From Candidatus Brocadia sinica JPN1 (lineage in GTDB: Bacteria; Planctomycetota; Brocadiia; Brocadiales; Brocadiaceae): a stretch of DNA of 64,000 nt. Positions 1 through 64,000 of this stretch are shown here, one piece after another (position 1 is the first letter of the stretch; every line of letters begins with the position of its first letter). The position numbers and the translations under genes were made by a program. The notes under the pieces are model-generated. The model had not been told where the DNA came from, did not search any database, and saw only the letters and a list, made by a program, of their open reading frames with translations. The stretch is taken from positions 496,001-560,000 of the forward strand of contig NZ_BAFN01000001.1 in NCBI RefSeq assembly GCF_000949635.1, written 5' to 3'.

Positions 1-41
1 AAGATTATCTAAATGAAGGGTGCCTGATTTTTATTTTTTTT

Positions 42-1884
42 CTACCAGGGAACAAACTCAACTTGCTTTATTTTGCTTAGATTAAGCTGTATTTTTGAAC
101 CATTCTGGCCTTCAGGATAACGCCAGTCATAAAAAATACCATCGAGTGGAACTGTTACAGTTTGCCATTTCCCGTCAGTAATTTTCAATAAATCGTCATA
201 TGATTTTATCCCGATTGCAGGCTTACCCTTGTTGCCCAATTCGTCAGTTATTACAATGAGAAGTTTCGTAAATGATTGACCATCCGTCTCCGTTTTAATG
301 TCAAATTGAAACACCTCATAATGGTTGAAATTCGTATGAAAACACGCCATTATTTACCGTGACTCCTGCCGTCTCCATCTTTACCACGCGTGGGTCGTTC
401 ATACCGAAACGCAGGATTTTCTTGACTTGCAGGCCTGCTGTTGTACTTTGACTGTATCCAGTCACCTGAATCTGAGCAATCTTAGGGTGTTGATCTGCAA
501 CGAAGTCACCTGTATCCGAATCATAGTCGCCTTTGTTCATCGCAAAGATGATAATATCCTTTTTATGCTGGCAGGCGTGAACAGAAAATACGCCCCAGTC
601 GCTGGAATCAGTATAAACGACATCGCCTCTGAAATAATGGCTCATAAGCCAAAACGCTCAATATTTCGGATTCGGCTCGCCTTTCTCATTAAACATGGCT
701 TGCCCTGCGCTATCGCCCACCTTTTCACCGCTGATACCTGATTGATTCGGCTCTCCCACATACCAATTACACGCCAACTTTACACCCATCCTTGCAAAAA
801 AACCCAGAAAATCCATCTGGCCTACAGCGGCAATCTGTGGCAATTTCGGATGCCCGCTCCAGCAGAAATAGTCATACTCAGAAAATAATATTTGAATACC
901 TGGATAATAGCTATCGATCATATTCTTAAATCGCTTTAGGATCATTGTCTTGATCCCATAAGAACCCGCCGTTATTTCAGGATCATTACCACGATCTGGA
1001 AAGATATCCCGATTCCACTGATTCTCAACATGAGACATCGTCTGCCATCCCGGATCATCCACCCTGGCATCCTCATTCGCCTCAGTAACTGGGCAGAGAG
1101 GGGAATAATCATTTGACCAATAGTACCACCAGTTTGCCGATGTAGGCCCAAACACTGTAGCTTTTGGGTTTGCCTGCTTTATTATGCTCGTCAGTGATAG
1201 AAAACGACTAAAATAGTTGTCATAGGAGGTATCCTTGTTAAGAACCTGATCTCCATGAGCAGCATCTTCATAAGGTTCTGGATAATCATACCGTTTCCAT
1301 GCTATCCATGGTTCGTTGCCTACCCCCCAGAACTTCACCCGTTCTCCTGCCTTTGCAATCCATCGTTCAACTTCATCGATAGACTGAATATGGTCATAAT
1401 CAGGAACGTCTATAGTATCACCACTCCCGGCCACGTGCCCATATACCGATACTTGTAAGAAGGGCTCTGCCTTTACATCCTTTCTACACCATGTAATAAA
1501 ACTTTCCCAAGTCATCGGTACATATTGATTTTTACGGGTTATCACATTGAATATACGGTTATTCATGTAATTATAGCGCTCCATATTCGTGGCACCCAAA
1601 CGCACAACTGATACCCTGGCATTTCTCAACTTTGGTGCACATAGGTCCAAGTAATAGCCGGTACACTAGTTCGCTATATTTACCCCGTATAAATATTTGC
1701 TGATCGGCTTCCTATCCCGTGAAACGTCAACTGTTAGATGTGCCGTTATTGTACCATTCACAAGCCTTTGGGTACTCCGATCCCGCTGTGGAAATTTTAA
1801 GTCTTCGCCGAACACTGATTGTGAAACGGACAGAACCAGAAAGAGTGAGTGAGTGAAATATTTTAGCGAAATTACGGTGTTCAT
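42..1884 (-). pseudogene. GH44-like secreted glycoside hydrolase, broken
   Basis: Four collinear fragments (1666-1884, 658-1650, 316-645, 42-350) read as one secreted glycosidase. The N-terminus has a signal peptide (about 26 residues, ending near VFGED) followed by the motif SKYLYGVNIAN. The middle fragment holds a GNEPW motif (likely acid/base Glu of clan GH-A enzymes) and LFSEYDYF (likely nucleophile Glu), and ends in the typical FSYEF beta-sandwich edge. The first three fragments share one frame and are separated only by an in-frame TAG (1666-1668) and TGA (658-660). The last fragment is shifted by one base near 320-350. Without the lesions the protein would be about 600 residues. GH44 is my best family guess; GH39/GH51-like enzymes share some of these motifs. 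The gene lies 9 bp downstream of rarA. Three lesions argue for a decayed gene. Confidence 0.7.
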
Positions 1885-1893
1885 TGAAATTTA

Positions 1894-3240
1894 TTACTCC
1901 AAAGGATTGCGCATTTTCTTGTAAAATTCGAGCCGCTCTTTGATCACCTTATCAAATCCATTATCCGTCGGCTTATAGTATTCCCTGCCTTGCAGTTCAT
2001 CGGGTAGATAAACCTGTTCTACATATCCTCCAAAACTGTGGGGATATTTGTAACCCATGCCATATCCAAGGTCTTTCATCAACTTCGTGGGAGCATTACG
2101 GATATGAAAAGGCACAGACAAGGCGCCTTTTTCTTTCACATCTTTCATTGCCTCAAAATAGGCCATGTAGGAGGCATTGCTCTTGGGTGCACAGGCAAGA
2201 TAAGTTACGCACTGGGCCAGAGGTATCCAGCCCTCCGGCAGTCCCACAAAATGAAAGGCATCCTTGGTTGCCACGGCCAACTGGAGAGCTACAGGGTCTG
2301 CGTTTCCAATATCCTCTGAGGCGAATATAATCATCCGGCGGGCAATAAAGAGCGGATCCTCTCCGGCATCCAGCATCCGCGCCAGCCAATAAAGGGCTGC
2401 ATCAGGATCGCTCCCCCGCAGAGATTTAATGAAGGCAGAAATCACATTGTAATGTTCTTCTCCTCCTTTATCGTAGAGGAGCGCCTTCCTTTGCATGGCT
2501 TCCTGGGCAATTTCTAATGTTATCATCCTTTTCCCATCCTGGCTGGGCTTTGCCAGCATGACAGATGCCTCGAGGGTATTTAACGCCACGCGTGCATCTC
2601 CCTGAGAAAGGTTTGCAATAAAGGCAAAGGCATCGTTATGAATTTCTGCATTCATATATCCAAGACCTCGCTCCTTATCCCGTACGGCATTGGTCATAAT
2701 GGCACTGATATGATCTTCGGTAAGTTGTTCCAGCACCAATACCTTACACCGTGACAAGAGGGGGGCGTTGACCTCAAAAGACGGGTTTTCAGTAGTAGCG
2801 CCAATTAAGGTGATAGTGCCATCTTCCACATGATGCAGGAAGGCATCCTGCTGGGCCTTGTTGAACCGGTGGATCTCATCTACGAAGAGTATAGTCTTCT
2901 TGCCGGAATATTTCAGTTGGTTCCCGGCGTCTTCAATAACCTCACGAATATCCTTGACCCCCGACAATACCGCAGAAAAAGCGACAAAATGGGCATCCGT
3001 TGCTTGGGCAACAATGGAAGCAAGCGTTGTCTTTCCGACCCCGGGAGGACCCCAAAAGATCAGAGAGATCAATTCCTTATTATCCACCAGTCTCCGCAAT
3101 ATTTTATCGGGTCCGACGAGGTGCTCCTGGCCTACAAATTCCTCCAATTTTCGTGGTCTCATACGATCGGCCAGGGGAGGCTTTTTTGTGATGCTTGCCT
3201 TTGTACTGAATAAGTCTCTTTCGGGTTTTTTGATTGCCAC
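1894..3240 (-). CDS. rarA: Replication-associated recombination protein A (RarA/MgsA)
   Basis: AAA+ ATPase of 448 residues related to clamp loaders, acting at stalled replication forks. Walker A is GPPGVGKTT (about residue 65). Walker B is LFVDEIHRFNK, the family signature. It is followed by sensor 1 GATTENPSF and the C-terminal tetramerisation region with RNAPTKLMKDLGYGMGY. Length matches the usual 430-450 residues. The ATG directly follows the stop of the upstream Cache-HAMP gene, so the two are probably cotranscribed and translationally coupled. Nothing unusual is seen. Confidence 0.95.
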   Translation of the reverse strand: MAIKKPERDLFSTKASITKKPPLADRMRPRKLEEFVGQEHLVGPDKILRRLVDNKELISLIFWGPPGVGKTTLASIVAQATDAHFVAFSAVLSGVKDIREVIEDAGNQLKYSGKKTILFVDEIHRFNKAQQDAFLHHVEDGTITLIGATTENPSFEVNAPLLSRCKVLVLEQLTEDHISAIMTNAVRDKERGLGYMNAEIHNDAFAFIANLSQGDARVALNTLEASVMLAKPSQDGKRMITLEIAQEAMQRKALLYDKGGEEHYNVISAFIKSLRGSDPDAALYWLARMLDAGEDPLFIARRMIIFASEDIGNADPVALQLAVATKDAFHFVGLPEGWIPLAQCVTYLACAPKSNASYMAYFEAMKDVKEKGALSVPFHIRNAPTKLMKDLGYGMGYKYPHSFGGYVEQVYLPDELQGREYYKPTDNGFDKVIKERLEFYKKMRNPLE

Positions 3241-4464
3241 CTAACTTTGCTCCTTCCTTTCAGTTGTTTTCACTGATTCCGGAGGTTGCGATTTCGCTTC
3301 TAAAATCTCTGCCATCTTATTAATAGCATTTGTAAGTTCACCAATCTCGTCATTTGATTTGTAAGTAATCCGTGTGTTGTAACTGCCACTGGCAATCGCT
3401 TTGGCTGTCTCTGTAATGTGATAAATCGGCGCGGATATTTTTTTGCTCAAAAAAAAGCCTACAATAACAGCTCCCATTGCAACCATCCCGAAGATGAACA
3501 AGACATAATTACGCAATTCGTAAAGTTTCCCGTAGCCTTCATTGACATCAATCTCGGCAATCACTCCCCATCCATAATCCGGCATCCATTTCCAGAATCC
3601 CAACACATTTACGCCCCGGTAATCGGCATAGCCATCGGCGTCAAACCCTTCCGATCCTTTTAGGCATTCACAAACTCCCCTGGTTAAATTATTTGTGCCT
3701 GGATCGGTAACCTTCAATTCCAGGGCAGCTCGTTTGTTGATCAGCTGCCGGCTCTTCAAGTCTTCTGTAAACCGGGACTCCGTCAGCATGTAGCCGTGTC
3801 CATCAATCAAATAGGTCTCCCCTGTCATCCCGATATGGATATTTTGCATCATCTTGTTGATCCCGGAGACATCTATTCTCAGCGTCACTGTTCCCACAAT
3901 AAAATTCGACTTGTCCTTTATTGGCGCAGAAACCAGCATGGTGGGCACGCCGATTTCGGGTATACCAGATTCGTTTTCAACAGGAACATCAGAAGGTAAG
4001 ATGCTGGAAGTAAAAAATGCCCCATTCATAGCAGACCGAAAATAGTCTTTTGCTGAAATATTTACGTCCACCAGCCCCTTTTTGGATGCAATCCTTACAA
4101 CACCTTCATGATCTGCAATAAATACCTCTTTGCCACCGTACTCCTTCCAGAGATAATCAAAGTATTTGATTGCATCCAGATGTTTGAATAATTCTGCATG
4201 TTCCGTATGTTCAACAGTAAATGATTGGATTGCAACGAGGATAAAAGGATTATTTGCAATGAGCTGGGCATCAGCTGTACGCTCCTCCATCCATTTGGAA
4301 ATCAACTCCGTCTGTTTTTGTACTGCCCCTTCCAGGTTTCTGATAATCTCATCTTTTAAGGCATGAAAAGTAATGGGGTGAACAACCAATCGCATAACGA
4401 GCAAAGGAAGAAACGTCAAAACCAGGAAAAAAATGCTCAGCTTACTCTTTGTGGGCTTGAACAT
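3241..4464 (-). CDS. Membrane sensor with extracytoplasmic Cache domain and HAMP, no output domain
   Basis: A 407-residue protein with an N-terminal membrane helix (about 10-28), a large extracytoplasmic region resembling double Cache (PAS-like ligand-binding) domains with the motif GxTGETYLIDGHGYMLT, a second membrane helix (about 320-342) and a HAMP linker (about 343-395, ISAPIYHITETAKAIASGSY). It stops soon after HAMP with no methyl-accepting, kinase or GGDEF domain. Its start overlaps the end of the upstream GAF-GGDEF gene by 23 bp. I infer that the two proteins form a split receptor in which this one supplies the signal. The ligand is unknown. Confidence 0.8.
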   Translation of the reverse strand: MFKPTKSKLSIFFLVLTFLPLLVMRLVVHPITFHALKDEIIRNLEGAVQKQTELISKWMEERTADAQLIANNPFILVAIQSFTVEHTEHAELFKHLDAIKYFDYLWKEYGGKEVFIADHEGVVRIASKKGLVDVNISAKDYFRSAMNGAFFTSSILPSDVPVENESGIPEIGVPTMLVSAPIKDKSNFIVGTVTLRIDVSGINKMMQNIHIGMTGETYLIDGHGYMLTESRFTEDLKSRQLINKRAALELKVTDPGTNNLTRGVCECLKGSEGFDADGYADYRGVNVLGFWKWMPDYGWGVIAEIDVNEGYGKLYELRNYVLFIFGMVAMGAVIVGFFLSKKISAPIYHITETAKAIASGSYNTRITYKSNDEIGELTNAINKMAEILEAKSQPPESVKTTERKEQS

Positions 4465-6136
4465 ATTTATTCATATCACTGTTGTAAAAGTGGCAGGTAT
4501 TTCCATCACTCTGCTTAGAATAGTACATTGCCTTGTCAGCCATTTTAATCAGGTCGTCTATATTGTGCGAATCAAGCGGATAAATACTTATGCCTAAGCT
4601 GGCAGCGGTACGTATATTATGACCTTCAATCAAACAGGGTTTCTTGATAACATCGAGAATTTTCCAGGCAACAACAGCCGCATTCTGCATATGGGTAAGA
4701 TCCGACAGGATGATCGAAAATTCATCGCCACCGGTGCGGGCTACCGTGTCGCTTCCCCGCACACATCTTGTCAACCGTTCAGCCACAATCTTCAGCAATA
4801 AGTCTCCAATGTGGTGCCCCAGAGAATCATTAATCGTTTTGAATATATCAAGGTCAAGGATCACAACAGCAAGCATCCTTCCGCTACGCTTTGCCTGCAT
4901 AATACCCATCAGCAGGCGATCCTTAAATAACAAACGGTTGGGTAAGTTTGTGAGGGGGTCATGGTACGCCATATGTCTGATAAGGGACTCAGACTGCTTG
5001 CGTATGATTGCACTCCCCACGATCTCTCCAATCATGTAAAGCAAGGTTATATTATCTTCATGCAAGTTATCAATGGCTACAACATTATCAAAGCTAATAA
5101 AGCCCAATAATTTTTCTTCAACCTGCACGGGTATGATCAGGAGCGATTTTATCTTCAGCCTTTCCAATATCTCCTTTTCAGATGCAATCCCTTGAGTAAT
5201 TTTGGAGACATCCGTAATATAAATCATAGTCCCTTTATTGAAATTCTCCATCAACCACGTATACGTTGTAGAGTACATCTCCTGTAAATTCTGGATATTC
5301 GATGCAATACCTTCATCACACCATTCATATGTCTTACCTATTTCTCCGGCCACACTGTTTCTGTCATTATGAAACTGAAAGAGGCACACCCTGGTTGCTT
5401 TGCATAATCGACCCACATCAGCCAGTGAGACGGAAATTTCATTGCCAAAATCCAGGGTATTAACAAATCTTGTTGAAATTTTTGCAACTGTCTTTTCAAA
5501 ATCTATTTTACGCCTTAAAGTTTCCTCGGTCTGTTTTAACCTGATAAACTGGCCAATCTGGATACTGATTACATTAAACATCCCGATCAATTCTCCGTCC
5601 GGTTTTTCTATCTTATTACTAAACAATACGATAACACCAACTATTTCATTTCCATCTCTCAAGGGAAAACCGACAGCTCCATGTAATCCAGCTTCTGTGG
5701 CAACCGATTCCAACAGTGCGTTCATGGCAGATACTGTTATGAGAGGAAATCCAACGGCGATCCTTAGCCCTGCTTCATCGGCAATTTTTGCCCTGAGAAA
5801 ATTTGAATCAGAAACGACATCCTCAATCCAGATGGGTTTTCCATTTACCCAGACACTGCCTGGCAATCCCTCGCCTGGTGAAAAAGAGATTTGTCTGCTC
5901 TGTGCTACAAACTCTGAAATCTTCGCGGACGGCTTATACCATACTTCTGCAAAACGCAATTTATTGGCTCCTCTGTCTGCCATCCAGAACTCAGCCAAAC
6001 TCCACTGCAGACTTTCACAAAGAGTCTTCAGGATTTTCGGAACGGCATTTTCGAATGTATCAGATGCCGCCAGTATAAGCGTTATTGCGTACTGTATACT
6101 TTTGTATCGTTCAAATCGTTTCCTAATGTCTTCCAT
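4442..6136 (-). CDS. GAF-GGDEF diguanylate cyclase
   Basis: A 564-residue cytoplasmic protein with two GAF-like domains (about 20-200 and 215-385) and a C-terminal GGDEF domain (about 395-555). The active-site loop is intact (RTGGDEFSII), so c-di-GMP synthesis is likely. Five residues upstream sits RGSD, matching the RxxD inhibitory site for product feedback. The entry motif AYHDPLTNLPNR is also typical. No EAL domain and no membrane segment are present. The last 23 bp overlap the following Cache-HAMP gene, which lacks an output domain. The start at MEDIRKRF has only a weak ribosome binding site. Confidence 0.9.
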   Translation of the reverse strand: MEDIRKRFERYKSIQYAITLILAASDTFENAVPKILKTLCESLQWSLAEFWMADRGANKLRFAEVWYKPSAKISEFVAQSRQISFSPGEGLPGSVWVNGKPIWIEDVVSDSNFLRAKIADEAGLRIAVGFPLITVSAMNALLESVATEAGLHGAVGFPLRDGNEIVGVIVLFSNKIEKPDGELIGMFNVISIQIGQFIRLKQTEETLRRKIDFEKTVAKISTRFVNTLDFGNEISVSLADVGRLCKATRVCLFQFHNDRNSVAGEIGKTYEWCDEGIASNIQNLQEMYSTTYTWLMENFNKGTMIYITDVSKITQGIASEKEILERLKIKSLLIIPVQVEEKLLGFISFDNVVAIDNLHEDNITLLYMIGEIVGSAIIRKQSESLIRHMAYHDPLTNLPNRLLFKDRLLMGIMQAKRSGRMLAVVILDLDIFKTINDSLGHHIGDLLLKIVAERLTRCVRGSDTVARTGGDEFSIILSDLTHMQNAAVVAWKILDVIKKPCLIEGHNIRTAASLGISIYPLDSHNIDDLIKMADKAMYYSKQSDGNTCHFYNSDMNKYVQAHKE

Positions 6137-6146
6137 AGGTCTCTAT

Positions 6147-6797
6147 TTATTTCTTTTTTGGCACCTTCTCCCAATCGGCCAGGAAGCGCTTAACGCCATC
6201 ATCCGTTAGTGGATGTTGAACAAGTAAATCAAACACATTAAAAGGGATGGTGGCAACATCTGCCCCCATCAAAGCCGCATCACGTACATGCACAGGATTG
6301 CGAATACTGGCAACAATAATTTCCGTTTGAAAACCATAGTTGTCATATATGGTACGAATCTCCTGGATCAGGTCCATACCCACCTGCCCCCTATCGTCTA
6401 ATCTTCCGACAAAGGGGCTCACATAGGTGCCGCCGGCCTTCGCTGCCAAAAGAGCCTGATTAGAGGAAAAACAGAGTGTCACGTTGGTTTTAATGCCTTC
6501 TTCCGCCAATCTTTTTACTGCTTTTAAGCCGTTTTTTACCAAAGGAATCTTGACTACAATATTGTCAGCAACCTTTGCCAGTTCTCTGGCCTCCCTGAGC
6601 ATACCCTCTGTATCAAGGCTCACCACCTCGGCGCTGACAGGGCCTTTCACAATGGAGCATATCTCCTCAATCGTTTCACGAAAAAGACGGCCGGTCTTGG
6701 CAACTAAAGAGGGGTTTGTCGTCACCCCATCCAGGATGCCCAAACTGTGCGCTTCCCGAATTTCTTTAACATCTGCTGTATCAATAAAAAACTTCAT
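6147..6797 (-). CDS. tal: Transaldolase / fructose-6-phosphate aldolase family (TalC/Fsa type)
   Basis: A 216-residue class I aldolase of the small transaldolase type, linking the pentose phosphate pathway to glycolysis. It starts [16 protein letters not shown], has [13 protein letters not shown] near residue 25 and the Schiff-base lysine in [12 protein letters not shown] (about residue 86), and ends with [16 protein letters not shown], all hallmarks of the 213-220 residue subfamily. A purine-rich ribosome binding site (aggaaagga) precedes the ATG. Sequence alone does not separate transaldolase from fructose-6-phosphate aldolase activity. It follows holA by about 45 bp. Confidence 0.93.
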
Positions 6798-6842
6798 TTC
6801 CTTTCCTTTCTAAAAATCACCTTGATAAATCTCCTTCACTAT

Positions 6843-7835
6843 TTAAGCACATAGCTTATACACCAACAGTTCCAGTAACATTTTCGTACTGAAAGAACCG
6901 GTTTTGCTCTTCACATCAGCTTCAAGTAAGAGTGCATGATTTTTCATGAGATCTCCCTCAGTATACAGATTAACCTGTTCGAAAAACCGTTTTGCAAAGA
7001 ATGGTATTATCTGTAACTCCGATGCAATTTTTTGTTCATTTCCACCCTGCCGCAATATCTGCTTTGCCCGCCACAGTCGTTTTATCTGCCAGGCCAACAG
7101 ACTGATAATCCTTACTGAATCTTCTCCATGCGCCAGCATTTGACTGAGGATTTTTAGAGCCAGTGTCACATTCCTTTGCGCAACAGCATCGGTCAGCTCA
7201 AATACGGTGCGATTCCTGTCTACACCCACAAGGGCATCTACGTCCCTTTCGTCAATGGTGGTCTTTTCGCCCACGTAAATGGATAACTTTTCAAGGTGTT
7301 TATCCAGGATCGCTAAATTGTTCCCTGCATCATCAATCAGTCTCTGCGCCGCCTTTGCAGTGATGTCTTTTTTGTAAAATTTCGTATGAACGTGTATCCA
7401 ATTTGGCAAGAGATGATCCTTCAGTTTTTTACACTCAACCGACGCCCCCACCTTATCAACAAGAGTCGCCAATTTCGTTCGTTTATCCCATTTATCACAA
7501 ACAAGAACCAGATTGGCATGACCTGCGGGCGCCAGTAAATATTTTTCAAGTGTCTCCCTATTCTTATCAACAAAATCATCTGCCTCTTCTACAATCACCA
7601 ATTTATGCTTGCCCGAAAAAAATGGCAATGTCCTTAATTCATCAAATATAACACCCCCGGAAATTTCATCTCCACCAAATTCAACCAATGCCATACCAGG
7701 ATCGCCATCCTTAAATACATTAGTCTTTACCGCAGAAAGCGCTTCATGGATAAAAAACTCTTCATCGCCAAAGAATACATAAACGGGAAAGGTCTTATCC
7801 TTATTCATTAAAGCCTTAAACTGGTAAACATCCAT
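6843..7835 (-). CDS. holA: DNA polymerase III subunit delta
   Basis: A 330-residue clamp-loader delta subunit, which opens the sliding clamp. It has the HolA N-terminal pattern PVYVFFGDEEFFIHEAL, the degenerate nucleotide-binding domain without a Walker A, and the C-terminal collar segment with LLAWQIKRLWRAKQIL and KTGSFSTKMLLELLVYKLC. Length is typical (about 330-345). The start codon shares one base with the cobU stop (TAATG), showing translational coupling with the cobalamin gene, which has no obvious functional link. Confidence 0.93.
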   Translation of the reverse strand: MDVYQFKALMNKDKTFPVYVFFGDEEFFIHEALSAVKTNVFKDGDPGMALVEFGGDEISGGVIFDELRTLPFFSGKHKLVIVEEADDFVDKNRETLEKYLLAPAGHANLVLVCDKWDKRTKLATLVDKVGASVECKKLKDHLLPNWIHVHTKFYKKDITAKAAQRLIDDAGNNLAILDKHLEKLSIYVGEKTTIDERDVDALVGVDRNRTVFELTDAVAQRNVTLALKILSQMLAHGEDSVRIISLLAWQIKRLWRAKQILRQGGNEQKIASELQIIPFFAKRFFEQVNLYTEGDLMKNHALLLEADVKSKTGSFSTKMLLELLVYKLCA

Positions 7836-8455
7836 TACTTTATCCTCTGGGCAATTCCTGCCATTATGAAGTACACTTCGTCAGCCTCTTCCGCCAAGAT
7901 CTGGTTTGCAAAACCTGCAATATCCCGGAAAATACGGGATAAGGCATTATCAGGCACAATACCAAGTCCAACTTCATTCGATATGATAATAACATCTGAC
8001 CCCGATTCACGACACACACGGCTAAGTTTACTGATCTCAGCAAGGATCTGCTCCTGCTTCTGTTTTGGATTTTCCTTAGATGCGGCCAAAAGATCCGTCA
8101 CATTTGCCATTTCACCTGAAGATACCGCATCGTGCCTCTTTGTTTGCAAAGGAATGGATACTGATTCTTCATACAAAAGCAAATTCGTAATATAGAGGGT
8201 AATGCAATCAATAAAAACAAGACCCGCCCTGCCATTTAAATTCGACACAACCCTGTCTACGTGATAAGGCGATTCAATCGTTTTCCAATGAAAGGGTCGC
8301 CGGGCACGATGAGCCCGAATACGCTCCCGCATCTCATCGTCCTTAACCTCAGCTGTGGCTATATAAACCACATCATTATACTTTTTGGCAAGTCCTTCTG
8401 CAAAGGCAGACTTTCCACTCCGCGCACCGCCAAGAACAAAGGTTATTTTGGCCAT
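7835..8455 (-). CDS. cobU: Adenosylcobinamide kinase / adenosylcobinamide-phosphate guanylyltransferase
   Basis: Bifunctional CobU/CobP enzyme (206 residues) that phosphorylates adenosylcobinamide and then adds GMP to give adenosylcobinamide-GDP, the substrate of CobS. The P-loop is GGARSGKS at residues 8-15. The guanylylated histidine lies in RIRAHRARRP (about residue 49). IISNEVGLGIVP is the family signature. A charged stretch around residues 105-130 (SSGEMANVTDLLAASKENPK) is longer than in the common 180-residue enzymes. cobS lies 168 bp upstream on the same strand. Confidence 0.95.
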   Translation of the reverse strand: MAKITFVLGGARSGKSAFAEGLAKKYNDVVYIATAEVKDDEMRERIRAHRARRPFHWKTIESPYHVDRVVSNLNGRAGLVFIDCITLYITNLLLYEESVSIPLQTKRHDAVSSGEMANVTDLLAASKENPKQKQEQILAEISKLSRVCRESGSDVIIISNEVGLGIVPDNALSRIFRDIAGFANQILAEEADEVYFIMAGIAQRIK

Positions 8456-8623
8456 TTTTAGTAAAACATACTCCTTTTGCCGCTAAGACGTCAGACACAA
8501 AACACAAACATTCCAGGTATCCTCCTGCATTTAAACTGGCAGTTGACCGCAGACAGTTGCAAATGCCTACTGCCAACCTTTTTCATTCAATCCCGCATCT
8601 CAAATGTCCAGGCCGCCCAATAG

Positions 8624-9445
8624 CTATCTATTCCATCCGCTACAAACGAAAAGACTCAATAAAAACACCAACTCACTAATCTCATTGGTGGCACCCAGGG
8701 TATCCCCCGTCATCCCCCCAATTCTTTTTTTAATATACCAAATCCAGCTGAGGGTGAAAATAATTATTATTGCAAATATCACAAACCCGCTCAGGTTGTA
8801 AAAAAACCAAAACAGGAACACTGGAAAAAGTGACACAAAGATCACCTGTTTCCGTGTAGTGCCTCCCGTGATAAAACTTCCTGTACCCGATCCACTTCTG
8901 GCATACAAAGACAATCCTGCGGCGCAGACCTGCGCCCATCTTCCCACAACTGGCATTACCATCAGCACAACGCATTTATTTACCAAAACCGGCGAGACAA
9001 AACAGGAAACGTATTTTATGCTGGCACTAAACGGTGAAATCTTTGTCACGGGGATTTCACTAACGCTGAATAAACTGAGGTATTTGAGTCCAAGAAGGCA
9101 AATCAACCCAATGACGCCGAAGCTTCCTATACGGCTATCCCTCATAATTTCCAGACGTTTTTCCTTATTCCAACCACCCCAGATGCCGTCGCAGGTATCA
9201 GCAAGGCCATCCAGGTGCAATGCTCCGGTTATAGATATGCAAACAAGAATAATCAAGGCATCAGCAAGAAGGGGAGGAAAGAAAAGAAAGAGGGGTAAAT
9301 ATGTGACAGACAGAAAAACGCCTATGCATAAACCTACAATGGGAAACCAATATATTACATAACTGACCTTTTGTGGTTTTATCCTATCTTCCCTGTCAAC
9401 AGGAATGATTGTCAGAAATTTGAGCGCCCATAAAAAATTGTCCAT
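8624..9445 (-). CDS. cobS: Adenosylcobinamide-GDP ribazoletransferase (cobalamin synthase)
   Basis: Integral membrane enzyme that joins adenosylcobinamide-GDP and alpha-ribazole in the last assembly step of cobalamin. It has the N-terminal FLTIIPV motif and the signature GALHLDGLADTCDGIWGGW with metal-binding acidic residues, followed by several hydrophobic helices and GDTLGATNEISEL near the C-terminus. I chose the ATG at 9445 (MDNFLWALKF) instead of an upstream TTG because family members begin at this point; that gives 273 residues. No cobalamin riboswitch is visible in the 90 bp upstream. Confidence 0.92.
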   Translation of the reverse strand: MDNFLWALKFLTIIPVDREDRIKPQKVSYVIYWFPIVGLCIGVFLSVTYLPLFLFFPPLLADALIILVCISITGALHLDGLADTCDGIWGGWNKEKRLEIMRDSRIGSFGVIGLICLLGLKYLSLFSVSEIPVTKISPFSASIKYVSCFVSPVLVNKCVVLMVMPVVGRWAQVCAAGLSLYARSGSGTGSFITGGTTRKQVIFVSLFPVFLFWFFYNLSGFVIFAIIIIFTLSWIWYIKKRIGGMTGDTLGATNEISELVFLLSLFVCSGWNR

Positions 9446-9538
9446 TTTTTTCTTTTCTTTATTTGGTTCACGCAAATGTCGGGAAAGAAAACTAAAATAA
9501 ACTGGTCGGTCTTAATTCCCCAAACTCTAAAGAGGCAT

Positions 9539-10387
9539 CTATTTTTTGTAAAACATCCCGCTTCCCAATATCTCAAGCATCTCTTCCGTGATTTCTTCCT
9601 GTCTGATATACATCTGCAGAGAATTAAGGTCCAAAAGTTGCCTTTTAAGAGTTTCAGATGCGCCTTCCATACTTCTCAACCGATGCCAATTCTCGCTCCT
9701 GAGTGACTCTATATAGCATCGATAAAGGCTGATAAACAAAAATTCTTCCAGGATTTTTTCAAAAATTTTGTTTGGTTCAAGATAGGTGAAAGGCGGAACC
9801 TTGGTTGGGTTTAAAGCGCTCACTTTACGAATATCGGGGGGAAGGATTTGTTCCACAGAAATCTCGGCTTTTTTTTCAAAAATATACGGAAAGATGAGAG
9901 TAAGGTTATAGTACTCTTCCTTACTGTATATATTCATTATTTTCGAAACAGTTTCTTTCAAAGCTGACTGTATTCCGTTAATGCTTGCCACTGAGTCGCT
10001 GCAATCTCCATATGTTATATGTCTTAATTCCAGAGACAATTGTAGTCTCTTCCCAATAACGAACAGGATATCGTTGCTGGTAATTATCCTGGAAACAACA
10101 TCAACCATTTTTTCATTAAAAGAACCGCATAACCCCTGTGAGGAACCGAAGGCTGTAAGAATTCTTTTCCCTTTGCTTTGTTCCTTTAATGATATTTCCG
10201 GGTAATGCGTTATAATATCGGCCATCGCAAAAAGAAGATTATTTTCATATGCCCTTATATTTTGTACAAGATCTTCCGTCCTTCTTATTGTGACCCCCGC
10301 ATATGCTTTCATAGCGCCAACAATATCTTCTATGGTATATAAGGCTTTTGTCTTTTTTTCAATATCCAGAGAAGAAGGCAAGTTCAA
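9539..10387 (-). CDS. atpG: N-type ATP synthase gamma subunit
   Basis: A 282-residue central-stalk subunit. It has the N-terminal coiled coil IEDIVGAMKAYAGVTIRR and the conserved region LTAFGSSQGLCGSFNEKMV (canonical gamma: SDRGLCGxxN), and a C-terminal helix rich in Leu/Ile with the SMEGASETLKRQLLDLN motif. Identity is also fixed by its place as the last gene of the atp operon. The start is a TTG overlapping the atpA stop (TTGA). The sequence is divergent from housekeeping gamma subunits, as usual for N-ATPases. Confidence 0.9.
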   Translation of the reverse strand: MNLPSSLDIEKKTKALYTIEDIVGAMKAYAGVTIRRTEDLVQNIRAYENNLLFAMADIITHYPEISLKEQSKGKRILTAFGSSQGLCGSFNEKMVDVVSRIITSNDILFVIGKRLQLSLELRHITYGDCSDSVASINGIQSALKETVSKIMNIYSKEEYYNLTLIFPYIFEKKAEISVEQILPPDIRKVSALNPTKVPPFTYLEPNKIFEKILEEFLFISLYRCYIESLRSENWHRLRSMEGASETLKRQLLDLNSLQMYIRQEEITEEMLEILGSGMFYKK

Positions 10388-11880
10388 GCCCTTTCCTTTG
10401 CAATGAAATCCTTTACTATCTCCAAGTCCTTTTTTTCAAGCAAACCCTCACGGTTCATGCGGCTTATAATTTCCGGAAAGGTGGATTTTGTCTTATTGAT
10501 TATTTCCCTGCAAACTTTTTCTACCAAGGCAATTGCAACAGTATCAAGTATGCCTGATTCTAAAATTATAAAGCTTAATACTTCATCTTCAAGAGTGAAG
10601 GTGTGAAACTGCGGCTGTTTCAGAATTTCCCTTAACCGTTCGCCGCGTCTGATGAGTTTTGCGGTTTCTTCTTCTAAATGCGCCCCAAATTTGGTAAATA
10701 CTTCCACTTCAATGAATCTTGAATAATCTATTTTCAGTCTTTCAGCCACGGTTTTCATTGCTTCTACCTGAGCCTTTCCCCCTATCCTTGACACGGATTT
10801 GCTAACGTCCACTGCGGGCCGGATACCTTTGTTGAACAGGAAGGCATCAAGATATATTTGACCATCCGTTATCGAGATGAGATTTGTAGGAATATAGGAT
10901 GATATCCTGCCCTGCTGTGTTTCCACTATCGGAAGGGCAGTGATGGAACCCCCGCCGTTCTTTTGATTGAGTTTTGCAGATCGTTCGAGAAGTCTTGAGT
11001 GTATAAAAAATATATCACCGGGATATGCCTCTCTACCCGGAGGCCTTTTCAGTAAAAGGCTTAATGAACGATACGCGTCAGCATGTTTTGTAAGGTCGTC
11101 ATAAATGATTAAGACATCCTTCCCTTTATCGAGGAAATACTCGGCAATGGCTGTAGCGCTGTAAGGCGCAATATATTGAAGCCCGGGAGAATTTGAGGCA
11201 TCGGCAATAACAAATATGGTCTTTGAGGAATCACCGTATCTCTTTATTTCTTCAATGATCTTTAAGACGTGTGACTTTTTCTGACCTATGACCACAAAAA
11301 TAGAGATTACCTTAGTGTTTTTCTGATTGATAACGGTGTCCACTGCTATTGATGTCTTACCTGTTGAAGCGTCACCAATAATTAATTCTCTTTGCCCTTT
11401 GCCTATGGCAAGCATAGAGTCAATGACCTTTATACCGGTATAAAGAGGTTCAGTAATAAAGTCTCTTTGCAATAAAGAAGGGGCTTCTTTCTCTACCGGA
11501 TAAGATGTCGTTTGCTCTAGTTTCGGTCCACCATCCACAGGATTACCGAGGGCATCCAATACCCTCCCCAAAAGCTCTTCGCTTACATTTACTGAAGCAA
11601 TTTGTTCAGTTTTATATCCTTTATCACCGGCCCTTATTCCATTACGCTCAGTAAGAAGCACAACGCCAATGCTGCTGACATCGAGATCAAATACTATTCC
11701 CTCATCACCACTTTCAAACTTTATAAGTTCGTAGAGTTTTGCATCTCTTAGACCAGCAATATGCACAATGCCGTCTCCTACGGCCAGCACTTTTCCCTCT
11801 TCAGTCACCCCGATGGAGAATCTGCTGGCTTTGGCTGTTTCTTTTACTTTTTCCCAAAAAACCGTTAATTCTTTTTCCAT
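10384..11880 (-). CDS. atpA: N-type ATP synthase alpha subunit
   Basis: A 498-residue F1 alpha subunit. The P-loop is GDASTGKTS (about residue 170), in place of the common GDRQTGKT. The region IIYDDLTKHADAYRSLSLLLKRPPGREAYPGD matches alpha subunits, including the arginine-rich stretch. The stop TGA is shared with the start of atpG, which shows that TGA is used as a genuine stop in this genome. The gene follows atpF with no intergenic space. Confidence 0.97.
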   Translation of the reverse strand: MEKELTVFWEKVKETAKASRFSIGVTEEGKVLAVGDGIVHIAGLRDAKLYELIKFESGDEGIVFDLDVSSIGVVLLTERNGIRAGDKGYKTEQIASVNVSEELLGRVLDALGNPVDGGPKLEQTTSYPVEKEAPSLLQRDFITEPLYTGIKVIDSMLAIGKGQRELIIGDASTGKTSIAVDTVINQKNTKVISIFVVIGQKKSHVLKIIEEIKRYGDSSKTIFVIADASNSPGLQYIAPYSATAIAEYFLDKGKDVLIIYDDLTKHADAYRSLSLLLKRPPGREAYPGDIFFIHSRLLERSAKLNQKNGGGSITALPIVETQQGRISSYIPTNLISITDGQIYLDAFLFNKGIRPAVDVSKSVSRIGGKAQVEAMKTVAERLKIDYSRFIEVEVFTKFGAHLEEETAKLIRRGERLREILKQPQFHTFTLEDEVLSFIILESGILDTVAIALVEKVCREIINKTKSTFPEIISRMNREGLLEKKDLEIVKDFIAKERA

Positions 11881-12621
11881 TTATGTGGTTTCTTTCAGCC
11901 TGGAAGCGAGTGCATTTACCTGGCCTGCCAGCGAACAGTCGTAAATCATATCGCAGGCCTTTATCCTTATCCCCGCGATAAGAGTCTTGTCAACGGTCGT
12001 ATTGATGCTCACTTTTTTTGCAAGCTGTGATTCTACAGTTTCCTGAAACATTTTTACTTCATCCGTTTTTAATGGATATGCGCTTACAAGGTCTATAGGT
12101 AATGTTTCGCCTTTCTCCTTTATTTTCGAGATATCAGAAATAATTTTCCCATTTTCTCTCGCGAGCTTCCTGAATATGGCCTTATGAAGCTCTTCATCTG
12201 AAATGTCTTCTAAAAGGTTTGAGACAAAGACGGAGGCAATCTCAAGCGTTTTATTTTTTAACTCTGCCTCTGCCCTCTTTTTTTCTGCATCAAACAAGGC
12301 CCTTTCTTTTTCGATTATTTTCGCCGCGTCTTTCCCGGCCTCACCCAGTAACTTATTTCTGTCTTTAAGAGCTTCCTCCCTCGTCCGTTCGAGCATCTGG
12401 CTTTGAAGTTCCTTTACCTTTTTCAACTCTTCCTCGCATTTTTCCTTAAGCGCTTGCGCCTCTTTTTTTGTCTTTTCTGCATCCTCGACGGTTCTTGCTA
12501 TAAGCCCTCTCCGCCTTTCAATAATTTCCCGTATAGGTTTATATAATATCCTTTTCAGAATAAACAACAGAACAACAAAGTTTATTATCTGAAATAGCAG
12601 TGTCCAGATATTGAATTTCAT
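11881..12621 (-). CDS. atpF: N-type ATP synthase b subunit with fused delta-like C-terminal domain
   Basis: A 246-residue peripheral-stalk subunit. It has one N-terminal membrane helix (about 8-26, LLFQIINFVVLLFILKRILYKP), a long charged coiled coil (about 30-140) and a C-terminal domain (about 150-246) ending IAGIRIKACDMIYDCSLAGQ, which resembles the end of F1 delta (AtpH). This b-delta fusion is typical of N-ATPases and explains the lack of a separate atpH. Start and atpE stop overlap as ATGA. Confidence 0.93.
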   Translation of the reverse strand: MKFNIWTLLFQIINFVVLLFILKRILYKPIREIIERRRGLIARTVEDAEKTKKEAQALKEKCEEELKKVKELQSQMLERTREEALKDRNKLLGEAGKDAAKIIEKERALFDAEKKRAEAELKNKTLEIASVFVSNLLEDISDEELHKAIFRKLARENGKIISDISKIKEKGETLPIDLVSAYPLKTDEVKMFQETVESQLAKKVSINTTVDKTLIAGIRIKACDMIYDCSLAGQVNALASRLKETT

Positions 12622-12884
12622 TTTAAGATATACCCAATAAGAGGATTTGCAAAAAGGATAATCAATGCAATAACAAATGCATATATGGCAATTGACTCTA
12701 TCAACGCCATTCCAACAAAAAGGGCCCTCATAATCTTATCAGAGGCCTCGGGTTGCCTTGCTATAGCGTCAAGCGCCTCCGTAAGCGCCTTTCCCAATGC
12801 CCTTGCAGGACCATATCCGCCAATAGCCATGGCAAGGGCGGCAGCTATTATAGAAACAGAAATAACTACGGTTTTAGCATCCAT
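12618..12884 (-). CDS. atpE: N-type ATP synthase c subunit
   Basis: An 88-residue two-helix ring subunit. The polar loop is ARQPEA and the ion-binding glutamate is in helix 2 (GMALIESIAIYAF). Many N-ATPases carry an acidic or amide residue in helix 1 and E-S-T...Y in helix 2, a sodium-binding set. Here the helix 1 position is Leu (GPARALGK) and the Thr is Ile (ESIAIY). This argues for proton binding, though Ser and Tyr remain. A strong ribosome binding site (aaaggaga) precedes the ATG. Confidence 0.95.
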   Translation of the reverse strand: MDAKTVVISVSIIAAALAMAIGGYGPARALGKALTEALDAIARQPEASDKIMRALFVGMALIESIAIYAFVIALIILFANPLIGYILK

Positions 12885-12897
12885 ATCAAGTCTCCTT

Positions 12898-13563
12898 TCA
12901 TGATTTCGTTCTCATGCCACCTGCTATAAATACCAAGGTTAAAACACCAAATATATACGCCTGTATAAGACCGATGATAATATGTAACAAACTAAACGGG
13001 ATCGGCACCAGCAATCCGACTATGCCGAGAAGTATTATGGCAATCATATCACCGCTTAACATATTCCCAAAGAGCCTAATGGCAAGTGCGACTGTTCTTG
13101 TGATCTCTGCTATAAGGTGGAAGGGAAGTAATATCCATGTTGGTTCTTTATAGTGGAGGAGATATCCTTTCAGCCCTTGTGTTGTTATACCAATGACGTG
13201 GGTCATTGAAAAAGAGATTAACGCAAATGCAAAGGTTGTATTGAGGTCAGCGGTAGGGGTTTTCAATCCCGGTATTAAACCGGCAAGATTGGAGAAACCG
13301 ATAAGGATCCATAGGGTTCCCAGCACCGGCACAACCAGCCAGGGATTTAACGGGAGGATGTCCTTTATCGTTTTTTCGATAGCCTCAAAGATAGCTTCTA
13401 AAATCTCCTGGAAAAAAGACGGCTTTATGGAGAGTTTTCTTGTCGCAAGATAGCAAATTGTTATTATAGCCGTCATAACAAACCATGTGGTAATAACAGT
13501 ATCTGTAACCTGAACAGGGCCGATTGAAAAAATAGTTTCCGGAAAAATATTAAATATTTTCAT
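12898..13563 (-). CDS. atpB: N-type ATP synthase a subunit
   Basis: A 221-residue membrane subunit with five or six helices that forms the ion half-channels. The essential arginine lies in ITRTVALAIRLFGNMLSGD (about residue 160), the hallmark of subunit a. The C-terminal pair of helices ends with QAYIFGVLTLVFIAGG. Length is typical of N-ATPase a subunits. It lies 2 bp after the preceding AtpQ/AtpI-like gene and 13 bp before atpE. Confidence 0.95.
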   Translation of the reverse strand: MKIFNIFPETIFSIGPVQVTDTVITTWFVMTAIITICYLATRKLSIKPSFFQEILEAIFEAIEKTIKDILPLNPWLVVPVLGTLWILIGFSNLAGLIPGLKTPTADLNTTFAFALISFSMTHVIGITTQGLKGYLLHYKEPTWILLPFHLIAEITRTVALAIRLFGNMLSGDMIAIILLGIVGLLVPIPFSLLHIIIGLIQAYIFGVLTLVFIAGGMRTKS

Positions 13564-13565
13564 TG

Positions 13566-13837
13566 CTAAGGCTTTCTGATAAACAAATACCAGACATTAT
13601 ACATACCAACAACTATACCGATGATAATAAGTGTTATCGTCCACGAAATGCCTTCTCCGTGCATTTTTTTATCCAGATACCTGCCAAGATAAGCGCCTCC
13701 GACAACCGGAATAACAAAAACCCATCCTCCAACACCAAGGACATTAGCATAGCGCCAGAAATTCGATTTCTCCTTTCTGGTACGAAGCAGTTCCTTAGCA
13801 GATTTCTCAATATCTCCGGAGAATTTTTTGTTTTCCA

Positions 13838-13841
<4 letters not shown>
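13566..13841 (-). CDS. AtpQ/AtpI-like assembly subunit of the N-ATPase
   Basis: A 91-residue protein with a charged N-terminus and two membrane helices (about 32-52 and 63-85). It contains GGAYLGRYLDKK between the helices, as in AtpI/AtpQ, and ends IRKP. N-ATPase operons usually encode both AtpQ (AtpI-like) and a three-helix AtpR between atpC and atpB. Here only this one gene fits in the space. It overlaps atpC by 4 bp (ATGA). A role in ring assembly or ion selectivity is assumed from the family. Confidence 0.8.
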
Positions 13842-15624
<1,783 letters not shown>

Positions 15625-15678
15625 TCACTCGTTTTTAAATATTTTTCTAACGAAATAACAGATGTAATTTTTCACTTG

Positions 15679-16470
15679 CTATCCCAAATGGACTGTATAA
15701 TTTTTCGCAATAAAAAACACTGCAACTACAATTACGAACACGGCGAACCATTTTTTCAAATTGGCGGGAGATACGTGATGCGAAAGAGTGGCGCCAATAA
15801 GCATGCCATCAATAGCAACCATTGTTACAAACATTGTTACACGAAGATCGAACCCACCGTAACGCAGATGACCTAACAGTCCCGCACAACAGTCGATCGC
15901 AACAATTAAAAGAGACGTACCAACAGCGTCTTTCATGGAGATGTCGCAGAATAATACAAGAGCAGGCACTACCAGGAAACCCCCACCTATGCCCAGAATA
16001 CCTGTCAATAAACCTACGATTAAACCTGCCAGCAACGCTTTGAATTTGCTCCGACCATGATGAATTATTACGTCACGATTATCGTGCCTTTTAATCAACA
16101 TCAGCACGGCAATAACAATCATCAGAGCGGCAATTGAAAGAAGTAGTGCTGCAGGCGAAAGCAAGCACGTCAGACGTGAACCGAAGTAGGCACTAAGCGT
16201 GCCAGTAGCGCTAAAAAACACCCCGGTTTTTAACTTGACCGTACCGCGCTGATTGTGAAGCGCCGCGCCAATCAGACTTGTTACCCCAACAATAGTCAAC
16301 GACATATCGACGGCATGATGAGCTTCAACACCAAGAATATAAACTAAAACCGGTATGATGATGATCGAACCACCACCACCAATCAAACCAAGGGATATTC
16401 CTATCAATGCGCTCAAGATTAAACCTACTATTAAATAAATTTCCACTCGTATTTCTCGAATTGTCGTCAC
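15679..16470 (-). CDS. TauE/SafE-family sulfite/anion exporter
   Basis: A 263-residue membrane protein with about eight helices in two repeats. Each repeat starts with a glycine-rich motif, GLIGGGGSIIIIPVLVY near residue 27 and GILGIGGGFLVVPALVLF near 160, as in the TauE/SafE (DUF81) family. Members export sulfite, sulfoacetate or related anions from the cytoplasm; the substrate here is unknown. It lies about 75 bp upstream of atpD on the same strand and could share its transcript. Confidence 0.88.
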   Translation of the reverse strand: MTTIREIRVEIYLIVGLILSALIGISLGLIGGGGSIIIIPVLVYILGVEAHHAVDMSLTIVGVTSLIGAALHNQRGTVKLKTGVFFSATGTLSAYFGSRLTCLLSPAALLLSIAALMIVIAVLMLIKRHDNRDVIIHHGRSKFKALLAGLIVGLLTGILGIGGGFLVVPALVLFCDISMKDAVGTSLLIVAIDCCAGLLGHLRYGGFDLRVTMFVTMVAIDGMLIGATLSHHVSPANLKKWFAVFVIVVAVFFIAKNYTVHLG

Positions 16471-16731
16471 ACAGATAAGAACTTGTTTCCTGAAACTTTT
16501 AAAAATTATAGAAAAATCACGTGAGTTATACTATTTTAAAATGTATAATATTGCAATTCCCCATTGATTGTTTTTAACCATGAGTCCGCATAAGAATACA
16601 ATCACAGGTTTCATAAATACACAGATTTTTTATCCGCACGATCTATGCAACCTGTCTGAGTATTCACCACGTACCGAAGGGGCTGAAGAATCTTGATATT
16701 GAAATCCAAAAATACTAATAGGAGGCCGCAA

Positions 16732-18804
16732 ATGATGGGAATGATTTTGAACAAAAAGGCTTTATCAACTCTTTTCCTAATTTTTATCAACTTTCCTTTT
16801 GTTGTAAATACATTATCAGCGGCACCGTGGACGACAGAGACCGTGGTTAAAGAAAAATATTCCCAATATTTTTCTTCAAGGGCACTCGCTATTGATACTC
16901 ATGGCCATCCTCACATTGTTTATGGAGGCACCAATCTCTTCTATGCATATCATGACGGTAGTAAATGGCATATTGTGACAGTGGATTCATTGCCCGGAGT
17001 AGGCGGGTGTGCCTCAATAGCGATGGATAAATCGGGCGAGGTACACATTGGCTATTACGACCTTACGAATAAAAACCTCAAATATGCTACTAATGCCTCT
17101 GGCTCATGGATAACCGTTATTGTGGACAACAGTGGAAAAATAGGTGGGTATATCTCCACAGCGCTTGATACTTCAAGTAAGGTACATATCAGTTATTATG
17201 ACGATATTAACGGCAATCTCAAGTATGCCACGAATGCCTCTGGCGCATGGGTAACAGCTACGATAGATAATAACGGAGATGTGGGGGCATATACCTCCAT
17301 AGCAGCAGACATATCGGGCAAGGTGCATATCAGTTATTATGATCTCACAAAGAAAAATCTCAAATATGCCACGAATTCCCCTGGGTCATGGTTAACAGCA
17401 ACTGTGGATAAAGGTGAATGGGTAGGGGGGTACACCTCCATAGCAATAGACGTATCTGGCAAGGCACACATCAGCTATCATGATCTTACCAAGAAAAACC
17501 TCAAATACGCCACCAATGCCTCTGGCGTATGGAAATTGACTACTGTAGATAATAGCGGAAATATAGGTGGATATACCTCCATAGCAGTTGACACAGCGGG
17601 TAAGGCACACATCAGCTATTATGATATCACTAACGGTAGCATCAGGTACGCTGCCAATACCACTGGCACATGGATAATAGATGCTGTGGCTAAGAATGTA
17701 AATGTTGGTAGTTATACCTCCATAGCAGTGGATACATCTGGTAATGTGCATATAAGTTATTATGACAGCATCGATGGTAGTATCAAGTATGCCACCAATA
17801 TTCCTGGTTTATGGACAACTGAAACTGTGGACAAAGGTGGAAATGTAGGGGCATATACCTCCATAGCAGTGGATACATTAAACAAGGTACACATAAGCTA
17901 TTATGACAGCACAAAAAACGACCTCAAGTATGTTACCAATGCCTCCGGCTCATGGGTAATCAAAACTTTGTACAGTCAGGGAAGTGTAGGCGAGTATACT
18001 TCCATAGCAGTGGACACATCAAACAAAGCACACATAAGCTATTATGATAGCACGAATGGCGATCTCAGATATGCCACCAATGCCTCTGGTTCATGGGCAA
18101 CCGAGATTGTTGATAGCGGTGGAAATGTAGGAGAGTTTACCGCCATTAAAGTGGACGCGTCTGGTAAGACACACATAAGCTATTATGATTGCACGAACGA
18201 AGACCTCAAGTACGCCGCCAATGCTTCAGGTTCGTGGATAACTAAGACCATTGACAGTAATGGAAATGTAGGAGAGCATACCTCTATAACAGTGGATGCG
18301 TCTGGCAGGGTGCATATAAGCTATTATGACAACACAAAAGATGTCCTTAAATATGCCACCAATGCCACGAACGCTGCTGGCTCATGGACAATCAAGACTA
18401 TTGATAGCGATGGTGATGTCGGGCAGTTTACCTCCCTAGCAATAGACACATCAGGCAAGGTGCACATGAGTTATTATGATTATACTCATGGCGACCTCAA
18501 GTATGCCACAAATACCTCCGGTTCGTGGGTAACCAAGACCGTAGACAGTAGTGGAAACGTAGGTGGGTATACCTCCATCGCAGTGGACACATCAGGCAAG
18601 ATACACATCAGCTATTATGACAGTACTAACTTCGACCTCAAGTATGCAACCAATGCTTCCGGTTCATGGGTAACCAAAACTATAGACAGTAGTGGAAATG
18701 TAGGCGGGTATACCTCCATCGCAGTGGACACATCAGGCAAGGTACATATCAGCTATTATGACGATACCAACTTCGGCCTCAAGTATGCAACCAATGCCTA
18801 TTAG
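16732..18804 (+). CDS. Secreted repeat protein with about fourteen 47-residue repeats
   Basis: A 690-residue secreted protein. I chose the ATG at 16732 because ggagg lies 6 bases upstream (16721-16725) and a signal peptide follows (KKALSTLFLIFINFPFVVNTLSA). The rest consists of about 13 clear and one weak repeat of about 47 residues with consensus GGYTSIAVDTSGKVHISYYD and then LKYATNASGSW. Aromatic and Asp-box-like motifs suggest beta-propeller blades, perhaps two seven-bladed propellers, but this is inference. No anchor or catalytic motif is visible. Its function is unknown; a surface or binding role is plausible. Confidence 0.85.
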   Translation: MMGMILNKKALSTLFLIFINFPFVVNTLSAAPWTTETVVKEKYSQYFSSRALAIDTHGHPHIVYGGTNLFYAYHDGSKWHIVTVDSLPGVGGCASIAMDKSGEVHIGYYDLTNKNLKYATNASGSWITVIVDNSGKIGGYISTALDTSSKVHISYYDDINGNLKYATNASGAWVTATIDNNGDVGAYTSIAADISGKVHISYYDLTKKNLKYATNSPGSWLTATVDKGEWVGGYTSIAIDVSGKAHISYHDLTKKNLKYATNASGVWKLTTVDNSGNIGGYTSIAVDTAGKAHISYYDITNGSIRYAANTTGTWIIDAVAKNVNVGSYTSIAVDTSGNVHISYYDSIDGSIKYATNIPGLWTTETVDKGGNVGAYTSIAVDTLNKVHISYYDSTKNDLKYVTNASGSWVIKTLYSQGSVGEYTSIAVDTSNKAHISYYDSTNGDLRYATNASGSWATEIVDSGGNVGEFTAIKVDASGKTHISYYDCTNEDLKYAANASGSWITKTIDSNGNVGEHTSITVDASGRVHISYYDNTKDVLKYATNATNAAGSWTIKTIDSDGDVGQFTSLAIDTSGKVHMSYYDYTHGDLKYATNTSGSWVTKTVDSSGNVGGYTSIAVDTSGKIHISYYDSTNFDLKYATNASGSWVTKTIDSSGNVGGYTSIAVDTSGKVHISYYDDTNFGLKYATNAY
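16960..18800 (+). repeat. Tandem 141-bp coding repeat (about 13 units)
   Basis: The repeats inside the secreted protein are visible at DNA level with a period of about 141 bp. The last two units (about 18520-18660 and 18661-18800) are nearly identical, while the first ones are more diverged. This gradient suggests recent unit duplication at the 3' end. One unit near 18360 carries a 9-bp expansion (extra NAT). Confidence 0.85.
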
Positions 18805-19226
18805 AAAACAATACAAATCTCTTTGTACGTTTCAAACAGTTTATAGTTGTGTATAAGGGTGGATGAAGCGAACAGAGTGGATCAAATGAACTTTTTGTTT
18901 CAAAAGTGGGTAAGAACTGTTATAAATTGCCATTTTTTGCACTTGTTTTGTCGCTTTTTAGCCAATAAAGTAGGGAATAAATCTCACGAAATAGGGTGAA
19001 ATTGCCCATTTGACCCAGTCTGAAAGCGAACCTACCCCTGAGTCCCCTTCCAGGAGGGGATTGAGAGATGGATATTGTGAAGGTGGATTCGGCGCAAAAG
19101 ACCTCGTCTTAATTGTTCGACTGGGCGCTCACGACGAAGTCTACCCTATTCATACTTAATTTTTAACAAAATGGTTAAGTTTTCATGTGATTAGCCTTAT
19201 CATCCTTGTTAGCGACTAAATCACGC
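18805..19226. other. 422-bp gene-free gap
   Basis: No ORF, RNA gene or clear terminator is visible between the repeat protein and mprF. The gap holds a degenerate GC-richer patch (about 19030-19142) that ends in a 28-bp sequence shared with 31413-31440. The last 60 bp before mprF are AT-rich and probably contain its promoter, without recognisable boxes. Confidence 0.6.
19115..19142. repeat. Dispersed 28-bp repeat, copy 1
   Basis: It matches 31413-31440 in 27 of 28 positions, in the same orientation. It contains the core GCGCTCACGACGAAGTCT. Both copies lie in gene-free gaps. It looks like part of an interspersed non-coding repeat family; no terminal repeats or target duplications can be defined. 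Confidence 0.75.
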
Positions 19227-21776
19227 ATGGGAAATAAATTTCTCCGCAACCTTAATCCTTTATTTGGCGTTTTACTCTTTACCGCAACACTTTGGGTGCT
19301 CCATTATGAACTAAAAGAGTATCACTATCATGATGTGCTGCGCCAATTGAAGGCGCTTCCAACTCAGCGCCTTCTTCTCGCCCTCCTGTTTACCTCCCTT
19401 GGTTATTTAGTACTGATAGGATATGACTTTCTTGCCCTTCGCTATGTAAATCATCCACTTAAGTACGGCAAGATTGCTACCGCCGGTTTCATAGGTTATG
19501 CATTCAGCAACAGTATTGGAGTTTCCATGCTTGCAGCGGTACGTTATCGGCTCTACTCGTCCTGGGGGCTTTCTCCGGTTGATATCACGAAAGTTGTTGC
19601 CTTCTGTGGCCTGGCTTTCTGGTTAGGCATCTTTACCGTCGGAGGGGTGCTTTTCCTCATTGAACCATTTGAAATTCCTTCAGTAATCCACTTTCGCTTT
19701 GTGTCTTTACCATATCTTGGGATACTCTTCGTTGTCTTTATTACAGGATACTTGTTGTTTAGCGCCTTGAAAAAGAAACCTCTAAAAATTTTCAGATGGG
19801 AGTTTTCTGTACCCTCTCTAAAATTTTCTCTTTCCTCGACAGTAATAGCTTGTCTGGACGTGATGCTGAACGGAAGCGTACTTTATGTCTTGCTCCCCTC
19901 TCATGAAAACTTGCCTTATCCAAAGATTATTGGCATCTTTCTACTATCACAGATAGCAGGAATAGTCAGCCAGGTCCCCGGAGGGCTTGGAATCATTGAA
20001 ACAGTAATTCTCTTTTTTCTCTCGCCTATGCTACCAGTTTCTGACATCCTTGGATCGCTTTTAGCGTTCAGAGGAATATACTATTTACTGCCAATGTGTT
20101 TTGCCACTGTTCTTCTGGGTATGCATGAATTCATCCAAAGAAAAGAGGCATTCAAACTGATTGCCCGTATCTTTGGACAATGGGTGCCGGAGATTGTACC
20201 AAACATACTCTCTCTTGCCACTTTTGTGGGAGGTACAATTCTGCTTTTTTCCGGATCAGTTCCGGCTGAAAAAGTTCGTATGTTGTGGATTAAGGATATA
20301 ATCCCACTACCAGTTATGGAGATCTCCCATTTTTTTGGCAGCCTCGCGGGTATTTTGCTCCTTATACTAGCCTGGGGACTGCAACGAAGACTTAACGCCG
20401 CATACCCCCTTATTGTGGCCCTTCTTATTGCAGGAATTGTCTTTTCCCTGCTTAAAGGATTCGATTACGAGGAAGCGATCATTCTTGCAATCATGTTGGG
20501 CGCACTCCTGCCTTCCCGCAGGCATTTCTACCGCAAAACATCTCTCATAAACGAACCGTTTACTCAAGGATGGATTACGGCTATTGTTTTTGTTATGCTT
20601 TGTTCGGCCTGGCTAGGACTTTTCTCTTACAAGCACGTCGAATATTCGGATGAGTTATGGTGGCATTTCAGCCTGTCGGGAGATGCCCCCCGATCTCTCC
20701 GTGCTGCCGTGGGAGTCGGGGTTTTAGCGCTTTGTTTCGCTGTGTTTAAACTCCTTCGCCCAGCCTTCACAAAACCCTCTCTTCCTCTCATGGCAGATTT
20801 AGATATGATCCATTCCCTGGTATATAGTTCAAAAAATACGTATGCCAACACAGCACTGCTTGGAGATAAATCTTTCCTACTCAGCGAACGCAGAAATGCA
20901 TTCATTATGTATGCTATCAGCGGCAGGAGTTGGGTGGCATTTCGTGACCCGGTTGGCCCTGAAAGCGAAATATCTGAACTTATCTGGAAATTTCGCGAGA
21001 TGTGTGACCGTAATGACGGATGGACAGTCTTCTATGAAGTCAATCGAACGAATCTCCCTATTTATATCGATCTTGGCCTAACATTACTTAAACTCGGAGA
21101 AGAGGCCCGCGTTTCCTTATCGAACTTTTCTCTTGAAGGCAGGGTTCATAAAGGACTACGCCATACCCACAATCAGCTTGAGAAAGAGGGTTGTATTTTT
21201 GAACTGATTCCAACGGTCAAAGTCCCCCCGTTACTGCCGGAATTCAAGATAATATCAGACTCCTGGCTGGCAAAAAAAAATATTACCGAAAAAGGATTCT
21301 GCACAGGGTTTTTTGAGACAGAATACCTGAAAAATTTCCCTGCCGGAATAGTAAGAAAAAATGGCAAAATCATTGCCTTTGTGAATATCTGGCAAGGAGC
21401 GGAGAAAGAGGAGCTTTCGTTAGATCTTATGCGATATCTCCCTGATGCCCCACATGGCGTCATGGAATATCTGTTCATCGAGCTCATGCTGTGGGGAAAA
21501 CAGGATGGATATAAGTGGTTCAACCTGGGAATGGCACCTTTCTCAGGGCTTGAGGAACACGCCCTTGCGCCTCTCTGGAACAGACTTGGGGCGTTAGTTT
21601 TCCGTCACGGAGAACATTTTTTTAACTTCCAGGGATTGCGACAATACAAGGAAAAGTTTGGTCCCGAATGGGAACCAAAATATCTGGCGTCTCCAGGCGG
21701 TTTAATACTACCACGTATCCTTACCAACATTGCTTTCCTCATTTCAAGAGGAACTAAGGGCGTTGTTGCAATTTGA
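19227..21776 (+). CDS. mprF: Bifunctional phosphatidylglycerol aminoacyltransferase/flippase
   Basis: An MprF-family protein of 849 residues from the ATG at 19227 (a TTG 21 bp upstream is also open). The N-terminal half (about 1-480) has some 12-14 membrane helices forming the flippase, with GFIGYAFSNSIGVSMLAAVRYRLY and QVPGGLGIIETVILF. The C-terminal half (about 520-849) is the cytoplasmic DUF2156 synthase with FRDPVGPE, the GFCTGFFETEYLKNFP region and WFNLGMAPFSGL. Members transfer Lys or Ala from tRNA to phosphatidylglycerol and flip the product, lowering surface charge. The amino acid used cannot be told. A four-helix protein follows 60 bp downstream. Confidence 0.93.
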   Translation: MGNKFLRNLNPLFGVLLFTATLWVLHYELKEYHYHDVLRQLKALPTQRLLLALLFTSLGYLVLIGYDFLALRYVNHPLKYGKIATAGFIGYAFSNSIGVSMLAAVRYRLYSSWGLSPVDITKVVAFCGLAFWLGIFTVGGVLFLIEPFEIPSVIHFRFVSLPYLGILFVVFITGYLLFSALKKKPLKIFRWEFSVPSLKFSLSSTVIACLDVMLNGSVLYVLLPSHENLPYPKIIGIFLLSQIAGIVSQVPGGLGIIETVILFFLSPMLPVSDILGSLLAFRGIYYLLPMCFATVLLGMHEFIQRKEAFKLIARIFGQWVPEIVPNILSLATFVGGTILLFSGSVPAEKVRMLWIKDIIPLPVMEISHFFGSLAGILLLILAWGLQRRLNAAYPLIVALLIAGIVFSLLKGFDYEEAIILAIMLGALLPSRRHFYRKTSLINEPFTQGWITAIVFVMLCSAWLGLFSYKHVEYSDELWWHFSLSGDAPRSLRAAVGVGVLALCFAVFKLLRPAFTKPSLPLMADLDMIHSLVYSSKNTYANTALLGDKSFLLSERRNAFIMYAISGRSWVAFRDPVGPESEISELIWKFREMCDRNDGWTVFYEVNRTNLPIYIDLGLTLLKLGEEARVSLSNFSLEGRVHKGLRHTHNQLEKEGCIFELIPTVKVPPLLPEFKIISDSWLAKKNITEKGFCTGFFETEYLKNFPAGIVRKNGKIIAFVNIWQGAEKEELSLDLMRYLPDAPHGVMEYLFIELMLWGKQDGYKWFNLGMAPFSGLEEHALAPLWNRLGALVFRHGEHFFNFQGLRQYKEKFGPEWEPKYLASPGGLILPRILTNIAFLISRGTKGVVAI

Positions 21777-21836
21777 CAGAGAGATATTACACTGATATTT
21801 TATTGTCAGTTTTCGTAGATTATTAACCATAACACC

Positions 21837-22397
21837 ATGACAAACAGCACAAAAACCAGCATGGCGCCGCTACAAATTTCCAATCATCTGGCCCGATTAG
21901 TGCTTGTCACTTTCATTTTAACGTTTATCGTGGTTAGAGTGCTTGTCATTTTAATTATGTCCCGGAGAATACCTGATCTCTACCTGCATTTGGGTGGAAC
22001 GCATGTTCACCATCTCAACTATGGCATTTTTCTCCTTGCCGGTGTTGGTGCATATCAGTTGTTCTGGCACCCGAGTGGGAGAAACCTAGAAATAGCTGCG
22101 ATAATTTATGGAAGCGGTATGGCATTAACATTTGATGAGTTTGGAATGTGGCTACATTTGGGAGGCCCTTACTGGCAACGGGCAAGTCTGGACGCTATAA
22201 CGGTAATTTCCGCCGTGTTCGGCCTGATTGCTTTCGCCCCTTCATTGAAACGGTTTCACTTTCAGCATTGGGCAGGAGCTTTTGTCATCACTGTAGCTGT
22301 AGGTATCTTCTTTTTTATGCTTTTGGAGTCATTTAAATACGTTGATAAAATCGTTATTCCGGTACTTCAGGAAATCGAGACCACATCACCCCCATAA
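21837..22397 (+). CDS. Conserved four-helix membrane protein
   Basis: I do not recognise a named family. The 186-residue protein has about five hydrophobic segments (about 20-42, 62-78, 85-100, 118-135, 148-168). Conserved-looking polar motifs are LHLGGTHVHHLNYGI and FDEFGMWLHLGGPYW, with paired histidines and Asp-Glu that could bind metal or lipid headgroups. It lies 60 bp after mprF on the same strand, which hints at a shared role in membrane lipid modification, but that is inference. Confidence 0.65.
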   Translation: MTNSTKTSMAPLQISNHLARLVLVTFILTFIVVRVLVILIMSRRIPDLYLHLGGTHVHHLNYGIFLLAGVGAYQLFWHPSGRNLEIAAIIYGSGMALTFDEFGMWLHLGGPYWQRASLDAITVISAVFGLIAFAPSLKRFHFQHWAGAFVITVAVGIFFFMLLESFKYVDKIVIPVLQEIETTSPP

Positions 22398-22463
22398 CAT
22401 CTTCACAGAAACAAAACGATTTGAGTTATTTATTGATTTGACTATATCGCGAAAGGATAAATC

Positions 22464-23519
22464 ATGAAAGTCTCCAAAAGCATCTTCTTTGGTCTTATGT
22501 CAGCATTACTTACCGCCTCTATAGCACCGGCAGAGTCACATGAAATACTTATACCACAAGTAAAACCGATCTTTCTCTCTCCTTCCCTTAACAGCCAAAG
22601 CCCTTTCTCTGCCTTCACAGCCTCGAATATAAATGACAATCCGGAGGATTCCCAATTTAAAAAGCTCAAACGCTGGTATGAAACAACGACCCAAAGGAGT
22701 TCTACTTTTACCGTGGGCTTTCAACCATACGGAGTGGCCTTTGATGGTACCAACATCTGGGTAACGAATTCCGGGAGCATCAGCATTACAAAACTAAGGG
22801 CAAGTGATGGCACTGTGCTTGGCACCTATGCCGTGGGCTACATCCCAAGAGGTGTGGCCTTTGATGGCGCTAACATCTGGGTGGCAAATTCCGGCAGCGA
22901 CAGCATAACAAAGTTGAGAGCAAGTGACGGAACCGTGCTCGGCACCTATGCCGTGGGCTTCTATCCCTATGGGGTGGCCTTTGATGGGGCAAATATCTGG
23001 GTAACAAATTCTGGCAGTAACGATGTGACAAAATTGAGGGCGAGCGATGGAACCGTGCTTGGCACGTATACCGTGGGTTTGAACCCAAGAGGAGTGATCT
23101 TTGACGGCACTAACGTGTGGGTGGCAAATTCTAACAGCAATAACATAACAAGGCTGAGGGCAAGTGACGGGGTTGTACTCAACACCTATGCTGTAGGTTG
23201 GATCCCAAAATGGATAGTCTTTGACGGTGCCAATATTTGGGTAACAAATTATGGCAGTAGCAATGTGACAAAGCTGAGGGCAAGTGACGGAAACGTACTC
23301 GGTACCTATACCGTGGGAATTTACCCGTATGGGATAGCCTTTGATGGTGTTAATATCTGGATTACGAATGCCGGCAGTAACGATGTAACAAAAATGAGGG
23401 CGAGTGACGGCGCCGTGCTCCGTACCTATGGTGTAGGCATCAACCCAAGGGGCGTGGTCTTTGATGGGACCAGCATCTGGGTAGTAAGCTATGACAGTGG
23501 TATGATAACGAAACTGTAA
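22464..23519 (+). CDS. Secreted seven-repeat beta-propeller protein (YncE/YVTN-like)
   Basis: A 351-residue exported protein. The ATG has gaaagga 6 bases upstream (22451-22457), and a signal peptide (MKVSKSIFFGLMSALLTAS) follows. From about residue 85 there are seven repeats of 40 residues, consensus VGxxPxGVAFDGxNIWVTN and SGSNDVTKLRASDG. Seven blades of this size make a complete YVTN-type propeller. No enzyme motif is seen, so a binding or surface role is likely. It lies 107 bp upstream of an ABC permease gene, on the same strand. Confidence 0.85.
   Translation: MKVSKSIFFGLMSALLTASIAPAESHEILIPQVKPIFLSPSLNSQSPFSAFTASNINDNPEDSQFKKLKRWYETTTQRSSTFTVGFQPYGVAFDGTNIWVTNSGSISITKLRASDGTVLGTYAVGYIPRGVAFDGANIWVANSGSDSITKLRASDGTVLGTYAVGFYPYGVAFDGANIWVTNSGSNDVTKLRASDGTVLGTYTVGLNPRGVIFDGTNVWVANSNSNNITRLRASDGVVLNTYAVGWIPKWIVFDGANIWVTNYGSSNVTKLRASDGNVLGTYTVGIYPYGIAFDGVNIWITNAGSNDVTKMRASDGAVLRTYGVGINPRGVVFDGTSIWVVSYDSGMITKL
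22715..23515 (+). repeat. Tandem 120-bp coding repeat (7 units)
   Basis: The blades of the propeller protein are exactly 120 bp at DNA level, for example the ttygaygg motif recurs at about 22740, 22860, 22980, 23100, 23220, 23340 and 23460. Unit identity is high enough that slippage or unequal crossover could change copy number. Confidence 0.85.
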
Positions 23520-23626
23520 ACGGGCAGTGGCGACTCCCTGTTGTCTTCTGTCTAACCATGAACATTCAATGTTTGTCCTTCTGTAACATGCAATGAAAAT
23601 TTATTATTGGATCAAAAAGCACTTCC

Positions 23627-24451
23627 GTGGGTAAATTATTTCAAAAAACGGTGAATCGAGGATTTGAGGGCATTAATTACGTTTTTTCCTTCGTCCTGAT
23701 TGCCTTTATGTTTTTAATCATTGGGTCACTGTTCTTTACCACAACCCCTACTGCTTTTTTCCAACAAATGAGCAGTCGTATAGTGCTTCTCTCCATTGCC
23801 GTGACATTCGGCTCCTCTTTTATGGCTTCTCTGATAGTTTTTGTTTTCAGTGTACCAACTGCATATGTACTTTCCCGAAAGACCTTCTGGGGAAAACGTG
23901 TCCTGGAGACTGCGGTGGTTGACTTGCCTCTGTCTTTCCCACCCGGCGTTGATGGTCTCATTCTTCTCCTTTTGTTATCCAAGACGGGCATCCTGGGTAA
24001 ATTTCTCGAACATTTTCATGTCCATGTGCCTTACACCTTTGCGGCTGTGGTCCTGGCCAAACTCTTTGTAAGTATACCCTTCATGATCAGCTTCGTTCGG
24101 GAGGCATTTGATCGTGTAGACAAAAACATTGAGAACGTGGCATATACTTTAGGGGCGAGCTCATTTCAGATATTCTACAAACTGACGTTTCCTCTATCTA
24201 TATGGGGAGTACTGAAGGGACTTGTCATGGCCCTTTCAAAGAGTTTGGGTGAGATTGGAGCCACCTTAATCCTGGCTGGGGGTTTAACCTCTTCTACCGG
24301 CACCATGTCGGTATTGATCTATTTTGCAACTCAGAAAGGGGAGATGGATAAGGCCATCGCCCTTGCCATTATCCTTGAATTTCTGACGTTTATCTTATTG
24401 ACCATTATAAAATTCTTCTTTAAAGAAACTACCCATAAAATCCATGCATAA
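23627..24451 (+). CDS. ABC transporter permease, molybdate/tungstate type
   Basis: A 274-residue permease with about six membrane helices. The cytoplasmic EAA loop reads ENVAYTLGASSFQIFYKLTFPL, and DLPLSFPPGVDGLILLLLL plus KSLGEIGATLILAGG match ModB/WtpB/CysT-type oxyanion permeases. The start is a GTG. It overlaps the ATPase gene by 8 bp. No periplasmic binding protein gene is adjacent; the gene upstream encodes a beta-propeller. Molybdate or tungstate is more likely than sulfate, but not certain. Confidence 0.8.
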   Translation: MGKLFQKTVNRGFEGINYVFSFVLIAFMFLIIGSLFFTTTPTAFFQQMSSRIVLLSIAVTFGSSFMASLIVFVFSVPTAYVLSRKTFWGKRVLETAVVDLPLSFPPGVDGLILLLLLSKTGILGKFLEHFHVHVPYTFAAVVLAKLFVSIPFMISFVREAFDRVDKNIENVAYTLGASSFQIFYKLTFPLSIWGVLKGLVMALSKSLGEIGATLILAGGLTSSTGTMSVLIYFATQKGEMDKAIALAIILEFLTFILLTIIKFFFKETTHKIHA

Positions 24452-25523
24452 ATTGCAATTGATCAATGTATCTAAAAGCTTTGGGTTACATGCAGTCTTG
24501 AGAAATTTATCACTCGAAATTTTTCCAAATGAATTATTTATAATCCTTGGTAGCAGCGGGTGTGGGAAAACAACCCTACTTCTTGGTATCCTTGGCTTAC
24601 AGCAATTTGACAGCGGTCAGGTAATTATCGATGGAATAGATGTTACAAATCGTAGTCCTGGTGCACGCAACATTGGGTATGTACCACAAAATTACGCCCT
24701 TTTCCCCAATTATACGGTCTTTGAAAATATAGCCTTTGGGTTGCGGTTGCGCAAGGTTTCGAAAAATATCATACAAGCAAAGGTTAGACAAATTATTGAT
24801 GATTTTGGCTTGCAGGGACTTGAATACCGTTTCCCATCTCAGTTGAGTGGAGGGCAGATGCAGAGAGTGGCCTTGGCGAGGGCATTGATTATTGAACCAA
24901 CGCTTCTATTATTGGATGAACCGGTAAGTGCCCTGGATATAGAAACACGACAAAAGATCAAGGCAGAACTGAAAGAGCTTCAAAAGAAGTTACACATCAC
25001 CTTGGTCTATATTACGCACGATCAGCAGGAAACATTGGAGTTGGCAGACCAGCTTGGTATTTTAAACAATGGCACAATAGAGCAATTTGGAAGTCCTGAT
25101 GAGGTTTTCTATAAGCCTAAGACTTTATTTGTTGCCCGATTTCTGAACACAGAGAATATGCTGAAAGGAAAAATCCTTCATAAATTTGGAAAGAAGGCAA
25201 CTATTCAGGTAAATGACATAGTTCTAAATACATATACTTCCTTAGAATTATCAGAGGGAGATCAGGTGACGGTCTGCATTCGTCCCGGTGCTATCCATCT
25301 TAGTACCCATCACAGACAACCGGGCAGAAACGTTTTTGCCGGAACGATAGAATCCATTCATCCCATTGGAAGGGATCTCGAAGTAAAGGTGTTAGTTGCC
25401 CCGCATGAAATTCTTAAAACACGCATAAGCCGGATCGTGGCCAAGGAGCTAAAGCTCACCCATGGAATGCCAGTCAGTCTCTCGATCGATGAGGCATTTG
25501 TTCATCTAATTCCAGTTCAATAA
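24444..25523 (+). CDS. ABC transporter ATP-binding protein, molybdate/tungstate type
   Basis: A 359-residue ATPase. Walker A is GSSGCGKTT (about residue 36), the Q-loop is GYVPQNYALFPNYTVFEN, the signature is QLSGGQMQRVALARAL, Walker B is LLLLDEPVSALD and the switch histidine is in YITHDQQE. A C-terminal TOBE-like region (about 280-359) fits oxyanion importers (ModC, WtpC, CysA). It is coupled to the permease by overlap. The convergent phosphate transporter gene ends 24 bp beyond its stop. Confidence 0.88.
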   Translation: MHKLQLINVSKSFGLHAVLRNLSLEIFPNELFIILGSSGCGKTTLLLGILGLQQFDSGQVIIDGIDVTNRSPGARNIGYVPQNYALFPNYTVFENIAFGLRLRKVSKNIIQAKVRQIIDDFGLQGLEYRFPSQLSGGQMQRVALARALIIEPTLLLLDEPVSALDIETRQKIKAELKELQKKLHITLVYITHDQQETLELADQLGILNNGTIEQFGSPDEVFYKPKTLFVARFLNTENMLKGKILHKFGKKATIQVNDIVLNTYTSLELSEGDQVTVCIRPGAIHLSTHHRQPGRNVFAGTIESIHPIGRDLEVKVLVAPHEILKTRISRIVAKELKLTHGMPVSLSIDEAFVHLIPVQ

Positions 25524-25547
25524 AAATTGATGACAAAGGAGAAACCT

Positions 25548-26669
25548 TTATAACTTACCTAATATCCAATATATGCTACCGCTAAATATAGCAGCAATGG
25601 GTAAGGTTGTGAACCATGATAAAAGTATCTCCAGGACGATACGAATGTTTATACGCCCCGTGGCCAAACCTATGCCAAAAAGAGACCCCACTGATACGTG
25701 TGTTGTGGATACTGGCATCCCAAACTTGCTGGCAAATATCACCAGAATACCCGTAACAAGGTTTGCAGTAAAGCCCTGGCCGTGATTTAACTTTGTGATT
25801 TTATTACTCATCGTTTCAGCCACTTTTCTGGCATTCAAAAGACCACCGGCAGCCATTCCACCAGCGACTGCCAGCATACCCCAGTGCACTGGCAAGCCTT
25901 TAATTAATAACAGGAGAGCCACAATCTTGGGCGTATCATTAAGACCCCGCGCAAAACTCACAACTCCAGCAGAGCAAAAGTGTAAATAATCTAACGATTT
26001 CTGGCTATTCATACCAAGGAAATACCCTTTATAAATTTCCCGGCAATTTTCCTGAGTATCAATAGTAATACCAATAGTGCTACTGTATTTCACTGAAAGA
26101 GGAGCGGCAGGCTTACATGATGGAATTACTTTTCCCCGCTCACCAACACAGAGACACCATTCCTTTGTTATGCCGGAATGAATACGAATCCTACGGAAAA
26201 TAATATAAAGAATGCTGCCGAAAGCTATCGCAATAACAGGACTGAGTAAAAGCGGGAGGAAAAAGGTACTACCCAAAACGGCAAAGTTTACCTGTAAACC
26301 TATGGCAGTAAAACCGGCACCAACCAGAGCGACCGTCAGGCTGTGTGTAGTCGAGATGGGGAACCCCGTTACTGTTGCAACCATAACAGTCATAGCAGCG
26401 CCAATCGTTACAGCGGTAACAAATTCAGGAGAGTCCGCAATCGTATGAGGAAGCAGATTTTTACCGGAAAAAGTGGTTACAAGGCCGTATGCAATGAATA
26501 TCGAAGTCAGTGAGCCTGCAAATGTTGTAATGGTTGCCCACCAGATTGCATATTTATAATTGGTGGTCCTGCTTCCAAAAAGTGTAGCGACCCCTTTAAA
26601 GTTGTCGTTGGCGCCGTTTGAATATGCAAGGAAGCATGTAGCTGAAAAAAGGATTATTAACATTACCAT
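25548..26669 (-). CDS. PiT-family inorganic phosphate transporter
   Basis: A membrane transporter of 373 residues when started at the ATG at 26669 (MVMLIILFSATC). The signature GANDNFKGVATLFGSR occurs near the N-terminus, and its second copy ARGLNDTPKIVALLL in the second half, both typical of Pit phosphate:cation symporters. GFPISTTHSLTVALVGAG and GMPVSTTHVSVGSLFG are the paired internal repeats. The frame stays open 48 codons further upstream, but that part translates a CACAGAGACACAGAG-type low-complexity intergenic sequence and is not credible as protein. Confidence 0.92.
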   Translation of the reverse strand: MVMLIILFSATCFLAYSNGANDNFKGVATLFGSRTTNYKYAIWWATITTFAGSLTSIFIAYGLVTTFSGKNLLPHTIADSPEFVTAVTIGAAMTVMVATVTGFPISTTHSLTVALVGAGFTAIGLQVNFAVLGSTFFLPLLLSPVIAIAFGSILYIIFRRIRIHSGITKEWCLCVGERGKVIPSCKPAAPLSVKYSSTIGITIDTQENCREIYKGYFLGMNSQKSLDYLHFCSAGVVSFARGLNDTPKIVALLLLIKGLPVHWGMLAVAGGMAAGGLLNARKVAETMSNKITKLNHGQGFTANLVTGILVIFASKFGMPVSTTHVSVGSLFGIGLATGRINIRIVLEILLSWFTTLPIAAIFSGSIYWILGKL

Positions 26670-26843
26670 GTTCTTAATGTCTTTGTGTGCGATATGCTTT
26701 TCGCATCTTTTCTCTGTGTCTCTGTGCCTTTGTGGTGAATTTTCCATTCCCAGGCGTTTCTGTTGGGTGCGCTCCGCTTCACCCAACCTACAGAGGGTTA
26801 CAACAAGTGTCACAGAGTCGAAGTAATAACAATGTAAATTCTG

Positions 26844-28004
26844 TTACTTCATTAATTCCACTGATGTAGAATAAAAAGGCACTGTAACCTTACTGAGGGG
26901 TATGGGTACTTCATCGGCCTTCTTGGGGAATATTAAATATTCAATCATATCCAGTCGCAATGTTAGCTTTTTAAAGGCTGCATTACGTGGAATTTTATAC
27001 TTGTAATAAAATGATTTACACTTTCCTGGCATTAATCTCTCATCTTTTACCTCGGTAGGGTATGTGAGGAACTCAAATGTCCGTGTGATAAAATATTCCT
27101 TCAACCCCATCTCCCTTCCATTTTCATCCAGTACCGCCACACGGGCGGCAATGCCCCTGACCGGTCAGCCTGTTGGTACGCGATGCCCAGCCCCAGTATT
27201 GGTAACCCTTATTTCACCCTTTACTTTATCTCCAATTTTATAAGCATCCTTTTCCATTTTCAATTCTACTTTAAGGGCATTTCTTAATTCGTCCGGGTTG
27301 CGAGAACTTTTCTGATCATGCATTCCATAAACACACTTTGGTCTTCCCAGTGAGGCAAACCCTTCTTTCCTCAGCATATGACAATCCTGGCATGTCTCCT
27401 TTTTACCAGATTTTATGTACTCATCGCTGGTATAGCATGTCTTTTTAATCCGTGCCCGTGGAAAGCCCCATGAATGACACGTGTAACAGAACTCAGACTT
27501 TTGAAAAGATGGATCGTATTTACCAGAGTGTGGCGCTTCCCCTTCTTTTATCTCTCGGGGTCCGTACAGGGTCTTATTCCTTAAGTGACACACCACACAC
27601 GTTACCCCTTCTTTTATAAGCATTGTATCAAAATCCCGATTTTTTATTGCAACAAAAGGTAGAGGTCCCGTTTCTTTAAAACCCCGTAAAATTTTGGGTT
27701 TCTGTTCCAGCATGGGGAAATGACAATTGGAGCAAAAGGGTGGATTATTCCTTACCGTCCAGCATGCCTGAAAGACGGGGCTTGTCGATGACTTGCTGTG
27801 CATGGATTCCCGCCACTGGTCATAAATTTCCTGGTGACAATCCTTACATGAGTCGGCGCTATGTAAAGGGATGCCTGGTGGTAACTCTAATCGAGGAATA
27901 TAATTTGACGGGCCAATAAATGTAACACATGCATCATTGCCCCATAAAACACGGGGCACGGTTATACCAACAACGAATACCAGGATTATTTTAAACATGT
28001 TCAT
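26844..28004 (-). CDS. Secreted pentaheme c-type cytochrome, interrupted by one TGA
   Basis: An exported cytochrome with a signal peptide (MNMFKIILVFVVGITVPRVL) and five CXXCH sites: CKDCH, CSNCH, CVVCH, CYTCH and CQDCH. A C-terminal Ig-like domain begins around residue 240 with VTNTGAGHRVPTG. There the frame meets a TGA (27165-27167) and continues at once as PVRGIAARVAVLDENG to a stop at 26844. The two parts (27165-28004 and 26844-27140) are one gene. A strong ribosome binding site (aaggagga) precedes the ATG. It lies 132 bp downstream of the redox-barrel fusion gene, so an electron-transfer partnership is plausible. It could be a pseudogene, a truncated but functional heme domain, or a sequence error. 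Confidence 0.8.
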
Positions 28005-28022
28005 GTCTATTTCCTCCTTACG

Positions 28023-28094
28023 GCTGGTTTAATCTTGCAGATTGAACCAGCGCAGGGTTCATCCCCTGCCATTGGCCGATCACAAGGAATCGGC
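28023..28094 (-). other. Three consecutive hairpins in the gap before the cytochrome gene
   Basis: Within 72 bp there are three inverted repeats: GCTGGTTTAATC / GATTGAACCAGC (28023-28051, one T-G mismatch, 5-nt loop), GCAGGG / CCCTGC (28052-28069) and GCCGAT / ATCGGC (28075-28094). The first ends about 10 bp before the cytochrome ribosome binding site on the minus strand. They could form an mRNA processing or attenuation element, or be a small palindromic repeat. No T-run follows, so it is not a classical terminator. Confidence 0.5.
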
Positions 28095-28136
28095 GCTACT
28101 TTTTTGCCAAAAGTGTCAAAATATTTTCTAAAGCAC

Positions 28137-30503
28137 CTAAAACTCAATTTTTAAACCAAAGCTGGTAAGAAAGGCATCATAATCGCCCAAGAGTAACGGC
28201 TCGGCCCTGTCGTTCTGCAAAAGATACCGTGAATTAACAAAGAACGACAGAACCGTATCAGGCGATCGCAGATACTTGTAATCAATTCCCATAAAAGGCG
28301 CTGATTGAATGAAATCTGCATTATGTGATTCAGAGAAAAACTTACCATCGACTGCTAAGAAGGTATTCCCCACATCAAAATACATCTTAGACCTGAGCCG
28401 ATAAAGTAATGGATAGCCGTATGTCAGGGAAACGGCATTCACATCAAAATCCATATTATTGGCATCATTTGTTTTACGTCTATATTGATACAGCGAATAT
28501 CCCAGGGAGACCTTATGATTGTAAGGTAAATCAGAGGAAACACCTATCCCTCCATGGGAAATGCTTCCCTTTTTTCCAGCCCCTTCCTCCGTTCTGACAC
28601 CAAAGAAAGGTTCTATAAAACCAGGCTCCTGAACGTTGTCTGCCCTTGAACTTTCTATCTGTCGTAAATAATCCAGGTCCGCAAAAAGCCTTGTAAAAGA
28701 AAGGATTCCTGGAAATGGATAGTCAAGGTGCAGTCGTACCCCCTCCCTATTTTGTGGATACTTCTTTGCATCATGAAGCTGCCAACTATCCGCATACGTT
28801 GTAAAATAGGGAAGCTCATAAAAGAGACCCGGAGGTTGGACATCATCGGGTCTTTCCATCTTTATCACAAAGGGATCATATTTTGGTTCAACAAATATGC
28901 CTTCCAGGTTAAAACTTGCCCTCCCGATGGTGCCACTAACGCCTGTATTAAACAGATTTCCATGAACGTCCACTCCATCACTTCTAATTGGCCGATAAAT
29001 ACTATGGGCATAGGCAGCCCATACCTTATAGGTCGGTAGAAAATTATACGAGTAATCAGCACCAAGGACAAACTCGTCCTGCCTCCCTACTTTATTGTAA
29101 GGAGCTTCCCACCGTACAGAATTGCCATCCACCGTACCCTGTAAGGGCGAATCTATTTCTGATGTCGATGCACCTCTATTAAACGGGCTCATAAAGTTGA
29201 AGCCAAATTTCATATCTTCATATTCCCTTCCCAGATAGAATCCACCCAACCAACTGGTAGAGTCTGAATCTTCGGGTAATTCTGCAAAGTATACCTCGTA
29301 CAAGGTTGATGGGATAAAGAAGGGATTATAAAATCGCCTGACAACGTTGACTCCATAAAATGGCAAATAATCCGGTCCGTAAAAGGTCGGATTGGGTTCG
29401 CCTTTGAGTACGTAGTCACCAACGTGCAGTGGGGTAAATGCGCCCACGGACATAGTCGTGTCTAAGGGTTGGTACCGAGCCCAGAACGTATTGAGTGAGA
29501 CGTCGTTTGAGTGTCCTACAAAGGGATTAGAAAAATACGGCGGGGTAACACCCCAGATATCACCTACCCCGACATCGCCACCCAGACCATACGCATCCAC
29601 CTCCAGACCCATGGTCCAATCCTCCGACATATCCGCATAGACACCTGCCCTTGCCCTTGTTGTTATTGCCGCTCCTTCTTCAATGGAAAATACATTTAGT
29701 GGTCTCGGTAGTGTATATGTTGGTTCCCACTCCTTGTGCATCCTCTGGGTAAGAAATCCCATTGTATAATCAAATGCGCCTTGAGTTTTTGCAGTATCGC
29801 CTTTGAAGTCAACGCCGATACCCGTTGCTATAGACTCGATGCTAAAATTAGTCCTATATCTATCCGATTCGGGTTTTGTCTGAAACCAACTGGATTCTGG
29901 CTTTATCTCTTGAAGTGCATCGGCAACCTTATCCATGTCCAATCCAAGCATAGGGGATCTGAGGTATTTATCCCTTATGTCTTCAGTCTTACGTTTACTT
30001 GTACCAATCCTTTCCAGTTCTTTTCTGAGTATCCAGATGCGTGTACCAGGACCACTGCTAAAGGTTACAAGGCCGCTTTTGTCCACGACAAAAGTATTTG
30101 TTTGTGGTCAGGTCTCCGAAATATATTCACCTACGTAATCCTTTACTACCTTAAAATCTGTATCTATCAGGTATGGATAAGGAATGTCTACCCTCTCGGC
30201 AAATTCAACGGTTTGATAGGTCTTGGTTAACATACTTATGGCAAGAATTTCAATATCATAATCTTCCATGAGTCCTTGCATAACCTTTGCCCTGCCTTCA
30301 CAACCGCTACAATAATCAGAAAACCAGATAATGACGGGCTTTACACCTCGATATGCAGACAGCGTAAAATCTTTGCCCCGGGTGCTGGGAAGTGGAAAAT
30401 CTGGGGCTTCAGTACCAACCTGTATGGTGTCTGCGCAGACTATACCAGGTATGGCGATAGAAATAATAAGGTAGGAAGAGAATAAAGATAACCACAGTTT
30501 CAC
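28137..30503 (-). CDS. Thioredoxin-fold domain fused to outer-membrane beta-barrel, interrupted by one TGA
   Basis: I place the start at the GTG 30503 (ggaggt 10 bases upstream), giving a signal peptide KLWLSLFSSYLIISIAIPG. Residues about 28-165 form an AhpC/TlpA-like fold (GTEAPDFPLPSTRGKDFTL, FSDYCSGCEGR with a CxxC, then TFVVDKSGLV). A TGA at 30108-30110 falls just before PQTNTFVVD, in frame. The rest (28137-30086, about 650 residues) continues without a break into a long region of alternating aromatic strands ending in SFGLKIEF, typical of outer-membrane barrels. N-terminal extension to 30668 would translate a palindromic repeat and is rejected. A pentaheme cytochrome follows. The barrel family is not recognised. 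Confidence 0.7.
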
Positions 30504-30523
30504 CTGAAAAATACCTCCTGCAC

Positions 30524-30660
30524 TGTCATTCTGAGCCCTTCGCTTTTTGTCATTCTGAGCACATTCACGGAGTTTACACTGAGCGAAGCGAATGTATTCA
30601 GTGTAAACTCCGCGAAGAATCTCGTTTGGCGAGACCCTTCGCCTTCGGCTCAGGGTGACA
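30524..30660. repeat. REP-like palindromic element
   Basis: The motif TGTCATTCTGAGC occurs at 30524-30536 and 30548-30560. An inverted near-copy, GCTCAGGGTGACA, is at 30648-30660. Between them is a perfect 15-bp inverted repeat, CGGAGTTTACACTGA (30568-30582) and its complement (30598-30612), with a 15-nt loop. The element lies in the 5' region of the redox-barrel gene. It looks like a non-autonomous palindromic repeat. Confidence 0.75.
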
Positions 30661-30700
30661 TTTTTCATTATCCTTTGTGATCCAGAGACTCATGGATGTT

Positions 30701-31333
30701 TCATTTCATTAACTCCGCTGAGATTACTACAAATAATCCTTTCCCAAAGCCTTCTTCAATGGGTTCGAGACTTTGAATCTTATCTGGATTTTTGAAAATG
30801 GTTTGAATAATTTTAAATTTTCCAAATTTAAAATCCCTCAGCCAATTCAAAACCTGATTTATTGGATAAAATTTAGCATTCTTATAAAATTTACTTTTCT
30901 TTGTTTTCTCTCTATAACGCCTTCCCAGAGGGCATTCTTCGTCCAGCATTCCTATTATTGTTTTTCCAGCAGGTCTAAGAATTCTTTTAATTTCTCTTAT
31001 CGCTTGTAAAGGATTTACTAGAAAACAAAACGTTGTCACCATGAGCGCAAAATCAAAGGAATTTTCACGGAATGGAAGATCTTCGGCTTTTGCCACGTAA
31101 ACATGAATTCCTCTCTTCCTTGCAATTTCAGCCATTGCCTTTGCAGGCTCAATGCCAATTTTTATTCCAAATGGGGTACAAAAACGACCCGTCCCGATTC
31201 CAATTTCTATTCCTTCCCCTGTTTCAGGTATGAACTTCCTAACGGCTTCTACTTCCAATTTATAAACCCACTTATGAGTCACGAACCACTCATCGTATTC
31301 AGTAGCTGCCTCTTCAAAAATATTCGTATCCAT
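30701..31333 (-). CDS. Class I SAM-dependent methyltransferase
   Basis: A 210-residue methyltransferase. Motif I is GIEIGIGTGRF (about residue 40). The acidic motif II region is IGIEPAKAM, and KAEDLPFRENSFDFALMVTTFCFL covers motifs III-IV as in the UbiE/Methyltransf_11 group. The C-terminal part has no substrate signature I recognise. It stands alone, with gaps of 140 bp or more on both sides, so its substrate cannot be inferred from context. Confidence 0.85.
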   Translation of the reverse strand: MDTNIFEEAATEYDEWFVTHKWVYKLEVEAVRKFIPETGEGIEIGIGTGRFCTPFGIKIGIEPAKAMAEIARKRGIHVYVAKAEDLPFRENSFDFALMVTTFCFLVNPLQAIREIKRILRPAGKTIIGMLDEECPLGRRYREKTKKSKFYKNAKFYPINQVLNWLRDFKFGKFKIIQTIFKNPDKIQSLEPIEEGFGKGLFVVISAELMK

Positions 31334-31412
31334 TAAATTGGGACACAGATTTTCACAGTATTATAGGGCACGTCGCACCTTGCCCCTACAAGTTTTTAAT
31401 ATCATGATAATC

Positions 31413-31440
31413 GTTCGACTGAGCGCTCACGACGAAGTCT
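31413..31440. repeat. Dispersed 28-bp repeat, copy 2
   Basis: One mismatch to 19115-19142, same orientation. It lies in the gap between trmO and the methyltransferase gene. Confidence 0.75.
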
Positions 31441-31473
31441 GCGTTCATTTGCATCCAAAATAAAATTTTCGAA

Positions 31474-31905
31474 TTAATATTCCAGCTTATTTACCCAATC
31501 GGGGCATCTCATTCCTTCAACGGCATCATAGGGAGGGGTATAAGGCTTAATATCAATGAGAGGAGTGCCATCAACTACATCCAGCCCTTTGACTTTAAGT
31601 ATATTCCCGTTTCTTTCAATTACTTTTACAGTAGTCATGCCAATAGGATTTGGTCTCCACGGGCAGCGGCAGGCAAATATACCTACTTCCGGTACATCTT
31701 TTCTCCCTTGCGGTCTCATTTTAAGTTTGACCTTATCTACTTTATCCAACCAATAAAGGATGATAAGATGAGAATATTCGTCAATTCCTTCCAAACCATC
31801 TGAGTAGTTGTCGTCAATGATTATTTCTGTGATCAAGTCTTGCCAACCGCCAAATTTGGGTTGTTTTATGGGACTTTTAATGTAACCGATGGATTTTAAT
31901 TGCAT
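31474..31905 (-). CDS. trmO: tRNA t6A37 methyltransferase TrmO (TsaA family)
   Basis: A 143-residue TsaA/YaeB-like beta-barrel methyltransferase that N6-methylates t6A37 in threonine tRNA. It starts with LKSIGYIKSPIKQPKFGG. It contains GIDEYSHLIILYWLDK, GIFACRCPWRPNPIGMTTVKV (conserved SAM-binding core) and LDVVDGTPLIDIKPYTPPYD, the family signature. It is short because it lacks the C-terminal domain of E. coli TrmO, as in many bacteria. A remnant of a second copy lies at 35832-35950. Confidence 0.88.
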   Translation of the reverse strand: MQLKSIGYIKSPIKQPKFGGWQDLITEIIIDDNYSDGLEGIDEYSHLIILYWLDKVDKVKLKMRPQGRKDVPEVGIFACRCPWRPNPIGMTTVKVIERNGNILKVKGLDVVDGTPLIDIKPYTPPYDAVEGMRCPDWVNKLEY

Positions 31906-32036
31906 AATATTTCTCCTGTGAGATTAAAGCGTTTTGTGATCTATTCTCAAACACTTTGATATATTTCCATCTCTTTTGGTTTGCGAATAACATTATAAAT
32001 CATGTTTTTTCTACTTGGTAACCTTCAGCCTGCCAT

Positions 32037-32342
32037 TCACGAATACCACCCTTCAAGTGGTACAGCTTCCTTTAATCCTTTACCTTTTAATACCTCGCAT
32101 GCTTTGGAACTGCTATTTCCGCTTCCACAATGGATAATCACTTTTTTGTCCTTGGGAATCTTATGGATATTCTGTTCAAGCTCTTGAACTGGAATGAGAT
32201 TAGCGCCTTTAATATGTACTTCGTTATATTTTTCTTTAGTTCTGACATCTACTACGATCACATCTTTTTCCTTATCTATCAATTCCTTTGTCTGTTTAGC
32301 TGATATATCTTTTACTTCATATGAGTCCTTTTTTACATCCAT
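32037..32342 (-). CDS. Rhodanese-domain protein with frameshifted C-terminus
   Basis: A 101-residue single-domain rhodanese. The CH2A motif reads VIVVDVRTKEKYNEVHIKGA and the active-site loop is HCGSGNSS with catalytic Cys. As read, it stops early after PLEGWYS. Removing one G from the GGG run (plus-strand CCC at 32049-32051) restores the standard ending EGGIREWQAEGYQVEKT and a stop at 32000. So the intact gene should span 32000-32342. Family members carry sulfane sulfur between thiols. It lies in a region with another rhodanese fusion and a cysteine-bearing ArsR regulator. Confidence 0.85.
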   Translation of the reverse strand: MDVKKDSYEVKDISAKQTKELIDKEKDVIVVDVRTKEKYNEVHIKGANLIPVQELEQNIHKIPKDKKVIIHCGSGNSSSKACEVLKGKGLKEAVPLEGWYS

Positions 32343-32410
32343 TTAAATCCCTCCCTTAAATACGTTATAAGTTCATGCCATACATGATTTTGATGATTTA
32401 ATACCTCCCT

Positions 32411-33235
32411 TTACCTTCGTGTTGCAATAACTTCGAGATATTCTGATTCTACGTGTGTTGAATTATCCTTTGCCTGGTTATGATCTAACCACAGCCGCTC
32501 TAAATCACGACGCAGAGCCACTTGTTTTTCAGGGTTGGCTGTGAGCGCTTCGAAAGCCCGCTGGGTTGGACCGTAATAAACGCGCCAGAACTCCACTACA
32601 TCGGCAGGAGTAAAAGGAAATTTGAAGGAAATAAGCCGCCTGGTTAGCCGCAGGTCTGAAATATTCTCCCGCAGTCTTTCGCACACGGTCTCTTCATCTC
32701 CCCATAGAACGGGTGACGGCATAAGAGGCGGAGGTGGCACATGAGCGGCGATAGTCTTGAACACCTGACCGATAAAGCCGGTAGGTGTCCAGTTTGCCAA
32801 CGCAATACGGCCACCAGTTCGGCAAACGCGTGTCAACTCCTGTGCCGCCTTTTCGGGACGAGGTGCGAACATCACACCGAACATACTCACGATGATATCG
32901 AAGGACGCATCATTATACGGCAACTTCTCCGCGTCACCTTCATCGAATTGGATCGTCAGTCCTTCGGCCTGAGCACGAGATCGTCCTTGTGCAAGTAAAT
33001 TGATGGCAATATCTACGCCTGTGACAATTGCACCTCTGCGTGCGGCTGGAATAGCCAGATTACCGGTTCCACACGCTACGTCAAGCACGTTCGTCCCCTG
33101 TGCAAAATTGAGGCGTTCGATAAACTCGGTGGCACCTGATTCATAAGACCTGGCAATTTGTGTGAAATCACCAGCCATCCAGGTTGCTTTTAAACGAACT
33201 TTAAAAGATTCCATCTCAGGTGTTAATGTGCTCAT
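32411..33235 (-). CDS. Class I SAM-dependent methyltransferase (UbiE-like)
   Basis: A 274-residue methyltransferase. Motif I is [19 protein letters not shown] (about residue 50), followed by [11 protein letters not shown], then [29 protein letters not shown], typical of the UbiE/COQ5 group. The middle part [15 protein letters not shown] and a helical C-terminus are shared with small-molecule methyltransferases of unknown substrate. It sits between the rhodanese and the TVP38-rhodanese fusion on the same strand. Confidence 0.87.
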
Positions 33236-33350
33236 AGTATAACTCCTTGTTAATATGAAAAATGTGCATTGATCGTATTAATTGACACGGCTTATACCGT
33301 AGCCGCTCAAACGGTATTGAAAGCATCGAACTGTGGCCGAATGCGTTAAA

Positions 33351-34325
33351 CTACCTCTCCATCGGCAGACCGACATGATTCCATTGCTCCATGCCGCCCC
33401 GCAGTACAAAAACATCCGTAAATCCTGCTTTTGTAAGCAACTCTGCGGCTCTCGTTGAACGATGGTCAGTACGGCAAACAACGACCATAAATTGCTTCTT
33501 ATACGACTTTAACTCATCCATACGGCGAGATAAATCTTCAATGGAGATGTTTATGGATCCAGCGATGTGACCAAGGTCTCCAGCGTATTCCTCTGCACTT
33601 CTAACATCCAACAAAAACACGTCTTCTCCTTTGTCCAGTAGCTGCTTAAGTTCCGTAGCGTTGAGCATGCGTGCAGGTTCCTTGCGCAGGCATTTGATGA
33701 GCCGTGGTATAAATGCTACAAGGGCGAACAATCCTAAGCCCAGGAGTGATTTCTGGATTATACCCTCGCCACCCGCCACTGCATTGCGTCCTGCATATCC
33801 GAGGTATGTGTAAGCTATAGCGCCAGGTAGCATGCAAACGTAGGACGTAACCACGTAATGGAACAGGCGGATACGCGTAAGCCCCAGGGCATAGTTCAGC
33901 AGATTAAAGGGAAACAGTGGTACCAGACGAACGAAGGCAACAAAGCGCCAACCTTCGGCTTCTACACCCTCAACCAACTGCCTTAACCAACCACCAGTCT
34001 TGCGGGATACCAAATCAGATGCAAGATAGCGGGCAATAAGAAATGCCATTGTGGCACCAATAGTTGCACCTGTAAGGTTGTAAAAAGTTCCCCAAACAGG
34101 TCCGAATAGCACACCGCCCGCAATCGTCAGAACCGACCCCGGCATGAGCAGCACAGTCGAGATTGCATAAATACCAATGAACAAAAGCGGGGCCATGATC
34201 CCTGTACCTGCAAGCCAACTCTCAAGTGCGGTGACATCGAATTGCTTGCGGTAAGTAACCGCAGTTGCAATCCCGGCTATCAGAAAGACGAACACGATAA
34301 TGCGAATGATGTTAGTAACCTTCAT
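33351..34325 (-). CDS. TVP38/TMEM64 (VTT) membrane protein fused to a rhodanese domain
   Basis: A 324-residue fusion. Residues about 1-215 are a DedA/VTT-type membrane domain with GSVLTIAGGVLFGPVWGTFYN and FVRLVPLFPFNLLNYALGLT, the TVP38 signatures. Residues about 220-324 form a rhodanese domain with VFLLDVRSAEEYAGDLGHIAGS and active-site loop VVCRTDHRS with a catalytic Cys, ending LRGGMEQWNHVGLP. Similar fusions occur in bacteria. I infer membrane-proximal sulfane-sulfur handling. It follows the hydroxylase-family gene by 11 bp. Confidence 0.9.
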   Translation of the reverse strand: MKVTNIIRIIVFVFLIAGIATAVTYRKQFDVTALESWLAGTGIMAPLLFIGIYAISTVLLMPGSVLTIAGGVLFGPVWGTFYNLTGATIGATMAFLIARYLASDLVSRKTGGWLRQLVEGVEAEGWRFVAFVRLVPLFPFNLLNYALGLTRIRLFHYVVTSYVCMLPGAIAYTYLGYAGRNAVAGGEGIIQKSLLGLGLFALVAFIPRLIKCLRKEPARMLNATELKQLLDKGEDVFLLDVRSAEEYAGDLGHIAGSINISIEDLSRRMDELKSYKKQFMVVVCRTDHRSTRAAELLTKAGFTDVFVLRGGMEQWNHVGLPMER

Positions 34326-34336
34326 TGGCCTGCTCC

Positions 34337-35242
34337 TTATTTACGACGATCAATCGTATAGCCGCCCACCTTACCAAGAAAGGGAATTGCTAACATACCA
34401 GGCAGAATTGCACAATGCTTTGTATTGCGAAAATTCCAAAGGCCAATGGTCATACCTTCGTGTCCCATGCTAGGCTGATCGCGGTATGTGCCTAAAAACC
34501 GATCCCACAATGGCAGGTTAAAACCGAAGTTGGAGTTGGTCTCGTAATACACTACCGAATGGTGCACCCGGTGCATTTCAGGAGTCACGACGATCCAGCG
34601 CAGCACTCGGTCCAAACCACGCAGTATACGAACGTTGCCATGGTTGAACATAGACGTGGCATTCAGTAGCACTTCGAATATAACCACGCCTAACACAGGC
34701 GTGCCTATAACTACAACCACCCCAAATTTAATTACCATGGATAGAATGATCTCAAAAGGATGGAACCGAATTCCTGTGGTGACATCGAAGTCCAAATCTG
34801 CATGGTGCATGCGGTGTATTCTCCAGAAGATAGGGATGGCATGGAACATCACATGTTGCAGGTAGATGACAAAGTCCATAACAATTACCGATAACGCCAC
34901 AGCAAGACTGTATGATACGTGGAAATAATTGAAAAGTCCCCACCCGCGTTCATGAGCAAACGCTGCCATGCCAACCGCGGCAGCGGGGGAAATGATGCGC
35001 ACCAGGAAACTGTCAAGGAATACGATACCGAGATTGTTAATCCATCGTAGTGTCTTTGAGACTGTGAGCTTTCGCCTTGGCGCCACAAACTCCCACAGGG
35101 CCATAATCAATAAGATACCGAAAAAGAATACAAGGCGAATGGCCACCTCATGTTTCATAACGAATTCACTAGCGCCCATGGTTCTTGCCTGGTGGTAAGT
35201 AGTATCTATAAACTTCAAGAATATATTCAAATAATCCATCAT
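34337..35242 (-). CDS. Sterol desaturase/fatty acid hydroxylase family membrane oxygenase
   Basis: A 301-residue membrane protein with the histidine clusters of di-iron hydroxylases: HVMFH, HRMHHAD (about residue 145) and HRVHHSVVYYETNSNFG (about 225). About four helices precede and separate them. Members use oxygen to hydroxylate or desaturate lipids. In an anaerobe this is odd and suggests either tolerance chemistry or a different oxidant. It is first in a minus-strand group with TVP38-rhodanese and is divergent from the ArsR gene. Confidence 0.88.
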   Translation of the reverse strand: MMDYLNIFLKFIDTTYHQARTMGASEFVMKHEVAIRLVFFFGILLIMALWEFVAPRRKLTVSKTLRWINNLGIVFLDSFLVRIISPAAAVGMAAFAHERGWGLFNYFHVSYSLAVALSVIVMDFVIYLQHVMFHAIPIFWRIHRMHHADLDFDVTTGIRFHPFEIILSMVIKFGVVVVIGTPVLGVVIFEVLLNATSMFNHGNVRILRGLDRVLRWIVVTPEMHRVHHSVVYYETNSNFGFNLPLWDRFLGTYRDQPSMGHEGMTIGLWNFRNTKHCAILPGMLAIPFLGKVGGYTIDRRK

Positions 35243-35404
35243 ATGATAAACAATATAAGATACTTGATGAATTTCCGATGCGCCGTCTTCATGCGTTTTT
35301 GCAATCTTTCTGGAATTTCCTGTATTTTAGCAAGTGCTTTGAGCTAAAATACCGCCACTTGTGGTATATCTTGAACATTTAAATGTTAAAAAAGTAAAAT
35401 ATGT

Positions 35405-35433
35405 TTGACTATATTATAATATTATCATATAAT
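35405..35433 (+). promoter_or_regulatory. Sigma70-type promoter with embedded palindrome for the arsR-type gene
   Basis: TTGACT (35405-35410) and TATAAT (35428-35433) are separated by exactly 17 bp. The spacer holds the perfect palindrome ATAATATTAT (35416-35425), a plausible operator for the ArsR-type protein encoded 30 bp downstream, which would make it autoregulated. Agagg (35451-35455) serves as ribosome binding site. Confidence 0.6.
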
Positions 35434-35464
35434 AATCAACCAATTTCTAAAGAGGGAATAAAAA

Positions 35465-35818
35465 ATGAACAAATTAGACATCAGAGATAAAGCAGAGACT
35501 CTAAAGCTCTTGGGCCATCCAACACGACTATTGATCTTAGAAGAGCTTGCCAAAGGTGCTAAGTGTGTAACTGATATCCAGGAATTATTGGACATTGAAC
35601 AGTCTAACCTCTCTCAACATCTTTCAGTATTGCGGAGACTTAAAATAATAGATTTTTATGAGGATGGAGCGCTTCGTTGTTATTACATCACACGTCCCAA
35701 AATGGCAGATTCACTATTTATGTTCATTTCCGGGAATTATCCTGTTGTACGCCGTTCATGCGAAGAGGTTCGAAAGGAGGGTGAAAGAAGACTGATAAAA
35801 ACAGCCACGAGAAAATAA
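35465..35818 (+). CDS. ArsR-family regulator with SqrR/BigR-like cysteine pair
   Basis: A 117-residue winged-helix regulator. The N-terminus LKLLGHPTRLLILEEL and the recognition helix QSNLSQHLSVLRRL are typical of ArsR/SmtB. There is no CxC metal motif in the alpha-3 helix. Instead Cys34 (GAKCVTD, alpha-2) and Cys99 (RRSCEEV, alpha-5) are 65 residues apart, almost the same as C41 and C107 of the persulfide sensor SqrR and the equivalent pair in BigR. Cys72 is an extra. It is divergent from the hydroxylase and TVP38-rhodanese genes, so it may control sulfur-stress functions. Confidence 0.85.
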   Translation: MNKLDIRDKAETLKLLGHPTRLLILEELAKGAKCVTDIQELLDIEQSNLSQHLSVLRRLKIIDFYEDGALRCYYITRPKMADSLFMFISGNYPVVRRSCEEVRKEGERRLIKTATRK

Positions 35819-35831
35819 ATTTTATTCGTAC

Positions 35832-35950
35832 AGGACATCTCATTCCTTCAACTGCATCATACGGAAGGGTAACCGGCCTAATGTCTATGAGGGGTGTTCT
35901 ATCCAACCCATCTAATCCTTTACCATTGAGCATATTCCCATTTCTTATCG
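35832..35950 (-). pseudogene. trmO C-terminal remnant
   Basis: About 120 bp translating to RNGNMLNGKGLDGLDRTPL, then IDIRPVTLPYDAVEGMRCP, closely similar to the end of the intact trmO at 31474-31905. No N-terminal part precedes it; the sequence runs directly into the 3' end of the flippase-like gene. It is a leftover of a second trmO copy, created by duplication or recombination. Confidence 0.8.
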
Positions 35951-36967
35951 CAGTTCCCGCTTTGCCAGCCACAAACCGGGAAACATGGGCAACCAGAGCG
36001 TGAATCCCCTCAACAATAACGTTGCCGTAAATGCCGCCTCTAATGTAATGCCAAGCATAGTAAGCATCGCAACACATGTTGCCTCAAAGGTTCCCAGCCC
36101 AAGAGGAACCGGACCGAGCGTTGCAACCATCGAAGCAATAACAAAACTTGGGAAAACCACCAGAAACGAGGCATCCTGTCCAATGGCATACAGCATTACA
36201 TTCAGGGTATAAGCATCCAGTAAGAAAATAGTCCCTTGAAGTAAAGTTGTTTTTATAAACAGTTCAGGACTTTGCAGCAGGTAACCGGGTGCATCACCAA
36301 GAGCATTTAACAAAACGGCTAAGCCGGGAATGCGCATCAAAAACCCAGAAAATGATTGTTTTTTCCGGCGCCTCAGCCACAGAGCTCCTGCGGGAATTCC
36401 TACAGCAACAATGCAGAACATCGCTGTAACAGCCACGATCCACACGTGTAAGTCATGATAAAACCATAACAGCGCTATACTTGCAAGCGCAGCAAGAAGG
36501 TATGCCAGGTAATATGCTACCAGGCTGACCAGAAGAATGGCCATGCAGAGCGGTCTGGATATACCACGACGATTCAATGAGGCAACCAGAAATACCGTTC
36601 CACTCATACCACCACTGGGTAATGCCTGGTCTGAAAAAAGTTTCGCTACGCCTAAAGGCACAAGCGACAATAGTGAGTAACGTACACCGGCATATCTTAG
36701 CGTTTGATGCCAGACGGCAGCAGCACTGAAGTATGTTGCCGATTGAAGAAGAAAACCGACAATCAGCCATAATGGCATTGCCTGGCGCAAAAGCTGAGCA
36801 AAGTGTTCTAATTCGCTGAAGTGGGTAACGAATAAAACTAACCCTGCAAAAAAAAGCAGACTCAAAAACCATACCCTGAGTCTGCGGGTTATGAGAGTAG
36901 ATTTTAACGAGACCTTTTCACTCTGTTTGTCGTTTGATTGTGGTGTAAAAGAAACCATATCAGCCAA
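35945..36967 (-). CDS. Flippase-like integral membrane protein (lysylphosphatidylglycerol synthase TM / AglD family)
   Basis: A 340-residue membrane protein with about eight helices. The motifs LSLVPLGVAKLFSDQALPSGG and GPVPLGLGTFEATCVAMLTM are those of the UPF0104/LPG-synthase transmembrane family (MprF N-terminal flippase without synthase). It overlaps the P-type ATPase gene upstream by 8 bp, so the two are cotranscribed. It does not share the DUF2156 domain of the MprF at 19.2-21.8 kb. Substrate unknown. Confidence 0.82.
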   Translation of the reverse strand: MADMVSFTPQSNDKQSEKVSLKSTLITRRLRVWFLSLLFFAGLVLFVTHFSELEHFAQLLRQAMPLWLIVGFLLQSATYFSAAAVWHQTLRYAGVRYSLLSLVPLGVAKLFSDQALPSGGMSGTVFLVASLNRRGISRPLCMAILLVSLVAYYLAYLLAALASIALLWFYHDLHVWIVAVTAMFCIVAVGIPAGALWLRRRKKQSFSGFLMRIPGLAVLLNALGDAPGYLLQSPELFIKTTLLQGTIFLLDAYTLNVMLYAIGQDASFLVVFPSFVIASMVATLGPVPLGLGTFEATCVAMLTMLGITLEAAFTATLLLRGFTLWLPMFPGLWLAKRELR

Positions 36968-39500
36968 TATATCGATAAAATATGCGTTTCATCATTTCTG
37001 AAACAATCACGTAGAGCACAGTGATTCCGATAAGCATCATCATTACTTTTACCGGTAATGCTACGAACCCAAAAACGGCACCAACTGGCAGAAAGGGCAA
37101 TAAGATAGTAATAATCATGACTACCAGCGTTGCATAAAAAAGAAAGCGTCCTGGACGGCTTTTATAGAATGGCTTATACGTGCGCACAACCAGGGTAACC
37201 AATAACTCGGTAAGGAGCGACTCAACAAACCATCCTGTTCGGAACAACTCAGGCACTTTACCAACGAAATGTAGCAATGCCCAGAACGTGAGGAAATCAA
37301 AGACACTGCTTACTAGGCCAAAAGTAATCATAAAATTGCGAATCATCCGGATATTCCACCGATGTGGAGTGCTTTCCCACTCACGATCCACATTGTCACC
37401 GGCTATACCCAATGCCGGAACGTCAGACAAGAAATTATTCAGCAAAATTTGTTTTGCCAAAAGTGGCAAAAAAGGTAAAACCAGAGAAGCCAGCGCCATA
37501 CTGATCATATTGCCAAAATTGGCGCTGGTAGTGATGAATATGTATTTTAGTGTATTGGCGAATGTTCGTCTGCCCTCATCAATACCCTGGCGAAGCACCT
37601 CAAGATCATGCTCAAGCAGCACGAAATCCGCTGACTCTTTGGCTACGTCAACGGCCCTGTCAACCGAGATACCAACATCTGCAGCATATAATGCGGGTGC
37701 GTCATTGATACCATCCCCCAGATATCCCACTACATGTCCCATTTTCTGCAAAGCAAGTATAATGCGTTCCTTCTGATTAGGGTCTACTTCGGCAAACAAC
37801 GTCACCTGGAGCGCCAGATGCCACAGGGCTTCATCCTTCATTGTAGACAATTCCTTCCCTGTCACTATGCGATCGACATTCAGACCAACCGATTCTGCCA
37901 CATGACGCGCAACAAGGCGATTATCGCCAGTAATAATTTTAAGATCCACCCCTAAACGACGCAGACCGTCCAATGTCTGTCGCACTCCAGGCTCAGGTGG
38001 GTCGAAGAACCGAAGAAAACCCATAAACACCATCGTTTGCTCATCGGCACGCCCGTACGCTTCTTTTGGCTGTAAACGCTTTTGTGCAATACCTAGGACG
38101 CGGTAACCCTGTTGACTCCAATCAGAAAACTGATGAAAAATATGAGAACGAGCGTCATCATCCAGCAATTCGACGTTATTACCGTTTTGAACACGGGTGC
38201 ATACTTCCAATATGTTCTGCAATGCACCTTTCGTGATTAATAAAGGCTGAGAGTCCTGCCCTTTGCAAACCACTATACTCAGCCGTTTCCGAACGAAGTC
38301 ATAGGGTATCTCATCGAGCTTATGGTAGTCCAAAACGTTCATACCGTCAGCCTCAGCACGTCGAATAACAGCTGAATCCAAAGGATTATCAAGTCCAGTC
38401 TGCAAACGGGAGTTTAGATAGGCCAGATGTAATACGGTATCTGAAGAAGACCCTTTAAAATCCAGGGTATCGTCCAACCGCACTACCCCCTCGGTTAATG
38501 TACCAGTCTTGTCTGTACAGAGTACATCCATACTTCCCAGATTCTCTATGGCATTCAAACGTTTTACGATCACACCTCGTTTAGCCATATCTTTAGCGCC
38601 ACGTGCTAGCGTAATAGTAAAAATTGCAGGGAGTAACTCCGGTGACAAAGCAACTGCCAGGGCCATGGCGAAGAGAAGCATCTCGAACATAGGATGACGC
38701 AGCACTATACTCATCGTCAGGACAACAACTACTACTATGATCATGATTTTAATAAGCAAACCACCAAAATGTTTGAGTCCACGCTCAAACTCGGTTTCCG
38801 GTCGATCTAGCACAAGTTTTTTTGATATCTGACCATAAACCGTATCACGTGCAGTGTGTACGGCCAGGGCAGTTGCCGTACCGCTGCGGACCGTCGTACC
38901 CATGAACACGCAGTTGTTTCGTTCTGCAAGGCTTGCATCTTTCGATACGGGACCGGATTGCTTTTCAACGGGAAACGTCTCACCTGTTAATATTGCCTGT
39001 GAAACGAAAAAATCCTTTGCTTCAAGCAAAATTCCATCTGCCGGAACCAGGCTACCAGCAGTAAGCTGGACAATATCACCCGGAACAATATCTTCGCTGG
39101 GGACAATTTGCTTTTGACCATCACGTATTACTGCTGTTTTTGCAGACACCCGCCTGCGGAGCTTTTCAACAGCGTTTGAAGCATGGCGTTCCTGCAGGAA
39201 GCTTAATACATTACTGATAAAAATAATGGCAAGTACAATCGTTGCATCCAGCCAATCATGCAGCACCATAGCGATAGCTGCTGCACATATTAAAATGAGA
39301 ACGAGCGGATTGATGAATCGATTCAAAAATAGCCATAAAAACTTGACTCGATGACGACCGTTAATTGTATTAAGACCATAATTTTTCAGTCGTTCCGCTG
39401 CAACTGATACACTGAGACCCTTATAACTGCTTCCTAAAGCTTTTAATACTTTATCAACTGGAAGACACCAATATTGTAAAGTTGTATCTGGTCGACCCAT
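36960..39500 (-). CDS. mgtA: Magnesium-translocating P-type ATPase (P3B type)
   Basis: An 846-residue ATPase with about ten helices. The phosphorylation motif is CTDKTGTLTEG (about residue 335). TGETFPVEKQSG is the actuator loop and LGDGINDAPALYAADVGISV the hinge. The start (VLKALGSSYKGLSVSVAAERL) matches MgtA/MgtB, as does the MALAVALSPELLPAI transmembrane motif, with NNFLSDVPALGIAGDNVD near the C-terminus. Length is close to the usual 860-900. It should bring magnesium into the cytoplasm. Confidence 0.9.
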   Translation of the reverse strand: MGRPDTTLQYWCLPVDKVLKALGSSYKGLSVSVAAERLKNYGLNTINGRHRVKFLWLFLNRFINPLVLILICAAAIAMVLHDWLDATIVLAIIFISNVLSFLQERHASNAVEKLRRRVSAKTAVIRDGQKQIVPSEDIVPGDIVQLTAGSLVPADGILLEAKDFFVSQAILTGETFPVEKQSGPVSKDASLAERNNCVFMGTTVRSGTATALAVHTARDTVYGQISKKLVLDRPETEFERGLKHFGGLLIKIMIIVVVVVLTMSIVLRHPMFEMLLFAMALAVALSPELLPAIFTITLARGAKDMAKRGVIVKRLNAIENLGSMDVLCTDKTGTLTEGVVRLDDTLDFKGSSSDTVLHLAYLNSRLQTGLDNPLDSAVIRRAEADGMNVLDYHKLDEIPYDFVRKRLSIVVCKGQDSQPLLITKGALQNILEVCTRVQNGNNVELLDDDARSHIFHQFSDWSQQGYRVLGIAQKRLQPKEAYGRADEQTMVFMGFLRFFDPPEPGVRQTLDGLRRLGVDLKIITGDNRLVARHVAESVGLNVDRIVTGKELSTMKDEALWHLALQVTLFAEVDPNQKERIILALQKMGHVVGYLGDGINDAPALYAADVGISVDRAVDVAKESADFVLLEHDLEVLRQGIDEGRRTFANTLKYIFITTSANFGNMISMALASLVLPFLPLLAKQILLNNFLSDVPALGIAGDNVDREWESTPHRWNIRMIRNFMITFGLVSSVFDFLTFWALLHFVGKVPELFRTGWFVESLLTELLVTLVVRTYKPFYKSRPGRFLFYATLVVMIITILLPFLPVGAVFGFVALPVKVMMMLIGITVLYVIVSEMMKRIFYRYIG

Positions 39501-39549
39501 AAATTTATGAAAAATTTGCTTTTATCATTGATTTGGGTTGGCCTTCCCA

Positions 39550-39886
39550 ATGATTCCTCTATCAAAAAGAAGACCCACACCATGTGGTGAGAGAACTGAA
39601 ATGGACAATACCCTTTTCTTTATTGGTCTGTTCATCATTGTAAGCGGTATCGTTAAAGCAGGGTTAGTTTCGAAGCTTTCTGAAGGCATGATTTCGCTTA
39701 TAAATGGTAACTAATGCAGCACAAGTGTTGCTTGCCGGAACAGATTTTAAATCAATTATCCAGTATTCAACCCTTATGCCCGTTTGGTGGTCTTTAACGC
39801 TGGGAACTTGCTTTGGGAGAAATGGTTCTCCCGTTGAAGCATCTGCAAATGTCATTACCATTGACCTTGCAGAAAAGGCAGGATAA
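39550..39886 (+). pseudogene. ArsB/NhaD-family ion transporter remnant
   Basis: Two pieces in different frames: 39550-39714 encodes MDNTLFFIGLFIIVSGIVKAG, matching the conserved TLLFFIGLFIIVGG helix of the ArsB/NhaD superfamily. The segment 39704-39886 encodes MPVWWSLTLGTCFGRNGSPV and EASANVITIDLAEKAG, matching the later WWALSLGACLGGNGT...GASANV motif. The region between is deleted or scrambled and both ends of the gene are missing. It is a decayed transporter on the plus strand, between two minus-strand transporter genes. Confidence 0.8.
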
Positions 39887-39944
39887 CTCATAGCATTCAA
39901 AAAATATATTGTCTATGCAGTACCCAAATGACAATGAAAAGCTG

Positions 39945-41327
39945 CTACCCCTTGCTTTTTTTGAATATATTATTAATTATACTACGAATCCTCAGACCTA
40001 TCCCTAACAAACTTTTACTTCTCGGTTTAACATGCGCCTTTACATCTTCAATCTCTCCCCCCCCTTCCAGGTGAATAGATGAAGATTTCCTAAAATCGAT
40101 CATCTGAGATGGGTAGACACTTCTATGTCCAGTCATAAGGAAACTAACAATGCATGCTATGGTAGCGTAAGGTCCCAACTTCGGACCAAACAATTCTAAA
40201 GCCATAATACTTGCTGCAATAGGTGTGTTAGCAGCCCCAGCCAGAAGGCTCACTAAGCCAAGTGCAGAAAAAGTGGCCTTGTCCGCTCCCAACAAATCTG
40301 CAAAGAAGCTTCCGGAAGTTGCTCCAATAAAAAATATCGGTGTTACAATCCCTCCGCTCCCTCCAAAGCTTAGTGTTATACAGGTAAAAACAATTTTTAG
40401 TAAGAAGGCATTCCATGGAACACTTCGGCCTAGCAAAGAAGCCCTAATGGTGTCACCCCCAAGCCCAAGATATCTATCTGAGAATACAAGAGTTAAAATA
40501 ATGAGGACAGAACCGCCGATGAGACCCTTTAATGGTTTCCATATCTGTATTTTCTTAGATAATTTCTCCCCCGACCTTAATACTTCTATAAGCAAAAAGG
40601 AACACAAACCGAAGAAAATTCCGGCAAGAATTACCTGCAAAAAGAGATACTCGTTGAAACTAGGAACAAAATTTAGGTTGCGGTGAAAATGTTTACTGCC
40701 AAGTAGCCAGGCCACCCGATAGCCAGTAATTCCTGCAACAAAGGATGGCAAAAGGACATCATACAATATACTTCCCACAAATAGCACTTCAAGTCCAAAA
40801 ATAGCGCCTGCTATTGGGGTACCGAAAACAGAAGCGAATCCAGCGCTGATACCACATATTACCAGCTTTTTACGGTCATGATCATCAACCCTGAGCAGGC
40901 TTGCAAAAACAGATGAAAGCCCGGCTCCTATTTGAGCGCATGGCCCCTCTTTCCCTGCAGAACCACCAGTAACCAGGGTTATTATCGTAGCAACAAGCTT
41001 TACAGGAACAACGATCGCTTTTATCTTGCCCGAGCGTTTATGAATTGCTTCAATGATCTTATCTGTTCCATGTCCTTCTGCGTCTGGAGCTAAATATTTT
41101 GTCATTACTACGCTTACAAATAATGCTATGGGCAGTAAAAAGAAAAAATATGAATCGTTATGGAAAAAATATTGTGAATATCTGCCGCTAAATTCTTCAC
41201 CCCAGCTTAATGCCTTTAGAAAAGCTGTTGTTGACAAACCAACAATCGCTCCAATGATTGTGGCCAGAATAACCCATTTAAGAACACTGATAAAGATAAC
41301 TGTCTCTTCTGCTAATCTTCTTTTCAT
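39945..41327 (-). CDS. CLC-family chloride channel/antiporter
   Basis: A 460-residue membrane protein. The selectivity-filter signatures GGSAGKEGPCAQIGAG (canonical GREGP) and GGSGGIVTPIFFIGATSG are clear, and SAGFASVFGTPIAGAIFGLEVL is the gating-region motif with glutamate. No C-terminal CBS domains are present; the tail is short and basic. It may act in pH or anion balance. The Lys in GKEGP replaces the common Arg. Confidence 0.92.
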   Translation of the reverse strand: MKRRLAEETVIFISVLKWVILATIIGAIVGLSTTAFLKALSWGEEFSGRYSQYFFHNDSYFFFLLPIALFVSVVMTKYLAPDAEGHGTDKIIEAIHKRSGKIKAIVVPVKLVATIITLVTGGSAGKEGPCAQIGAGLSSVFASLLRVDDHDRKKLVICGISAGFASVFGTPIAGAIFGLEVLFVGSILYDVLLPSFVAGITGYRVAWLLGSKHFHRNLNFVPSFNEYLFLQVILAGIFFGLCSFLLIEVLRSGEKLSKKIQIWKPLKGLIGGSVLIILTLVFSDRYLGLGGDTIRASLLGRSVPWNAFLLKIVFTCITLSFGGSGGIVTPIFFIGATSGSFFADLLGADKATFSALGLVSLLAGAANTPIAASIMALELFGPKLGPYATIACIVSFLMTGHRSVYPSQMIDFRKSSSIHLEGGGEIEDVKAHVKPRSKSLLGIGLRIRSIINNIFKKSKG

Positions 41328-41485
41328 AAATTATATGTCATTCCACTTTATAAAAGATTATTTCCAAATTTATATGTCGTTATCCTATTTGGGGTAGCAA
41401 ACTTACGATGGCAATAGCGTGACAAAACATAGCATCCATTAATGAAAGATATTTATTGCGGCCTTAGAATATACTAACAGCTTTT

Positions 41486-42400
41486 TTATTCACGCCAAAA
41501 ATCCCGTTTTACACTCAATGACAGATTAATATGCGGTCGTAGGTAAACAAACCAGAAAATTATACCCACCAGAATAACTCCACCTACAATATTTCCTAAG
41601 GTAACGGGTATAAGATTGTGTATAAAAAATCCCTTCCAGGTAAGCTGAGAAAGGTCTAATGGTCTTCCAGCCATTTTTTCTGATGCTGCGATTATTGCTT
41701 CGTTTTTCCGTAATACGATTCCTATCGGAATAAAATACATGTTAGAAACGCATTGTTCAAACCCACTGGCAACAAAACCGCCTATGGGAAATATGATAGA
41801 AATAACCTTGTCTGCTACACTCCTACCGCTAAAGCACAACCAGACCGCGAGGCATATTAACGCATTGCAAAGAACCCCTCTGGCAAAGGCAGCCATAAAA
41901 GGCAGGTTGACCTTTTTATGAGCAATAAGCAAGGCCTTTGCTCCAACCATGTGGTGGAAAAATTCCCACTGCTGCGATTTGTACATCCAGCAGACCATTG
42001 TAAGGCTACCTATGAAATTACCAGTATATGAGATGATCCAGTTATTGAGCAATTCACGCGTTGTGATCCTTTTACTCACATACCCCATAATTATTAAGCA
42101 GTTACCCGTAAATACTTCAGCGCCACCGACGACAGCCAATATGAACCCAAGAGAATATACGACACCTTCGATAAGAGAGGTAAGTCCAATGTGCAGGGTA
42201 GAATCACTTATTACTAAAGTGGCAAATTGTGCTCCGAGACCAAGATAAGCTCCAGCCAGAATGCTAAGCATAAAGGTCTGGGAAAGACTTAATCTCGCCT
42301 TTGCTAATGCCACCTTGTCAATTCGGGAAGCGATTTGTGGGGGTGAATAGGCATCTGTAACTACTATCCCAATAAGTTTTGGAACCTCATTTTCTGCCAT
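41486..42400 (-). CDS. Formate/nitrite transporter (FNT family)
   Basis: A pentameric anion channel subunit of 304 residues from the ATG at 42400 (a GTG 9 bp upstream is also possible). Six helices are visible. The FNT signatures are AGAYLGLGAQFATLV, FTGNCLIIMGYVSKRI and RGVLCNALICLAVWL, with the central pore histidine region HNLIPVTLGNIVGGVIL. In an anammox organism nitrite is the likely substrate, but formate or another small anion cannot be excluded. Two genes for secreted proteins lie just upstream on the same strand. Confidence 0.9.
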   Translation of the reverse strand: MAENEVPKLIGIVVTDAYSPPQIASRIDKVALAKARLSLSQTFMLSILAGAYLGLGAQFATLVISDSTLHIGLTSLIEGVVYSLGFILAVVGGAEVFTGNCLIIMGYVSKRITTRELLNNWIISYTGNFIGSLTMVCWMYKSQQWEFFHHMVGAKALLIAHKKVNLPFMAAFARGVLCNALICLAVWLCFSGRSVADKVISIIFPIGGFVASGFEQCVSNMYFIPIGIVLRKNEAIIAASEKMAGRPLDLSQLTWKGFFIHNLIPVTLGNIVGGVILVGIIFWFVYLRPHINLSLSVKRDFWRE

Positions 42401-42430
42401 TTTTATCACTATTAAAATTTATCAACTTAA

Positions 42431-43006
42431 TCACCAACCCCTCGTTTCAAATTCATAAGAACGATGCGATGTATCCTTGGTCATCCCATGTTCAATCAAT
42501 TTCCAGTAGTCTTGTTCTTTTTCGTAGGTAATCTTGTAGGAATAATCCACCATCCTCCACCGCCAGAAAAAGAAATGGGATATACCCGTTACAAAGATAT
42601 CCAGACGCTTTGCCTGAGGATCAACGTCTTCAAACATGGCCACACAATGCTTTGTTGTCTTGGGAGCCAACTCTCCCTTTGCAACAGCGGCATACTGATA
42701 TTTCTTACCTTCTTTATAATCCTCATCTAACTTTGCAACGTGCTCCATAATTTCTGGGTAATAAGCATCCGGATATTTCTCTCCGGTATCTGTCGTCAAC
42801 AACACTTCGATGGGTACCAATATAGGTTTTTCTATGGTATTTCCGAGATTGTAGAACCATATGATATAGGTAACCTCTCCGGCAGTTCCTTTGTTATGAA
42901 CATACGTTTTCGGCGCATTCCATGAAAAATCAAGCTGGGAGGCATTTGCTATGTGAGATACACTGAGAATAAACATGAATCCTAAAAAAAATTTTTTTAA
43001 TTTCAT
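42431..43006 (-). CDS. Secreted protein of unknown function
   Basis: Not recognised. From the ATG at 43006 (aaggagtg 5 bases upstream) it is a 191-residue protein with a signal peptide (KKFFLGFMFILSVSHIANAS). The mature part looks all-beta, with an Ig-like pattern (VTYIIWFYNLGNTIEKPILV). It also holds an aromatic FFFWRWRMVDYSY stretch and one Cys. It lies 4 bp after the CX4CH-protein gene and 30 bp before the FNT channel gene, so the three probably form an operon. Confidence 0.65.
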   Translation of the reverse strand: MKLKKFFLGFMFILSVSHIANASQLDFSWNAPKTYVHNKGTAGEVTYIIWFYNLGNTIEKPILVPIEVLLTTDTGEKYPDAYYPEIMEHVAKLDEDYKEGKKYQYAAVAKGELAPKTTKHCVAMFEDVDPQAKRLDIFVTGISHFFFWRWRMVDYSYKITYEKEQDYWKLIEHGMTKDTSHRSYEFETRGW

Positions 43007-43010
43007 AGAA

Positions 43011-43652
43011 TCACTCCTTTTTAAGGACATGGACTTGTTCCTTTTTCACCTTTTTCGGCTCCACAACAATGAGCCTTGTTGCCTTGTAAATATAATCACC
43101 CATCGGAGTGTCATCATTATTGGACTCGACTCCCATCGCATAAAACCGTACAGGGTTGGCCACAAAAAAATCTGCCGGGGGCGCCTGCCATTTTACATGC
43201 CAAAATTTCTGGCTCGTCCCCTTTTTTGTATGAGTCGCAAAACGTCCACCAGCTTCTACCTGTGTATCTTCATCATCTCCAACATTGATGAAGGTACCTA
43301 CCAAACGATTACCGTAATAACTATCCTGTGCCGTAATTTGAAAACCATGAAAATCCGTATCCGTCTGCTTAAATGACACCAGGATATCCACTATCTCCCC
43401 GGGTTCACACTTATCAAGCACAAATAGTGTAAACTTGCCCTTTCCCGAATTAATGGGATATTGGTAATGACATCCTAAATTGCCGCAGGTAAACGTACCG
43501 GGAGCAGCAAACCGCCAACTATATTTGTCGAACCCACTACCGAGACAGCTCAAGGGTGCGCCGTCAGAGTGTGCACGTAATGAGTTGCAAAGCATACCAG
43601 ATACAAACATGCATAGAATTATATAATAAATCCCCTTTACTCTATTTTTCAT
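43011..43652 (-). CDS. Secreted Reeler-like (choice-of-anchor V-type) protein with CX4CH motif
   Basis: A 213-residue exported protein; the ATG at 43652 is preceded by agaggt and followed by a hydrophobic signal sequence (KGIYYIILCMFVSGM). The region APGTFTCGNLGCHYQYP resembles the start of Reeler-like choice-of-anchor V domains. A beta-rich domain follows, with FKQTDTDFHGFQITAQD. CGNLGCH is CX4CH, a spacing known for some c-type heme sites, so a single heme is possible but unproven. It is the first gene of an apparent operon with the FNT channel. Confidence 0.65.
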   Translation of the reverse strand: MKNRVKGIYYIILCMFVSGMLCNSLRAHSDGAPLSCLGSGFDKYSWRFAAPGTFTCGNLGCHYQYPINSGKGKFTLFVLDKCEPGEIVDILVSFKQTDTDFHGFQITAQDSYYGNRLVGTFINVGDDEDTQVEAGGRFATHTKKGTSQKFWHVKWQAPPADFFVANPVRFYAMGVESNNDDTPMGDYIYKATRLIVVEPKKVKKEQVHVLKKE

Positions 43653-43782
43653 AAACCTCTCTTTACCCAAACCTTTATTTTTTCTCTTCTGTACGTAGAC
43701 GAATCAGAGTTTGAAAACTACGAATGTAGTTAAGCCTGGAGAAATCAAAAATCAAAGATACCATTTTAAAAAATGGTGTTTC

Positions 43783-45147
43783 TCATTTATCCTTTTTCCT
43801 CATCGACGTTACCTTAACCAGATCTACACCATAACTTATCGGAACGCCAAAGTTAGAACCCCGAAAGCCCGGAAAGATTCCATAACTAATCCCAATTACC
43901 TTCCCCTTATTATTAAAAATAGGGCCTCCACTGCCGCCGGCAGTTGTTTGAGCATCGTATACAATCCTGTTATGCATAATGTCGCTTAAGTGTCCCTGTG
44001 TCGTAAGAGGTCTTATTAACCCCCAATTTGACAGTTCCTGTACCAACGGAATGAAAGGCAAATTAAAAAGTTGTTTTACAATCTCCGGGTCGGTCTTTGC
44101 AAAAATGGCATTAACACCGGCTGGATAACCCAACAATATCATAGGTTCGCCGACTACCGCCCCCCTGCCTGTGACATCCAATTCAAGGATAGGAATTTTA
44201 GCGCCACGCATATCTATTCGAAGCAGCGCCACATCTGCCTCATCAGAAATCTTCTCTACCTTTAAAGCAAACGGTTCTTTGATCCCTGGGAAAAACGCCC
44301 GAAATACTTCAAACCGGGGTTTAATTGTGGGTTCTCTATGGATATAAGGAGACATCTCCATTTCCCACCATGGCTCGGCAATGTGACGGTTGGTCAGGAT
44401 CAGGCCATCCGCGCCAACCAGGAATCCCGTACCTGTATATTCATGGATACCCCGCTGTCCTCCACCCATCATCATGAGCGGTTCACCCGTTTCTTCATCG
44501 AAGAAATAAAAGGTCCCCTGGATCAGACAAACCCCACCACTGTATGCCTTAATTATATTCTCAGCAACGGATCTTTCAATTTCGAGAAGCCGCACCTTTT
44601 CTGCAGTTTTTGACAACATAACGAATTGTATATAAAAATATGCTATAAGACCACTACATATAAGAAAAAGAACAAGAGAAGCCCCCACTTTAAAGGTATG
44701 AGACGACTGGGTAAATGCCTCCCACAGAAGTTGACGAAAGAATGCCGTAGCTGTAGTAATCCGCCCCCTTTGAGATGTTCGCGCCATACCCAACGAGTCT
44801 TCGATCATCTCCGTCCAGGGTTTACATACCTCCGATTCATCTGTTTTGACCCGAAATCGTACTTTGGGGCCGCCAGCGCCAAACTCGATCAAATCGCCGT
44901 CTTTGAGCGCAATTTCGTTAACCGGTCTATTATTTACCAGTGTCCCTTTCGTGCTCCCTTTATCTCTAAGTACATAATCACACTCTTTTAACTGTATCTC
45001 GGCGTGACGGCTGGATGTGTTTCCATCGATCAGTGGATCAAAATGAAGGTCGGCTGAAGCATCGGTGCCAATAGATATCTGTTTAGAGGCAAAAACTTCG
45101 GTATTTCCCCGATGACTTCCTTTTAAATGGACAAAAATAGCCTTCAA
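43783..45147 (-). CDS. FHA-domain membrane-anchored trypsin-like serine protease
   Basis: A 454-residue fusion. Residues about 1-100 form an FHA phosphothreonine-binding domain (SSRHAEIQL, KGSTKGTLVNNRPV). One membrane helix follows (about 160-182, ASLVLFLICSGLIAYFYIQF). The C-terminal half is a trypsin/HtrA-type protease with His in LTNRHIAEPW, Asp in SDEADVALLRID and Ser in TTAGGSGGPIFN. There is no PDZ domain. The FHA side is expected in the cytoplasm and the protease outside, linking phospho-signalling to proteolysis; that is inference. Confidence 0.88.
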   Translation of the reverse strand: MKAIFVHLKGSHRGNTEVFASKQISIGTDASADLHFDPLIDGNTSSRHAEIQLKECDYVLRDKGSTKGTLVNNRPVNEIALKDGDLIEFGAGGPKVRFRVKTDESEVCKPWTEMIEDSLGMARTSQRGRITTATAFFRQLLWEAFTQSSHTFKVGASLVLFLICSGLIAYFYIQFVMLSKTAEKVRLLEIERSVAENIIKAYSGGVCLIQGTFYFFDEETGEPLMMMGGGQRGIHEYTGTGFLVGADGLILTNRHIAEPWWEMEMSPYIHREPTIKPRFEVFRAFFPGIKEPFALKVEKISDEADVALLRIDMRGAKIPILELDVTGRGAVVGEPMILLGYPAGVNAIFAKTDPEIVKQLFNLPFIPLVQELSNWGLIRPLTTQGHLSDIMHNRIVYDAQTTAGGSGGPIFNNKGKVIGISYGIFPGFRGSNFGVPISYGVDLVKVTSMRKKDK

Positions 45148-45200
45148 AGAATATCTACCTCTTTTTTAGTTAAGGATATGCTGTATTTAGGAATAAAGCC

Positions 45201-45749
45201 TTAGCGACGGTAGCATTCATCTTTAAGCACGGCTATAAATGGCAAATTTCGATATTTGTTGTTGTAGTCCAGCCCGTAACCAACAACATAGTCATCTCCA
45301 ATATCAAAAGCGCAATATTCGGGACGAACACTATATCTCCGCCTGCTTACCCGATTCAAAAGGACACAGCTCTTAAGAGTCATGGGGTTGTATTTTTTGA
45401 TATCTTCGAGCACCCTGCTCAAGGTGCTTCCTGTGTCAACAATATCATCGACAACCAACACATGTTTCTCTTCTATATCGATTTTAAACTGACGTATGAC
45501 CTTGGTTTCTCCCTGTGGAAAAGTCGACTCACCATACGTAGCAGCATCAATGGTGTCCAATCTGAGAGGAAAGGGAATCAGCCGAATCAAATCAGCAAGA
45601 AACACGAGACTCCCATTCAGTATTGCAATAATTGTCCATTCCTTGTCTTTATAATCATGAATCAACGTCTTCGATAATTCAATGAGCCGATTCCGAATCT
45701 GCCCTTCGCTGATCACTATTTTTGCAATATCTTTTTCCACGTCCGCCAT
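45201..45749 (-). CDS. hpt: Hypoxanthine phosphoribosyltransferase
   Basis: A 182-residue purine salvage enzyme converting hypoxanthine or guanine plus PRPP to IMP or GMP. The PRPP-binding motif is VLVVDDIVDTGSTLS (about residue 96). Substrate region: AFDIGDDYVVGYGLDYNNKYRNLPFI. ILNGSLVFLADLIR matches the N-terminal hood. Length is as usual for HPRT. It lies about 50 bp upstream of the FHA-protease gene on the same strand. Confidence 0.95.
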   Translation of the reverse strand: MADVEKDIAKIVISEGQIRNRLIELSKTLIHDYKDKEWTIIAILNGSLVFLADLIRLIPFPLRLDTIDAATYGESTFPQGETKVIRQFKIDIEEKHVLVVDDIVDTGSTLSRVLEDIKKYNPMTLKSCVLLNRVSRRRYSVRPEYCAFDIGDDYVVGYGLDYNNKYRNLPFIAVLKDECYRR

Positions 45750-45875
45750 CCTCCATTTTCATTTATCTGTTTACATTTGACTCCCCGGCGCTGTTTGCTG
45801 GGATGATAGGCTTCTCAGCACGAGTCTGTTTATGCAATCTCAAGTCATATTCTTTGCCATTGTCTTTAGGAAAGT

Positions 45876-46601
45876 TTATCGTTGTTCCATTCGCTCCTTT
45901 GCAATCTGTTTCAATATGCGGTCTTCTTCGATAGCCTCTTCAACCTTTCCGATTTTATTGTAAATGGTAAACAGAAGATTATGCGCCTTTTCAGATTTTG
46001 GATTCAACTGAATAACTTTTTTAAACTTTTCAATAGCCTCATCAATCATATTTTTTTTGTAATAACAAACTCCTAAAAAATAATGTGCATCTTCCAATTC
46101 CGGGTTAATCTCTATTGCCTTCCTGCACGCCGCAAATGCCTCTTCCTGTTTTTCGACCAAACTATAAGCAACGGCCATATACAAATATCCCTCTGCCTCT
46201 TTTTTATCCTTTCTTGCTGCAAACAGGTTAATCGCTTTCTGATACTCAGAGAGCGCTTCTTCAATATTCTCTTTGGCCACATAAGCAAAAGCAATATTAT
46301 AATGCGCTTTTGGCTCATCAGGCGCCGCATCAATTGCCTTTTTGAGTTCGGTTATCGACTCATCAATCATGCCCTTTGCATAATAAACAATTCCTAAATG
46401 GAAATGGGCGTCATAATGTTTGGGGTTCAGTTCCAATGCCTTTTTAAATTCCTCGATTGCTTCAGTGTACTTCCCCCGGTTATACAAAGAAATCCCTTTT
46501 TTATTATAAGAATCTGCCTTATTATCACAACCGACCACAATGCAAAGTATCAAGAAAAGCATCAACCTTATGTCTCTTGTAATTATGTTTCGTCCTAACA
46601 T
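45876..46601 (-). CDS. TPR-repeat lipoprotein
   Basis: A 241-residue protein with a lipoprotein signal: hydrophobic MLFLILCIVVGC, with the likely lipidated Cys in IVVGC. About five tetratricopeptide repeats follow (KGKYTEAIEEFKKALELNPK, YAKGMIDESITELKKAI and so on). It should be membrane-anchored and serve as a protein-binding scaffold. The partner is unknown. Confidence 0.88.
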   Translation of the reverse strand: MLGRNIITRDIRLMLFLILCIVVGCDNKADSYNKKGISLYNRGKYTEAIEEFKKALELNPKHYDAHFHLGIVYYAKGMIDESITELKKAIDAAPDEPKAHYNIAFAYVAKENIEEALSEYQKAINLFAARKDKKEAEGYLYMAVAYSLVEKQEEAFAACRKAIEINPELEDAHYFLGVCYYKKNMIDEAIEKFKKVIQLNPKSEKAHNLLFTIYNKIGKVEEAIEEDRILKQIAKERMEQR

Positions 46602-46634
46602 GGATTTATTCCTTAGTTTTTATCTAAAATTAAT

Positions 46635-47576
46635 CTATAAGATATGATGCTGGTCTAATAAAGTATACCTCTTGTAAAATCCGATATTCTTGTACACAAG
46701 ATTTGCCGCAAGAAAATTTGGGGCCTCGTTCCCCGGATTAGGTTTCAATTCTACCACATCCAATCCAACTACTTTCCGTGCCTTATATACTTTACGTAAA
46801 AAGTCTATCGTTTGATACCACCCCAGGCCACCCGGCACAGGTGTGCCAGTAGCAGGCATAATAGAAACATCTAATCCGTCAACATCTAACGTAATATACA
46901 CGTAATCCTCTAAGGTTTCAATGGCCTGATTGTGCCAATCATCATTATCATAGATATCTTTTGCATAAAATACCGATATGGAATTTTTTTTTCTTTTTAC
47001 GAATTCCAGCTCTTCCTTTGACACAACCCGCACACCAAAACTGGTCACCTTGCATTTTAAGTCATCAACTACCCTCCTTGATACACTTGCATGACTATAT
47101 TTGGTCCCGCCAAATTGTTCCATTAAATCAAGATGGGCATCCAATTGGAGTACGGATAGCTTCTTGTATTTTTCTTTATAGGCTTTTATTGCCCCTTGTG
47201 ATACAGAATGTTCACCACCTAATGTTATAAGAAATTTATCGTCCCTTACAATACCCTTGCTAACGCAATACAGTGTATCAATTACCTTCTTTGGGTCTGT
47301 ATGTATTTCTTCGATCTTGAGTGTTCCGGCTGTGAAAATTCCCAAAGTATAGATTTCGCCTAATTCTTCGTCGTAAGGTTCTACGTTGACTGATGCATTT
47401 AATATCGCGTTGGGACCCATTTTGGTTCCTGATTGATAGGTAGCTGTTCCATCAAAAGGAGCTCCGATAATCACAACTTTGGAGCCCTTGTAGGCGTCAC
47501 TTTCATTTTTAAAATCGTAAGAAAATGCTCCAAACTGCAACGAGCTCAAGACGTATTCTCTGATATCATTTAACAT
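46635..47576 (-). CDS. speB: Agmatinase (ureohydrolase family)
   Basis: A 313-residue enzyme that hydrolyses agmatine to putrescine and urea. Manganese-binding motifs are GGEHSVSQG, QLDAHLDLMEQFGG (usual DAHxD) and TLDVDGLDVSIMPATGTPVPGGLGW. Length is as usual for SpeB-type proteins, and agmatinase is more likely than arginase or guanidinobutyrase. The palindromic terminator at 47623-47654 separates it from the cytochrome gene upstream. Confidence 0.9.
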   Translation of the reverse strand: MLNDIREYVLSSLQFGAFSYDFKNESDAYKGSKVVIIGAPFDGTATYQSGTKMGPNAILNASVNVEPYDEELGEIYTLGIFTAGTLKIEEIHTDPKKVIDTLYCVSKGIVRDDKFLITLGGEHSVSQGAIKAYKEKYKKLSVLQLDAHLDLMEQFGGTKYSHASVSRRVVDDLKCKVTSFGVRVVSKEELEFVKRKKNSISVFYAKDIYDNDDWHNQAIETLEDYVYITLDVDGLDVSIMPATGTPVPGGLGWYQTIDFLRKVYKARKVVGLDVVELKPNPGNEAPNFLAANLVYKNIGFYKRYTLLDQHHIL

Positions 47577-47622
47577 ACATTTCTCCAGCGCTCATCTTAA
47601 GATTCATACTTATTTATGAAAC

Positions 47623-47654
47623 AAAAAAGGCATCTTTTAAAAGATGCCTTTTTT
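47623..47654. terminator. Bidirectional rho-independent terminator
   Basis: A perfect 32-bp palindrome made of AAAAAAGGCATCTTTT and its reverse complement. It gives a GGCATC-based stem flanked by T-runs on either strand. It lies 33 bp after the octaheme cytochrome gene and closes the R/b complex operon. Confidence 0.85.
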
Positions 47655-47687
47655 GATTTAATACATTAAAACAGAACACATTTTCTA

Positions 47688-49430
47688 CTACTGGCGGGTC
47701 TCACGTTTCTTCTTCCACAGGGCAGCGCCAAACATGAGCACCGCTACGACACCCACAATACTTCCTACGATACCAGCAACACTTTTCCTTCCCTTTGCTT
47801 CTAAGAGATTATGAAGCTCCTTTCCATGCTTTAGCGCTATGGCTTGACTCTCCAATATGTTAATCTTCTGGTATACCTTAGCAGCGCCATACCACCATGC
47901 AATATCCTGCTGACCATGAGCAACACCTTTATATGCGTGTGCTTTGTCACCAAACCACATATCGGCATAAGTAATTTCGATCTCTGATGGGTTATTTCTT
48001 CCAGTCGCAAACAATCCATGCAACCCGAGAATAGGCCCAATAACCGGTACTTTTCCAGCCTTTGTCTTAAATGCCTTATAGACGGCTTCTCCCAGCAAGC
48101 CTGGACCAAGCGCATCGGCAAGTATATCGCCAAGGGGGAAAATATCCCTCTCTTTAATTGGTACTTCAAAGGCATCATTTGCTACAATATCATCCAGTAT
48201 GGACTGTGCCCTGTCCTGTAATCTCCACATTTCGAACATAAAATCATTCAGGTTCTCACGATACAACCTCGCAAAACGGGGACTATGACATTTGCTGCAC
48301 ACGGCCACCCATTGTTCAGATCTCTGTTTGTTTTCCGGAGAATATATATCGAGAGAGTAATTCAGAGGCGGGAGATTAATACCGTGAGGATAATCTTTTA
48401 ACGATGACTTGTAATCGATTCCTTTCGGTGGAACCGTTCCCATCCTCCATACACCTTTAGTAACAGGATTGTGGGCAAATTTCCCGTTCCCCTGATCCAT
48501 ATGGCAGAACTGGCAAGTTGGGGTTCTGTAATCTTTTCCCGGAACTATTTCTGCCAGCGGTTTTTCCCAGTCCCAGTGTTCCCCTTCCATATGATAAATA
48601 TAACCCATCTTCGATTCACCATAAGATTCCGCATCAGGGTGGTCAAAACCCATGTGACAACTCATACAGGCCTCGGGCCTTCTGCCCTCTGACGCTGCAA
48701 ACTTGTGTCTTGTGTGACAAATATTGCATCGGTCTGTGGCATGGCAAAGATCGCAGCCAAACTGTGCCGTTGGATAGCCTCTGCGGAACATCTCTGGATA
48801 CCAAGGAGGGATCACATTTGCGGGAAGACCTTCGATGTGATTAGGACGACCACGCTCAGCTTCACTCATGAATTCAGTCACCTGCTGCGGATGACATTCT
48901 CCGCAGACATCCGGTGTAGGCATACGCAATTCTTTATGATCTTTCCCATGACAGTCACTACAGGTGACCTCCTTAAGCTCTCTGCCGATCAGCTTTTCAA
49001 TTTGTTGAGTTTTTTCTGCAAGCCGTGGATTTTTTCTCGGTTTAGCGTGGGTAGAATCCTCCCAATCATGCACAAACCCTGGAGTCACTTCTTTATGGCA
49101 TTCTACACAATCGGTGGGTTTGTATTTTTCCAGCAACTGATCATAATATGTCCCATCCGGCTTTACGTAATGTCTTACCGGAAACCAATACATCTGCAAT
49201 GGTACTGGCTTATATATGTTTTGCCATGGACCAGCACCTTTTTCTAATCCGACATTGTTTGTAAACCAGTCTTTTAGCGTATCGTTTGGATACAGAATGT
49301 CATAATATTTGGTAGCCTTCTTTTGCATCTCTTTTAACTCTGCTTCAGACTGTGCCTGTATGCTCCCGGCATGCAAACTCCACATTAAAGGGGCAACGAA
49401 TAAAATCGCGCCCAATTTCAACAGCTTCAT
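47688..49430 (-). CDS. Octaheme HAO-like cytochrome c with C-terminal membrane anchor
   Basis: A 580-residue hydroxylamine-oxidoreductase-like protein. The ATG at 49430 has ggaggagg upstream and a signal peptide (KLLKLGAILFVAPLMWS). Eight CXXCH sites: CVECH, CSDCH, CGECH, CDLCH, CNICH, CMSCH, CQFCH and CSKCH. A final hydrophobic helix (about 552-572, IVGSIVGVVAVLMFGAALW) with a basic tail anchors it. The family fold is trimeric; whether the catalytic cross-linking Tyr is present cannot be judged by eye. It is the last gene of the R/b complex cluster and probably supplies its electron outlet or a redox activity. Confidence 0.9.
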   Translation of the reverse strand: MKLLKLGAILFVAPLMWSLHAGSIQAQSEAELKEMQKKATKYYDILYPNDTLKDWFTNNVGLEKGAGPWQNIYKPVPLQMYWFPVRHYVKPDGTYYDQLLEKYKPTDCVECHKEVTPGFVHDWEDSTHAKPRKNPRLAEKTQQIEKLIGRELKEVTCSDCHGKDHKELRMPTPDVCGECHPQQVTEFMSEAERGRPNHIEGLPANVIPPWYPEMFRRGYPTAQFGCDLCHATDRCNICHTRHKFAASEGRRPEACMSCHMGFDHPDAESYGESKMGYIYHMEGEHWDWEKPLAEIVPGKDYRTPTCQFCHMDQGNGKFAHNPVTKGVWRMGTVPPKGIDYKSSLKDYPHGINLPPLNYSLDIYSPENKQRSEQWVAVCSKCHSPRFARLYRENLNDFMFEMWRLQDRAQSILDDIVANDAFEVPIKERDIFPLGDILADALGPGLLGEAVYKAFKTKAGKVPVIGPILGLHGLFATGRNNPSEIEITYADMWFGDKAHAYKGVAHGQQDIAWWYGAAKVYQKINILESQAIALKHGKELHNLLEAKGRKSVAGIVGSIVGVVAVLMFGAALWKKKRETRQ

Positions 49431-49503
49431 TTTATGCCTCCTCCCCACAAAACCAGCAATTGTTTTTTAATAACATAATTTTCTGATAAAATTCCATTTT
49501 TCT

Positions 49504-50595
49504 TCATTGAATTTTTGGCAAAGGCTTTGATACAGACTCGCCTTTTCCCGAAAAACCTGTTTTATACGGAGTTGTATGCTGTGGGAAAAACCATTCATCA
49601 GAGCCACCCCTCTCCTGGAAAAACTTCAACCGCATCTCATGATTCCTTGTATGATGACAGGGCCCACACACATTATACGGTGTTCCAAACGTCCCCACTT
49701 TAGCTATTTTTTGTCCTTCCGGAGCCTTCCCTACCTCCATAAAATAACTAAACACTTCTCCCGCACCATGACATGCCTCACAGGTAACTCCTTCTTCGGA
49801 ATATTTTCCGGTGGTCTCGTCATAACCTGTCGTATGACATTTCAGACATGTCTTCCTATACTCCTCGTTACCGGCAATATAGTCAGGGGCATTTTTTACA
49901 TATTCAAATGTCTTGAACTTGATTCTCTGCCATCGTTCGACGTGAGGAGAAGTTAAACCTGTGTGGCACTTGAGGCACTTTTGGCTGCCAACATATATTG
50001 CCTTATCACCTGTGATGCTGTACTTTTTGAAATCCCCCATCTCTATCCTTTGATTCGGGTCACTTTCTTCAGGCGTCAATGTGGCAAGTTCACTCCAAAA
50101 GTCAAACATTGTTTCAGCATTAGTTATCCTGAGCTCCATTTGCCTCTTGTGATAATACATTCCCTCATGCGCCATTTCCTCACTTAAAGCCCGTCCAATG
50201 CCACCGTGACATACAGTACACCCATAAATATCAAAGGGGAATTCCTTTATGCCAGGATGGGCAACCTTCAGCTTTTCTTCATCAATGTGACAGGTCATAC
50301 ACCTATCTACCTTATCCCCGTTTTGTTGCTTATCCCAGCTGTACTCGCCTTTTAAGAGTATTTGTTTGATTTCATACACAGGTCTCTTTAACGATGCCAG
50401 ACGCTTTTCCAGCAGATCTTTTTCTTTTGCAGAGGTGGCAGCAGCAACATCCCTCTCAACCTTCTCCACTTGTTCTTCGTAAAACTTCTTCTGATGCTCC
50501 ATCCACTTTGGACTAAATTCATCCTTAAACCACATAACTGTGGCTAAAAAAAACAAGGCACTTAAAACAAAAAAGATAAATCTTTGTACGCTCAT
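49504..50595 (-). CDS. Membrane-anchored hexaheme c-type cytochrome
   Basis: A 363-residue protein with an uncleaved N-terminal helix (about 5-24), a coiled coil (about 35-75, rich in Glu and Lys) and six CXXCH sites: CMTCH, CTVCH, CLKCH, CLKCH, CEACH and CGPCH. It occupies the position of the multiheme cytochrome c subunit in the anammox R/b-3 complex, between cytochrome b and the octaheme protein, and would accept electrons from the Rieske centre or low-potential haem. Confidence 0.9.
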   Translation of the reverse strand: MSVQRFIFFVLSALFFLATVMWFKDEFSPKWMEHQKKFYEEQVEKVERDVAAATSAKEKDLLEKRLASLKRPVYEIKQILLKGEYSWDKQQNGDKVDRCMTCHIDEEKLKVAHPGIKEFPFDIYGCTVCHGGIGRALSEEMAHEGMYYHKRQMELRITNAETMFDFWSELATLTPEESDPNQRIEMGDFKKYSITGDKAIYVGSQKCLKCHTGLTSPHVERWQRIKFKTFEYVKNAPDYIAGNEEYRKTCLKCHTTGYDETTGKYSEEGVTCEACHGAGEVFSYFMEVGKAPEGQKIAKVGTFGTPYNVCGPCHHTRNHEMRLKFFQERGGSDEWFFPQHTTPYKTGFSGKGESVSKPLPKIQ

Positions 50596-50641
50596 ATTTC
50601 ACCCGTTCTGGAAATATCCATTTCAGCTCTCATAAGAGAAT

Positions 50642-51364
50642 TTATATGTTAATCCAAGGCGTTGCAATAATGTATTTCACGTTGAACGCCAGTCTAAAAA
50701 ACATTTTAATCACTGTTCCAACCATGGTCAGAAGCAACCCCATCGTAAGAGAATAGCGAATAACCCCTAGTTTCAGAAAAAAATCTCTTTTTACAAGTGC
50801 TGGAAGTGTCAATCCTGCGAAATAAAAACCACCCAAGAGAATAATACCTAAAGGCAATGGCAAATCATGTAGTGGAGGGGGCGTGGGAAAATCATGCGTC
50901 CATTGTTCCCAAGGCCAAAAAAAGGACCAAAATGGTCCCCTCAACGCTGTACCAATGTATATCAGGATATACCAGAAAATATACCCAAAAACAAATGTTG
51001 TTACAGCAAATTTTCTCTCTTTAAACGTATAATAGCCATTTCCTTTTGGATTATTATCCAAATACGGAATAAGGATCAGACCCAGAATGATTATGCTTGG
51101 AAGCACAACACCGGCATACCATGGGTCAAAATAAACCAGCACTTCCTGTAAACCGAGGAAGTACCAGGGAGCCTTTGCCGGATTCTCTGCTTGTCCAGGA
51201 TTTGATAATTCTCTCAAAGGCGCGTCCACAAAATACGAATAAAAAAGCAGCCCTACCGTAACAAAAATAGCAGCTAAAAATTCCTTAGCAACCAGGGTGG
51301 GCCATGCAAACACCTTGTCGTCTTTAAATTCGACTAATCCTTTTTTTTCCTGCCTAACTTCCAT
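50642..51364 (-). CDS. Cytochrome b C-terminal subunit (subunit IV-like)
   Basis: A 240-residue membrane protein with about four helices, the counterpart of PetD or the C-terminal half of cytochrome b. The quinol-oxidation loop reads ENPAKAPWYFLGLQEVL, with APWY in place of PEWY, a variant known in several quinone-using bacteria. No c-heme motif is present. It follows the cytochrome b N-terminal gene by 55 bp. Confidence 0.9.
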   Translation of the reverse strand: MEVRQEKKGLVEFKDDKVFAWPTLVAKEFLAAIFVTVGLLFYSYFVDAPLRELSNPGQAENPAKAPWYFLGLQEVLVYFDPWYAGVVLPSIIILGLILIPYLDNNPKGNGYYTFKERKFAVTTFVFGYIFWYILIYIGTALRGPFWSFFWPWEQWTHDFPTPPPLHDLPLPLGIILLGGFYFAGLTLPALVKRDFFLKLGVIRYSLTMGLLLTMVGTVIKMFFRLAFNVKYIIATPWINI

Positions 51365-51419
51365 GGAACCACTCCTCAGAAATATCTTCTAATGAATTAT
51401 GACAAAACTCTTCCAAACA

Positions 51420-52190
51420 TTACAAAGGGCCTGAGATACCACCGTCTTTACGTACTCTCCAGAAATGAACCATCATTAAAGCTGAAGCCACCACTGGTAT
51501 TCCAATACAATGCCACACATATGCACGCAATAAGGCAGGAGCTTCAATCAACGTTCCACCTAATAAAGCAAAACGTATATCATTATCAGGCTTCATTCCT
51601 AAAATATACGAAAATGGCCCCTCATGGCCTAAAAATGGCGTCGCACGGGCCATATTCGTGCCAACCGTGATAGCCCAATACCCAAGCTGATCCCAGGGCA
51701 ACAAATACCCTGTAAAACTCAATAAAAATGTGAGAACCAACAAGAACACTCCGACTACCCAATTAAACTGCCTGGGCGGTTTATACGAACCTGTTAAAAA
51801 CACCCTAAACATATGTATGCTTACCGTAATAACCATGGCATGTGCGCCCCAACGATGGGAATTTCTTAAAAATCTACCAAATGGCACCACATACATCAAA
51901 TCCACAATATCTGCATATGCCCTGTTCACATCGGGAACATAATAAAACATTAACAGAATTCCTGTTATTGTCTCAAAGAGGAATATAAAAAACGTAATCC
52001 CCCCCATACACCAGGTAAAACGGATCTTCGTACCATGCTCCCTAACTTTTGCCGGGTGCAAGTGCAACCATACGTTGCTTATAATCTGAAGAGCCCTGTT
52101 CCTCGGGGTATCTGTGTAACCGTGGCGAAATACAGATCTCCAAATTTCATTGTCTGTAATTTTCTTTATTAATTCAGGAATTAGTTTCAT
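51420..52190 (-). CDS. Cytochrome b N-terminal subunit (b6-like)
   Basis: A 256-residue membrane protein with four core helices. Two bis-histidine haem sites are seen: helix [16 protein letters not shown] (first and last His separated by 13 residues) and helix [17 protein letters not shown] (14 residues). [19 protein letters not shown] is the signature of the cd1/Qo region. It is split from the C-terminal part as in b6f. It should pass electrons across the membrane in the quinol-cycle complex. Confidence 0.94.
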
Positions 52191-52255
52191 TTGAACTTTC
52201 CTTTCTCCGTTTTCCTTTTTTACTATTTCCTCCCCCCATATTAAAAATTATCCTC

Positions 52256-54013
52256 CTATTCCTCCCTTTCTAATGTTGTATTTATTTCTTCATTAGGCTT
52301 CCAAAGCACACGCTTTAAAGTTATCACGCTCACGGGACAATCCTTACAATTCCCACACCGAATACACACATCGGTGTATTTTATGACGATACCATCTTTA
52401 CTAACAAAGGGGCGATACTCCTTGCCTTCATCATTTACATCCACCTGTTTCAGCGCACCTACAGGACACACCATACTGCAACGGCCGCAAAGGATACATT
52501 CGTTTGTCTCCACATTGATGCTCAGGTCGCACTTCAGACATCGCAATGCCTCTATCTTTGCCTGATCTTCGTTAAGACCGAGTTCTACCAAATCAAACGT
52601 ACCAGCCCTGTCCCCCACGGGAAGCATTTCCATTTTTTGCCGGGGCACAGCATCATAGTTTTCTTCCCGTAAATCGAATTCATTGTCCAAAAGCGTAACC
52701 CATACTTTTTTCTTAGGCTCTTGAATCTCCTCCCCCCTAATATATTTATCGATAGATTTTGCAGCAGTATGTCCTTGTGCAATACATTCAATAATTGTAC
52801 TTGGACCAAGCGTTACGTCACCTCCTGCAAAAACACCATCCTTATTAGTCACAAGAGCATTATTTACGGCAATCGTTCCCCACTTGGTTACCTCTAACCC
52901 ATAACCTTCACCAAGAAATTTCAGGTCGGCTTCCTGACTGATAGCAGTTATGATACAATCCGTTTCTATCGTAAATTCAGAACCGGGAATTGGCTCAGGC
53001 CTCCTCCTCCCGCTACTGTCAGGTTTACCAAGCCTCATTTTAATACATTCCAGGGCCTTTACTCTTCCATTTTCGGCAATTACCCTGATTGGCGCCGACA
53101 AGAAGTGAAACCGGACGCCTTCATGTTCTGCCTCTTCTATTTCCCAGGACAAAGCGGGCATCTCTTCGCGGGTTCTTCTGTATACAATAAACGCCTCCTG
53201 GCCTAATCGCTTGGCCGTTCTAACAGCATCAATTGCGGAATTTCCACCACCAATCACCGCAACCTTTTTCCCGGGACTTCGCGTATCGCCAGCATTAACA
53301 TTTTTCAGGAATTCCAGGCAATCCATGACGCCCTCGGTACCTTCTTCCCCAGGAATTTCAAGCATTTTTCCCTTTTGCGCGCCAACTGCAATAAATACTG
53401 CCTTATATCCTTCCCTGAATAAATCAGGAATCGTTTTTCCTGGACTTCCAATGGGAGTATTTGTCTTTATCTCAACACCTCTAGCCAGAATATGGCTTAC
53501 ATCAAACATTATCTGCTCACGCGGCAACCTGTACGATGGAATAGCCCACATCATCATGCCACCAACCTGGGGTTCCTTTTCAAAAACGGTTACCTTATAT
53601 CCCATCCCTGCAAGGTCATTCGCAGCCGTCAAACCTGCAGGACCGGCACCAATCACAGCAACCTTTTCTTCCCTTTGCTTTACCTTTGGAGGTAAAATCC
53701 TTATCTTATTCTTAAAAATATAGTCTGTAACAAATCTCTTCAATGCATCTATAGCTACAGGTCTGTCAAAATCACCACGTTTACATTTGGACTCACAGGG
53801 GTGGGGGCATACATATCCACAAACGGCAGGAAATGGATTGGTTTCTCTCATCAGTTTATAGGATTCTTCATATTTACCCTGGCTAATCAAACGGATATAA
53901 CCAGGCACATCCATATGGGCGGGACATCGATGCTGGCAACGAATATTTTGCTGTAACCAATCCAGATCAAGAAGCGCTCTTATTCCTTTTTTAGGTATAG
54001 TTGCTTGATTCAT
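52256..54013 (-). CDS. FAD/NAD(P)-dependent oxidoreductase with ferredoxin domains
   Basis: A 585-residue protein similar to GltD/NfnB. The N-terminus has a cysteine-rich Fe-S domain (RCQHRCPAHMDVPGYIRLI, CGYVCPHPCESKCKRGD). FAD binding is in AVIGAGPAGLTAANDLAG and NAD(P) binding in AVIGGGNSAIDAVRTAKRLG. The C-terminus carries two ferredoxin motifs: CILCGRCSMVCPVGA (normal) and CIRCGNCKDCPVS, which has CX2CX2CX2CP, one residue short of the usual CX3CP. It probably couples NAD(P)H or ferredoxin to the Rieske/b complex. It follows the Rieske gene. Confidence 0.93.
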   Translation of the reverse strand: MNQATIPKKGIRALLDLDWLQQNIRCQHRCPAHMDVPGYIRLISQGKYEESYKLMRETNPFPAVCGYVCPHPCESKCKRGDFDRPVAIDALKRFVTDYIFKNKIRILPPKVKQREEKVAVIGAGPAGLTAANDLAGMGYKVTVFEKEPQVGGMMMWAIPSYRLPREQIMFDVSHILARGVEIKTNTPIGSPGKTIPDLFREGYKAVFIAVGAQKGKMLEIPGEEGTEGVMDCLEFLKNVNAGDTRSPGKKVAVIGGGNSAIDAVRTAKRLGQEAFIVYRRTREEMPALSWEIEEAEHEGVRFHFLSAPIRVIAENGRVKALECIKMRLGKPDSSGRRRPEPIPGSEFTIETDCIITAISQEADLKFLGEGYGLEVTKWGTIAVNNALVTNKDGVFAGGDVTLGPSTIIECIAQGHTAAKSIDKYIRGEEIQEPKKKVWVTLLDNEFDLREENYDAVPRQKMEMLPVGDRAGTFDLVELGLNEDQAKIEALRCLKCDLSINVETNECILCGRCSMVCPVGALKQVDVNDEGKEYRPFVSKDGIVIKYTDVCIRCGNCKDCPVSVITLKRVLWKPNEEINTTLEREE

Positions 54014-54059
54014 AAAACACGCTAACTTTCTAAAAAAATCCTTAACTAATATTTATACA

Positions 54060-54578
54060 TTATACGACTAACTCCGTTTCCAGAGGTACTTTTTTGCTTG
54101 TATCTACAACCAATTTACCACTATCATCCAAAACAACTTCAAAATGATCAAGAGGCCTGGGAGCTGGGCCAGCAAAGTTCACACCATTTCGATAATATTT
54201 GCTTCCGTGACATGGACACTCAAAGATATTCTTTTCCCTCGAGAATTCCACTGCACACCCCAAGTGTTGACATACGACAGAAATGGCTTTAAAACTATTG
54301 CCATCACGGACAACAAATATCTTCCTCGATTTTAATGTTGTCACTGAATTTTCCGGAAACGCCTTGGGCTCCCCGACAGAAAACCTCGGCGAAGGTTCAA
54401 AAAGCACTTTCGGATAAAAAAAACCTTTATATCCCAAAATTTGTGATAGATACGCCCCTATTGTAGCAAAAAACAAACCCCAACCAGCCAACGTTAAAAT
54501 ATTTCTGCGAGAAAAACTAAACCAAATCCCCCCCTCTTTTTCTGATGTATAGCTCCGGTTCCTTTCCTTTATTTCCAT
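54060..54578 (-). CDS. Rieske iron-sulfur protein
   Basis: A 172-residue Rieske subunit started at the ATG at 54578, with ggagg 7 bases upstream (an earlier in-frame start at 54608 lacks one). A twin-arginine motif (FSRRNILTLAGW) precedes the membrane helix. The 2Fe-2S ligands are in CQHLGC and CPCHGS. It accepts electrons from quinol at the Qo site. It is the first gene of the R/b cluster, so the operon promoter should lie in 54579-54752. Confidence 0.94.
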   Translation of the reverse strand: MEIKERNRSYTSEKEGGIWFSFSRRNILTLAGWGLFFATIGAYLSQILGYKGFFYPKVLFEPSPRFSVGEPKAFPENSVTTLKSRKIFVVRDGNSFKAISVVCQHLGCAVEFSREKNIFECPCHGSKYYRNGVNFAGPAPRPLDHFEVVLDDSGKLVVDTSKKVPLETELVV

Positions 54579-54752
54579 AATCAACCTCCTGCCTTGAAAA
54601 CCTTTCAAATCCCTTATTTTTCTGGACTTTTAGCGCAAATTCTCACTTTGCAACCGAAAACATCTTCTATCATTTTACGAAAGGCGAATATTATATTTAT
54701 CAATGAAAAAAGTCAAGGATAATTTATCAAAGGATGCAATATATTTGTATTT

Positions 54753-54998
54753 TCATGTTTTTTTTATCAACAAACGATATGCATTTTCCATATTTTCTAC
54801 CTTTACGATTTTATGACCCTCTTCTTTCACACTCCTGGGAACGCTTCTTATCGGCTCGCCATCATCCAATATTACCTCTAAAATCTGACCGGAATCCATC
54901 ATTTCCAGCTTTAACTTTGTTTTTACAAAATTAATCGGGCAAAGTACGCCTCTTAAGTCAATTCGATCATCAGGAACAATCTTTCCATCTTCTACCAT
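54753..54998 (-). CDS. tusA: TusA/SirA-family sulfur carrier
   Basis: An 81-residue sulfur-transfer protein. The family motif is DLRGVLCPINFVKTKL with the active Cys in the CPxx turn. The C-terminus has the DDGEPIRSVPRSVKEEGH helix-turn pattern. It is encoded near a JAMM protease, a cysteine synthase and a DsrE-like protein, so it likely carries sulfane sulfur in that cysteine or cofactor pathway. Confidence 0.9.
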   Translation of the reverse strand: MVEDGKIVPDDRIDLRGVLCPINFVKTKLKLEMMDSGQILEVILDDGEPIRSVPRSVKEEGHKIVKVENMENAYRLLIKKT

Positions 54999-55092
54999 TT
55001 ATAAAACTCCAAATCCTTTTGTTTGTAACTTTTCCTGGCCGTTCTCTTATGTAACGGTCTTCCCGTTGGGGTGAAATAAAACTACGATTCAA

Positions 55093-55506
55093 TCATGAAT
55101 GTATTTCTTCTTCTTTAAATTGTTTCTTTTCTTCATCAAAAACCCATGATTTTATCTCGATCCTCGCGCCGTTTTCAATGGCAGCAATCATATATGAATA
55201 TCCGAACCACGCATGCTCCGTGTCGAATACCGACGGAATGGCAGGATGGTCTGGATGAGAATGATATATGCCAATGATTTGAAGACCTTTCTTTGTTGCC
55301 TCCCTGTCAATCTTTAGAAATTCTTTGCCTTCTATTTCATATCTGTCATGAGTTCTTTCTGTATTTTTATTTTGTACGTGACGGACTTCAACCACCCTTT
55401 TTTCAGATGTGTTCACACCAATTAATAATCCGCAACACTCAGAAGGATAACTCTTCTTTACCTGTTCCTCTATTTCCCTGAGCTTGTCATTATCGATACG
55501 CAGCAA
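55093..55506 (-). CDS. JAMM (M67) metallopeptidase, Mec-like
   Basis: A 137-residue MPN/JAMM zinc protease. The motif HSHPDHPAIPSVFD gives the HxHP, Ser and Asp zinc ligands, and the upstream Glu is in YPSECCGLLIG. Bacterial Mec proteins of this length remove cysteine from a sulfur-carrier protein (CysO) after cysteine is made on it. Its place next to a CysM-like synthase supports this reading. No CysO/ThiS gene is visible nearby. Confidence 0.85.
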   Translation of the reverse strand: MLRIDNDKLREIEEQVKKSYPSECCGLLIGVNTSEKRVVEVRHVQNKNTERTHDRYEIEGKEFLKIDREATKKGLQIIGIYHSHPDHPAIPSVFDTEHAWFGYSYMIAAIENGARIEIKSWVFDEEKKQFKEEEIHS

Positions 55507-55542
55507 GACCTTGACTCCTCACATTTTCTCACAAACTTACAG

Positions 55543-56505
55543 TTACACGCCTGCCCAAAAACTTGTACTCAAATAACGATCGCCCCTATCGGGAAAAACC
55601 GTAACAATTGTACCTCTCTCAATTTCACTCGCAATCTTCAACGATGCAACAAGCGCAGCGCCTGAAGAGTATCCCACAAAAAATCCCTCTTCGGCCGCAA
55701 GCCTCTTCACAGCCTCGTAAGCTTCTTCTGTCTCTACCGCTATCTTTCTATCAGGAAAATGGTCATCGTAAATACCCGGGACAATTGAAGTCGCCATATG
55801 TTTCATACCTTCCAATCCGTGAATTGGAGTAGCCGGCTCAACTGCTATCACCTGAATATCAGGATTGTATTCCTTCAAACGCCGCCCCGTACCCATAAGG
55901 GTACCGCTTGTACCCAGACATGCGACAAAATAATTCACTTCACCCGCCGTTTGCTCCCATATCTCCACACCTGTTGTTTCAAAATGCGCCTTCCAATTCG
56001 CGGGGTTATTATACTGATCTGCGTAAAAATACCTTGAAGGCTTTTCATTTACCATCCTTTTCGCTTCTAACATGGCGCCATCAGAGCCCTGCAATGGGTC
56101 CGTAAACACCATGGTAGCTCCAAAGGCACGTACAATTCTCTTTCTTTCTTCGCTAACGTTCAAAGGCATCACCAAAGTTACTTTATATCCTTTCGAGGCG
56201 CCAATGAGGGCATAAGCAATGCCGGTATTTCCGGAAGTTGAGTCTATGATAATTTTATCATGCTTTAGTCTTCCTGATTTCTCTGCCTCTTCTATAATCC
56301 GCAAGGCTGGCCGGTCCTTTACTGACCCGCCCGGATTAAACCATTCTGCCTTGGCGTAGACTTCCACATCCTTATTTTTTAATTCTTTTGTAATTCTGGC
56401 AACCCTTAAAAGGGGAGTATTTCCTACTTTATCCAAAATTGAAGTATGGGAAGGCTTTTTTGATATGTGTTTCGCGTTTTTTCCCTTTGTCACGATAGTT
56501 GCCAT
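55543..56505 (-). CDS. PLP-dependent cysteine synthase (CysK/CysM family)
   Basis: A 320-residue fold-type II PLP enzyme. The Schiff-base Lys is in FNPGGSVKDRPALR. DSTSGNTGIAYALIG is the substrate loop, and ACLGTSGTLMGTGRRL binds the PLP phosphate. It ends in a RYLSTSFW tail, as in CysM proteins that use protein-bound thiocarboxylate. It sits 36 bp upstream of the JAMM gene. It would make cysteine from O-acetyl- or O-phosphoserine and sulfide or carrier-bound sulfur. Confidence 0.9.
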   Translation of the reverse strand: MATIVTKGKNAKHISKKPSHTSILDKVGNTPLLRVARITKELKNKDVEVYAKAEWFNPGGSVKDRPALRIIEEAEKSGRLKHDKIIIDSTSGNTGIAYALIGASKGYKVTLVMPLNVSEERKRIVRAFGATMVFTDPLQGSDGAMLEAKRMVNEKPSRYFYADQYNNPANWKAHFETTGVEIWEQTAGEVNYFVACLGTSGTLMGTGRRLKEYNPDIQVIAVEPATPIHGLEGMKHMATSIVPGIYDDHFPDRKIAVETEEAYEAVKRLAAEEGFFVGYSSGAALVASLKIASEIERGTIVTVFPDRGDRYLSTSFWAGV

Positions 56506-56524
56506 GATGCTACCTTATCTTTCG

Positions 56525-56944
56525 TCATACAAATAACTGTGTTTCTGCACCATCAGCTATTTCCAGAAGGGTAGTTAATCCCAGGATATCATCAACCCGT
56601 GATCTGACAACGGATTCTTCCAGTTCCATCAATTTTACAGCGCCTGTACACGCATAAACTTTTAAATTCCCCATAGCTCTTACATCGCGGAGGAGTTCTT
56701 TGAGCGAGATTGGATTGATCTCCTCCATCCGTTTTGATAACCTCTTTCCCTCTTCACCATATTCAGCAGATAGCTTTGTTACATCAAACTCTTCATTCAC
56801 AAACCTTTTCAATGCCCAAAAAAAGAGAAAAATATACGTTTCTCTTCCCATTGATGCCGCTGTTATAGCCAGAGTAACAATCTGATAGAGTTTATCATAG
56901 GTGCCGCCATGAGCAAAGATAACGAATTTTTTTTTATCTTTCAC
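56525..56944 (-). CDS. DsrE-family protein
   Basis: A 139-residue DsrE/DsrF-like protein. The start FVIFAHGGTYDKLYQIVTLAI and the pattern ASMGRETYIFLFFWALKRF match the DsrEFH-like group. A single conserved-looking Cys is in KVYACTGAVKLM, the position of the sulfur-transfer Cys. It follows the sulfite/nitrite reductase gene by about 10 bp and the cysteine synthase is next, so it probably hands sulfur between these enzymes. Confidence 0.85.
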   Translation of the reverse strand: MKDKKKFVIFAHGGTYDKLYQIVTLAITAASMGRETYIFLFFWALKRFVNEEFDVTKLSAEYGEEGKRLSKRMEEINPISLKELLRDVRAMGNLKVYACTGAVKLMELEESVVRSRVDDILGLTTLLEIADGAETQLFV

Positions 56945-56954
56945 CTGAATATCC

Positions 56955-57848
56955 TTATGAGGATTTTACCAATGTACCCACGACTTCTTTCCTGAACTTT
57001 TCCAAACCTACGCGGTCTATACAGGAACCGATTCTTTCCTTAGGTTTACCGTTCTCTTTATACCATTTTACCGTTGCATCAATAAAATCGTTTACTTTAT
57101 TATCGGGCAAAAAATTTGCTACTTCATTCGCCTCCCGCGGGTGTCGTCCATGTTTTCCACCTACACGCACCAACCAGCCCTTCTTTTTGTCCTTCCAGGC
57201 ATCCGTCGGACAAGCCCTGATACAATCACCGCAATAGACACATTTCGATTCATCAAACATTGGTCTACCCTCTTTATCGGAGACAATTGCGCCCTCCTGG
57301 CAGGCCTTGGCGCATAAGGTACAGCCATTACAGAGATCTTTGCTCCACACCGGATAAACTACTCCCTGAAACCCAAGATCCATCTCCCGTGTCCTTGTAC
57401 AATCAATCGGACATCCAGAAAATCCCATTTTAAATTTATGAGGACACGGCGTGCCAAAAAACTTCTCGTCGACCTCTAATGCCTTGGATTGTGTATCCAT
57501 AATTCCATTGGGATTGTATTCGCAACCACCGCACGCCGTAGGCACCCTAACCCTCGGACCGCAGGAGGCCACTTTCTGTCCCACCGTTGCCAATTCTTTC
57601 ACCACCGCATCGAAGTCATTAATGTGAACACCAATGATCTCCACCGATTGTCTGAAACTCAAGTGACAGTATCCTAGGCGACTGTATTTCTTCGCAACCT
57701 CTGCAATTTTCAACAGCTTTTCAGGAGTAATCCTCCCACCAGGAACCTTTAACCGTACGGTAAAGAGGTCTTTTTGCGTCTGTTTTATAAAACCGCCAGA
57801 TTTCAATTCATTCAGGTCGATTCTCTGTGTCATAGTCTTTTCCGCCAT
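56955..57848 (-). CDS. Siroheme sulfite/nitrite reductase with 2x[4Fe-4S] ferredoxin insert
   Basis: A 297-residue protein. The siroheme-Fe4S4 ligands lie in PTACGGCEYNPNG and MGFSGCPIDCTR (CX3C). Two ferredoxin motifs follow: CNGCTLCAKACQEGA and CVYCGDCIRACPTDA. LSFRQSVEIIGVH is the parasite/siroheme-binding region. The small size and ferredoxin insert resemble AsrC-type and archaeal-like sulfite reductases. With Met8 upstream and cysteine synthase downstream, sulfite to sulfide is the best guess; nitrite is the alternative. Confidence 0.88.
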   Translation of the reverse strand: MAEKTMTQRIDLNELKSGGFIKQTQKDLFTVRLKVPGGRITPEKLLKIAEVAKKYSRLGYCHLSFRQSVEIIGVHINDFDAVVKELATVGQKVASCGPRVRVPTACGGCEYNPNGIMDTQSKALEVDEKFFGTPCPHKFKMGFSGCPIDCTRTREMDLGFQGVVYPVWSKDLCNGCTLCAKACQEGAIVSDKEGRPMFDESKCVYCGDCIRACPTDAWKDKKKGWLVRVGGKHGRHPREANEVANFLPDNKVNDFIDATVKWYKENGKPKERIGSCIDRVGLEKFRKEVVGTLVKSS

Positions 57849-58004
57849 TCAAACTCCTACCATTCTTGGTATAACTCATCTTTTTTATAAACAATTAACA
57901 AAACACCAATTATGTAAAGCAAAACCCAGCATAATTACCAATTTCAATATTAACAATTCACAAAAAATCTTGCAAGAAAAAAGAAGTCTATAGACATTGT
58001 CGAC

Positions 58005-58646
58005 TTAATTATCCTTTGAGATTTTTTCAGAAACGATCTCAATCATCTTCTTTTTTGCCTCCAGAACACCTTTTTTCTTAACTAACTCAAGCATATCAAG
58101 CCCCGCAATTCGCTGTAAGATATCTCGCCTTACAGATTCTTCTCTTATCTCGGAAAGTATCTTTCGCCGCATCTCTGATAAAAGTTTTGTAAATTCGCCA
58201 TATTCATCTCCAAACTGTTTTTCCAGAAATTCCCTTATATTGCGAGCTAAAGCTGGACTTGCTCCTCCCGTTGAGATACTAATACAGAGATCGCCCCGCA
58301 TAACGGATGAAGGCACAATAAAAGAACAAAATTCCGGTTTATCGACAACATTTACCAGGATTCCCCTTTCGACAGCATCGGAATAAATCATTTTGTTCAC
58401 CGCGCCATCATCTGTAGAAGCGACGACGAGCGCCGCTTCTTTCAGAAATTTTGAGTCATATTTCTGTCTCACCCGTTCAATCCCCGTTTCTTTTTCCAAT
58501 TCCGGGCAAAACTCAGGAGATACCACCGTTACCTTTGCGCCGGCATCCTTCAGACTGCACACTTTGCGCCAGGCAACGTCACCGCCACCCACCACCACAC
58601 ACTTCTTATCCTGAATATTCAGGAATATAGGATAATATTTTGCCAT
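58005..58646 (-). CDS. Precorrin-2 dehydrogenase / sirohydrochlorin ferrochelatase (Met8/CysG-N)
   Basis: A 213-residue NAD-dependent enzyme of the siroheme pathway. The NAD site is VVVGGGDVAWRKVCSLKDAGAKV near the N-terminus; VNVVDKPEFCSFIVPS and ISISTGGASPALARNIREFLE are the family signatures. It makes sirohydrochlorin and may insert iron, giving the siroheme needed by the reductase downstream, 156 bp away. There is no methyltransferase domain (CysG C-terminus). Confidence 0.9.
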   Translation of the reverse strand: MAKYYPIFLNIQDKKCVVVGGGDVAWRKVCSLKDAGAKVTVVSPEFCPELEKETGIERVRQKYDSKFLKEAALVVASTDDGAVNKMIYSDAVERGILVNVVDKPEFCSFIVPSSVMRGDLCISISTGGASPALARNIREFLEKQFGDEYGEFTKLLSEMRRKILSEIREESVRRDILQRIAGLDMLELVKKKGVLEAKKKMIEIVSEKISKDN

Positions 58647-58658
58647 CGTACCAAAGCC

Positions 58659-59948
58659 CTACGTAAAGTTTTCACCTCTGACTAAATCTTCGTATGTCTC
58701 TCTTTTCCTGATGATACAATACCGATCACCCTCTACCAGCACTTCACACGGACGCGGACGAGAATTGTAGCTGGAACTCATCGAAAAACCATACGCACCG
58801 GCGCTGAATATCGCCAGCAAATCCCCCTCTTTTACCCTGGGTAGTGCCCTATTGGCTGCAAAGACATCGCTACTCTCACAAACCGGACCCACAATATCTA
58901 CCAAATCCATACCCGTTTTTAGCGGGGATTTATCAGAATTTTCCACCTTTGGCATCCTTATAGCTGTATTTACCGGCCATATCCTGTGAAAGGCATCATA
59001 AAGGGCAGGACGTATCAGATCATTCATGGCCGCATCACAAATAATAAATTTTTTACCATGCACGGTCTCTTTTGTATAAATTACCCTGGTAACCAAAATC
59101 CCGGAATTTCCCACAATAAACCGTCCCGGCTCCAGAATGAGATTACATTGCATCTCTTTCACCAGCGGGAGTATTTTCAATGCATACTCTTTCGGTCCTA
59201 TTACTTTTTCCCCTGAATATGAGATACAATAGCCGCCTCCTATGTTCATAAACTCAATATCCAGCCCCGCATCTCTGCAGTTATTAACAAACTTCACTAC
59301 CTTCTTAAGGGCGCGAACATAAGGGTCAACCGTATAAATAGGTGAACCCAGGTGTACATGTAAGCCGCACAGGGCGACATTCTGATAGAGTGCAGATTGC
59401 TTAATAATCCTTTCGGCTTCGGTAAAATCGATACCGAATTTGTTTTCCTTTTTCCCCGTAGTAGTCTTCGCATGCGTTTTTGCATCGATATCCGGATTGA
59501 TTCGCAAGGCTATCCTTGGCACCTTTCCTGACTCCTGGGCCAGGACATTAATATGCTCGAGTTCTGCCAGCGATTCTACATTAAACATAAAAATGTCATT
59601 CTCCAGGGCATATGTTATCTCCTTGTCTGTTTTTCCCACACCAGCAAACACAATCTTTGACGGATCGCCGCCAGCCTTAATTGCCCGAAACAACTCACCT
59701 CCGGAAACCACATCGAAACCCGATCCTTCCTCTGCCAAAACCTTACAGAGAGAGAGGTTCGAATTGGACTTCACAGAAAAACAGATCAGCGTATCGACAT
59801 CCTGAAATGCCGTTTTTAATTCACGATACCGCGCCAAAATCGCACTTTTACTATAAATATAGGCAGGTGTCCCAACCTCTGACACAATATCTTCTATCTT
59901 TACCTTCTCACAAAAAAGTGTATTACCACTGTAATCAAATATATCCAT
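58659..59948 (-). CDS. lysA: Diaminopimelate decarboxylase
   Basis: A 429-residue PLP enzyme of lysine biosynthesis. The PLP lysine is in CFSVKSNSN, the glycine-rich region in MNIGGGYCISYSG, and the catalytic Cys region is VGPVCESSDVFA. Family length is about 415-430. It lies 12 bp upstream of the Met8 gene on the same strand. Confidence 0.94.
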   Translation of the reverse strand: MDIFDYSGNTLFCEKVKIEDIVSEVGTPAYIYSKSAILARYRELKTAFQDVDTLICFSVKSNSNLSLCKVLAEEGSGFDVVSGGELFRAIKAGGDPSKIVFAGVGKTDKEITYALENDIFMFNVESLAELEHINVLAQESGKVPRIALRINPDIDAKTHAKTTTGKKENKFGIDFTEAERIIKQSALYQNVALCGLHVHLGSPIYTVDPYVRALKKVVKFVNNCRDAGLDIEFMNIGGGYCISYSGEKVIGPKEYALKILPLVKEMQCNLILEPGRFIVGNSGILVTRVIYTKETVHGKKFIICDAAMNDLIRPALYDAFHRIWPVNTAIRMPKVENSDKSPLKTGMDLVDIVGPVCESSDVFAANRALPRVKEGDLLAIFSAGAYGFSMSSSYNSRPRPCEVLVEGDRYCIIRKRETYEDLVRGENFT

Positions 59949-59962
59949 AACCTATTATCCGT

Positions 59963-61348
59963 TCATCCTTTACTCAGTTTCTTTTCCCAATATGCTATAC
60001 GTTTTTTAACAAAACCCGGCGCCGTAGAACCGTGACTTTTATAATTCTTGATACAATTTTCTACTCCCAGCACTTTATAAACATCCTTTTCTATAACGGA
60101 AGAAAATGCCTTAAAACTCTCCAACCGCAAGTCCATCAACCTGCATTGCACCCGAATGCACTCCCTCACGATCTTCCCGACAATCTCGTGGGCCATACGG
60201 AAGGGTACACCCTTTTTGACCAGGTACTCTGCTAACGCAGTGGCATCAATAAATCCCTTTTCACATGCCAGCATCATCCGTTCACCATGAAAGTTGGTAT
60301 TTGCCACAAGCTCGGTCAGAACGGATAATGAAGTCTGAACAGTATCCGATGCATCAAATATCGCCATCTTGTCCTCCTGCATATCACGATTGTAACTCAA
60401 CGGCAATCCCTTGAGCAGTGTGAGCAAAGACGTCAAATGTCCAAACGCACGACCACATTTACCCCGAATCAGCTCAAGCACATCGGGATTCTTTTTTTGG
60501 GGCATAATGCTGGAACCCGTACAATAGGCATCACTGATCTCAATAAACTTCACCTCATCGTTGCACCAGATAATCCATTCCTCACAAAGGCGGGATAGAT
60601 GCACGGCAACCAAGGAGAGACAAAACGCATACTCAACACAAAAATCCCTATCGCTCACGGCGTCCATGCTGTTTTCATAAACCCCATCAAAATCGAGCAG
60701 TTTTGCCGTAAATGCGGGATCGGTTGGAAGTGTAGTACCTGCAAGGGCACATGCGCCCAGAGGCGATTTATTAAGCCGGGCAAGACAATCCTGAAGTCGC
60801 GTCTTGTCACGTTCCAGCATCTCCACATATGCCAACAAGTAGTGTGATACCAGCACCGGTTGGGCGTGTTGAAGGTGAGTAAAGCCAGGCATAATCAATC
60901 CAAAAACCGCTTTCCCCTTTCTCACGAATTCTTTTTGTAATGCCGCCAAGAGACCTATCGTTTCGCGCGTCTGATTGCGCGTCCAGAGCCGCAGGTCGAG
61001 AGCAACCTGGTCATTTCGGCTTCGGGCGGTATGGAGCTTTTTGCCGGCCTCGCCAATCCGTTCAATCAGCGCCGATTCAATGTTCATGTGAACATCTTCA
61101 AGAGACTTTTTGAACTCAAACTTTTCGGCTTCTATTTCAGCGAGAATTTCCTTCAATCCCTTAACGATTGCATCCTTTTCTTTCTCAGTAATAAGCTTAC
61201 ACTTAGCGAGCATGGTTGCATGGGCAATACTTCCCTCGATATCATATTGATAAAGCCGCCAATCGAAGGAAACTGATTCAGTAAACGACTCCACCGATGA
61301 CGCCGTCTGCTTCGTAAATCTACCTCCCCAGGGCTTTTTTTGTTTCAT
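59963..61348 (-). CDS. argH: Argininosuccinate lyase
   Basis: A 461-residue arginine biosynthesis enzyme (also urea-type reactions). The fumarase-superfamily signature is GSSIMPQKKNPD (about residue 280), and HTARSRNDQVALDLRLW is the conserved second region. I chose the ATG at 61348 (MKQKKPWGGRF), since this is the conserved start; a start at 61435 would add a hydrophobic extension not seen in the family. It lies 14 bp upstream of lysA. Confidence 0.95.
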   Translation of the reverse strand: MKQKKPWGGRFTKQTASSVESFTESVSFDWRLYQYDIEGSIAHATMLAKCKLITEKEKDAIVKGLKEILAEIEAEKFEFKKSLEDVHMNIESALIERIGEAGKKLHTARSRNDQVALDLRLWTRNQTRETIGLLAALQKEFVRKGKAVFGLIMPGFTHLQHAQPVLVSHYLLAYVEMLERDKTRLQDCLARLNKSPLGACALAGTTLPTDPAFTAKLLDFDGVYENSMDAVSDRDFCVEYAFCLSLVAVHLSRLCEEWIIWCNDEVKFIEISDAYCTGSSIMPQKKNPDVLELIRGKCGRAFGHLTSLLTLLKGLPLSYNRDMQEDKMAIFDASDTVQTSLSVLTELVANTNFHGERMMLACEKGFIDATALAEYLVKKGVPFRMAHEIVGKIVRECIRVQCRLMDLRLESFKAFSSVIEKDVYKVLGVENCIKNYKSHGSTAPGFVKKRIAYWEKKLSKG

Positions 61349-61435
61349 AATCACCACTCTTTTGCTTTGAATCCCCAGAAACATCCAGCCAAAAAATAAG
61401 TTAAGTAATATAGCTAAATATAAAGGGTGAGTCAA

Positions 61436-62437
61436 TATAATTCAACAATTCAAGCGATGAGATTCTATAACATTAGCTAGCGGCGAGGAAAAGGAAACTG
61501 AATAAACAATTTTAGTGTCTTTAATCTTGATATGAATCTGTATGAGGGATAAGTTATATTGACATCATTTTCATGAGTGGCGAGATTGGCAATAAATTTA
61601 AGGCAGTATTTTTGGGTGGCATGGCCAAATCCTGTCCCTGTACGTTTTGAACAGGGATTGTTTGCCCGTGTCTTACCTGGTCTGCTTATCCTTCCACCTA
61701 TATTCCTTCGGGTTTTCAATCCTTATTATAGATCACAATACAGTTGACTTTAATAACATGCTTTGATCGAATTGTTTTTAGAACATTTCCTGTTTCTTTC
61801 GGTCTAATGGGTCTATAGACATTTTGTTTCTACTCCTTTTAGAGGACTTCGAGGAGTCGTGTTCATGATATTCTTTTATGAACGTCTTGTTTGAAAGGGT
61901 ATCAATCTCAGCGCATATTCTTCGTTCCAACCATTTCAAAAACCCTTGATTTCCCATTTTCTCTTTTGTTTATGAATTACTTGTTTTTTTATTTTGATTA
62001 CCGACATCTTCGCTACCCTCTTTTCTTTTAAACAACCGAAAAGTTTGCAAAATAACGTCCGCTATATCAGAAGGAATCAATAACAAAATAAAGAGGTTAA
62101 AGCGCATGGCATACGGTTATCGAGACGTCAAATACTTCTTACTCAAGATTCATCAACATTGCGGACTTCTTGACCCTAAGCTTTCAACTTAAATACGAAA
62201 GACACTTATTTAATGCAGGCAGATTTAATTCCTTCAAATGCACTGACATAAAAAAACTGGCTTTCGAGTTTAAATACGGCATAATTTTTTGCCATAATTT
62301 ACAACTACGAATTATTCTTGTCAAGGAGCAAGCAGAACCTTACTTTGATATAGACAATGTCCCAAGCCAAAAAGTATTTTCAGTTGACAACTTCTTTTTA
62401 CATCACTATCATTTTCAGAATGATTTCATTCGACAAT
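61436..62437. other. Gene-poor 1-kb region
   Basis: I see no convincing gene. Minus-strand reading frames of 80 codons (61477-61719) and 59 codons (61778-61957, Lys/Arg-rich) lack recognised motifs and may be remnants of a lost gene. A plus-strand frame at 62170-62451 has atypical composition. No rRNA, tRNA or terminal inverted repeats are apparent. Confidence 0.5.
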
Positions 62438-63382
62438 ATGAAGCAGCATAAAAAATTATTTCTCCTGTTCTTGCTGACATTATGCCTCAGCGGCTTCATT
62501 GCACCCGTAATAAAGGTTATCCTTGATACATTGACATCATCAAGTTCTTTCATGGCAGATTTGCTGAACTATAAGCATGGAAGTTATGATTTTGGCAGGG
62601 TCATGCGCCGTATCATGATGGCGATGGCCATTCTCCTTATTTTCCTCATGAGAAAACAACTGATGATCGGCTCCTTTGTCGCTCTTGGAATAAAACCTGT
62701 CCAGGGTTGGTGGGAACAATTACAGATGGGATTTTTCCTGAGTACGGGGATGTTCATTTTATATATTATCTTCTTGTGGATATGTGGTACTCAAATATTT
62801 CAACCCGATGCAAAATCCCCCACGGAAATGATCTTTCAACTCCTGAAAATATTATTGATCGCGGGTCTTGTGGGATGTATCGAAGAAATATTATTCCGGG
62901 GATTTATCTTTCAAAGTCTGTTGGCGGACTTACAGACCGTATCCGCTATTTGTATCAGCAGTCTATTTTATTCCTTATTACACTTCTTTAAGGTAAAATT
63001 ATTGGTAACGCCCGGTTTTCAACCTTTTATTGGCTTTATCGTCATCTATCAATCCTTTAAGGATATTGCCGTAAATTTTCCTGCTATTTTACCTTTAATA
63101 ATCGGCCTTTTTCTTGTTGGCGTGGTACTCTCTTATGCATATTTTCGAACAAAGTCCCTGTATCTCGCTATTGGAATCCATGCTGGGTGGATATTTCTCA
63201 TTAAGGCGAATAAATTATTCTTTGATCATGTTGGAATGAATCTAAAGTGGTTGTTTGGCGATAGCAAAATGATTACTGGCGCACTTGGATGGAGTTTCTT
63301 AATGTTTACGTTAATTCTCATACGATTTGTAACAAAAGCAAGAGTAGCGTGCAATGGAAAAGACACTGCAAGAACTTTCTGA
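62438..63382 (+). CDS. CPBP-family intramembrane protease
   Basis: A CAAX/Abi-type membrane protease of 314 residues from the ATG at 62438 (62357 or 62420 are alternatives). About eight helices. The catalytic motifs are EEILFRGFIF (Glu-Glu...Arg), a phenylalanine-histidine motif in SLLHFFKV and a late His in IGIHAGWIF. Members cleave prenylated or membrane substrates; the substrate here is unknown. Its 3' end overlaps lpxD by 29 bp. Confidence 0.82.
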   Translation: MKQHKKLFLLFLLTLCLSGFIAPVIKVILDTLTSSSSFMADLLNYKHGSYDFGRVMRRIMMAMAILLIFLMRKQLMIGSFVALGIKPVQGWWEQLQMGFFLSTGMFILYIIFLWICGTQIFQPDAKSPTEMIFQLLKILLIAGLVGCIEEILFRGFIFQSLLADLQTVSAICISSLFYSLLHFFKVKLLVTPGFQPFIGFIVIYQSFKDIAVNFPAILPLIIGLFLVGVVLSYAYFRTKSLYLAIGIHAGWIFLIKANKLFFDHVGMNLKWLFGDSKMITGALGWSFLMFTLILIRFVTKARVACNGKDTARTF

Positions 63383-64000
63383 GTACGTCGGTGGCACAGT
63401 CATTGGGGACCCTTCCATAAAGATACGCGGTGTCATGGGCATCGATGACGCACAGGAAGGATATATTACGTTTATATCCAATGATAAATATATAAAAAAA
63501 ATCGATCAGACGAAGGCCTCTGCCATCATCGTTTCGCCCAAATTGAAAGACACAAACCCGTCCCTTTCTCAGAAAAGGGAAAGAAGTCTTTTAGTATGCA
63601 ACAATCCCTATCTTGCCTTTGCCAAGCTGGTAGAACTCCTGATGTACAAAAAGCCCACTTACACAAAGGGTATCGATGATTCTGCCAGAATTGACAAAAC
63701 AGCTGTGATTGGACAAGACGTTTCTATCCGTTCCTACGTCACCGTCGGTCAAAACACCCATATTGGCAACCGTGTAGTGTTATACCCGTGTGTCTATATA
63801 GGAGATAATTGCATAATTGGTGATGACACCATTATTTATCCAAATGCCGTGATTTATGACGATACCGTAATTGGCAAACGAGTAACCATTCACGGCAACA
63901 CGGTTATTGGAAGCAGCGGCTTTGGATACGCGCCGGATGGCCAGAGCTATTACAAGATTCCGCAGGTCGGCACTACCGTAATCGAAGACGATGTGGATAT
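63354..64000 (+). CDS. lpxD: UDP-3-O-acylglucosamine N-acyltransferase, 5' part
   Basis: The reading frame starts at the ATG 63354 (MEKTLQELSEYVGGTVIGD) and runs open to the window edge (215 codons). The N-terminal uridine-binding domain is followed by hexapeptide repeats such as ARIDKTAVIGQDVSI and GDNCIIGDDTIIYPNAVIY. The catalytic-region VTIHGNTVIGSSGFGYAPDG matches LpxD, the third step of lipid A synthesis. This indicates an outer membrane with lipid A. The gene is incomplete here. Confidence 0.93.
   Translation, partial: MEKTLQELSEYVGGTVIGDPSIKIRGVMGIDDAQEGYITFISNDKYIKKIDQTKASAIIVSPKLKDTNPSLSQKRERSLLVCNNPYLAFAKLVELLMYKKPTYTKGIDDSARIDKTAVIGQDVSIRSYVTVGQNTHIGNRVVLYPCVYIGDNCIIGDDTIIYPNAVIYDDTVIGKRVTIHGNTVIGSSGFGYAPDGQSYYKIPQVGTTVIEDDVD

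Follow-up and report, generated by a model that had tools for sequence, protein, structure and literature searches.

In Geobacter, the extHIJKL cluster comprises genes for a rhodanese lipoprotein, for ExtI, which is porin-like, for a small protein, and for the pentaheme selenocysteine (Sec) cytochrome ExtKL, and the reduction of selenite and tellurite is impaired when ExtI is missing (PMC5877670; PMC6148476). Sec is also found in thioredoxin folds. According to the accessible portion of the 2026 inventory of prokaryotic selenoproteins, Prx-like thiol:disulfide oxidoreductases of the PF00578 family have their Sec within UxxC, UxxU, or TxxU motifs, many thioredoxin-fold selenoproteins are peroxidases or oxidoreductases, and Sec-bearing outer-membrane barrels exist as well, namely NF041027 (GSU2204 family MtrB/PioB) and NF049945 (TonB-dependent receptor) (PMC13188914). 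In porin–cytochrome conduits of the MtrCAB type, an MtrB/PioB barrel is combined with an outer-surface multiheme cytochrome. A protein joining a Sec-containing thioredoxin domain to an outer-membrane barrel is absent from the same portion of the inventory (PMC13188914) and was not found in a wider literature search; a search for selenocysteine in anammox bacteria gave passing references only. Sec cytochromes of the ExtKL type and Sec-bearing barrels are already known; the fusion of a Sec-thioredoxin domain with a barrel, found only in Brocadiaceae, is new. An earlier reading made from the sequence alone had stated that no family with this architecture was described. This holds for the fusion within the literature searched, but the locus has a precedent in ExtKL/MccSep and in the Geobacter extHIJKL cluster.

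The window analysed here, a stretch of 64,000 nucleotides, belongs to a genome of 4.08 Mb in three contigs, whose closest relatives on named contigs are Brocadiaceae (anammox planctomycetes). On the minus strand, as shown by the reading of open frames and by orthologs, it contains a selenoprotein gene (28137..30503, the extent given by the sequence-only reading) whose product of 788 aa, counting Sec132, combines an exported thioredoxin domain with a domain resembling an outer-membrane barrel. From 30503 down to 28137 the gene is a single frame of 788 residues once its lone TGA, codon 132, is left open. The GTG start is preceded by an AGGAGG ribosome-binding site (30514..30519, minus strand). 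Residues 1–24 (30432..30503; VKLWLSLFSSYLIISIAIPGIVCA-D) resemble a signal peptide, and approximately residues 25–185 (29949..30431) form an AhpC/TSA-type thioredoxin-fold domain, which scores 63.2 bits against PF00578 (gathering cut-off 26) and so belongs to this family; its closest matches are ResA and AhpC/TSA proteins or peroxiredoxins. The CxxC motif, C65-S-G-C68 (30300..30311), is intact, and both cysteines are invariant in orthologs. The UGA codon (30108..30110) lies outside this motif and is followed by a proline codon. Its product, Sec132, is placed only in the cis-proline loop region, because the ResA alignments leave an ambiguity of two residues; for this reason, a more precise assignment, to the residue directly before the cis-proline, was dropped. 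Approximately residues 190–788 (28140..29936) constitute the barrel-like domain. The signal peptide, thioredoxin domain, and barrel very probably make up one exported chain, as these sequence features suggest. Upstream of the gene, the segment 30520–30680 is repeat-like and looks like a non-coding dispersed repeat element; its translated pieces match several sites in relatives (P0001 residues 11–41 in G013 and G002) and one site elsewhere in the same genome.

The fusion protein shares the PF00578 fold family, a redox site, and a UGA-encoded Sec with the Prx-like selenoproteins. However, in the latter Sec occupies the CxxC or peroxidatic position, whereas here it is located in the cis-proline loop region and a barrel is attached. 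In other AhpC/TSA-like genes of planctomycetes (L079, L082, L085, L096), a TGA occupies the customary peroxidatic or CxxC position, and these are probably ordinary Prx-type selenoproteins. With regard to the known Sec-bearing barrels, the fusion matches neither NF041027 nor NF049945, and neither of these is described with an N-terminal AhpC/TSA domain in the accessible part of the source (PMC13188914).

The last approximately 600 residues of the fusion are free of cysteine, rich in Gly, Phe, and Tyr, and end with GLKIEF, the C-terminal residue being Phe. The beta alternation of this part exceeds that of shuffled sequences (z 3.2); of the 13 window proteins compared with it, just one, a BNR-repeat protein, had a higher score. 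Pfam comparison gave weak, sub-threshold matches to outer-membrane barrel families, and the MtrB/PioB model gave no match. These features suggest that the C-terminal part is likely an outer-membrane beta-barrel, in line with what the sequence-only reading had proposed. The domain was present in 7 of 392 sampled planctomycete genomes, all of them Brocadiaceae, and nowhere in this sample did it form an intact gene of its own; the two parts always stood in one frame, and the earlier proposal of a single chain across the TGA was thereby borne out. Plasmid and phage collections returned generic ResA and multiheme cytochrome matches only.

The fusion gene is followed, on the minus strand, by a gene (26844..28004) that encodes a pentaheme selenocytochrome of 386 aa, ExtKL/MccSep-like, with five CXXCH motifs and Sec280. 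The sequence-only reading had recognized this pentaheme neighbor correctly, with no mention of its in-frame TGA (27165..27167). In the alignment to the crystallized MccSep (PDB 9WT8), Sec325 falls on codon 280. The protein has both traits of ExtKL/MccSep (NF040886; PDB 9WT8 and related structures; Geobacter GSU2937-2936), in that it has five c-type hemes and that its Sec, within the motif A-G-H-x-x-P-x-G-U-P, aligns exactly with theirs. It matches the NCBIfam model NF040886, ExtKL (seleno)protein, with an E-value of 1.3e-21 and only 76.7 bits, under the curated cut-off of 250, and differs from ExtKL in its gene neighbors and phylum. Taken together, the alignments show a divergent relative of ExtKL/MccSep. 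More distant planctomycete cytochromes have no Cys at the position of codon 280. The ExtKL model found no match in the 392 planctomycete genomes at an E-value of 1e-25, a null result which says little because the controls were equally silent.

At every intact locus seen, the fusion gene is located directly upstream of the cytochrome gene, so the synteny suggested earlier was confirmed. As in extHIJKL, an outer-membrane barrel gene adjoins the gene of a Sec pentaheme cytochrome, with rhodanese genes around. ExtI, however, is a protein of 45 kDa whose descriptions include neither a thioredoxin domain nor Sec, whereas the barrel here would bear an N-terminal Sec-thioredoxin domain; the likeness suggested between them concerns the description of the gene clusters. 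In contrast to MtrCAB-type conduits, the locus gave no match to MtrB/PioB, and no outer-surface cytochrome was seen by the barrel, which has only one multiheme gene next to it. The redox conduit or redox-controlled pore proposed in the sequence-only reading is conjectural. Further along the window, rhodanese, methyltransferase, and VTT-rhodanese genes (32037–34325), some of which recur by the orthologs, recall the rhodanese ExtH of the Geobacter ext cluster. On the other side lie a beta-propeller protein (22464–23519), whose similarity to the hydrazine synthase beta subunit is sub-threshold (it scores 45.8 bits with NF052340, where 560 is the cut-off), and a full-length MprF, the lysylphosphatidylglycerol synthase/flippase (19206–21776; NF033480, 923 bits), in this anammox genome.

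The fusion TGA is kept in eight Brocadiaceae genomes (the host, G012, G014, G017, G019, G024, G027, and G031), in G012 within an otherwise decayed copy, and the open frame past the TGA recurs along with it in the orthologs. The cytochrome TGA is kept in seven genomes (the host, G001, G017, G019, G024, G027, and G031). G032, considered as a stop-free copy of the fusion, was rejected, as its sequence reads N at the codon. The dN/dS of the fusion is 0.13–0.21 before the TGA and 0.07–0.10 in the barrel part; for the cytochrome it is 0.07–0.10 on either side. These values indicate that both halves of each gene are translated. Because the TGA and open frame recur in eight genomes, with purifying selection on both sides, the fusion TGA represents more than chance.

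The sequence-only reading had assumed tryptophan at the fusion TGA, which could be achieved through a reassigned code or leaky readthrough. Tryptophan at this codon does keep the frame open, and in both genes the nucleotide next to UGA is C; a UGA followed by C is a leaky stop context. However, TGA ends 10 of the 47 window genes examined, no other gene among them has an internal TGA, and tryptophan is encoded 237 times by TGG; a genome-wide code change was rejected, as TGA serves as a stop. The tRNA-Trp found has the anticodon CCA, and among the tRNAs typed, which leave out part of the lowest-scoring matches, UCA occurs in tRNA-Sec alone. Moreover, the cytochrome of a Sec-less relative (G020) has Cys at the codon whose aligned site in MccSep is Sec. 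Tryptophan is highly improbable on this evidence, and the residue is almost certainly selenocysteine. It could also be argued that the loci are pseudogenes, contain sequencing errors, or consist of two separate genes each, as the frames are formally interrupted and the fusion copies in G020 and G012 are truly decayed. Against this, identical TGAs occur in independently assembled genomes, and the sequence past the TGA is under purifying selection. If the TGA of the fusion acted as a stop, the barrel part would begin without a signal peptide, and a separate barrel gene is exactly what was never encountered. Such an explanation is barely credible. That the UGA encodes Sec is virtually beyond doubt for the cytochrome, and it is held with only slightly less confidence for the fusion gene.

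The Sec reading agrees with the distribution of the decoding machinery. SelA, SelB, tRNA-Sec (anticodon UCA), and SelD are all present in the host genome, and SelD (L127, G000:C1:1828841-1829767) is itself a UGA-bearing selenoprotein with the sequence CGGUAGKIP, as it is in every relative having SelD. Each genome with the TGA contains at least part of the machinery, the gaps being mostly in fragmented or incomplete assemblies. In the genus g11 (G020, G025, and G028; 99–100% complete), no SelA, SelB, tRNA-Sec, or SelD was found. In this genus, G020 has retained the cytochrome gene, where TGC (Cys) stands precisely in place of the TGA at codon 280, and its fusion gene is dead: the thioredoxin core was lost in frame, and the gene is disrupted by a frameshift, by a short duplicated stretch, and by a stop-containing insertion. 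The loss of Sec decoding, accompanied by the change of Sec to Cys in the cytochrome and the death of the fusion gene, matches the prediction of the Sec reading. No ortholog with Cys at the thioredoxin UGA position was found. The ends of the insertion in the dead gene (L107 7695-7815) are palindromic (gcactgtaaataaat ... atttatttacagcgc), which makes it resemble a small mobile element.

Both UGA codons are followed, after 21 nt, by a SECIS-like hairpin on the minus strand, with 8 bp and the loop GUG in the fusion (30076..30094) and with 7 bp and the loop CGUGU in the cytochrome (27132..27150). The bacterial SECIS model in the accessible part of the inventory requires a loop of 3–9 nt, G in the first two loop positions, spacing of 16–37 nt, and an energy of at most -7.5 kcal/mol (PMC13188914). 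Both hairpins fit the geometry; as for the energy of the bare hairpin, the cytochrome is within the limit (-10.5 kcal/mol), while the fusion falls short of it (-6.1 kcal/mol). When every TGA triplet of the window is considered, 2.5% are followed by a hairpin as good as that of the fusion and 0.44% by one as good as that of the cytochrome. In the 13 codons past the fusion TGA, the nine degenerate codons with invariant amino acids show no synonymous variation, compared with 51% gene-wide, and this stretch is the lowest window of synonymous variation in the gene; dS past the TGA is 0.21–0.42 vs 0.49–0.64 in the barrel part. In L069, the terminal hairpin pair C-G is replaced by U-A through two amino-acid changes, a compensatory exchange, but this covariation is one event and non-significant by shuffling. 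An Rfam scan around both genes detected no SECIS family, and a simple perfect-helix SECIS search detected no strong hairpin in the host SelD; for the latter reason, the presence or strength of such hairpins is weak evidence either way.

How might the two proteins work? It is proposed that the fusion would expose a periplasmic thioredoxin fold, with the CxxC and with Sec in the loop which lies against CxxC in thioredoxin folds, and that this site would sit at the barrel's periplasmic opening. The barrel would let in a small substrate, an oxidant, to be handled by the Sec/CxxC site, with which the periplasmic pentaheme selenocytochrome would swap electrons. Such a Sec-dependent periplasmic relay coupled to an outer-membrane channel is inferred from the analogy to ExtI/ExtKL, and by the same analogy the substrate may be selenite, tellurite, or another oxyanion. 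This mechanism is the one considered most likely, its topology, substrate, and direction of electron flow being part of the proposal. The fusion and the cytochrome are probably functionally paired, as their constant adjacency suggests. The reading as a whole, in which two Sec proteins, the exported fusion and the ExtKL/MccSep-like cytochrome, exchange electrons and act on an oxyanion, is favored with some reservation; oxyanion reduction as the role, taken by itself, is tentative.

The same data may be viewed differently. The AhpC/TSA domain, with ResA and peroxiredoxins as its nearest matches, would suit an envelope-protecting enzyme anchored to the outer membrane, either a thiol/selenol peroxidase or one for disulfide repair, with the cytochrome merely donating electrons, the more so as many selenoproteins of this fold, in the accessible portion of the inventory, are peroxidases or oxidoreductases (PMC13188914). 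However, Sec is not at the peroxidatic or CxxC position, and the need for a large barrel is left unexplained; this role is rather unlikely. Another view refers to the genes close by: an ArsR/SmtB-type regulator, rhodanese, VTT-rhodanese, and methyltransferase, some of them also near the orthologs, could indicate a locus for metal(loid) detoxification (arsenic, mercury, or chalcogen) instead of respiration or nutrition. Here, the neighborhood past the two genes differs among genomes, and the methyltransferase and rhodanese matches are under the curated NCBIfam cut-offs; detoxification is quite improbable.

Under the preferred reading of two cooperating selenoproteins, the locus adds a selenoprotein architecture, in which a thioredoxin domain with Sec outside CxxC continues into an outer-membrane barrel, and brings anammox planctomycetes into the range of ExtKL-like selenocytochromes. 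Standard annotation splits both genes, so the pair can readily be overlooked or taken for pseudogenes. The sister lineage without the Sec pathway offers a natural Sec-to-Cys swap along with the death of a gene, and both the ext clusters, conserved but poorly understood, and the selenium need of anammox bacteria become directly testable. It is a rather doubtful possibility that the two selenoproteins form a unit in which substrate reduction would be coupled to passage through the barrel, selenium chemistry replacing the in-barrel hemes of known conduits. If this is true, anammox bacteria would possess a redox conduit based on selenium rather than on barrel hemes.
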